From: Mucilaginibacter sp.
Lineage (GTDB): Bacteria; Bacteroidota; Bacteroidia; Sphingobacteriales; Sphingobacteriaceae
Direction of reading: 5' to 3'
Length of the DNA: 38,952 nt
NCBI GenBank assembly: GCA_028288085.1
Contig: JAQBOK010000047.1
Location: 1 to 38,952, forward strand
Made by a program: the position numbers and the translations under genes. This document shows, one piece after another, positions 1-38,952 of this stretch (position 1 is its first letter; each line of letters starts with the position of its first letter). The notes under the pieces were generated by a model, which had not been told where the DNA came from, did no database searches, and saw nothing but the letters and a program-made list of their open reading frames with translations.

Positions 1-165
1 AAAATCTTTCTATATAAAGAAGATTTCGAAAAATTTGCCGAAGGTTTAAGAGATACTGTAGAGTATATCAAAGCCAACCAGGAAGTTGTAGAAAAACGTT
101 ATGAATTCATCGAATCGCCTGAAGTAACTAAAACAGCCGATGAAGATTTTTCATTCGATGTCTGA
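1..165 (+). CDS. C-terminal end of PUR-family/DUF3276-like nucleic-acid-binding protein (5' truncated)
   Basis: Frame 1 open from base 1 to TGA 163-165: KIFLYKEDFEKFAEGLRDTVEYIKANQEVVEKRYEFIESPEVTKTADEDFSFDV; resembles Bacteroidetes DUF3276/PUR proteins. Confidence 0.7.
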   Translation, partial: KIFLYKEDFEKFAEGLRDTVEYIKANQEVVEKRYEFIESPEVTKTADEDFSFDV

Positions 166-197
166 TATTGAAACTTAAACTAAACTAATACCATAAG

Positions 198-226
198 AAA
201 ACCTTGCCGAAGCAGGGTTTTTTGTT
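198..226 (+). terminator. Rho-independent terminator after the DUF3276-like gene
   Basis: AAACCTTGC-CGAA-GCAGGGTTT stem (one wobble) followed by TTTTG TTTT. Confidence 0.7.
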
Positions 227-376
227 TTAGTCAAATGTCTTTAAATTTTGTGTGGAACATTGAAAATTCTCTCCGTTGTGGGAGGATTTTCTTTTACCCG
301 GGTAGAATTACCTGTAAAAGATTCATAGTATAGTTGGAAAGCACGAAAGATGAACTTAATAAATACACGCGAACAT

Positions 377-685
377 TTAGAAGTCGTCTGCCCCGGATAC
401 CTTATAATTTTTAAAATACCGGTTTAACTGTCTTAATTCATATTTATTAAGATCGGTGCCTGTATATTTCCATTGGGACAGATCATCCCCGTTAAAATGG
501 ATCTCACCAAGATATCTGCGGTTGCCTGTGTCATCCTGATCCTCGTCAAAAGCGGAAGCTTCGTACATTTTGGAAACACCGATACTACGCACTACCTCGT
601 CAGAGAACTTTACAAATACCGGTTCAAAATCAATATTGAAAAAACCGCCATCTTGCTTCTTTATCCCAAGCGATACCCTTATCAT
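377..685 (-). CDS. hypothetical protein, 102 aa
   Basis: Complete minus ORF with normal soluble-protein composition; overlapping plus ORFs look low complexity/hydrophobic. Confidence 0.6.
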   Translation of the reverse strand: MIRVSLGIKKQDGGFFNIDFEPVFVKFSDEVVRSIGVSKMYEASAFDEDQDDTGNRRYLGEIHFNGDDLSQWKYTGTDLNKYELRQLNRYFKNYKVSGADDF

Positions 686-1133
686 AAAGTTAGTTTTGTT
701 AATTATATACGTAACAACATTAACTTTATTATTGTTTTTAAAATACTGTAAATCAATTTATATCATCTCCAATAATTGCAGTTATAATTTTTAGCGGCTA
801 TAATAAGTTCAGGCAAGCAACACAAAATATTGGGAAACGGGGATTACATTATACATGGATATATGGTCCTATAATTTTGCTTCCCTACAATACCCTTCGA
901 ACCAATTTATATAATTAAAAAAATTTGCAAGTTTATTAATATAAAAGATCGTTCTTTAGCCCCATTGTTTGTAGTTTATAAAACCAGCCGTCGAATAATC
1001 AATTATAATTAAGGGCTAATGCTGAGCGTAATGGCCAGGTATAAAAACATTCGACCAATCCATTGGTTTAAAAACTATTATAGCTAACATTAATTATTTT
1101 ATTGGAATTTGAACTTTTATACCTTTATATATA

Positions 1134-2471
1134 GTGCAGTTTAACCCAACTTATGGAAAGCGTTTTTTATTAAAATTGCTATTATTATTCTTTTTTATCA
1201 GCATAGGGGGACTTGCCCACAGCCAGGTAATTGTTCCGGTTGATTCTCTTAAAGCAGATTCTTTACGTGCTAAAACTTTAAAAGATAAAAAGCCGGTTGA
1301 TAACATAAATAAGCAGTATGATTTTGGCGATTTAACCCGGAATATTCTCCATCCCAAAAAAAAGGCCGATACATTGCATAAAGGGTCGGGTATTACTATT
1401 GTACCCAATATTGCTGCTAACCCAACCATTGGCGCCCAACTGGGAATTAAGGCTGTGGCAGGCAGAAAATTAGGCAATGATCCTAATACCCTCCTATCGG
1501 TTGCTGCAACATCGGCTTCTATTACCAGCAAGGGGATAATTTATTTTTATGTTAATCATAATATATTTACTCCCGGTAACAAGTGGAATTTTCAGGGTAA
1601 TCTGGTAGTCGCAAAAACGGTAACGCCTGACTATGGTTTAGGAATAGGCCGGCAAGTTGACGGAGGAAGCGATGCAGACAAGGTGCTGGCGGATCCCACG
1701 CACAAAGTTTATCCTATCCATTCTTTTTATTTTAACGGCAGGGAGAAGGTTTACAAGGAAGTGGAGAAAAACCTTTTTGTCGGGGCCGGGATGTCATTTG
1801 AGGTAAGGCGGGACATTACAAACAAGGATACATTAAACAATGCAACGCCCTCAAGTGTTTATAACAACCAGCATGGATTTCCCCAGGATCATTACTCGGC
1901 AAACGGCTTTCTTTTTAATGTAGAGTATATTACACGTGACAATCCAAACCGTGCCTACAAGGGTATTTATTTTGATGCAGGCTTCCGTGTTAATCAAACC
2001 TGGATAGGAAGCACAAAAAACTCCATGCAATTTACTACCGATTTCAGGAAATATTTTAGCTTATCAGATGTAAGCCCCGAAACTGTGCTTGCTCTTTGGA
2101 ACTGGGGTTCGTACCTGCTCAGCGGTTCAATACCCTACCTTGAATTACCCGGTACTGCCAGAGATGTATCTTTTAGAAGCGGCAGGGGTTATACCTCCCA
2201 ATATTTTAAGGGCACTCAATTTAACGATTCAGAAGCCGAATTCCGCTTCCCTATATTAGCAAACAAATTTATCAGCGGTGTTACTTTCGTTAGTATGCAA
2301 ACCGCCAATGATGAACAGGGCACCAGACTATTCCAGGTATTTCAGCCGGGCTACGGTGCAGGTTTGCGGGTATTGTTTAACAAAGCTACACGCACCAACC
2401 TGGCGCTGGATTACGCTTTTGGCAGATACGGCAACAAAGGATTCTTCCTGAATTTAAATGAATCATTTTAA
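1134..2471 (+). CDS. BamA/TamA (Omp85)-like outer membrane beta-barrel protein
   Basis: Signal peptide (LLLLFFFISIGGLAHSQ), barrel-like alternation, C-term GYGAGLRVLFNKATRTNLALDYAFGRYGNKGFFLNLNESF. Confidence 0.7.
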   Translation: MQFNPTYGKRFLLKLLLLFFFISIGGLAHSQVIVPVDSLKADSLRAKTLKDKKPVDNINKQYDFGDLTRNILHPKKKADTLHKGSGITIVPNIAANPTIGAQLGIKAVAGRKLGNDPNTLLSVAATSASITSKGIIYFYVNHNIFTPGNKWNFQGNLVVAKTVTPDYGLGIGRQVDGGSDADKVLADPTHKVYPIHSFYFNGREKVYKEVEKNLFVGAGMSFEVRRDITNKDTLNNATPSSVYNNQHGFPQDHYSANGFLFNVEYITRDNPNRAYKGIYFDAGFRVNQTWIGSTKNSMQFTTDFRKYFSLSDVSPETVLALWNWGSYLLSGSIPYLELPGTARDVSFRSGRGYTSQYFKGTQFNDSEAEFRFPILANKFISGVTFVSMQTANDEQGTRLFQVFQPGYGAGLRVLFNKATRTNLALDYAFGRYGNKGFFLNLNESF

Positions 2472-2726
2472 GAAGTAAATATAAAATATGCAGCTGATAA
2501 GTACTATACTGCACCACTAATATAGAGAAGGCCGAAACCAAAAAGCCTCATATCTTTGAACCTAAGGCTTTCATTTATATGATACTTACCTTACTGTGCA
2601 GTTTTCGAACCAATTCATACATGATTTGAAGAAATTGGCCAAGTCTATTAGATTAATTAGTGTTCAATACTTATTGGTTTGCTGAAGAATTAATTAACCA
2701 CCAATTCAGTATCCGAAATTACTATA

Positions 2727-2744
2727 AAACAGACTTGTCTGTTT
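2727..2744. promoter_or_regulatory. Putative TetR operator, site 1 (AAACAGAC-TT-GTCTGTTT)
   Basis: Perfect 8-bp palindrome immediately upstream of tetR; same core recurs at 3387-3404 and 4354-4371. Confidence 0.8.
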
Positions 2745-2768
2745 GCAAAAATTATCTTATTTTTGAAC

Positions 2769-3317
2769 ATGCGTAATGAAAGGAAAAATTCGATCCGGCG
2801 AAATATAATTGATACGGCGTCACGTTTATTTTACGAACAAGGTTATGGCAATACTGGTATCAACCAGATCATTGAAGAATCCGGTGTGGTTAAATCTTCC
2901 CTATATACTGCTTTCAGAACAAAGGAAGAGATATTAATGGCCTACTTGGAAACGGCCGGCGCAGCCACCGATGAAGCGCTTAAAACCGCAGCTAACAAAC
3001 ATACCAAAGCCAAGGACAAAGTGTTGGGTGTGTTTGATTTCCTCATCGAACTTGTACAGCAAAAAGATTATTACGGTTGTAACTTTTTAAATATCATTTC
3101 TGAAGTACCAAAAGATGCAGCCGTAGTGAGGCGGCAAATCAAAAAGCAAAAGGATGGTGTGCGCAGGCTTTTTGCTGAGATTCTAACGCCAATTCAAAAA
3201 GAGGATCTGGCAGACGAAATTTATGTGTTGTTTGAAGGAGCGTTGATTGGCAATAAGGTACATGACGACACCTGGCCAGTGACAGCCGCGCGCGAAGTTG
3301 TCAATAAATTATTGTAA
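2769..3317 (+). CDS. TetR/AcrR family transcriptional regulator
   Basis: N-terminal HTH: RRNIIDTASRLFYEQGYGNTGINQIIEESGVVKSSLYTAFRTKEEILMAYL; ORF track starts at TTG 2763, ATG at 2769 preferred. Confidence 0.93.
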   Translation: MRNERKNSIRRNIIDTASRLFYEQGYGNTGINQIIEESGVVKSSLYTAFRTKEEILMAYLETAGAATDEALKTAANKHTKAKDKVLGVFDFLIELVQQKDYYGCNFLNIISEVPKDAAVVRRQIKKQKDGVRRLFAEILTPIQKEDLADEIYVLFEGALIGNKVHDDTWPVTAAREVVNKLL

Positions 3318-3377
3318 ATACTCACTATATCTGATTAACACAATGCTTCAGCTAATAAAGCGATGAGAATATTTTAC

Positions 3378-3415
3378 AATTAAATTAAAACAGACTGGTC
3401 TGTTTTAATTTAATT
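3378..3415. promoter_or_regulatory. Putative TetR operator, site 2 (38-bp extended palindrome)
   Basis: AATTAAATTAAAACAGAC-TG-GTCTGTTTTAATTTAATT: perfect 18-bp arms, 2-bp spacer; followed by TACCTTTG (3420-3427), resembling the Bacteroidetes -7 element. Confidence 0.8.
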
Positions 3416-3477
3416 TATATACCTTTGAAATATAAAAAAATTCAACCTACAGATAACAACATATTAACAAACATAAA

Positions 3478-4335
3478 ATGAAAACGCAAATTATTAATTA
3501 TGGAAAAGTTAATGTAGATGGCATTAACATCTTTTACAGGGAGGCCGGTGATAAATCCAAACAACAGATCATCTTGTTTAACGGCGTGCCAAATGCTTCG
3601 AGTGCATTTCAGGAATTAATGAATGACCTGAAAGATGATTATTATTTAGTAGCGCCGGATTTCCCTGGATTTGGCAACAGCGATATCCCCGACAAAAAGG
3701 ACTATGCGTACACTTTCGAAAATATTTCTCTGACGATGGAGCGGTTCATGGAAAAAATGGAACTGAAACAGCCAAATGTGTATGCGCTTGGTTACGGCGG
3801 CCCCATCACTTTCCGGATTGCAATCCGCAGGCCAGGCATTTTCAATAATTACATCTTACAAAACTCCAATGCTTATGAAGAAGGATTAGGCCCGGCGATG
3901 CAGGACGCAGGTCCTTTCCTTGAAAATCGCAACGAGGAAACCGTGAAGTTGGTAAAACCCCTGCTGACATTAGATGGCATCAAGCTTTTCTTTCTGAATG
4001 GAGCAAAAGATCCTGGCAAAATTAATCCTGACCACTTTATCAATGCGCTGCATTATCTTAACCGCCCTGGTCAGGAAGAGATACAACTGGACTTGCTGTA
4101 CAATTATGCAACTAATATCGCCGAATATCCCACATGGCAAAAATGGCTTCAAGAAACACAGCCGCGTTTGTTATTGGTTTGGGGTAAAAACGATGTGTTT
4201 TTTCCGGTTGCGGCAGCCGAAGCGATCAAAAAGGATGTTCCTTCAGCAAAACTCCATGTTTATAATACCAGCCATTTAGCATTGGAAGAACACCATGCCG
4301 ACATCGCCAAAAACATCAAATCCTTTTTAGGGTAA
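3478..4335 (+). CDS. alpha/beta hydrolase-fold protein with degenerate nucleophile motif
   Basis: DYYLVAPDFPGFGNSD, conserved late Asp (WGKNDVFF) and His (NTSHLALEEH); nucleophile elbow reads YALGYGGP. Confidence 0.88.
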   Translation: MKTQIINYGKVNVDGINIFYREAGDKSKQQIILFNGVPNASSAFQELMNDLKDDYYLVAPDFPGFGNSDIPDKKDYAYTFENISLTMERFMEKMELKQPNVYALGYGGPITFRIAIRRPGIFNNYILQNSNAYEEGLGPAMQDAGPFLENRNEETVKLVKPLLTLDGIKLFFLNGAKDPGKINPDHFINALHYLNRPGQEEIQLDLLYNYATNIAEYPTWQKWLQETQPRLLLVWGKNDVFFPVAAAEAIKKDVPSAKLHVYNTSHLALEEHHADIAKNIKSFLG

Positions 4336-4353
4336 AAAAATTTAAATTAATAA

Positions 4354-4371
4354 AAACAGAGTGGTCTGTTT
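4354..4371. promoter_or_regulatory. Putative TetR operator, site 3 (AAACAGAG-TG-GTCTGTTT)
   Basis: One mismatch from the symmetric core, directly upstream of the second hydrolase. Confidence 0.75.
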
Positions 4372-4398
4372 TATTGTAAATAAACTAAATACACAATC

Positions 4399-5268
4399 AT
4401 GAAAACTTCAAAAATAAATTATCGCAATGCTAAGGTAAATGGCTTGAATATCTTTTACCGCGAAGCAGGCCCGAAAGATGCACCGCTGGTATTATTGCTG
4501 CATGGTTATCCAACTTCATCACATATGTTCAGAAACCTGATCCCGATATTGAGTGAGCAATACCATGTAATCGCACCTGACCTTCCCGGTTTTGGTTTTT
4601 CCGACAAACCGGATCACCAGGATTTTTCTTATACTTTTGACAACTTGACCAAACATATCCAGGGCTTTATTGATCAGCTGGAACTGAAAAGGTTTGCGAT
4701 CTATGTATTTGATTATGGTGCACCTGTGGGTTACCGTATCGCGGTTGCCAACCCTGAAAAAATAACCGGTATTATCACGCAAAATGGTAATGCTTACCTG
4801 GAAGGTTTAAGCGAAAACTGGAACCCTATTCAGAAATATTGGGCCGAGCCAACGGAGGAAAACCGTACTGCCTTAAAAATGATGGTGGAAGAGGGCACTA
4901 CAAAATGGCAATATTTTACCGGGGTAGCCGATGAGACTTTGGTAGCGCCAGAATCCTATACACTGGATCAGCATTTCCTCGATCAGCCGGGCAATGTAGA
5001 AATACAGCTTGATCTTTTTAAAGACTATGCAAGCAATGTGGCACTGTATCCTGTATTCCAGCAATATTTCCGCGATAGTCAGCCTGCCCTGTTGGCTGCC
5101 TGGGGAGATAAGGACCCGTTCTTTCTTCCACCTGGCGCCGAAGCCTTTAAACGTGACATCCCTGGCGCTACAGTGAAATTTTTTGACACTGGCCATTTTG
5201 CCCTGGAAACCCATGTAAATGAGATCGGTGAGGAAATTCTTAACTTTTTTGAGAAACTGCCAAAGTAA
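4399..5268 (+). CDS. alpha/beta hydrolase (haloalkane dehalogenase/epoxide hydrolase-like)
   Basis: LLHGYPTSSHMFRNLIPILSEQYHVIAPDLPGFGFSDKPD; YVFDYGAPVGYRIA nucleophile Asp; WGDKDPFF; DTGHFALETH. Confidence 0.92.
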   Translation: MKTSKINYRNAKVNGLNIFYREAGPKDAPLVLLLHGYPTSSHMFRNLIPILSEQYHVIAPDLPGFGFSDKPDHQDFSYTFDNLTKHIQGFIDQLELKRFAIYVFDYGAPVGYRIAVANPEKITGIITQNGNAYLEGLSENWNPIQKYWAEPTEENRTALKMMVEEGTTKWQYFTGVADETLVAPESYTLDQHFLDQPGNVEIQLDLFKDYASNVALYPVFQQYFRDSQPALLAAWGDKDPFFLPPGAEAFKRDIPGATVKFFDTGHFALETHVNEIGEEILNFFEKLPK

Positions 5269-5308
5269 ATATCAAATCATTAATAATTGATAAATAAAAG
5301 ATTCTGTC

Positions 5309-6079
5309 ATGGAAATAAAAATTGCGATAGTAACCGGCGCAAGTGCCGGGATAGGCCGGGCAACTGCTATCAGGCTGGCAAAAGACTTTTCGGGGCTGGT
5401 ACTGGTCGCCCGGAGGGAAGAAGAACTGGAAGAAACTGCTGCAAACGTTAAAGCTGCCGGGGCGGAGCCGCTGATCATTGCGGCCGATCTAAGGCAGGTA
5501 ACAGCCGTTGATAAGGTGATCAAGGAAACCATAGGAAAATTTGGCAGGATCGACGCGCTTGTTAACATTGCCGGTGCGGTGCCACAAATTCACCTGTTTG
5601 AAATGACAGATGAACAATGGAATGATGGTGCCGAAATGAAGCTGCACGGCGCAAGGCGGTTAACAATTAAGGCTTGGCCTTATTTAAAAGCATCAAAAGG
5701 ATCGGTGATCCTGACATCAGGCAATTCTGCTGAAGATCCCAAACCCGGGTTTGCTGCAGTAGCTACTATTAACGCAGCCATCGTTGCGCTGGCAAAAGCA
5801 TTCGCTGAACAAGGCATCATCGATGGTGTGCAGGTGAACAGTGTATTACCCGGCCCTGTTATGAGCAATCGCCGAATTGGGTTTTTGACGAAATGGTCTG
5901 CAGCTAATCATATGACGATGGAGGAAGCTAAATCAAAATTTCTTGTAGAATCACATATCGAACGTTACGGAGAGCCTGAAGAAATTGCAGAGCTAATGGC
6001 GTTTTTAGTATCTCCTGCCGCAAAGTGGATGACCGGTACAGCTATAAGAATGGATGGCGGCGAAGTGAAAGGTATTTAG
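5309..6079 (+). CDS. short-chain dehydrogenase/reductase (SDR) family protein, atypical active site
   Basis: IAIVTGASAGIGRATAIRL nucleotide-binding motif, NIAG, C-term MTGTAIRMDGGEVKGI. Confidence 0.92.
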   Translation: MEIKIAIVTGASAGIGRATAIRLAKDFSGLVLVARREEELEETAANVKAAGAEPLIIAADLRQVTAVDKVIKETIGKFGRIDALVNIAGAVPQIHLFEMTDEQWNDGAEMKLHGARRLTIKAWPYLKASKGSVILTSGNSAEDPKPGFAAVATINAAIVALAKAFAEQGIIDGVQVNSVLPGPVMSNRRIGFLTKWSAANHMTMEEAKSKFLVESHIERYGEPEEIAELMAFLVSPAAKWMTGTAIRMDGGEVKGI

Positions 6080-6121
6080 GCAATTAGGCTAACCTTATAC
6101 TAAAAATGGCTAATTATGAAA

Positions 6122-6151
6122 AAGGCCCTTTACAGCATCGTAAAGGGCCTT
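6122..6151. terminator. Bidirectional intrinsic terminator (SDR operon on +, tRNA on -)
   Basis: Perfect 12-bp stem AAGGCCCTTTAC-AGCATC-GTAAAGGGCCTT with A-run on left (U-run on minus) and TCGTTTT on right. Confidence 0.85.
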
Positions 6152-6153
6152 CG

Positions 6154-6224
6154 TTTTCCTGCATGGACTCGAACCACGATCTTCTGAACCAGAATCAGAG
6201 GTGCTACCATTACACCACAGGAAA
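6154..6224 (-). tRNA. tRNA-Gln (anticodon CTG)
   Basis: Minus strand TTTCCTG TG GTG..CAC, anticodon arm TCTGA-TTCTGGT-TCAGA, T arm CGTGG-TTCGAGT-CCATG, acceptor CAGGAAA; CCA not encoded. Confidence 0.88.
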
Positions 6225-6271
6225 ATATAAACCATCAGAGATGGTTGTACATTTTTGTATTTGATGCAAAG

Positions 6272-6624
6272 TTAACCTTTTGGATAAATATATGAGGTAG
6301 ATTCTTCTAACATTTTTATTGGCCTCACTTCAATCCTCGCGGTTGGGGTGTAAGCAAACTCAGGATTACCTTTTGCAATAACTATAGCATGGTCACTATC
6401 TTTTGCAAGAATATGATAATATCCAACTATCACCTCGCCCGTTTCATTATAATGCCCTTCTTTCCAGTCGACCAGCGTGCCCGGTATCATTTTCCCTTCC
6501 CTTACCAATGGTTGCGTGCTAATGAGGTTCCCATTTGCTTTAAACCTTCAATATACACTATACAAGCTTTTAAAAACTCCTGATGTTTTTCCGAAGAAAA
6601 AGCTTGTTTTACTATCAACTTCAT
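6272..6624 (-). pseudogene. YCII-related (DGPF-like) protein split over two frames (frameshifted gene or -1 programmed frameshift)
   Basis: Frame 0 from ATG 6624: MKLIVKQAFSSEKHQEFLKACIVYIEGLK(QMGTSLARNHW*); -1 frame continues ANGNLISTQPLVREGKMIPGTLVDWKEG...GYYHILAKDSDHAIVIAKGNPEF...IEVRPI; junction at T TTA AAG (6538-6544). Confidence 0.65.
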
Positions 6625-6844
6625 TCCGGATGATTAAAATATACCCTTGCATTTTTCTACTCCTGAAGTTAAAAAATTAATACACATTGTCTATATCTAT
6701 ATCCTTTTACAGGAAAACCAACAAATTGATATAAAAATTAAACAACAGTGACAAACATCACAAATATGCTCACAGTTTTTAGTTAATTTTAGATAGATAA
6801 TTCTGCTGGCATATTACTCTTATTTTACTCTAATTTAAGTGGTT

Positions 6845-7681
6845 ATGAAGAACATCTTAATATTCAATGATTTTTCAAGTGAGGCTGAGCATGCAACCGA
6901 AATGGCATTACTTTTAGCTGGAAAAACCAACACTAACCTATACGTGTGGAACATGTTTGATAAGGCTGAGCAACCTATGGTAAAAGAGCTGGTTGTTGCA
7001 AACGCTAATGAGATAGTTAAGGAACTATCTGATGATAATACAGCCTGGATAGAGAAACTGGAATCGAAACTGAACTGGCAACGCGGGTTGATGCCTGTGG
7101 TGCATTTTATTAACGACGTTGATTATGCACCTAATGATGTATTGCCAATAGTAAAGAAATATGATATAGGGGTATTGATAAAAGGAATTACAGAATCGGG
7201 GAACAACCCTTTACATATTGAATCAGAGGCGCTAAGCTGCTCTACCAAATCGGGCTGCCCAATATTGCTTATTCCTGAAAAAGTAAAATATAAGGCATTT
7301 GAAAAAATGGTTTACGCCACGGACCTCCGTTTTTGCCGCCACGAAGTGGTGACTTTTTTAACTCAATTAGCCAAACATTTGAATGCCAATGTAATGATCG
7401 CTAATATTTCTGCACAGGGGTTGCCTTATATGGAAGACACCTATGCCCGCTCTGTTTTTGAACATGAGATACTAAACCCGATGAAATACGAAAATGTTTA
7501 CTTCAGCAATATAAGAGAAAGAGATATACCTAAGGCTCTGGACGTATTGGTGAACGGGATGAATAATGACCTGCTGGTACTCGTAAATAATAAATATCAT
7601 TTTAAAGAATTGCTGGGGCATAGCTCACCTCATAACATACCCGATAATATCCATATACCCTTGTTGATCTTTCCATCATAG
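6845..7681 (+). CDS. universal stress protein (UspA-like, tandem domain)
   Basis: MKNILIFNDFSSEAEHATEMALLLAGKTNTNLYVWNMFD ... FEKMVYATDLRFCRHEVVTFLTQLAKHLNANVMIANI; ATG 6845 preferred over GTG 6839. Confidence 0.85.
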   Translation: MKNILIFNDFSSEAEHATEMALLLAGKTNTNLYVWNMFDKAEQPMVKELVVANANEIVKELSDDNTAWIEKLESKLNWQRGLMPVVHFINDVDYAPNDVLPIVKKYDIGVLIKGITESGNNPLHIESEALSCSTKSGCPILLIPEKVKYKAFEKMVYATDLRFCRHEVVTFLTQLAKHLNANVMIANISAQGLPYMEDTYARSVFEHEILNPMKYENVYFSNIRERDIPKALDVLVNGMNNDLLVLVNNKYHFKELLGHSSPHNIPDNIHIPLLIFPS

Positions 7682-7857
7682 GATATTACAAAATATTGAA
7701 TAGCAGATGCTGGAACGGACCTGTAAACGGTTATTTATCTTATTCTAAAATACTCATAAAAATTTGCATATCAATTAGATAAGCTTTACATTTAAACTAA
7801 AATAGTACAAGTTATGTATGTTTGTGTTTAGTTAGGTATAAACTTAATTTTTGTAAC

Positions 7858-8061
7858 ATGAAAGCATTTGACAAAAACACCTCAATGGGGGCAGCATTCG
7901 ACAAAAACACCTCGATGGGGGCAGCATTTGACAAAAACACCTCAATGGGCATAGTAGCCGCAGTAAGTGAATTGGGTGTAGAGCCAGGAAAATCAAACAT
8001 TGCAGGTGAATCTGCTGAGGAATCGGCATCTAATGAAGCAGGTGAGACGGCAGATAACTAA
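7858..8061 (+). CDS. small repeat peptide, 67 aa (three AFDKNTSMGA-type repeats plus acidic tail)
   Basis: MK-AFDKNTSMGA-AFDKNTSMGA-AFDKNTSMGI-VAAVSELGVEPGKSNIAGESAEESASNEAGETADN; ATG 7858 preferred over ORF-track GTG 7822. Confidence 0.7.
   Translation: MKAFDKNTSMGAAFDKNTSMGAAFDKNTSMGIVAAVSELGVEPGKSNIAGESAEESASNEAGETADN
7864..7953 (+). repeat. Three tandem 30-bp repeats (GCATTTGACAAAAACACCTCAATGGGGGCA)
   Basis: Units 7864-7893, 7894-7923, 7924-7953; unit 2 has two synonymous changes, unit 3 differs only at its end. Confidence 0.97.
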
Positions 8062-8155
8062 TATTACCGGCATCCCGAGAATTTGAAGCAAGAGACTTAA
8101 CCATACCTTTTAAAGATACTCTGCCACGCAGACATCTTATATTATCTAATACCGT

Positions 8156-9547
8156 ATGCAAAACCACATGGTAAAAAGAATGGTTTGTGCTTTCATGATC
8201 GTGTGCATGTCAATTGCCGGGTATGCCCAAAAAAATAATATCTCTTCATTAAAGACCCAGATTGCAAATCATGCCAGTGATACAGCCGGCGTTGAATTAT
8301 TAAGGAAGCTAAGCAGGCAAATACAACCTACCAAACCAGACAGCGCGTTAATTTATGCGCAGCAGGGCCTTGATCTGGCAAGAAAACTATCCTACAGTAA
8401 AGGTGAAGCCGATTGTATGGACCGGCTTGGCGTGGTTTTATGGAAAAATGGAAAGTATGACCGCGCCCTTGCATTTTTACTCGGTTCGTTGAAACTGAGA
8501 GAGATTATTAAAGACAGGCTTGGGGTGCTAATGAGTTTAAACGATATAGGCATCGTTTATTCTGATCAACTGGATAACGTTGAGGCCCTGCGCTATCATT
8601 TTAAAGCAAAAGCCGCGGCCGAAGCATTACATGATAACAGGAGACTAAGCATTGTACTTGCAAATATTGGCAATTGCTACATAAAACTTAATAAAATAGA
8701 CTCCGCTTTAAGCTTCGAAATGCAGGCCTATACCATTCAACATGCTTTAAATGATCTGTCTACCTTATCAAATACCCTTTCTATTTTAGGTGATATAAAC
8801 TACAAAATGGGACACAATGCTTTAGCGCTTGATTATTACCGGCTAAGTGTAACCTATGCAATTAAAAATAACGATCAAAGCGGGCTTGCTGACACCTATA
8901 ACAGCACGGCGCAACTGTATAAACAAACAGGCGTAACCGATTCAAGCATATATTATGCTGAACATGCCTTAAATGCTGCAAAGGCGGCTATGTATCCCGA
9001 GGGTATTTACCACGCCAGCAGCTTACTTACTGATATTTACCGGGGGAAAAACGAACATCTTGAATTAGCCTATTTAAAAACTGCCCTTACCGCAAAGGAC
9101 AGCATGTTTAATGCCGAAAAAATTAAACAGGTGCAAACATTAAGCTTTAACGAGGCCGCCAGGCAGGTAGAAATAGCTGAGGAAAAACATCATGAGGAAG
9201 AGGCAAGGATCATCAACCTGCAAATGATAGGTATAGTAATATTTATACCGTTCTTCTTCCTGGTACTTTTACTTTTAAGCAAAAGCCATACGCACCCCAA
9301 AGTAATAGAGTTTATGGGGGTGATCTCGTTATTGCTGGTTTTTGAATTTATCACCCTATTCATTCATCCGTTCGTTCAGCGCATCAGCAATCATTTGCCC
9401 GTGCTTGAATTGGTAATATTAGTTGTGCTTGCCGCAATATTGGTACCTATGCATCATAAGCTTACACATTGGATGCGTGAAAAATTGGTTCATGAAGTGC
9501 GGCATCGTCCTAAGAAAACCATTGCAGAGATCGAAAAAAAAGAATAA
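8156..9547 (+). CDS. TPR protein with signal peptide and C-terminal transmembrane helices
   Basis: TPR-like repeats (YDRALAFLLGSLKLREIIKDRLGVLMSLNDIGIVY..., NALALDYYRLSVTYAIKNNDQSGLADTYNSTAQLYKQTG); hydrophobic IGIVIFIPFFFLVLLLLS and further helices. Confidence 0.85.
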   Translation: MQNHMVKRMVCAFMIVCMSIAGYAQKNNISSLKTQIANHASDTAGVELLRKLSRQIQPTKPDSALIYAQQGLDLARKLSYSKGEADCMDRLGVVLWKNGKYDRALAFLLGSLKLREIIKDRLGVLMSLNDIGIVYSDQLDNVEALRYHFKAKAAAEALHDNRRLSIVLANIGNCYIKLNKIDSALSFEMQAYTIQHALNDLSTLSNTLSILGDINYKMGHNALALDYYRLSVTYAIKNNDQSGLADTYNSTAQLYKQTGVTDSSIYYAEHALNAAKAAMYPEGIYHASSLLTDIYRGKNEHLELAYLKTALTAKDSMFNAEKIKQVQTLSFNEAARQVEIAEEKHHEEEARIINLQMIGIVIFIPFFFLVLLLLSKSHTHPKVIEFMGVISLLLVFEFITLFIHPFVQRISNHLPVLELVILVVLAAILVPMHHKLTHWMREKLVHEVRHRPKKTIAEIEKKE

Positions 9548-9565
9548 AATTATTGTACTAACAAT

Positions 9566-9958
9566 TCATTTTTTCTTGCATGCCATTGCAAGCAGTTCAT
9601 TTTCCTGCTTCCTGGCTATTACTATCCTGGCAATAAGTGCTGCAGGCAAAGGTTCGCCCGGTTTAAAGTGTATGGTTGAACCTAATATCTTGCAGCCGGT
9701 CAGTTCATCCTTCATGCTTTTTACTAAAGAAGAACTCATGGTATACAGGCTGCAATATTTTTTATTGGCACCAATACCTACCAGCATATAAATATGCTTA
9801 AAACAATGTACCTGATAACTGAATGTCTCCTCCGCATCAGGCACAATGGACCTGATCAGCAGATAGAGATCAGTTAAGCATTGCCTGAACTCATCATTTT
9901 GTGATGAAAGATAATGATTGAATAATGTTGGCGGATTATCTTCTTCAGGCTTGCTCAT
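9566..9958 (-). CDS. DUF1801/YdhG-like domain protein
   Basis: 130 aa; LLIRSIVPDAEETFSYQVHCFKH...YCSLYTMSSSLVKSMKDEL pattern. Confidence 0.7.
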   Translation of the reverse strand: MSKPEEDNPPTLFNHYLSSQNDEFRQCLTDLYLLIRSIVPDAEETFSYQVHCFKHIYMLVGIGANKKYCSLYTMSSSLVKSMKDELTGCKILGSTIHFKPGEPLPAALIARIVIARKQENELLAMACKKK

Positions 9959-10138
9959 GGTTCTGATTTTGGCCAGAACTAAGATACCAGAATTTGATAA
10001 ATGTTGAGCATGTGTACCAAAACATACAAAATATTTAATTTATGTGGATAAGTAGGCCTATTGTGAATAAACTCCAATTGGTTTGTTTATGCCGGGTATT
10101 GATATTTAAGCATTAAAGTAATTTTTGCTTCCTAATTA

Positions 10139-11233
10139 ATGAAAAACACTAACGTCAGAATAAAAGATATTGCCGAAAGGGCACAAGTATCCGTAGGCAC
10201 TGTGGATCGGGTTATCCATAACCGGGGGCGTGTAGCGCCCGATGTGGAGGAGCGCGTGCTGCGGATTTTACGGGATATGAACTATGAGCCCAACCTGTTA
10301 GCAAGGGCTTTAGGTTCTAAAAAGAAATATCGCATTGCAGCCCTTATTCCCGATCCTGATTATGATCCCTATTGGCACGGGCCGATGGAAGGCCTTGAAA
10401 AGGCGGAAGCAGCGGTAATGCAATACGGCGTAAGTATAAAGCAATATTTATTTAATCCCTACACCGTAGGATCATACGTACACCGGGCAAAACAGCTTAC
10501 GGCAGCAGGCGCCGACGGAATATTGGTTGCTCCTATTTTTTACCGGGAAACACTACCCTTTTTTGAAGAATGGAAAGCAAAAAACATCCCATTTGTATTG
10601 TTCAATACACAAATACCGGACTCGGGGGCACTGAGCTATGTGGGACAGGACTCTTATCAGAGTGGTATGCTGGCAGGCGGGATCATTCATTACGGGCAGT
10701 ATCCGCAATCAACCATACTGGTAGCCCATATTGATGAAGAAATAAGCAACGCCGCACATCTTATTAAAAAGGAACAGGGTTTCAGGGATTATTTTAAGCA
10801 AAATGGCCTGGAGGAACAATATAAAATCATGCGTACGCAATTAAACAGATCAGACCTGCCCAACTTTGCCGATAAGCTGAGTGGGATTATAGAAAGCATC
10901 CATAACTTGCAGAGTATTTATGTTACCACTTCTAAGGCACATTCAATAGCTGCCTATCTTGAGCAAAACAATATCAATCATATAAAATTGATAGGCTATG
11001 ACCTGCTCCCTCAAAACCTGGAGTACTTAAACAAAGGAAGGATCAACTTTTTAATCAACCAAAACCCCAAAGGACAAGGGTACTGGGGGATATATCAATT
11101 GGTGAACCACCTGGTGTTTAAAAAAGAAGTACAGGCGCTTAAATATCTTCCGCTTGACATGATTTCTAAAGAGAACGCTGCCTATTATACAAAAGATATT
11201 ATGATCTATGCAGATCATAACCTAATCGCATAG
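10139..11233 (+). CDS. LacI-family transcriptional regulator (LacI HTH plus periplasmic-binding-like domain)
   Basis: VRIKDIAERAQVSVGTVDRVIHNRGRVAPDVEERVLRILRDMNYEPNLLARAL; substrate-binding domain follows. Confidence 0.93.
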   Translation: MKNTNVRIKDIAERAQVSVGTVDRVIHNRGRVAPDVEERVLRILRDMNYEPNLLARALGSKKKYRIAALIPDPDYDPYWHGPMEGLEKAEAAVMQYGVSIKQYLFNPYTVGSYVHRAKQLTAAGADGILVAPIFYRETLPFFEEWKAKNIPFVLFNTQIPDSGALSYVGQDSYQSGMLAGGIIHYGQYPQSTILVAHIDEEISNAAHLIKKEQGFRDYFKQNGLEEQYKIMRTQLNRSDLPNFADKLSGIIESIHNLQSIYVTTSKAHSIAAYLEQNNINHIKLIGYDLLPQNLEYLNKGRINFLINQNPKGQGYWGIYQLVNHLVFKKEVQALKYLPLDMISKENAAYYTKDIMIYADHNLIA

Positions 11234-11241
11234 ATCAATAC

Positions 11242-14200
11242 CTATAGTTTTACAAATTTGGTACTCCCAACAAGGGTTTTATCCTTACTATTAAGCACTT
11301 TAACAATATAAGTACCTGGCAACAAGTCGCTAACACTGGTTTGCCATGTCGGTTGCGGAGACGTAGCCTGCCTTATCACAAGTCCCAAATTATTTGTGAC
11401 CATAATACTATAAGTAATTGGGTTATTTACATCAGGAGTAATATTGAGGTAAATGATACTCTTTGCCGGGTTAGGGAACAGGTTTAAATTATTACTAACC
11501 AGGATAGTGCTTTGGTTTGTGTTTGTATATTCAACCGATACAATTTTTGAATAGGTAATAGTGTTATTGATATCTTCTTCCTTCAGTCGGTAATAGTTTT
11601 GGCCAATGACAGGATTTTTATCAAGCAGACTATAAGTGCCAAGGTTGCTTGATGCCACGCTACCTATTACATCGAAAGTTTTACCCCCATCTATACTTCT
11701 TTCAACAGTAAAGTTAGTATAGCTCTGTTCGTTTTCAGTAGTCCATATTGCTTGTGCCCCACCTGATACCTTTTTTGCGCTGAAACCTAATAAATGCAAG
11801 GCCATTGCAGGGTTTTGGCGTATCACTAATTGAAAACGCTTACCACCATAACTATTAGTATCTGTAGAAATATTGAAGGCATACGTTGCATTTTGACGCA
11901 TATCTAACGAATCCTTTTTGTAATTGTCCATCAGCCAAATCTCATAAAGTTGAGGGATAGCCTCTACTTCAGTCATATTTAATTTATAAATACCAGCATC
12001 ATGAGCTTTTACAAATAAGGGTATAATGGTTTGTTTTATCCCTGGCAAAGGAGTCCTGTTTATAGCCAGCTCCACATTGTCGCTGGAAAAACTGGCCAGG
12101 CTTACTTTGCCGTTCCCCGGTTTATAAGGGGCATCTTCATTAACAACAAATTGTGATTTGTCAGATGAGTTAAATCCGATATAAATATCATCTGTATTAA
12201 TAGTATCCATGGCCATTTGTAAACGCAAATGCTGGTCAATGTTGTCATTATTCAAACTCGCCATACTAGCCCCTGAAGACATTAGAAGATTAAGTCCGGT
12301 ATTTTGGTTTGTGGACTTAGCCGACTCATTGAATATAAGCTGCGGACTGGTGCTACTTGTGGCCAAAACAAAAAAGCCTTGCCCGCTTACTATAGTCCTT
12401 CTGCCATGGTTAGTGTAAGTACCTCCTTTTTGATACGTATCGTAATTATAGGTAACAGGGTTAAGTTCATAAATGGTATTGCCCACATTATTGGCATATA
12501 TCCCGCTTGTGTTTGTAGTGGTGTTATATTGCTCCCAGTCAATTGAACTGGCATAAGGGTTGCCCACTAAATTAAACCCACGTACGGCAAAGTTGGTTCC
12601 TGCTCCTGCACCGGTATAGCCTAAATTAGCAGAGCCTGGCGTATACCAGTCATGCACAATTACCTGGCCCTGGTTTAAAACGCCCGTGGCAGTCATAGTA
12701 ACAGTTACAGGAGTAGTATAAGTTGTTAGTGTTTCTGTTGCTAAAGGTGCTGCTGCCCTGTTTCCCCTGAAAAAGAAAAGGAAACCATTACCAACAGGGA
12801 TATTATAGGTGGTTCCTCCACCGTTCAGGAAATAATTATGAGCAGGCACATTATTTATTGTGCTTATGCCTAAAAAATTACCACTGATAAAGGTTACGTT
12901 AGATGGGGCCAGATCTTCCCGATATAAATAAATTGTTGGGTTGCCTGTTTTATCAAAACCACCGCCAGCGTTGCCTGTAAGATAGATGCTATTTTGCAAG
13001 TAATTTACGCTATAAACATTGTTCGGACTAACCAAATAAGCATAAACGGGTGATGATGCCAGGCGGTAGCTTCTGTAACCTGCACCGCCAGTTACATAGC
13101 GCTGCACATTTACATTACCAGAAATAACGGGCCCGGATGGTATAGCGGCAATAGAAGCAGAGCTTGTGGCATCTGAAATTAAGGTTAAGAACCCTCCCGT
13201 AGCCAATGTGTTGCAAGAGCAGTTTCCAAGCATGGTTAAAACCCCCGAGCTTGCCACATTGAACAGGCCGCTTGACATGGTTTTTGTACCCGTACCGCTA
13301 AAAGTAACGTTATAAAACGTAACTCCATTACCCGCTCCCCCGGCTAAACTTTGCGTGGCCCCATTAAAGTTTACTGTAGGGGTGCTTAAATCTGCATAGT
13401 TCGAGGCATCATTAGCCAAAGTATTTGTAAAGTCGCCCGCTATGTTTAAGTTGCCCGATAAAGGAGTTTTTATACCTGTACCTGAAAATGAAATATTCTG
13501 ATAGCTTACACCTGCAGGTAAACCGGTAATGGCGGCAGATGTATAAACTGTTTGCGCAGCTCCCGAATATTCTACTGTGGTGCCGCTATTGCTAAAGGTT
13601 ATTACGTTTGTTCCTGTAGCTGAAAGCCCCGACAAGGTGGTAGTGTTTGCAAGCTGCAAGGTTGCAGCAGTTGCCGGTACCACAGCAAAAGTGGATGTAC
13701 TGGTAGCAGTGTTGGTTGTTTGAACAATACCCGAAAGTAGCGCAGTACCCCCTGCAAGCTTAAATGTTGAATTGAACAGTATAGCACCTGAGTTAGAAGA
13801 TGTTAACGACATATTTCCGGATACATTTAAATTGGAAACGTATGAAGCCATAGTTTGTGTATATGAACTTGCCAAACTGGTGTTTGCAATAATACTAATA
13901 CTGCCCGCGTTTAGCGTACCAAAACCAGAAAGCGTACAGCTATATCCAAGTCCCGAATTTGCATCACTTTGGTAAGTTATGGCACCCAGCACATTTAGAG
14001 TGGTTCCGGTATTTACAATAACCCCCCCTGGCTGTCCGCCCTTATTGCCAAATGCTATTGAGCCTACGTTAATAGTACCTGAACCTGCCATAATATTTGG
14101 AAAATTGGTAAAGGTTCTGTTTACACCAATAATCGCCTGGTCGATATTTGTTGGCACAACACCGCTAAGCCAGTTGGAGGCAGTGTTCCAATCGGAGCTG

Positions 14201-17200
14201 GTAACACCTATCCAGTCATCTGAATCGTAGCAGGATAAAGTTACTGTAGTTGTGCCGCTGCCGGTAATATTATAAGCCGAAATAGTATAAGTAGTTGCAG
14301 GAAATACTGTAGTGGGTGTACCGGTAATCTGACCGGTTGTAGTGTTGAAACTTAATCCCGGTGGCAATGGGGCGCTAATATGGTAGCCGCCGAGAGCTGT
14401 AAATTCCTTAACCGTATTGTTGCTATAATCAGACACGTATAAATTACCGCTGGCATCAGCCACAAAACCTTCCACATCAGTAAATCCGGATAAAGTATTA
14501 AGTAAAACACCGGTTGAACTATAAACCTTGATCTGATTATTGTGAGAATCTGCAACAAAGACGTTTCCCGAAGGATCAATGGATATTGCAAGCGGGTCAT
14601 TATATCCACTGCCAAACACTCCCATGTACGCCCCTGCCGGGCTGTATTCCGTGACGTTATTCCCGGTACGGTTTAAAACAAAGATATCCCCGGCCACATT
14701 AACTGCCACACCATCAGAATAGTTCATCCCAGTGGTAGAAACAGTAAGTAAAGTGGTGCCTAAAGTGCTGTATTTTTTTACAGAATTGGTGCCTGTACCG
14801 GTATTATAGGTGGCTATGTACAGGTTATCTGATCCATCAATATCTATACCCAGCGGGTGACCTAATCCAGTTATTATGGTTGACTGGTAAACCCCGCTTG
14901 AATTTAATTTATATATAGCGCCTGATCCGGTATCCATTACATAACAATTACCTGCCGAATCAAAAACCAGTCCGCATGGGCTGTTAAATGAGATACCCGA
15001 ACCAAAAGTGCCTAAATAGGCGTGACTGGGGCTATACTTGCTGATTGTTCCGCTATTATAGTTGGCTACATAAATATTACCCGCAGCATCAATAGTCATT
15101 AAACTCGGCCCGCTTAATGATGCACTGGCAAGAGATGTTCCTGTTGCGCTGTAAGCATAACCAGTAACTGCGCCGCCGGTGTTTGTAGGCGATAAAGTGG
15201 GTATTGAAGCATTAATAGGGTAATTATTTGTGGAAGGAGTGTAGCTGATAATAGGAGCATGCGGACTCACCGTTATTATTAGGGAAGTACTGCTATTTCC
15301 GGAAGCATTAATTCCTTTAATGGTAAAGGTTGTTGTTGGGAATACCACAGTTGGTGTACCGGAAATTACACCGGTAGTTGTATTGAAAGATAAACCAGTG
15401 GGTAGCGTAGTATTTATTGTATAACTTGCCGCTACACCGCCTGTATTAACTGGCGCGAATGAAGCAATAGTGCCACCAACCGTATAAGTAACTGTTGACG
15501 GGGTATAACTGATAACAGGTGCATTATTATTAACTGATAAGGTTACCGTAGTGCTTCCGCTGCCATTTGGATTGGTTGCAGTAATGGTATAAGTTATTAC
15601 CCCGGATACACCGGTAGGAGTCCCTGAAATTACCCCCGTAGAAGTATTAAATGACAGGCCTGCAGGTAATGCCGTGCTTATAGAATAACTAACTGCAGCA
15701 CCACCCGTGTTAGTTGGCGTTAGTGGAGTAATGGCCGTACCAGCTGTATAAATATTAGTTGATGGGCTATAACTGATCGCGGGGGCTTGCGGGTTCACTG
15801 TTAAGGTTACCGTGGTACTACCGGTGCCTATAACATTTGTGGCAGTTATGGTATAGGTGGTTGCTGAGGACACAATGGTAGGTGTACCTGAAATTACTCC
15901 CGTAGCGGTATTAAATGATAAACCGGCGGGCAACGCAGCGCTTATTGTATAACTACTTGCTGCACCACCTGTATTAGCAGGAGTCAATGGGGTAATAGCT
16001 GCGCCCACAATATAAATATTTGTTGATGGCGTGTAGCTGATAACAGGCGGTGTTGGATTAACACATGATAATGTTACCGTAGTAGTACCCACCCCTCCGG
16101 AATTATCAGCAGAAATTGTGTAGGTTATTACTGAAGATACTCCAAGAGGGGTACCTGAAATAACACCCGTAGTATTGCTAAATGACAAGCCCGGAGGCAA
16201 TGAAGGCCCAATTATATAACTGATTGATGAGCCTCCCGTATTAACTGGGCTTAATGATGTAATAGTTGTACCAACCGTGTAAACATTGGTTGATGGCGTG
16301 TAACTGATAACAGGGGGCGCCGGGTTAACTGTTAAAATTACCGTAGTACTTCCACTGCCCCCTACATTGATGGCGGTTATAGTATAGGTGCTTGCCCCGG
16401 ATAATGCGGTTGGCGTGCCTGAAATCACCCCGGTAGCTGTATTAAATGACAAACCAGCAGGAAGCGCTGTGTTTATGGAATAACTGGCAGCTGCACCACC
16501 AGTATTAGTTGGAGTTAATGAAACGATAGCTGTATTAACAGTGTAAACATTGGTTGATGGCGTGTAAGTAATAACAGGGGGAAGCGGATTAACTGTAAGG
16601 TTTACCGTAGTGCTTCCGCTACCAGTTACATTGGTAGCTGTAATAGTGTAAACTGTAGCTGTTGATACTGCAGTAGGTGTACCCGAAATTACACCGGTTG
16701 ATGTATTAAATATCAAACCGGCCGGTAGCGCAGTGCTAATTGAATAACTGGTAGCCGCACCACCAGTGTTAGCTGGCGTTAATGAGGTGATAGTTGTACT
16801 AATTGAATAAATATTTGTAGATGGGGAATAAGCAATGACAGGTGCTGGCGGATTAACCGTTAAGGTTACTGTGGTACTTCCACTCCCTCCCGTGTTAGTA
16901 GCTGTAATAGTGTAGGTAGTTATCGCAGATAAAACTGTTGGCGTGCCTGAAATCACTCCGGTAGCAGTGTTAAACGACAAACCCACAGGCAGAGCAGTGC
17001 TTATTGAATAGCTGGCTGCCGCACCGCCTGTATTGACAGGTGTTAACGTGGCAATAGCCGTATTAATTACATATCCATTTGTTGATGGCGTATAACTGAT
17101 AATAGGCGCAGGAGGATTAACACATGACAAGGTTACTGTAGTATTGCCGCTGCCGCCTGCATTGCTGGCGGTTATGGTATATGTTGTTACCCCGGATAAA

Positions 17201-19374
17201 GCAGTTGGCGTGCCTGAAATTACGCCGGTAGCTGTATTAAATGACAAACCTGCCGGAAGCGCTGTGTTTATTGAATAGCTGGTTGGTGTACCACTTAATT
17301 TAGTAGGGCTTAATGATGTGATTGCACTACCTACCAGGTAAATATTAGTCGCTGGTGCATAAATAATTACCGGTGGAAGAGCATCAACTTCTAAATTCAC
17401 TGTGGTGCTTCCGTTGCCTCCAGTATTAGTGGCAGTAATTGTGTAAGTAGTTGCTCCTGATATTGATAAAGGCGTACCAGATATTACACCAGTTGAAGTA
17501 TTAAATGATAAACCGGCAGGCAACGCTGTACTTATTGAATAGCTTACCACCGCACCGCCGGTATTGGCTGGAGTTAATGCAGCTATACCAACAGTAAGTA
17601 CGTAAACATTGGTAGATGGTGTATAACTGATAACAGGTGGCAAAGGGTTTACAGTTAAAGTTACCGTAGTATTTGCGGTACCCCCTGCGTTTGTAGCTGT
17701 AATGGTGTATGTAGTTGCCGAAGATAGTACGGTTGGCGTACCAGAAATTACTCCCGTAGCGGTATTAAATGATAAACCGGCAGGCAACGCTGTACTTATT
17801 GAATAGCTTACCGCCGCCCCGCCTGAATTAGCAGGAGTTAAGGTAGTAATAGCCATATTAAGTATGTAAACATTTGTTGATGGCGTATAACTGATAATTG
17901 GCGCCGGAGGATTTACTGTTATGTTTATAGTAGTACTGGCAGTTACCCCACCGGCATAGGTCGCGGTAATGGTATAAGTATTTGCTGCAGATATTGCTGT
18001 TGGAGTTCCGGAAATATCGCCGGTTGAGGTGTTGATAGATAAACCTGCCGGAAGCGCAGGGCTCACCGCATATCCTGTAGGATTGCCTCCCACTTCTGTT
18101 GATGATAAGGTTGTAATTACCGCACCGGTATGGTAGGTAAATGGCGAACCTGTATAGCTGATAGACGGCGCTAATACTTGTACGTTTATGGTAGCAGTAG
18201 CTGTTACGCCACCGGCATAGGTAGCGGTAATAGTATAAGTTGTGGCTGACGATGTTGCTGTGGGAATTCCGGAAATATCACCAGTTGAGGGATTGATAGA
18301 TAAACCTGCCGGAAGTGCAGGACTTACTGCATAACCTGTAGGATTGCCTCCCACTTCTGTAGAAGATAATGTTGTAATTGCCGTACCAGAATAATAGGTA
18401 ATGAGCGATCCCGTATAACTAATAGTAGATGCTAAAACGTTTACATTTATCACAGTTGTGGCGGTTACGCCCAAGGGATAGTTTGCCGTTATGGTATAAT
18501 TTGTTGCTGCCGAGGTTACAGTAGCCGCTCCCGATATTACACCCGTTGTTGTACTGAAAGATAAACCTGCGGGAAGTGCTGTACCTATTGAATAACTGGT
18601 TGGGCTGCCGGCTACCGTAGGCGTTAACGGCGTTATTGTGCCACCTGTATAATAAGTAAAGGGCGAACCCGTATAGCTTATTGAAGCTACAGGCGCTGCA
18701 ACCACCAGGGCTAAACCAGCACTGGAATAAGGCCCTCCCCCTGCATTATTGTCTGTAATTTTTAGTGTAAAACCATGCGATCCTGCAGTCGTAGCATTTG
18801 TTGTTGTTACAGTTAATGTGATAATAGAGCCATTATTACCACTTGGTAAAAACGATGGTGTGGTTGTGGTGCTATTGGTAATAGTTTCTGTACCTGAAGT
18901 AAAATCCCATGTAACGCCCGTAGGTGTCCCACCAGCCCAGGTTAAAAGCAGGTTATCATTTGATGGGCCGGTCGTTCCTGACTCAGACAATGTGATCTTA
19001 TAAGTTATACTGGATGTAGCTACGCCAGCGGTGGCCGTTCCGGTTTGAGTACCATAAGTTACAGCAGTAACCCTTCTTTTGGCAGCAAAAGTGGCATTTA
19101 AGAATAAAAGATTAAAAGTGACAAATGCGATAGCAAACGCAACCCATTTTACAGGTAATTTTTTAAATGATTTTCTATCATGATTGTCGTTGCAGGAGGC
19201 TCTTATCTTACTTTGGGAGCAACTCCCGCTATTAATAGGTGATATTTCATTAACGCCATTTGAGCTGATACCCGCAAATAAAACAGACTTGTTTTTTAAC
19301 GAGAAAAAAAACCTCAAGCCAATTGATATTTTTAAAACAAGTGATGCAATAAAAAAGAGTAAACTTTTTTTCAT
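11242..19374 (-). CDS. Giant secreted protein, 2710 aa: He_PIG Ig-like repeats, NHL-type propeller, beta-rich region, T9SS type A sorting domain
   Basis: Recurrent ALPAGLSFNTATGVISGTPT...TYTITATN; NHL-like motifs; NVQRYVTGGAGYRSYRLASSPV; C-term LNLFPNPAKSIIYLNI...LPGTYIVKVLNSKDKTLVGSTKFVKL. Confidence 0.93.
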   Translation of the reverse strand: MKKSLLFFIASLVLKISIGLRFFFSLKNKSVLFAGISSNGVNEISPINSGSCSQSKIRASCNDNHDRKSFKKLPVKWVAFAIAFVTFNLLFLNATFAAKRRVTAVTYGTQTGTATAGVATSSITYKITLSESGTTGPSNDNLLLTWAGGTPTGVTWDFTSGTETITNSTTTTPSFLPSGNNGSIITLTVTTTNATTAGSHGFTLKITDNNAGGGPYSSAGLALVVAAPVASISYTGSPFTYYTGGTITPLTPTVAGSPTSYSIGTALPAGLSFSTTTGVISGAATVTSAATNYTITANYPLGVTATTVINVNVLASTISYTGSLITYYSGTAITTLSSTEVGGNPTGYAVSPALPAGLSINPSTGDISGIPTATSSATTYTITATYAGGVTATATINVQVLAPSISYTGSPFTYHTGAVITTLSSTEVGGNPTGYAVSPALPAGLSINTSTGDISGTPTAISAANTYTITATYAGGVTASTTINITVNPPAPIISYTPSTNVYILNMAITTLTPANSGGAAVSYSISTALPAGLSFNTATGVISGTPTVLSSATTYTITATNAGGTANTTVTLTVNPLPPVISYTPSTNVYVLTVGIAALTPANTGGAVVSYSISTALPAGLSFNTSTGVISGTPLSISGATTYTITATNTGGNGSTTVNLEVDALPPVIIYAPATNIYLVGSAITSLSPTKLSGTPTSYSINTALPAGLSFNTATGVISGTPTALSGVTTYTITASNAGGSGNTTVTLSCVNPPAPIISYTPSTNGYVINTAIATLTPVNTGGAAASYSISTALPVGLSFNTATGVISGTPTVLSAITTYTITATNTGGSGSTTVTLTVNPPAPVIAYSPSTNIYSISTTITSLTPANTGGAATSYSISTALPAGLIFNTSTGVISGTPTAVSTATVYTITATNVTGSGSTTVNLTVNPLPPVITYTPSTNVYTVNTAIVSLTPTNTGGAAASYSINTALPAGLSFNTATGVISGTPTALSGASTYTITAINVGGSGSTTVILTVNPAPPVISYTPSTNVYTVGTTITSLSPVNTGGSSISYIIGPSLPPGLSFSNTTGVISGTPLGVSSVITYTISADNSGGVGTTTVTLSCVNPTPPVISYTPSTNIYIVGAAITPLTPANTGGAASSYTISAALPAGLSFNTATGVISGTPTIVSSATTYTITATNVIGTGSTTVTLTVNPQAPAISYSPSTNIYTAGTAITPLTPTNTGGAAVSYSISTALPAGLSFNTSTGVISGTPTGVSGVITYTITATNPNGSGSTTVTLSVNNNAPVISYTPSTVTYTVGGTIASFAPVNTGGVAASYTINTTLPTGLSFNTTTGVISGTPTVVFPTTTFTIKGINASGNSSTSLIITVSPHAPIISYTPSTNNYPINASIPTLSPTNTGGAVTGYAYSATGTSLASASLSGPSLMTIDAAGNIYVANYNSGTISKYSPSHAYLGTFGSGISFNSPCGLVFDSAGNCYVMDTGSGAIYKLNSSGVYQSTIITGLGHPLGIDIDGSDNLYIATYNTGTGTNSVKKYSTLGTTLLTVSTTGMNYSDGVAVNVAGDIFVLNRTGNNVTEYSPAGAYMGVFGSGYNDPLAISIDPSGNVFVADSHNNQIKVYSSTGVLLNTLSGFTDVEGFVADASGNLYVSDYSNNTVKEFTALGGYHISAPLPPGLSFNTTTGQITGTPTTVFPATTYTISAYNITGSGTTTVTLSCYDSDDWIGVTSSDWNTASNWLSGVVPTNIDQAIIGVNRTFTNFPNIMAGSGTINVGSIAFGNKGGQPGGVIVNTGTTLNVLGAITYQSDANSGLGYSCTLSGFGTLNAGSISIIANTSLASSYTQTMASYVSNLNVSGNMSLTSSNSGAILFNSTFKLAGGTALLSGIVQTTNTATSTSTFAVVPATAATLQLANTTTLSGLSATGTNVITFSNSGTTVEYSGAAQTVYTSAAITGLPAGVSYQNISFSGTGIKTPLSGNLNIAGDFTNTLANDASNYADLSTPTVNFNGATQSLAGGAGNGVTFYNVTFSGTGTKTMSSGLFNVASSGVLTMLGNCSCNTLATGGFLTLISDATSSASIAAIPSGPVISGNVNVQRYVTGGAGYRSYRLASSPVYAYLVSPNNVYSVNYLQNSIYLTGNAGGGFDKTGNPTIYLYREDLAPSNVTFISGNFLGISTINNVPAHNYFLNGGGTTYNIPVGNGFLFFFRGNRAAAPLATETLTTYTTPVTVTMTATGVLNQGQVIVHDWYTPGSANLGYTGAGAGTNFAVRGFNLVGNPYASSIDWEQYNTTTNTSGIYANNVGNTIYELNPVTYNYDTYQKGGTYTNHGRRTIVSGQGFFVLATSSTSPQLIFNESAKSTNQNTGLNLLMSSGASMASLNNDNIDQHLRLQMAMDTINTDDIYIGFNSSDKSQFVVNEDAPYKPGNGKVSLASFSSDNVELAINRTPLPGIKQTIIPLFVKAHDAGIYKLNMTEVEAIPQLYEIWLMDNYKKDSLDMRQNATYAFNISTDTNSYGGKRFQLVIRQNPAMALHLLGFSAKKVSGGAQAIWTTENEQSYTNFTVERSIDGGKTFDVIGSVASSNLGTYSLLDKNPVIGQNYYRLKEEDINNTITYSKIVSVEYTNTNQSTILVSNNLNLFPNPAKSIIYLNITPDVNNPITYSIMVTNNLGLVIRQATSPQPTWQTSVSDLLPGTYIVKVLNSKDKTLVGSTKFVKL
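14225..18690 (-). repeat. Array of about 14 Ig-like repeats, roughly 260-267 bp each, interrupted by an NHL segment
   Basis: Counted from the translated ORF by the G-V-I-S-G-T-P core; boundaries approximate. Confidence 0.85.
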
Positions 19375-19751
19375 GATTGAAATTTTAAAAAGTCAAAAAA
19401 ATAATTGGCACAATTCCCCTCCGAGCTCTTATTGTTGCCACCGAAAGAGTTTGAATATGAATCGCCAATAGAGATGCAGGTTACATTATCTATAAATTGT
19501 CCATCTAATGTGATTGTATAGTTATCTAATTTAAGGCAGGGAGAATTTGAGGAACCTGAGCTATTGTTAGCTGCTGCATTCCGTGCTGTAGCGCTGCTAA
19601 AACTAATCTGGTTGGCTATAAATAAGTTTTGGGTAATATTAGTGATTGAAGAAGTTTCCCTCCTGTCATAAACATTTGCGGCAAAAGATCGGCCCACAAA
19701 AAAAAGGGTCGCAAAAGCTATTAAAACAACTTTAAACAAATGTGTTTTCAA
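19371..19751 (-). CDS. small secreted hypothetical protein, 126 aa, translationally coupled to the giant protein
   Basis: Signal peptide MKTHLFKVVLIAFATLFFVGRSFAA; ATGA overlap of stop with downstream start at 19371-19374. Confidence 0.75.
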   Translation of the reverse strand: MKTHLFKVVLIAFATLFFVGRSFAANVYDRRETSSITNITQNLFIANQISFSSATARNAAANNSSGSSNSPCLKLDNYTITLDGQFIDNVTCISIGDSYSNSFGGNNKSSEGNCANYFFDFLKFQS

Positions 19752-19952
19752 CCTAATTAAATATTAACTGTGATAATCAGGTCCCTTTTACGAACACAAT
19801 TAATAAGTTGTTTCATAAATAGTAATATATAATAATAATTAAACACACATTAACTATTGATTAATATATAATTAACGGTAAATAAAATGCATTATTTAAT
19901 ACTATAATAATAAAGCATAAAGTATATTATTTCCGAAAAACATCAAAAAAAA

Positions 19953-19980
19953 TGCCGGACATATTTTTATATGTCCGGCA
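19953..19980 (-). terminator. Intrinsic terminator of the Rieske operon
   Basis: TGCCGGACATAT-TTTT-ATATGTCCGGCA 12-bp perfect stem; minus strand continues ATTTTTTTTG. Confidence 0.88.
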
Positions 19981-20005
19981 AAAACAAACTAGCCTATTTT
20001 AACAA

Positions 20006-20452
20006 TCAGGCTGAAACCGTTAAAGTGTTGTTAGTAATGGTTACATTATATTTTTGTAAGGGTAGAGCAGCAGGCCCTAATAGCACTTGACCATTTTTAC
20101 TAAACTCGCTGCCATGTAAAGGGCAAATGAATATGCCCTGTCCCGTATTATAATTAATTGCTGTGCCCTGGTGTGTACACGCTACCTGCACTGCGGTGAA
20201 AGCACTTTCTACATCGCCATTGGCTATTCTGACAATAATAACCCCTTGTACAACTTTTGAATCACCAATATTAATCAGTTCACTGGCTAAATCAACACTA
20301 AATAAATTGCCGCTTCCCTTTGCCGGTGCCGGAGTTCCGCCCACAGGCGTGGGGTTACCTCCTTTAGAACCACCGCATGATACCAGGCTACAACCTGTGC
20401 ATACAACTACAAGGCCAATGCCCAGTTTTGATAAGAACTCGTTCCTCTCCAT
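20006..20452 (-). CDS. Rieske (2Fe-2S) domain protein, probable exported lipoprotein
   Basis: CTHQG...CPLHGSEF Rieske ligands; N-term hydrophobic segment then Cys-rich TGCSLVSCGG. Confidence 0.92.
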   Translation of the reverse strand: MERNEFLSKLGIGLVVVCTGCSLVSCGGSKGGNPTPVGGTPAPAKGSGNLFSVDLASELINIGDSKVVQGVIIVRIANGDVESAFTAVQVACTHQGTAINYNTGQGIFICPLHGSEFSKNGQVLLGPAALPLQKYNVTITNNTLTVSA

Positions 20453-20466
20453 TGAAGTAAATATTA

Positions 20467-21408
20467 CTACTTATCCCCGCTCTTATGGTGATTAAAATCA
20501 AACATGCGTGAAATAGTAAAACCTAACCGGTACTGACCTCTTCCATAGCTTGCCTGCGATCCGCTTAAGGAGTTAATTTCAGAAACAGCCCTGGCATTAG
20601 TGATATTGATTGTAAATACGTGCCCGCCGGTTTGTTCTTCGATACCAAAACCTAATGGATCAGAAAATCCATTTGCGCTGTTTTGCCTATAACTGGAAAT
20701 CGGATGTTCATAATCAAGCAAAATGCTCATGCCCTTTGTTACTTTCAATCGACCTGCGGCCGACAAGGCAAAAAATTGCTGTTCGTTGCCTGGCAGATTT
20801 GGGATAGGGGTATTGTCGCGCACGAAAATGGGCGACACCTCTAATGAGAGCGCAGATGTAAATTTACGGGAAAAGATTGCCTGGGCGAGGTATGAAAGAC
20901 GATTTTCAAAAGTAATATACGAACCGTAAGGCCTTACCCCTGTTTCGCCGCGCAATGTGATGGCAATTGGTGAGCCGCCATTATTCATTTGATGAAGAAC
21001 AGCATATTTTAACCCTAATTCAATCAGTTGCCCAATGGTGCTTCTGCCCAGATCAATATTCAGATTATCAGAGAGCCCATATTCAAACCCGATATAAACA
21101 TCGTTTACGGCATCAAGGCCAAATGCCGTTTGAGGGCCTCCTACCTTGCCCGCCATATCGCCAAAACGGTGTATAACCAAAAAATTCAGGTTATTCTTCT
21201 TTACAGTTTCTGTAGTTTGCGATAAAATAAGCCGGGTTGCCTTAAAAACCGCTACTGTGGCTGGATGCTTATCATCTGTATTTAATGAATTCATCAACGA
21301 ATCTGCCGATGGCTGTTTTTCGGCACTTTTTTTTACTGTATCAGTTTGCTGCGCCTTTAAACCTGTAACCAGCCCCAGGAATGCTAAAAGGATAATTGAT
21401 CTTTTCAT
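20467..21408 (-). CDS. DUF5777-like outer membrane beta-barrel protein
   Basis: Signal peptide, FKATRLILSQTTETVKKNNLNFLVIHRFGDM...GLDAVNDVYIGFEYGLSDNLNIDLGRS. Confidence 0.78.
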   Translation of the reverse strand: MKRSIILLAFLGLVTGLKAQQTDTVKKSAEKQPSADSLMNSLNTDDKHPATVAVFKATRLILSQTTETVKKNNLNFLVIHRFGDMAGKVGGPQTAFGLDAVNDVYIGFEYGLSDNLNIDLGRSTIGQLIELGLKYAVLHQMNNGGSPIAITLRGETGVRPYGSYITFENRLSYLAQAIFSRKFTSALSLEVSPIFVRDNTPIPNLPGNEQQFFALSAAGRLKVTKGMSILLDYEHPISSYRQNSANGFSDPLGFGIEEQTGGHVFTINITNARAVSEINSLSGSQASYGRGQYRLGFTISRMFDFNHHKSGDK

Positions 21409-21419
21409 GGATTAAGTAT

Positions 21420-21980
21420 TTATTTTGATGAACTGTTGCTTTTGTATGGTGCATAGGTAGCCGCTACCCGTATACGTATACTCTCGGCTATGTTATGAAA
21501 TACTATCTTCGGTATTTCTATATGATGGTCGGCACATTTTACCATAAACTCTGATGTAATGGTTGGTACACCATTATTTACTTTAATGCTGCCATTAATA
21601 GTACGCGTTTGCTTAACACCATGCACTTCAAAATCCCCTGTAGCCGTTACAGGATAGGTGCCATCTTTTGTAAGGTCGGGATGTTCCTGTATTTTGCCTT
21701 TAAATGTAGCCTTGGGGTATTTATCGCTTTCCATATACTCCTCATTAAAATGTTCTTCCATTAATGATTTTTCGAAATGGAAAGCACGCATAGATACACT
21801 AAAATCAAGTTCGCCGGTTGAGGGGGTATAAACCGATACCCCGGTATTTGCGGTGGCTTCAATGTCTTCTATCGGAGCGCTTGAATAAAGGCTGATCCTG
21901 GCGTTTTTACAGGTAAAGACATCCTGTCCCGCCTGGTTGATGGTCATCCAGGCAAGTAAAATAATGCAGATATATTTCAT
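21420..21980 (-). CDS. YceI family protein
   Basis: TGELDFSVSMRAFHFEKSLMEEHFNEEYMESDKYPKATFKGKI...VTATGDFEVHGVKQTRTI. Confidence 0.92.
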   Translation of the reverse strand: MKYICIILLAWMTINQAGQDVFTCKNARISLYSSAPIEDIEATANTGVSVYTPSTGELDFSVSMRAFHFEKSLMEEHFNEEYMESDKYPKATFKGKIQEHPDLTKDGTYPVTATGDFEVHGVKQTRTINGSIKVNNGVPTITSEFMVKCADHHIEIPKIVFHNIAESIRIRVAATYAPYKSNSSSK

Positions 21981-21981
21981 G

Positions 21982-23301
21982 TTACTTCGGTTTTAATGAT
22001 GTATTTAAGTTCCAGTTAAGGCCCACTGCAACGCCGCTTGTTTGCAATCTCACCTGGCTGGCCCCTACATCAGATAATGGCAGTTTTAAATATGGTTGAA
22101 AAGTAATACCTACTTTTGAGTTGACCTGATGCTCATAAGTAGCATTTAAATTAAGAATGCTTAAAATATTCCGGTTTTTATTGACAACTGTAAAATTAGT
22201 GGGACCGTTAGAATAAGTATCTGCATAATTAAATTTGTAATCCTCGCGCAACATAAAATAGGACGATAACCCCGTACCCACACTGATCTTATTACGCTGT
22301 TTGCTGTATACCTGGTAATTTACATTAAGGGGTATATCCAGCATGCGGCAATTTGCGTTAACACTTGATGGTTGCGTTTTAAACTGGTACGCCGTATGAT
22401 AATTATCAAAATTGGTTAAGTATGGATTGATAGAATATGCAGCACCAGTACTTACAGACCATTTTTTTGAAAATCCAACAGAAAACAGCAGCCCAAAATT
22501 ACCCCCAACCTTGCTCTGTTGAAAAGAGGAATTAACCCCATTTAGATTGGGAGAAGCAAGCACACTAAGCGCAAACTGCGGGCGGTTTACTAAATGCTGT
22601 TTAATGGCGGCCTTCACAAGTTTTTTAGGTTCATTACTTGCCATGCCTTTATCCTGCTGCTTATTAACCGAAGTATCAACTGTAGCTAAATTATTAGTTG
22701 AAGCGGTATTTAAAGCCATATTTTGTTCATTGGCCTGGCTTTGATTTTGCACAGCAGCTTTCTCCACAGTTTTGTTTGCTGCTAAAGCTACACCAGGTTG
22801 CTGCTTATTATCTATATCTTTTGGAATAATACCGCCGGTATCGCGGTGGCCCCCACCCGCAGATAAGGGAAAGAACGATTTGCTTTTTTGCCCATGCCAG
22901 GGGTTGCCCGGGTTTTTAGCGTAATTGGCAGGAGTTAGTATTTTTTGCTTGCTATCTGCCGCTTGTCGGGTGGTGCCGCCGCTTGTACCGGTATTCGTAT
23001 TTGCTTTTATATTTTGATGGCTGCTATCTGGATTGGAGAGATGGGCGGCTGTCATTTGGCTTTGTTTTGGGTTCTTAACTACTTCGGGTCTAAAAAGCAA
23101 CCAACCTAAAAATATAAGCAGCAATGCTGCTGCACTTCCTATTACCGGCAACCAATAAATTATACCTGCACGTTTTTTACGTTTATCGAGCATTTGCTCC
23201 ATAGCATCCCAGTCCGCATCTCTAAATGCGGCATCATTGACCGGGTCTTCGAGTCCTTTTCTGAATAAATTGTCTAAATCTTCGTCCTTCTCCTTTTTCA
23301 T
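21982..23301 (-). CDS. Single-TM protein with anti-sigma-like N-terminus and C-terminal outer-membrane beta-barrel-like domain
   Basis: Acidic cytosolic N-term, TM (IIYWLPVIGSAAALLLIFLGWLLF), long linker, barrel-like C-term; directly after the sigma gene. Confidence 0.75.
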   Translation of the reverse strand: MKKEKDEDLDNLFRKGLEDPVNDAAFRDADWDAMEQMLDKRKKRAGIIYWLPVIGSAAALLLIFLGWLLFRPEVVKNPKQSQMTAAHLSNPDSSHQNIKANTNTGTSGGTTRQAADSKQKILTPANYAKNPGNPWHGQKSKSFFPLSAGGGHRDTGGIIPKDIDNKQQPGVALAANKTVEKAAVQNQSQANEQNMALNTASTNNLATVDTSVNKQQDKGMASNEPKKLVKAAIKQHLVNRPQFALSVLASPNLNGVNSSFQQSKVGGNFGLLFSVGFSKKWSVSTGAAYSINPYLTNFDNYHTAYQFKTQPSSVNANCRMLDIPLNVNYQVYSKQRNKISVGTGLSSYFMLREDYKFNYADTYSNGPTNFTVVNKNRNILSILNLNATYEHQVNSKVGITFQPYLKLPLSDVGASQVRLQTSGVAVGLNWNLNTSLKPK

Positions 23302-23332
23302 TAAAGTATTTTTTCTTCAGTGGCAATGAACA

Positions 23333-23348
23333 TGCCTGCCCGCAGGCA
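23333..23348. repeat. REP-like intergenic hairpin TGCCTGC-CC-GCAGGCA
   Basis: Perfect 7-bp inverted repeat between the sigma and anti-sigma-like genes. Confidence 0.5.
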
Positions 23349-23400
23349 CGGCAATCACGAGTTTATTGATCCTGTATTAGAGCAATAGCACATTATGATT

Positions 23401-24042
23401 TCATCCCCTAATATTTTTATTAAAAAACATGCCTTGCATATCTATCTTATTGATAGCTACAATTGGCGAATAGCCCATTCCTCCGTTATAATTGGTGTTT
23501 TTGCCCGATGAATCGGCCTCAGTTATCATTTGTTTTAGTTTTTGCCTGGCCTTATGCAAATTTGATTTTGATGTGCCCGACGATATATGCAACATTTCGC
23601 CAATCTCTTCATGCGAATAACCCTCAATTGCAAACAGGTTAAATACAGTCCGGTAAGCATTCGGAAGTTTCTGTATCATCGCCAAAAGATCATCATAATT
23701 GAGTTTTTTATCTGCCATGTCGCCGTCGCTTAAGTGTTCAGCTTTGTCCAGATCCTCGGTGTAGGCCATTTTCAGATTAGCACGGTAATAATCAATGGAA
23801 ACATTCATCATTATTTTTCCGAGCCAGGCTTTAAATGGCCTTGATGTATCATAAGTTTCGATACGGGTAAAAACCTTAAAAAAACCCTGGTTTAATACCT
23901 CGGCGGCCTCTTCACGATTATTTGCGTAGCGCAGGCAAATACCCATAGAAAATCCATAAAACGCTTTATACAGCATTTTTTGACTTCCTCTTTCCTGCTT
24001 AATACAGCCCCCGATCAGTTGATGTAACTCGTCTTCGCCCAT
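23401..24042 (-). CDS. ECF-type RNA polymerase sigma factor
   Basis: Region 2 (LRYANNREEAAEVLNQGFFKVFTRIETYDTSRPFKAWLGKIMMNVSIDYYR) and region 4 (LPNAYRTVFNLFAIEGYSHEEIGEMLHISSGTSKSNLHKARQKLKQ). Confidence 0.95.
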   Translation of the reverse strand: MGEDELHQLIGGCIKQERGSQKMLYKAFYGFSMGICLRYANNREEAAEVLNQGFFKVFTRIETYDTSRPFKAWLGKIMMNVSIDYYRANLKMAYTEDLDKAEHLSDGDMADKKLNYDDLLAMIQKLPNAYRTVFNLFAIEGYSHEEIGEMLHISSGTSKSNLHKARQKLKQMITEADSSGKNTNYNGGMGYSPIVAINKIDMQGMFFNKNIRG

Positions 24043-24085
24043 TCGGTAATAACCTGTTAGCTTAATAAATTAACCTTATCTTCCA

Positions 24086-24116
24086 GTATCACGATATTAT
24101 CATGACAAAGGTTGCC
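24086..24116 (-). promoter_or_regulatory. Candidate ECF promoter of the sigma operon: GGCAACC-N16-CGTGATAC
   Basis: Minus strand GGCAACC TTTGTCATGATAATAT CGTGATAC; 49 nt from ATG. Confidence 0.75.
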
Positions 24117-24460
24117 TTATAGTAAAAATAAATAATAGTCCTAATTCAATGTACTGATATTCAATTTCTTAATTTCACAACCAACACAAATGGCCTCGGT
24201 TTAAAATCAGAATAATATACAAATAAAATTGCAGCAATATTTCTAAAACTCATTGATCAGATAAAAGCGTTAAAGCAGATTGCAATTCGCCGGGTCAACC
24301 CATTCCAAGCCACTCACACTTTCGCAAAAAGGAGCCTGCTTTGCATACAATAGAGAAGGCGGGTAAGCCAGCCGATTTCGGGTTGAACCGGCCATGAAAC
24401 TTTCTATTATAATGTTTCTTGTTCCCCTTTATTTTCGCACAAGTTTAAAATATTTACATC

Positions 24461-24495
24461 GGCAGGCAACCTTTGCGGCATGGCAGCCGTGATAC
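24461..24495 (+). promoter_or_regulatory. Candidate ECF promoter of the GT2/flippase unit: GGCAGGCAACC-N16-CGTGATAC
   Basis: GGCAACC TTTGCGGCATGGCAGC CGTGATAC, same half-sites and spacer as the sigma gene promoter. Confidence 0.75.
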
Positions 24496-24513
24496 TTTAA
24501 AAGGCAAAATTAA

Positions 24514-25314
24514 ATGGTTCCTGTTTCAATTGTTATCATTACTAAAAACGAGGCTGAAGTGATTGCCTCCTGTATTAATGCTGCTAAATTAATCTCAGAT
24601 GATATTATTGTGATTGATAATGACAGCATCGATGAAACCCGGGAGATAGCCTACAAAAACGGGTGCAATGTATACCGCGAAAACTGGGATGGCTACGGCG
24701 CCAATAAGAATAAAGGGATAGCCGTTGCAAAATACAATTGGATATTAAGTATTGATGCGGATGAGGTGCCTGATGAAGAGTTGGTTAGAGCCCTGCACAA
24801 TGTGAAATTTAACAATCCTGAAATAGTATATGATATACGTTTTAAATCATATTACGGGCAAAAACTGATACGTTTTGGTGCCTGGGGCCGAGACCATCAT
24901 GTCCGCTTGTTTAACCGCAAGCTGGTAAAATGGTCGGAAACACCCGTGCACGAAACTTTGATACTGCCAGCAACTATTGTTACAAAAAGGTTAAACGGGT
25001 ATCTGCAACACTATTCAGTAAAGGACAATAACGATTTTCTGAACAAAACCATACATTACGCTAAACTAAGCGCCTCAAAATATTTAGCCAGCGGCAAAAA
25101 GGCAACACCCGTTAAATTATACGTTGCACCCCTGTTTCATTTCATTAAAAATTATATTGTATTTTTAGGGTTTATGGACGGGCGTGAAGGTTTGAACATA
25201 GCAAAGATGATATCAAAGCATACCCGAATTAAATACCGGTTATTGAAGGCCCAGGCAAAACGCGGGTACCAGCAAACGCCTGCCATGGAAGATAATTTTG
25301 TGGTGGAGTATTAA
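24514..25314 (+). CDS. glycosyltransferase family 2 (WaaE/KdtX-like)
   Basis: VSIVIITKNEAEVIASCINAAKLISDDIIVIDNDSIDETREIA...WILSIDADEVPDEELV. Confidence 0.92.
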   Translation: MVPVSIVIITKNEAEVIASCINAAKLISDDIIVIDNDSIDETREIAYKNGCNVYRENWDGYGANKNKGIAVAKYNWILSIDADEVPDEELVRALHNVKFNNPEIVYDIRFKSYYGQKLIRFGAWGRDHHVRLFNRKLVKWSETPVHETLILPATIVTKRLNGYLQHYSVKDNNDFLNKTIHYAKLSASKYLASGKKATPVKLYVAPLFHFIKNYIVFLGFMDGREGLNIAKMISKHTRIKYRLLKAQAKRGYQQTPAMEDNFVVEY

Positions 25315-25341
25315 AAGCTTCAAAACCGATTGTCATTTTGA

Positions 25342-25362
25342 ACCTGCCTGCGGTAGGCAGGT
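25342..25362. repeat. REP-like intergenic hairpin ACCTGCCT-GCGGT-AGGCAGGT
   Basis: Perfect 8-bp inverted repeat between the GT2 and flippase genes. Confidence 0.55.
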
Positions 25363-25407
25363 ATCTCGTCGAAATTGACATGATCGTATAAAATCCAACC
25401 CCTGTTA

Positions 25408-26823
25408 ATGAAAAGAAAGCTTGTAAATAATCTTTCCGCTAATACTTTACAGCTTATCATTAACCAGCTATTCGGGCTGATCATATTTTATATTTTATCA
25501 ACCAGCCTTGATAAAAACAGCTTTGGGCAGATCAACCTGGCATTAGCGCTGTTGCTGGCCATATTTAACATCCTTTCATTTGGTATAGACCAGATCGCCG
25601 TAAGAAAGATCGCATCAGGAGAAAAACCAGGACCTGTATTGTCTCTTTATATCAGCCATGTATTACTTACCGGACTGGCATTTTATGGACTTTTACTGTT
25701 TGGCCGGGGCTTATTTTCACCGGCTATAAATTCATACAACCTGGTATTGTTAATAGGCGCCGGAAAGCTGATGATCTACTTTTCAACTCCTTTTAAGCAA
25801 TCAGCCATAGGCATGGAACGGTTCAGATTGCTGGCCTGGATGTCTGTTATCTCTAACGTTGCGCGCGCATGCGCCCTTATAGCCCTCTCCCTGATGCACA
25901 TTATTACGCTGCGGTCTGTCATTATCGTATTTATAAGCGGCGACCTGCTGGAATTGGTGATCGGGCTATTTCTTTTTAAACGATATACCGGGCTACCGTT
26001 GAGTTTTAAATGGAGTAAAAGCACCTACATCAGTTTGCTAAAAGAGTCGTTTCCGCAGTTTGGCGTAGTGATCATTACCTCGGCCCTTGCCCGGTTCGAT
26101 TGGATATTTATCGGGGTCATTGTATCAGCCGTTAGCCTGGCCGAGTACAGCTTTGCATACAAGGTTTTTGAATTATCTACTTTGCCCCTGCTGGCCATAG
26201 CGCCCCTGCTTATCCCATGGTTTACTCGCATTTTCAAAACCGGTGTGCCTAATATCGTAAAACTGAAATTACTGGCAAGATTGGAAATGATCATTGCCGC
26301 GTTTACAATCGTCATTATCAATATATGCTGGACACCTGTTATCGACCGGATCACGGCCGGCAAATACGGTGCGGTAAATGAGCGAACCATTTTTATACTG
26401 ACCCTCTGTATCCCCCTGCTTTATCTCACTAATTTTTTATGGACAATCAGCTTTGCCAAAGGGCGATTAAAAATGATATTTACGGCTTTTGTTATTACGT
26501 TATCAGTAAATGTGGCGGTTGATATTATTTTGATCCCGCTTTATAAAAATGAAGGCGCGGCTATTGGTTACCTGGCCGGCTACCTGGCTCAAACCGTGTA
26601 CTTTATTATAAAGAATGATGTGAAGGAACTAAATAAAGCTTTGTATCCTTTAATAATTTGTATGGGATGCGCCTGTTTGAGTATTTTTTTGGCTAAAATG
26701 ATATTTGCAAATGTTTTGGAGGCTGTTTTATTTTCCATTTTATTTTACCTGTTTTTGTTGATGATCACCATGCAGGTAAGGCTGAGGGATTGTAAGGACT
26801 TAAGGGAAGTGGTGGATTGGTAG
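25408..26823 (+). CDS. oligosaccharide flippase/polysaccharide biosynthesis membrane protein (Wzx/MATE-like)
   Basis: 471 aa, many TM helices, N-term NNLSANTLQLIINQLFGLIIFYILSTSLDKNSFGQINLALALL. Confidence 0.9.
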   Translation: MKRKLVNNLSANTLQLIINQLFGLIIFYILSTSLDKNSFGQINLALALLLAIFNILSFGIDQIAVRKIASGEKPGPVLSLYISHVLLTGLAFYGLLLFGRGLFSPAINSYNLVLLIGAGKLMIYFSTPFKQSAIGMERFRLLAWMSVISNVARACALIALSLMHIITLRSVIIVFISGDLLELVIGLFLFKRYTGLPLSFKWSKSTYISLLKESFPQFGVVIITSALARFDWIFIGVIVSAVSLAEYSFAYKVFELSTLPLLAIAPLLIPWFTRIFKTGVPNIVKLKLLARLEMIIAAFTIVIINICWTPVIDRITAGKYGAVNERTIFILTLCIPLLYLTNFLWTISFAKGRLKMIFTAFVITLSVNVAVDIILIPLYKNEGAAIGYLAGYLAQTVYFIIKNDVKELNKALYPLIICMGCACLSIFLAKMIFANVLEAVLFSILFYLFLLMITMQVRLRDCKDLREVVDW

Positions 26824-26893
26824 CTCTGCTTGTCATTCAGCTTTACACTGCTTTGAAACCTGTTAGCATCGCATTCAAAAGATATACTCAACA

Positions 26894-26924
26894 GGCAACT
26901 AATTTACGTTTGACAGCGTAGCTA
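26894..26924 (+). promoter_or_regulatory. Candidate ECF promoter of the ABC exporter/GT4 unit: GGCAACT-N16-CGTAGCTA
   Basis: GGCAACT AATTTACGTTTGACAG CGTAGCTA upstream of the 26978 ORF. Confidence 0.6.
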
Positions 26925-26977
26925 TTAATGAGTATTTTGCTTGCTGCCAAACTTATAATATTACAATTACTGCACCG

Positions 26978-28642
26978 GTGCATTTTTTATCAGGTATCCT
27001 AACCATACTGGATCAAAAAGAAAGAGTACGATTATTCGTTCTCATACTTTTAGATGTAATTATCAGTGCGCTTGATGTAGCCTTTCTTGGGCTAACCATC
27101 GTTGTCATCAACTTTTATATCAAAAATTCGGCGTTACCTTATATACAAATACTGCCTCACACGCTGGCCAATCAAAATTCCATTCTGCTTATAAGCGTGT
27201 TTTTTATTCTTTTCGCTATAAAAAACCTGTTTGCTTATTGGGTTTCATCCTCCCGGTTTCGTTTCACTTATGGCGTGGCCTCCCGCTTGTCTGAACGCAA
27301 TATAAGGCATTATCTAAGGGACGATTATTTGAAGTTTGTTAATATTGATTCTGCAGTGCATATCCGTAAGATCAGCAATCAACCCATTGAGTTTTGCTAC
27401 TATATTTTAACCAATTTTCAGCAAATTATATCGCAAAGTTTGTTGGTTTTATTCACCGTGGGCGCCGTGCTGATTTATCATGCCAGCTTGTTTTTTCTTT
27501 TGTTGCTATTGCTGATGCCGGTGGTAGCTTTTTTAGGATGGCTGTTAAAACGGCAATTGAAGGAGGTTCGCAAGCACATTAAAAAAACCAACATAGAAAC
27601 AATCAAGAACTTAAAAGAAGCATTGGCCGGTTATACTGAAAGCAATGTGTATGGCAAGAATGACTTTTTTGCTGACCGGTATTACCAGCAGCAGCGGCAT
27701 CTGAACCAACTGATATGTACTCAGCAAAGCTTACAGGCATTGCCATCGAGGCTGATAGAGGTTTTTGCCATTTTAGGTTTTTTTATACTAATAGTAATCA
27801 ATAAATGGTCCGTGCATTCTCCTGCGCTTGATGTATTTACCATTGGTATATTTATGGCAGCAGCCTACAAAATTATTCCCGGGGTAGTACAGGTATTAAA
27901 TAGTGCCGGGCAGATGAAAACCTATGAGTTTACGCTACATGATCTGTTGCCGGATGATAATAGCTTAATAGCAATAAAGGACAATAGCCCCGCTCCTGCT
28001 ATCAACTCCGTTGAATTCAGCTCAGTAGGTTTTAAATATAATGAACAGCAGATTTTGAAGGGTATGAACTTTTCTATTTCGCCCGGCAATTTTGTTGGCA
28101 TTTCAGGAAACTCCGGACGTGGCAAAACCACATTGATTAACTTGTTATTGGGTTTTATAACACCTGGCTGCGGTTCTATCACCATAAATAATAAAGAAAC
28201 AACCAGCGCCGAAAGGCAGCATTACTGGAGCAGGATATCCTATATTAAACAGCAGCCATTTTTTATTCACGATACGGTATTAAAAAATATAACGCTGGCT
28301 GATGGCGGGTATGATGTAAATGAATTAACCGAAATACTTTCCTTTTGCGGGCTTGATACCTTGCTTGGGCAATACCCCGAAGGCATCAATTTGATAATTA
28401 CCGAAAATGGTAAAAACCTGAGCGGCGGACAGCGGCAAAGGGTAATGCTGGCAAGGGCGCTTTACCACGGTTTTGATTTACTTATTTTGGATGAGCCATT
28501 TGGAGAGATGGACCAGGCATCAGAAAACGCTATTTTAAACCAACTGCAATTACTTGCACAACAGGGCAAAATGATAATGTTTATTACTCACAACAAGGCC
28601 AGTTTAACTTTTTGTACTAAAATAGTTTCGCTTGATGAGTAA
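26978..28642 (+). CDS. ABC transporter, fused permease and ATPase (lipid-linked oligosaccharide flippase-like)
   Basis: TM N-term; Walker A GNSGRGKTT, signature LSGGQRQR, Walker B LLILDEPFGEMD; GTG start. Confidence 0.92.
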   Translation: MHFLSGILTILDQKERVRLFVLILLDVIISALDVAFLGLTIVVINFYIKNSALPYIQILPHTLANQNSILLISVFFILFAIKNLFAYWVSSSRFRFTYGVASRLSERNIRHYLRDDYLKFVNIDSAVHIRKISNQPIEFCYYILTNFQQIISQSLLVLFTVGAVLIYHASLFFLLLLLLMPVVAFLGWLLKRQLKEVRKHIKKTNIETIKNLKEALAGYTESNVYGKNDFFADRYYQQQRHLNQLICTQQSLQALPSRLIEVFAILGFFILIVINKWSVHSPALDVFTIGIFMAAAYKIIPGVVQVLNSAGQMKTYEFTLHDLLPDDNSLIAIKDNSPAPAINSVEFSSVGFKYNEQQILKGMNFSISPGNFVGISGNSGRGKTTLINLLLGFITPGCGSITINNKETTSAERQHYWSRISYIKQQPFFIHDTVLKNITLADGGYDVNELTEILSFCGLDTLLGQYPEGINLIITENGKNLSGGQRQRVMLARALYHGFDLLILDEPFGEMDQASENAILNQLQLLAQQGKMIMFITHNKASLTFCTKIVSLDE

Positions 28643-29714
28643 GCAGGGGAAAACACTGGTGATCCTTAGTCCCGGCTTCCCTGCAAATGAGGCCGACAGT
28701 ACCTGTGTGCCCCCTCAGCAAGTATTTGTAAAGAACCTTAAACAAAATTTTCCGTCCCTTAATATCATCGTTCTGGCATTCCAATACCCTTTTTTACGAA
28801 GCGAATACCAATGGCATGGCATTACAGTAATTGCATTTGGCGGCGAAAACAAGGGCAGGTTTTCCCGGCTGCGCAACTGGATACGTATTTGGATAAAACT
28901 CAGGAAGTTAAACAAGCAATATGAATTGATTGGTTTACTTAGTTTTTGGATGGGTGAATGTGCCTTTATGGCCAATATTTTTGCAAAAAGAAACGGCTTA
29001 AAACACTTCTACTGGATATTAGGACAAGATGCCATGCCAGGGAACAAATATTTTAAGTGGATAAAACCAAAAGAGGAATCTTTAATTGCTTTGTCGGATT
29101 TTATAGCGAAGGAATTCTGTAAAAACTATAAGATAAAACCCGGCCATGTTATCCCCGTTGGTATAGACCCCACAATGTTTGGCATTCCTGCTTCATCAGA
29201 AAGAGATATTGATATTTTAGGTGCAGGTTCGCTTATACCTTTAAAACAATACTATCTTTTTATCGATGCTATAAAATATTTAAAAGACGACTACCCCAAT
29301 ATCAGGGGTGTTATTTGCGGCAAAGGGCCAGAATTTGAGCCGTTGCAAGCCATGATAAAAAGCCTCCACCTCGAAAAAAATGTGGAACTAATGGGCGAAC
29401 TACCTCATACGTGCGTGTTGGCATTGATGCAAAGAGCAAAAATATTTGTCCACACATCGGCTTACGAAGGGTTTGGCGTTGTTTGCCTTGAGGCATTATA
29501 CGCAGGAACACAGGTAGTAAGCTTTGTGAAGCCAATGGATGCCATTATAAAGCACTGGCATTTTACCCAATTGCCGGGCTATATGTTAAAAGTGGTAAGA
29601 GACCTTTTGGCAAATCCTGTCGCGGACCACTCCCCGGTATTACCTTACCCGGTAAATGACAGCACAAAAGCGATGATGAAATTGTTTGATTATAATGAAG
29701 CGGCAATTTCCTGA
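28632..29714 (+). CDS. glycosyltransferase family 4
   Basis: GT-B C-term pattern: ILGAGSLIPLKQYYLFIDAIKYLKDDYPNIRGVICGKGPEFEPLQ...AKIFVHTSAYEGFGVVCLEALYAGTQVVSF. Confidence 0.9.
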   Translation: MMSKQGKTLVILSPGFPANEADSTCVPPQQVFVKNLKQNFPSLNIIVLAFQYPFLRSEYQWHGITVIAFGGENKGRFSRLRNWIRIWIKLRKLNKQYELIGLLSFWMGECAFMANIFAKRNGLKHFYWILGQDAMPGNKYFKWIKPKEESLIALSDFIAKEFCKNYKIKPGHVIPVGIDPTMFGIPASSERDIDILGAGSLIPLKQYYLFIDAIKYLKDDYPNIRGVICGKGPEFEPLQAMIKSLHLEKNVELMGELPHTCVLALMQRAKIFVHTSAYEGFGVVCLEALYAGTQVVSFVKPMDAIIKHWHFTQLPGYMLKVVRDLLANPVADHSPVLPYPVNDSTKAMMKLFDYNEAAIS

Positions 29715-30787
29715 ATTTTGCCGGCAATGGCTTCAAAGGAAAGATTTGCCCTGAAGTATTCAAGAGATAATTTTTGTTTCTCCGGGATATTTATTTGCAA
29801 CGTTTGTTTCAGCGCCGATAATAATCCGGCGTCATTACCCGCTTCATACAATAATCCGCATTGGCCATTATTGGTTATCATCCGGAAGGAAAAAATATCT
29901 GTTACTACAGGCATGCACCCGCATGACATGGCTTCGCATACTGCAGTGCCGCTCCCTTCATAATGTGAACCCGACAAGAAAACATCCGCACTGTTATACC
30001 AATATTGTAATTCAATATGCGGAACTTTTCCAACTAATGAAACCGCATCCTTTCGCGGGGAACTATCTAAAATCTCTTTTATTTCTGTCAATAATTCATC
30101 GGTATGATAAATCATGTACAAATGGGCCGATGGATTGATCTCAGAAAATCGCAAAAACGCTTTTATTACAGTCAAAGGGTCTTTGTTGGCATTAAGTCGC
30201 CCCACCCATAAAAAAATCAGGCCATCGGCAACCCCGGTTTTTGATATGGCCTCTATCCTATCCATCGGAGAAAATACAGACGACACTTCCATCACTTCAT
30301 ATATCTTCTCAACTGATGCAAGGTTGCTTCCTTTAACCCAATCGGCCCCCAGATCATGCGATGCAAATAAATAAGCATCAACACAGCGGTCTGCTAGTTT
30401 TTGGAGATACTTTTTTATGCCATTATGAGGTTTTTCAGCATGGTTTTGTATAATTATTTTTGTGTTTCTGCCTAACCGCAAACGCAACTGGATAACCTGC
30501 AGGGGAAAATGAAGACTCTGGATCACCACCACATCTGGCTTTTGGTTTTTAATAAAACCATGCAATTTACGGGGAAATAATAAGCCTAATTTAGAAAAAC
30601 GCTTAAAGTAATATTGCACACCACCTTTTGAATATTCCCCATCGTAGTCTATCTGTTCAATGCTTGTTACCTGATTGTTTTTCGCCAATGCTTCTAGTAT
30701 ACCGGTGTAGGCTTTTATACGATCTATCCAGGCTTCGGGGCTGTTAAATTCTTTAGTGAATACATAGCTGGCAAAAACAAATCTCAT
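29690..30787 (-). CDS. glycosyltransferase family 4
   Basis: LIFLWVGRLNANKDPLTVIKAFLRF...ADVFLSGSHYEGSGTAVCEAMSCGCMPVVTDI. Confidence 0.92.
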   Translation of the reverse strand: MRFVFASYVFTKEFNSPEAWIDRIKAYTGILEALAKNNQVTSIEQIDYDGEYSKGGVQYYFKRFSKLGLLFPRKLHGFIKNQKPDVVVIQSLHFPLQVIQLRLRLGRNTKIIIQNHAEKPHNGIKKYLQKLADRCVDAYLFASHDLGADWVKGSNLASVEKIYEVMEVSSVFSPMDRIEAISKTGVADGLIFLWVGRLNANKDPLTVIKAFLRFSEINPSAHLYMIYHTDELLTEIKEILDSSPRKDAVSLVGKVPHIELQYWYNSADVFLSGSHYEGSGTAVCEAMSCGCMPVVTDIFSFRMITNNGQCGLLYEAGNDAGLLSALKQTLQINIPEKQKLSLEYFRANLSFEAIAGKIQEIAASL

Positions 30788-30789
30788 CG

Positions 30790-31740
30790 TCAGAAGATAT
30801 CTATATCGGCAAACGTGAATTTAATTTTATCCAACTCGATATGTGAGCCCAGGTCTTTAAACAATACATGGAAGGACGGAACAGCCCTGTACCGGGCACC
30901 AAACAGGGATGACAATTTGGTTTGATGGCTGGTATGAAATTGTATATTCCTGAGGCCCAATCTTAAGGCGAGTTTTTTTAAATGGTACATCATGTCATCA
31001 AAATCTTCTTCCCTGCAATTAATATCACCTATAACCAACCCGTTCCTGATCTTTATCCACAATAATGATTGCCCGATCCTAATCACCTGCGTATCATGAT
31101 AGGTTTTATAATTAACATAATGTGCATTACGGTTTACACCAGCAAAATCATCTTTAAACACAGAATTTTCAATACCTTTTTGCGGCAAAAGATATTTTCG
31201 TAACACCTTTTCCTGGTATTTCGAATACATTTTTTTCAGGAATGGCAGTCTTTTAGATATAGTTTCCAATGATATAATACCAGTTGGTATAATATAGCAA
31301 TCCATGGTTTCGGTCATTTGCCATCTTAATTTAAACAGGAAACCATGTAGCGAATTTTGATTGGGAAACCCAAACACAACACTTATGCCATTTTGCGTAC
31401 AAAGTTCAAAAGTGAGGTTGGCAAGTTGTATGAATAATCCTTTAAACCGGTATTTTGGATGTGTCATCGTGTCTGCTGATTGGGCAGCCAGCAATAACTG
31501 ATCTTCATACCTGATAAAGCAGGGGATAACGCCATAATAAGCCATTGGTTCGTGCTTATCATTATAGGCGAAAAAACCCATGTAGGCTACACCTGTATAG
31601 GCTGTATCGTATTTTTTTATGAAATAACCATTATTGTGCGGTTTGTTATAAACTGCGTTATGTAATTTATCTAAGTCGCCAAGGTTATCCTTGCTTAGTT
31701 GTTCAAAATAATACTCTTTTTTCTCAGTATTATCGCTCAT
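30790..31740 (-). CDS. GNAT-like acyltransferase
   Basis: MAYYGVIPCFIRYEDQLLLAAQSADTMTHPKYRFKGLFIQLANLTFELCTQNGISVVFGFPNQNS. Confidence 0.8.
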   Translation of the reverse strand: MSDNTEKKEYYFEQLSKDNLGDLDKLHNAVYNKPHNNGYFIKKYDTAYTGVAYMGFFAYNDKHEPMAYYGVIPCFIRYEDQLLLAAQSADTMTHPKYRFKGLFIQLANLTFELCTQNGISVVFGFPNQNSLHGFLFKLRWQMTETMDCYIIPTGIISLETISKRLPFLKKMYSKYQEKVLRKYLLPQKGIENSVFKDDFAGVNRNAHYVNYKTYHDTQVIRIGQSLLWIKIRNGLVIGDINCREEDFDDMMYHLKKLALRLGLRNIQFHTSHQTKLSSLFGARYRAVPSFHVLFKDLGSHIELDKIKFTFADIDIF

Positions 31741-32749
31741 AGCTCCTGGTTATAGTGGCATGCATCTGATTTACAGGCGAAATAAAGGGATTAACAGTAA
31801 ATCTTTCTCTCATAGCTCCATCGGCATGGTCTTCGGCAAAATAAAAGTCCATTGCCAGCAATTGATCGTATCCGGCATTTTTAGCAGCTTTAATTGTAGC
31901 GCGGGTGTAGCTGCCATATGGAAAAGCGAGGCTGGTTATGGGCTTATCAATTATATTTTCGAGGTATTGCTTTGATCGCGCCATTTCATCAACGGCATCG
32001 CCAATAGGGATACACGCCAGGTCATTGTGATAATATCCATGAGAGCCAATACCGGCAAACGGAGAAGCGGATAATTCCTGTATCTGCTCTTTAGTCATTT
32101 GCAGCCAGTAATCTTCATCATTCGGCTTGTTTTCTCTGTAGGGGACCAGTGGATATAACAGCTTCATCATTTCTTCTTTAACACCAAAGCCACCTGAACG
32201 CAATATCTCTACCATGCTCATGCCGCTTTGCCCGGATATATATTTATTAAAACGGTTCTTATAGAACTGCTCATTTTTATAGAACAGCTTTGCAGGCCCG
32301 TATTTACTTACGATGCCTAAAAAATCGTTCCATAAAACATCATGCCCGGCATCCCGTATAGCGGTTATAAAGAAAGTAGCGGGCAATTGATATTTCTTTA
32401 ATAAAGATAGCACATACTTATGATTATTTGCATACCCATCGTCAAACGTTATGCAGATATTAAATTTATCCCTGCTAAAACGTTCCTGGTAATAATCATC
32501 AAGCGAAATTACATTAAAGTATTGCTGGTAAAATTGCAAATGCTGCTCAAATGTTTTAAGTTTTAAAAAAATGGGGTTAAAGCGGGTATGGTCATGCTTG
32601 CATATACCGTGATAGATCAGTATACGGCTCCCCCGTGCATTTCTGTAAAAACTCTCGTCGAACCCCAGCAAATGACCAATATCCCGGCCCAGGTATTTGG
32701 TTTCCCTATACAGTTTGGAGCGGATTCTTTGAGTTAAGGTCATCATCAA
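31730..32749 (-). CDS. polysaccharide deacetylase family protein (CE4/NodB-like)
   Basis: ILIYHGICKHDHTRFNP...FNICITFDDGYANNHKYVLSLLKKYQLPATFFIT...IGSHGYYHNDLA...SLAFPYGSYT. Confidence 0.93.
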   Translation of the reverse strand: MMMTLTQRIRSKLYRETKYLGRDIGHLLGFDESFYRNARGSRILIYHGICKHDHTRFNPIFLKLKTFEQHLQFYQQYFNVISLDDYYQERFSRDKFNICITFDDGYANNHKYVLSLLKKYQLPATFFITAIRDAGHDVLWNDFLGIVSKYGPAKLFYKNEQFYKNRFNKYISGQSGMSMVEILRSGGFGVKEEMMKLLYPLVPYRENKPNDEDYWLQMTKEQIQELSASPFAGIGSHGYYHNDLACIPIGDAVDEMARSKQYLENIIDKPITSLAFPYGSYTRATIKAAKNAGYDQLLAMDFYFAEDHADGAMRERFTVNPFISPVNQMHATITRSYER

Positions 32750-32772
32750 AAACTATTAAATATCGGCGCACA

Positions 32773-33918
32773 TTATATCACCGGGAAACTTGCTTCGGGA
32801 TAATATTGTTTTATTTTTTGCATCAACTCCGGCAAATTGCCCTGAATATATTTGCAAGTGCCATTTATGTAGATGCGACTATAATTTTCCAGTTTTACGC
32901 TATTGAGTTGTGCAATCAATTCTTCATCAAACAAACTAATTTTCCCTTTATGTATCACCATCAGTATATCCTCCGGATCAGTTTCAAAAAAAGAATTGGA
33001 AGCTGAGCCATTTTTCATTTTCGCTACCACCAGGTCGGCATCCTTATTTTCTGCAATTTCGCCACTGTTAAGCTTCCACGTATTTGCTGCATTAATGGTC
33101 AGTGTATCATACAGTTCCTTATCAGCCAGGAATTTTGTTTTACGCGCCAGGCGAATATGGCTCCATATATTCCAATCACCGGTAAGGGTCGAATCGGTGC
33201 CAAACAGCAAAGTAGTGTGTTTTTTTAGTCGATTTACCGGAGCTGTTTGATTGAGTAAAAAGTAATTTGACCCAGGACACCAAACCAATGCCCTAAATGA
33301 TTTTACCTGGTTTTCGGTAATAGCCACTCCGTGTACCCCTATCAATACCCTTTTCAGAAGGTTCCAACTAATGAGCTTGTCAATTTCTTTTAACGATGCC
33401 ACATCAGTTCCTTCGCCGGTATGGATAACCACGGGAATATTTTTTTTAAGTGGATTATTAAGTGCCAGCTTCCATTTTTTTTCAAATTGTACAGAATGTA
33501 TAGATTGGCAATCCTGGTAAACAGTGATCAGACCGCTTTGATCTTTTATTTTTTTCCCATGGTTTATTACCGTTGTTACCCCACATATCAGATTTTTATA
33601 AATGCCCCATTGGTCGCGCAATGGGCCGGGAACTTTTAATACAGCGGCAATTTTATCCTTATAATTTTTGTGAATGTAAGCGCCCCATTCGGTATAGTTT
33701 TTATAGGTATTATCGCCCAGCGCGGGAAACAGATTAAAATCCAGGTGATCGTGCGAATTTATCAATCCGGGAAAAATGATCGCGTTATCAAATGATACCC
33801 TAAACTCTTCGCTGGTAGCAGGAAAAGGATGGGGCGAGATTTGTGCTATTTTGCCATCACTCACCCTGATATTAACCTTGCTGGCCGTTAAAGCTAATTT
33901 TACATTATTCAGGAGCAT
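32773..33918 (-). CDS. metal-dependent amidohydrolase (TRZ/ATZ-like)
   Basis: GLINSHDHLDFN (HxH), VVIHTGEGTD, VLIGVHGVAI, LLFGTDSTLTGDWNIWSHIR; ATG 33918 preferred, ORF track extends to 33987 inside the upstream gene. Confidence 0.85.
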   Translation of the reverse strand: MLLNNVKLALTASKVNIRVSDGKIAQISPHPFPATSEEFRVSFDNAIIFPGLINSHDHLDFNLFPALGDNTYKNYTEWGAYIHKNYKDKIAAVLKVPGPLRDQWGIYKNLICGVTTVINHGKKIKDQSGLITVYQDCQSIHSVQFEKKWKLALNNPLKKNIPVVIHTGEGTDVASLKEIDKLISWNLLKRVLIGVHGVAITENQVKSFRALVWCPGSNYFLLNQTAPVNRLKKHTTLLFGTDSTLTGDWNIWSHIRLARKTKFLADKELYDTLTINAANTWKLNSGEIAENKDADLVVAKMKNGSASNSFFETDPEDILMVIHKGKISLFDEELIAQLNSVKLENYSRIYINGTCKYIQGNLPELMQKIKQYYPEASFPVI

Positions 33919-34657
33919 TACTTTTTTTAAAATGAAGACCATAAATAACCGGGAAGCCTTTAAATTGCTCATATACCGGTAAAGCATTTTGCTGTGTATA
34001 ATAATGCTTCATAGTTTCATCTATACAAATCTCTTCGTCGGCAACCACTTTGAAGCCGTTTTGTTGTAAAATATCTTTTATGGTATTGATGGAGTGGACG
34101 TAATTTTTTACCGATAACTGAACATTGTTGTGTTTAAAAGTCCTTTTACCACCAAAAGCTAATAGTTTGGGATGAAAATCAGTGATAATAATATCGCCGT
34201 ATGCCTTCAAAATCCGGCACCAGGCCTCTAAGGCCTGTTCAATATTTTCTATATGTGCAACAGTGAGCGTTGACACTATCGTATCAAAAGAATCGTCGTT
34301 TACAGCAGAAAAAAGGTCATCCGTTATTTTGTGTGTATGGGCACCAGGAAACTTGTCCTTCAGTTTATTCAGCATCCCTTCAGACACATCAAACCCCGTT
34401 AAACTCAAAGGGTGCATTTTTAAAATTTTAGACCAGTGCCTTCCCGTGCCGCAACCTATATCGGCTACAGCCTTGTTTTGTATAACATTTTTATTGACCA
34501 GTTCGGGAAACAAAACCTCGTCCAGGTCAAGCATCAGGTTACCCGGTTGCGCATCATAATCCTGCGACCAAAGGTCATACGCCTCTGATGAGTTTTTTTC
34601 TGTTACAGGCCGTTTAAAAAAGCGCTGCCGTATGTAATTTTTAACTGTAGGGATCAA
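33905..34657 (-). CDS. class I SAM-dependent methyltransferase
   Basis: VADIGCGTGRHWSKILKMHPLSLTGFDVSEGML...FDTIVSTLTVAHIENIEQAL. Confidence 0.92.
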   Translation of the reverse strand: MIPTVKNYIRQRFFKRPVTEKNSSEAYDLWSQDYDAQPGNLMLDLDEVLFPELVNKNVIQNKAVADIGCGTGRHWSKILKMHPLSLTGFDVSEGMLNKLKDKFPGAHTHKITDDLFSAVNDDSFDTIVSTLTVAHIENIEQALEAWCRILKAYGDIIITDFHPKLLAFGGKRTFKHNNVQLSVKNYVHSINTIKDILQQNGFKVVADEEICIDETMKHYYTQQNALPVYEQFKGFPVIYGLHFKKSNAPE

Positions 34658-34677
34658 TGGGTTTAAGGGTTTTAATA

Positions 34678-34708
34678 CAAATACGAAGTTGGGTGCTTAA
34701 TGGTTGCC
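34678..34708 (-). promoter_or_regulatory. Candidate ECF promoter of the minus-strand operon: GGCAACC-N16-CGTATTTG
   Basis: Minus GGCAACC ATTAAGCACCCAACTT CGTATTTG, 26 nt from ATG. Confidence 0.75.
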
Positions 34709-34730
34709 AGCGGCAAATTTTATTTCAGTT

Positions 34731-34765
34731 GGCAGGCAACCCCGTCTTATTCCAAAGCGTATTTG
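34731..34765 (+). promoter_or_regulatory. Candidate ECF promoter of the radical SAM operon: GGCAGGCAACC-N16-CGTATTTG
   Basis: GGCAACC CCGTCTTATTCCAAAG CGTATTTG. Confidence 0.75.
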
Positions 34766-34882
34766 CAATGTGTGTTTCAATAAGTTATTGATTGGTAAAT
34801 TGGTATTGGCTTTAAAGTAGCGGTGGGGATTAAACCCATCGTTACAAAAGCCAATAAATTATTTAAACTGAGTATTTATAAA

Positions 34883-36382
34883 ATGAGTAAGGTATTATTA
34901 TTCAACCCAAAAAGCGCTGTTGCAAAGCATCGCGTTCCAAATTCCATATTAAATATAGCAGCTTCAATTGAAGGCAAATACGAATGGGTAATTGTTGATG
35001 GAAATTGTGAAACCGACCCATTAAAAAAAATAGAAAGCTACCTGGATACAGGCGAATTCAATTACCTGGGCTTTACCGTAATGCCTGGCCCGCAGCTGAG
35101 GGAATCAATACCACTTTCAAAAGCGATCAAGGAAAAATACCCTTTTACCAGCATGATATGGGGCGGATATTTTCCATCAACACAGCCAAAAGCCGTGCTG
35201 GAATCGGGGTATGTAGATTTCATTATTAACGGCCCCGGCGATCATGCTTTTCCATTGCTCATTGATGCGCTTGAAAATAACACGCCTTATGAGTTTATAA
35301 AAAATATAATTTACCGGGCCAACGGCGATATTATTAAAAATGCAAAGGAAGACCTTATAGACCAGGAAACCTTGCCAGCCCTGCCTTATGATACGCTTGG
35401 CCGGTTTTACCCCATGGAAAAATATTTGGGCCGAACCTATCTTGGTGAAAAGACACTGGCTTACCATTCCAGTATCGGCTGCCCGTTCACCTGTTCGTTT
35501 TGTGCCGTGGTACCTATTTATGAAGCAAGATGGAAGGCTAAATCGGCCAAAACAGTATACAAGGACATCAAATACATCAAAGACAGATGGGGTGCTGATG
35601 CTATTGAATTTCACGATAATAACTTCTTTGTATCTGAAAAACGTTCGGTTGAGTTTGCCAAACTGATTAAGCCCGAAAATATGTCGTGGTGGGGAATGGC
35701 CCGCATCGATACGATGGATAAATTCAGCGATGCATCGCTAACCGCGATAAGAGAAGGCGGCTGCAAGATTATTTTTTTTGGTGCCGAAAGCGGCAATAAC
35801 CTGATACTGGAACAACTGGATAAAGGGGGTACCCAAACCGGCGACCAGATCATTCGTTTTGCAGAACGGCTAAAGAAATTTGATATAATCCCTGAGTATT
35901 CTTTTGTGCTTGGAACACCTGCACCAACAGCAAAACAGGTGCAGGCGCAGATAGATTTCGAAATAGATTTTATAAGGAAAGTTAAGCAGGTAAACCCGCG
36001 CACCGAAATTGTGCTATACACTTATAGTCCCGTACCTACCGAAGGTTCAACCTTATACAAACAGGTACTGGAATCGGGTTTTAAATACCCGCAGACGCTG
36101 GAGGACTGGATAAGCCCGGCCTGGGAAAATTTCGATATGCGCAAAAACCCGCTCACCCCATGGCTCACCCCGGAAATGATTGATAAGATAAGGAATTTTG
36201 AAACGGTATTGAATGGCGTTTACCCAACGGTTACAGACATAAGGCTGAATGATCTGAAACGAAGATCGATAAAGATGGTAGCCGCTTTACGCTATAAGAT
36301 TAACCTTTACAGCTATCCGTACGAAATAAAACTTTTGCAAAGGCTTTGGAAATATCGTCAGCCTGAAATACAAGGATTTTAA
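34883..36382 (+). CDS. B12-binding-domain radical SAM protein
   Basis: CPFTCSFC (CxxxCxxC); N-term Rossmann-like segment typical of B12-dependent radical SAM; ATG 34883 preferred. Confidence 0.88.
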   Translation: MSKVLLFNPKSAVAKHRVPNSILNIAASIEGKYEWVIVDGNCETDPLKKIESYLDTGEFNYLGFTVMPGPQLRESIPLSKAIKEKYPFTSMIWGGYFPSTQPKAVLESGYVDFIINGPGDHAFPLLIDALENNTPYEFIKNIIYRANGDIIKNAKEDLIDQETLPALPYDTLGRFYPMEKYLGRTYLGEKTLAYHSSIGCPFTCSFCAVVPIYEARWKAKSAKTVYKDIKYIKDRWGADAIEFHDNNFFVSEKRSVEFAKLIKPENMSWWGMARIDTMDKFSDASLTAIREGGCKIIFFGAESGNNLILEQLDKGGTQTGDQIIRFAERLKKFDIIPEYSFVLGTPAPTAKQVQAQIDFEIDFIRKVKQVNPRTEIVLYTYSPVPTEGSTLYKQVLESGFKYPQTLEDWISPAWENFDMRKNPLTPWLTPEMIDKIRNFETVLNGVYPTVTDIRLNDLKRRSIKMVAALRYKINLYSYPYEIKLLQRLWKYRQPEIQGF

Positions 36383-36394
36383 AATTAAACCAGT

Positions 36395-37138
36395 TTGAAC
36401 CTGACTGTAAAAAATTCGACCAAAAAATACACCCAAATTCTGAAACCGGATTTTGAGGACTTGTATATTGCTGTCAGGCAGCAGGAGAAAAGGCTATACA
36501 CTGATGAACAGTTACTGAATCTGCCCGAAATTGATTCATTACATACTTATTGCAACGAATGGAGGATAAGAAAACGGTCGGCCGAAAGGTTAATAGCTTA
36601 CCTTGAGCGCAAGCGCAGGGATTTGAAAATATTAGAGATAGGCTGTGGTAACGGATGGTTATCAGCACGGATGGCGAACATAAGTGATACAAAAGTTACG
36701 GGGATTGATATTAACCAGGTTGAGATTAACCAGGCTAACAGGGTGTTTAAAAAGGATAACCTGCAATTTATGTATGATACTTTTAATGACAATACTTTTG
36801 AAAACGAATCATTTGATGTGATCGTTTTTGCGGCATCCCTCCAATATTTTCCATCGGTGATCAATGTGTTGAAACAGGCCCAGGCTATTTTGAGCAAACG
36901 CGGTGAAATACATATTATAGATACCCCGCTTTACGATCCATTGGAGGTGGGTGAAGCCGATCAGCGAAGCCGTAATTATTTTACCCACATGGGTTTTCCC
37001 GAAATGTCCGATTATTATTATCACCACTCTATTAGCGAGTTTTGGGGGTTTAAATACCGTATCATGTTCAATCCGGATAACATCTTTAATAGATTTTTCA
37101 AAAAAGATCCTTTTCATTGGATCGTACTCAGGAAATAA
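36395..37138 (+). CDS. class I SAM-dependent methyltransferase
   Basis: LKILEIGCGNGWLSARMANISDTKVTGIDINQVEINQA...FDVIVFAASLQYFPSVINVLKQA; TTG start. Confidence 0.9.
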   Translation: MNLTVKNSTKKYTQILKPDFEDLYIAVRQQEKRLYTDEQLLNLPEIDSLHTYCNEWRIRKRSAERLIAYLERKRRDLKILEIGCGNGWLSARMANISDTKVTGIDINQVEINQANRVFKKDNLQFMYDTFNDNTFENESFDVIVFAASLQYFPSVINVLKQAQAILSKRGEIHIIDTPLYDPLEVGEADQRSRNYFTHMGFPEMSDYYYHHSISEFWGFKYRIMFNPDNIFNRFFKKDPFHWIVLRK

Positions 37139-37141
37139 AAA

Positions 37142-38191
37142 ATGGCAATACCATCTTTATATCACACCTATCAGCGCTACAAGACTTTAAAAACGCACCG
37201 GATAACGGCATTGCCCATCGTTATCCTGATGCCTCATAGCGCCTGTAACTGCCGCTGTGTGATGTGTGATATATGGAAGGATAATAAAAACCTGAAACAG
37301 CTGACCGAGGAAGACATCAGCGGATTGCTTACATCGTTAAAGGAATTTGGCACTAAACAGGTGATAATGTCGGGCGGGGAGGCATTGCTGAATCAGAATT
37401 TTTTCAGGCTATGCGAGATCCTGAAAAATGCCGGCATCAAAGTATCACTGCTCACCACGGGCCTATCTATTAAAGCCCATGCAGAACAATTGATCAAATG
37501 GGTTAACGACATCATCGTATCCTTAGACGGCGACCAGCCTTTGCATGATTCTATCCGCAATATACCGGGAGCTTTTCTTAAATTGAAAGATGGTGTACAA
37601 TATATCCAATCGTTAAGTCCAAACTTCAGGATTACGGCACGAACAGTTATCCACCGGCTGAATTTTTGGAACTGGGCCTCTATAATCCACCAGGCAAAGC
37701 TGATGGGGATAGACCAGATCAGCTTTTTACCTGCTGATGTAAGCAGCCACGCCTTTAACCGGCAAATGGCCTGGGAAGAACCCAAAAAGAACGAGATCCT
37801 TTTATCTGAAAGAGAGCTACCCGAATTAAAAGCGATAATTAACCGGATAATTATCGAAAACCAGGAAGATTTTGATAATGGGTTTATCGCTGAGTCGCCA
37901 CTGAAGATCCAGAACATATATTATTACTACGCGGCATTTTATGGGATGAACCCTTTCCCATATAAAAAGTGCAATGCGCCCTGGGTATCCACTGTAATTG
38001 AGGCAGACGGCAGTGTACGCCCCTGTTTTTTCCATGAGGTGACCGGTAATATCAGGGATTCGTCACTGGCAAATATATTAAACAGCGAAGAAGCTATTAA
38101 TTTCAGGAAAACGTTGGATATGAGCACTAACGATACCTGTGTAAAATGCGTATGTTCGTTAAATTTGTCGCCTTGGGCAAAGCTTGCATAA
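37142..38191 (+). CDS. radical SAM protein with SPASM-like C-terminus
   Basis: SACNCRCVMCDIW (CxxxCxxC), SGGEALLN; C-term Cys set CNAPW...RPCFF...CVKCVC. Confidence 0.92.
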   Translation: MAIPSLYHTYQRYKTLKTHRITALPIVILMPHSACNCRCVMCDIWKDNKNLKQLTEEDISGLLTSLKEFGTKQVIMSGGEALLNQNFFRLCEILKNAGIKVSLLTTGLSIKAHAEQLIKWVNDIIVSLDGDQPLHDSIRNIPGAFLKLKDGVQYIQSLSPNFRITARTVIHRLNFWNWASIIHQAKLMGIDQISFLPADVSSHAFNRQMAWEEPKKNEILLSERELPELKAIINRIIIENQEDFDNGFIAESPLKIQNIYYYYAAFYGMNPFPYKKCNAPWVSTVIEADGSVRPCFFHEVTGNIRDSSLANILNSEEAINFRKTLDMSTNDTCVKCVCSLNLSPWAKLA

Positions 38192-38207
38192 ATTCTAAAA
38201 TTATGGT

Positions 38208-38952
38208 ATGACCCTGAGGGAAACGATCAGGCGTTGGAAACCGGGTTTCCTGCAAATTATTGCACTACTAACCTTATTGCAGGTATTTGTAACGCTGCTT
38301 ACAGATGGTTTTGCCCTATCATTTGACGAGGCCATGTGGCATTATATTGGCCGCAACTGGTTTAGGCACGGCCTGGTTCCTTATACCGGCGGCGTAGATA
38401 ATAAATCACCTTTGATCTTTGCCATTTTCGGCCTGTCAGATAAATTGTTTGGGGTAAATTACTGGTTTCCGAGATTACTGGGTACGGTATTACAATCCAT
38501 TGGCATTTACTATATCTATAAAACAGCCAAACATATTGCCGGTGAGCGGGCCGGTATGCTGGCTATTTCCTTTTACGGGTTGGCATTACTTTGGCATGGC
38601 ACCGGCGGCAGGTATGTTGCCTTCACCGAGACTTATGATATACTGTTTATTATCCTGGCCGTTTACAAATACATTATCGCGCAGGATAAAAAAGATTTTT
38701 TAATCAGTGGCTTAATGGCAGGGATAGGATTGGCATTTCGCTTATCAGCTTTGTGGGGAATCATAGCCATATTAGTTGCCATACTCCGCAAGAGCAGGAT
38801 CAATGCATTAATATTTTGTGCCGGAATATTGGGAAGCGTTTTTTTACTTTCTATGGCGGGACTTATAGCCGGTATTAATATTCACGATATACTCACCTAT
38901 GGCCTGGCAGATAATTTTACCGCGGGCAGCACTACTGATCATTCCCTTATAT
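38208..38952 (+). CDS. GT39/ArnT-like membrane glycosyltransferase (3' truncated by window)
   Basis: Frame open from ATG 38208 to the edge, not in ORF track: MTLRETIRRWKPGFLQIIALLTLLQVFVTLLTDGFALSFDEAMWHYIGRNWFRHGLVPYTGGVDNKSPLIFAIFGLSDKLFG... Confidence 0.8.
   Translation, partial: MTLRETIRRWKPGFLQIIALLTLLQVFVTLLTDGFALSFDEAMWHYIGRNWFRHGLVPYTGGVDNKSPLIFAIFGLSDKLFGVNYWFPRLLGTVLQSIGIYYIYKTAKHIAGERAGMLAISFYGLALLWHGTGGRYVAFTETYDILFIILAVYKYIIAQDKKDFLISGLMAGIGLAFRLSALWGIIAILVAILRKSRINALIFCAGILGSVFLLSMAGLIAGINIHDILTYGLADNFTAGSTTDHSLI

Follow-up and report, generated by a model that had tools for sequence, protein, structure and literature searches.

Adjacent pairs of a propeptide gene and a TPR-receptor gene are a known mode of peptide communication in Bacillota, where the RRNPP (or RRNPPA) systems include Rap-Phr, PlcR-PapR, Rgg-SHP and AimR-AimP. 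The signature of these systems has been described, in a survey of complete Firmicutes genomes only, as a propeptide of 10-100 amino acids encoded directly beside a TPR receptor gene of 250-500 amino acids (PMC10075063). Tandem propeptides have also been described, such as Phr-105 and Phr-3T, which after export are cleaved by known proteases outside the cell and which target Rap proteins (PMC11343458). Here we analyse a window of 38,952 nucleotides of Mucilaginibacter sp. (contig JAQBOK010000047.1, positions 1 to 38,952), where a small repeat-bearing gene stands directly upstream of a gene for a TPR-membrane protein. The small gene and one clade of TPR genes are strictly paired, and such a pairing of motif peptide and TPR-membrane protein has not been described before in this Gram-negative group, the Bacteroidota.

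The small gene (7858-8061, forward strand) encodes a peptide of 67 residues, MKAFDKNTSMGAAFDKNTSMGAAFDKNTSMGIVAAVSELGVEPGKSNIAGESAEESASNEAGETADN, in which three AFDKNTSMG[A/I] units are followed by an acidic tail. This composition, given in the preliminary description, is confirmed by translation and by Tandem Repeats Finder (7863-7949, period 30, 2.9 copies, 92% match), and the gene assignment is further supported by hydropathy and syntenic homologues. The same description had given the near-identical repeats as AFDKNTSMGA, which is correct for unit 1 (7864-7893, heptad DKNTSMG at 7870-7890) and unit 2 (7894-7923, heptad at 7900-7920), whereas unit 3 (7924-7953, heptad at 7930-7950) reads AFDKNTSMGI, its last codons being GGCATA in place of the GGGGCA of unit 1. 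The two changes that distinguish unit 2 from unit 1 (TTT/TTC and TCA/TCG) are indeed synonymous, and the reported lack of a signal peptide also holds, with no hydrophobic N-terminus found by hydropathy. A longer open reading frame with a TTG start (7822-8061) is possible; the ATG at 7858 is favoured because the start region of the relatives matches it (MSTSTKAFDKNTSMG...). A text search of the literature found no mention of the motif strings.

Searches with the window protein, or with a one-repeat version of it, returned nothing significant in 151 family or 150 genus genomes, and three weak matches (L041-L043) were rejected, being sited inside large unrelated proteins. Once synteny is used, this orphan by sequence search is a member of a conserved family. 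A further 28 genus genomes carry orthologues of the TPR gene (about 61-75% identity), the named relatives among their carriers being Mucilaginibacter species, and a motif ORF lies directly upstream in 30/30 assessable orthologues (61-75% identity; three genera, one family), a count that leaves out L021, whose locus starts 73 bp before the TPR gene at a contig end. These upstream ORFs encode 49-73 amino acids, are mostly acidic and contain [DN]K[NSG]T[SP][MI]G once, twice or three times. Two of the 30 loci are outside the genus: L101 (G001) was located via the motif pattern, and L116 (G397) via the TPR protein alone, the peptide MSTPKNEFDKNTSMGFASDEASFDKNTSMG... then being seen upstream, as predicted. 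Upstream of divergent TPR-membrane paralogues the motif occurs in none of 15 regions, and among shuffled upstream regions a motif ORF arose in 0/11,600. With the motif present ahead of all assessable TPR orthologues and in none of the shuffles, the motif ORF is not a product of chance. The preliminary description had proposed to look for relatives with conserved repeats; such homologues were found by synteny, with the motif conserved, and no loss of the repeat by frameshift was seen in them.

The pairing also holds in the other direction, in that the pattern matches examined in the 150 genus genomes include no small gene-like motif ORF away from the TPR gene. Most of the pattern matches elsewhere (L046, L048, L052, L054, L062, L070, L089, L100 and L102-L112) were rejected as chance, since each fell inside a large protein, in a frame antisense to one, or in a short frame that had no TPR partner. 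A class-wide search beyond the family, in a sample of 395 genomes and at a strict cut-off, yielded no further case, an absence that is provisional given that sample and that cut-off; a search for the locus on plasmids found no match.

Within the peptide, selection is concentrated on the heptad. Across 48 copies conforming to the scoring pattern the tally is D (41), K (47), N (43), T (44), S/P (28/19), M/I (30/17) and G (45), and the heptad occurs in the nearly fixed forms DKNTSMG or DKNTPIG. In a close group of eight species, dN and dS for the motif are 0.009 and 0.442 (dN/dS about 0.02), as opposed to 0.093 and 0.598 (about 0.16) for the rest of the peptide. With low dN beside high dS, the DNA is free to change and the protein motif is held, so that the heptad is under strong purifying selection and the gene is selected at the protein level; the constraint on the peptide sequence suspected in the preliminary description is thus strongly supported. 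Among the homologues the motif is found near the N-terminus, in the middle or as the final residues, in one to three copies, and the remainder is mostly acidic, devoid of Cys, Trp and Tyr, and barely alignable, with no conserved leader or follower outside the motif. Across the family the heptad alone survives, at varying position and copy number, as is expected for a linear motif. It is usually present in one or two copies, so the three copies in the window are a lineage-specific tandem expansion of the motif, particular to this species. The SMG and PIG types are separated by a single change on the TPR tree, and covariation is therefore unable to separate co-evolution from shared descent. A comparison of motif type with TPR residues was set aside, as its top discriminating columns lie mostly outside the groove and are confounded by this single change. 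At two loci, L034 and L035 (G089 and G262), a single motif forms the last residues of the peptide (GKNTPIG before the stop codon) and the signal of the TPR partner is lipoprotein-like.

The partner gene (8156-9547, forward strand, with an alternative start at 8168) encodes a protein of 463 amino acids for which a signal peptide, a TPR superhelix of about seven helical repeats, three membrane helices and a short basic tail are assigned by profile match (TPR_12, 3.1e-22), hydropathy, AlphaFold2 and Foldseek. The AlphaFold2 model, built with 35 sequences, has a pLDDT of 86 overall and above 90 across most of the TPR domain, and its closest solved folds in Foldseek are LGN/Pins, followed by RapI, Rap-pLS20, Rap-phi3T, RapF and kinesin light chain. 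The predicted superhelix of the partner is of the peptide-binding TPR type. By hydropathy, a signal peptide and three membrane segments are present across the orthologues, and the TPR proteins of the paired clade carry a signal peptide or a lipoprotein-like signal, for which reason the groove should be periplasmic; the TPR domain accordingly appears, by prediction, to face the periplasm. No output domain was recognised in the TPR protein. Within the paired clade, the tail averages 1.47 bits, the TPR domain 0.91 and the membrane part 0.61. The canonical groove positions in repeats 1-5, a range picked after seeing the data, are more conserved than positions elsewhere (0.49 vs 0.91 bits; permutation p 0.007), and over all repeats the difference is not significant (p 0.32). 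In the unpaired paralogues, on the other hand, groove positions are hypervariable (2.28 vs 1.74 bits, all repeats). This pattern fits one fixed ligand in the paired clade and is compatible with it, though it is no proof. At another locus, L082 (G116, 1692-5047), two tandem TPR-membrane paralogues flank a lipoprotein-like ORF of 99 amino acids in which an internal repeat, SALSDS...DSTFPKP, occurs twice, possibly another association of a small protein with TPR proteins.

Upstream of the peptide gene there is a promoter-like element, TTTG-N20-TACATTTA with TATCA in the spacer (7763-7794, forward strand), which was identified by motif match in relatives and may act as a promoter. Similar elements are present in 17/27 relatives within 170 bp of the ATG, mostly at about -90, as compared with 3% of shuffles; the Bacteroidota promoter consensus is -33/-7. 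Elsewhere in this genome the extended form matches once, on the opposite strand to a large gene, and the element was rejected as a regulon marker in that no convincing second target emerged. In the genomes checked, the form TTTG..TATCAG..TATATTTA belongs almost exclusively to the peptide gene, a hint of dedicated regulation. The two genes are separated by 94 bp, within which a small hairpin, TCTGC-CAC-GCAGA (8120-8132, forward strand), accounts for 2 sites vs 0.2 expected, both being strands of the one hairpin; it is possibly a weak terminator or attenuator. Taken as a whole, the intergenic region of the window shows ordinary folding (z -0.27), and neither there nor in the repeat region was any significant RNA structure or Rfam family found.

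When the four genomic contexts were compared over up to 10 kb on either side, the TPR gene was the only common neighbour, so that neither a modifying enzyme nor an exporter is consistently linked to the pair. Farther along the window, on the reverse strand (11242-19374), lies a gene for a secreted-type protein of 2710 amino acids with 14 putative Ig (He_PIG) stretches, an NHL stretch and a weak Por-type secretion tail, and this gene contains about ten 264-bp DNA repeats (15348-17937).

The position of the motif gene just upstream of the TPR gene in every relative checked suggests that the two products are probably a peptide and its binding partner. In the reading that we prefer, and to which we give roughly an even chance, the two genes form a module, with the motif as ligand for the TPR groove. 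The small gene would encode an acidic carrier peptide, probably disordered, on which [DN]K[NSG]T[SP][MI]G is present one to three times and is offered to the concave groove of the TPR protein encoded next to it. That protein would have its anchor in the inner membrane and its superhelix beyond the cytoplasm. Most likely the peptide, either intact or after cleavage into motif fragments, would leave the cytoplasm by a non-Sec route, and its presence in the groove may alter the activity of the TPR-membrane protein, as a form of peptide sensing in which motif copy number would set dose or avidity. Binding, the placement of the TPR domain, the peptide's export and processing, and the output are all inferences; to pass from paired to bound takes a step of reasoning, and to pass from bound to secreted signal takes a weaker one, because the peptide has no signal sequence and the TPR domain is apparently periplasmic. 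A hydrophobic N-terminal segment, and with it a signal sequence, is absent in all peptide homologues, and a point against the groove as the site of the motif is that TPR folds bind many non-peptide partners too. Leaderless signalling peptides are known elsewhere, to judge from an account of a Streptococcus pyogenes system (PMC6565748), and on that account the lack of a signal sequence need not be fatal. The most far-reaching form of the proposal, in which Gram-negative Bacteroidota release a leaderless precursor bearing a heptapeptide in one to three copies and an outward-facing, membrane-anchored TPR protein is its dedicated receptor, having evolved independently of RRNPP, we regard as speculative and rather unlikely.

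The missing signal sequence leads directly to another explanation, which is possible though doubtful, namely that the peptide is a cytoplasmic disordered adaptor whose motif docks on some other cytoplasmic protein or on the cytoplasmic tail and loop of the TPR protein, perhaps so as to regulate how the latter is inserted or turned over, with the groove binding something unrelated outside. Pairing and motif conservation fit this explanation equally well, and a mostly acidic peptide would face a basic C-terminal tail that is predicted to be cytoplasmic. That tail, however, is poorly conserved (1.47 bits) and the motif nearly invariant, which makes the tail a poor candidate for its binding site. 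An improbable alternative is that the ORF is a leader whose translation controls the downstream TPR gene by attenuation or coupling, with an inert peptide as its product. Its location 94 bp upstream of the TPR gene and behind a conserved promoter-like element would suit such a role, as would the small intergenic hairpins of some species, but the motif is selected at the amino-acid level with synonymous change left free, its shifts from N- to C-terminus would not be expected to be tolerated by a stalling leader, and the ordinary intergenic fold of the window and the absence of an Rfam family do not point that way.

The preliminary description had proposed a multi-core precursor of a ribosomally synthesised modified peptide (RiPP) with a follower, and this we now consider highly improbable, even with maturation by an enzyme encoded elsewhere. 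Multi-core RiPP precursors exist, and a repeated short segment rich in D, K, N, T and S is suggestive of one. Nevertheless, the copies compared have no conserved modifying enzyme nearby, and the constant partner, overlooked in that description, is the adjacent TPR-membrane protein; with the TPR gene as the sole gene common to the four contexts, the absence of other conserved neighbours argues against a RiPP gene cluster. The order of repeats first and acidic follower last is likewise not conserved, because the single motif of other species is the extreme C-terminus (...RDKNTPIG or ...GGKNTPIG, each followed by the stop codon), and leader and follower are not conserved with a motif that may stand at either end. 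The window peptide contains neither Cys nor the aromatic residues Trp and Tyr, and has no match to curated families in Pfam, NCBIfam, PHROGs or PADLOC. Every supporting feature tested is missing from the RiPP reading.

Compared with known systems, the likeness of the window peptide to multi-core RiPP precursors is limited to a short segment that recurs within a small protein resembling a precursor, the conserved modifying enzyme, leader and follower all being absent. The best Foldseek match of the partner is the TPR domain of LGN/Pins (PDB 6hc2, 4a1s, 4jhr), whose groove accommodates short linear motifs, repeated GoLoco motifs among them; unlike the partner, it is eukaryotic and cytoplasmic, and the sequence of its ligand is unrelated. 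Phr-105 and Phr-3T resemble the window peptide in that multiple short pheromone-like segments, separated by far less conserved stretches, are encoded next to a TPR receptor gene (PMC11343458), although the sequences are unrelated, and export and cutting are known for Phr whereas the present module is known from its genes. The RRNPP pairs are the closest parallel: an ORF of 49-73 amino acids lies directly upstream at 30/30 loci, the window partner is within about 250-500 amino acids (463) and has TPRs (TPR_12, E 3.1e-22) in a fold close to RapI, RapF and other Raps by Foldseek, and a short conserved segment is carried in a variable peptide. In contrast to the intracellular receptors of Bacillota, the partner in these Gram-negative Bacteroidota has a signal peptide and membrane helices by hydropathy and lacks an HTH or phosphatase output; the RRNPP propeptides have a Sec signal or SHP-type export by PptAB, whereas no Sec signal is present here and the motif is not confined to the C-terminus. 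Adjacency, size and TPR content agree with RRNPP, and intracellular receptor and secretion signal do not, so the module is not to be filed there, even should it prove to operate in the same manner. It is analogous to the RRNPP pairs and not a member of them, and a strict pairing of peptide and membrane TPR protein in Mucilaginibacter and its relatives would extend their principle to Gram-negative Bacteroidota, with a defined seven-residue ligand ready for synthesis and testing.
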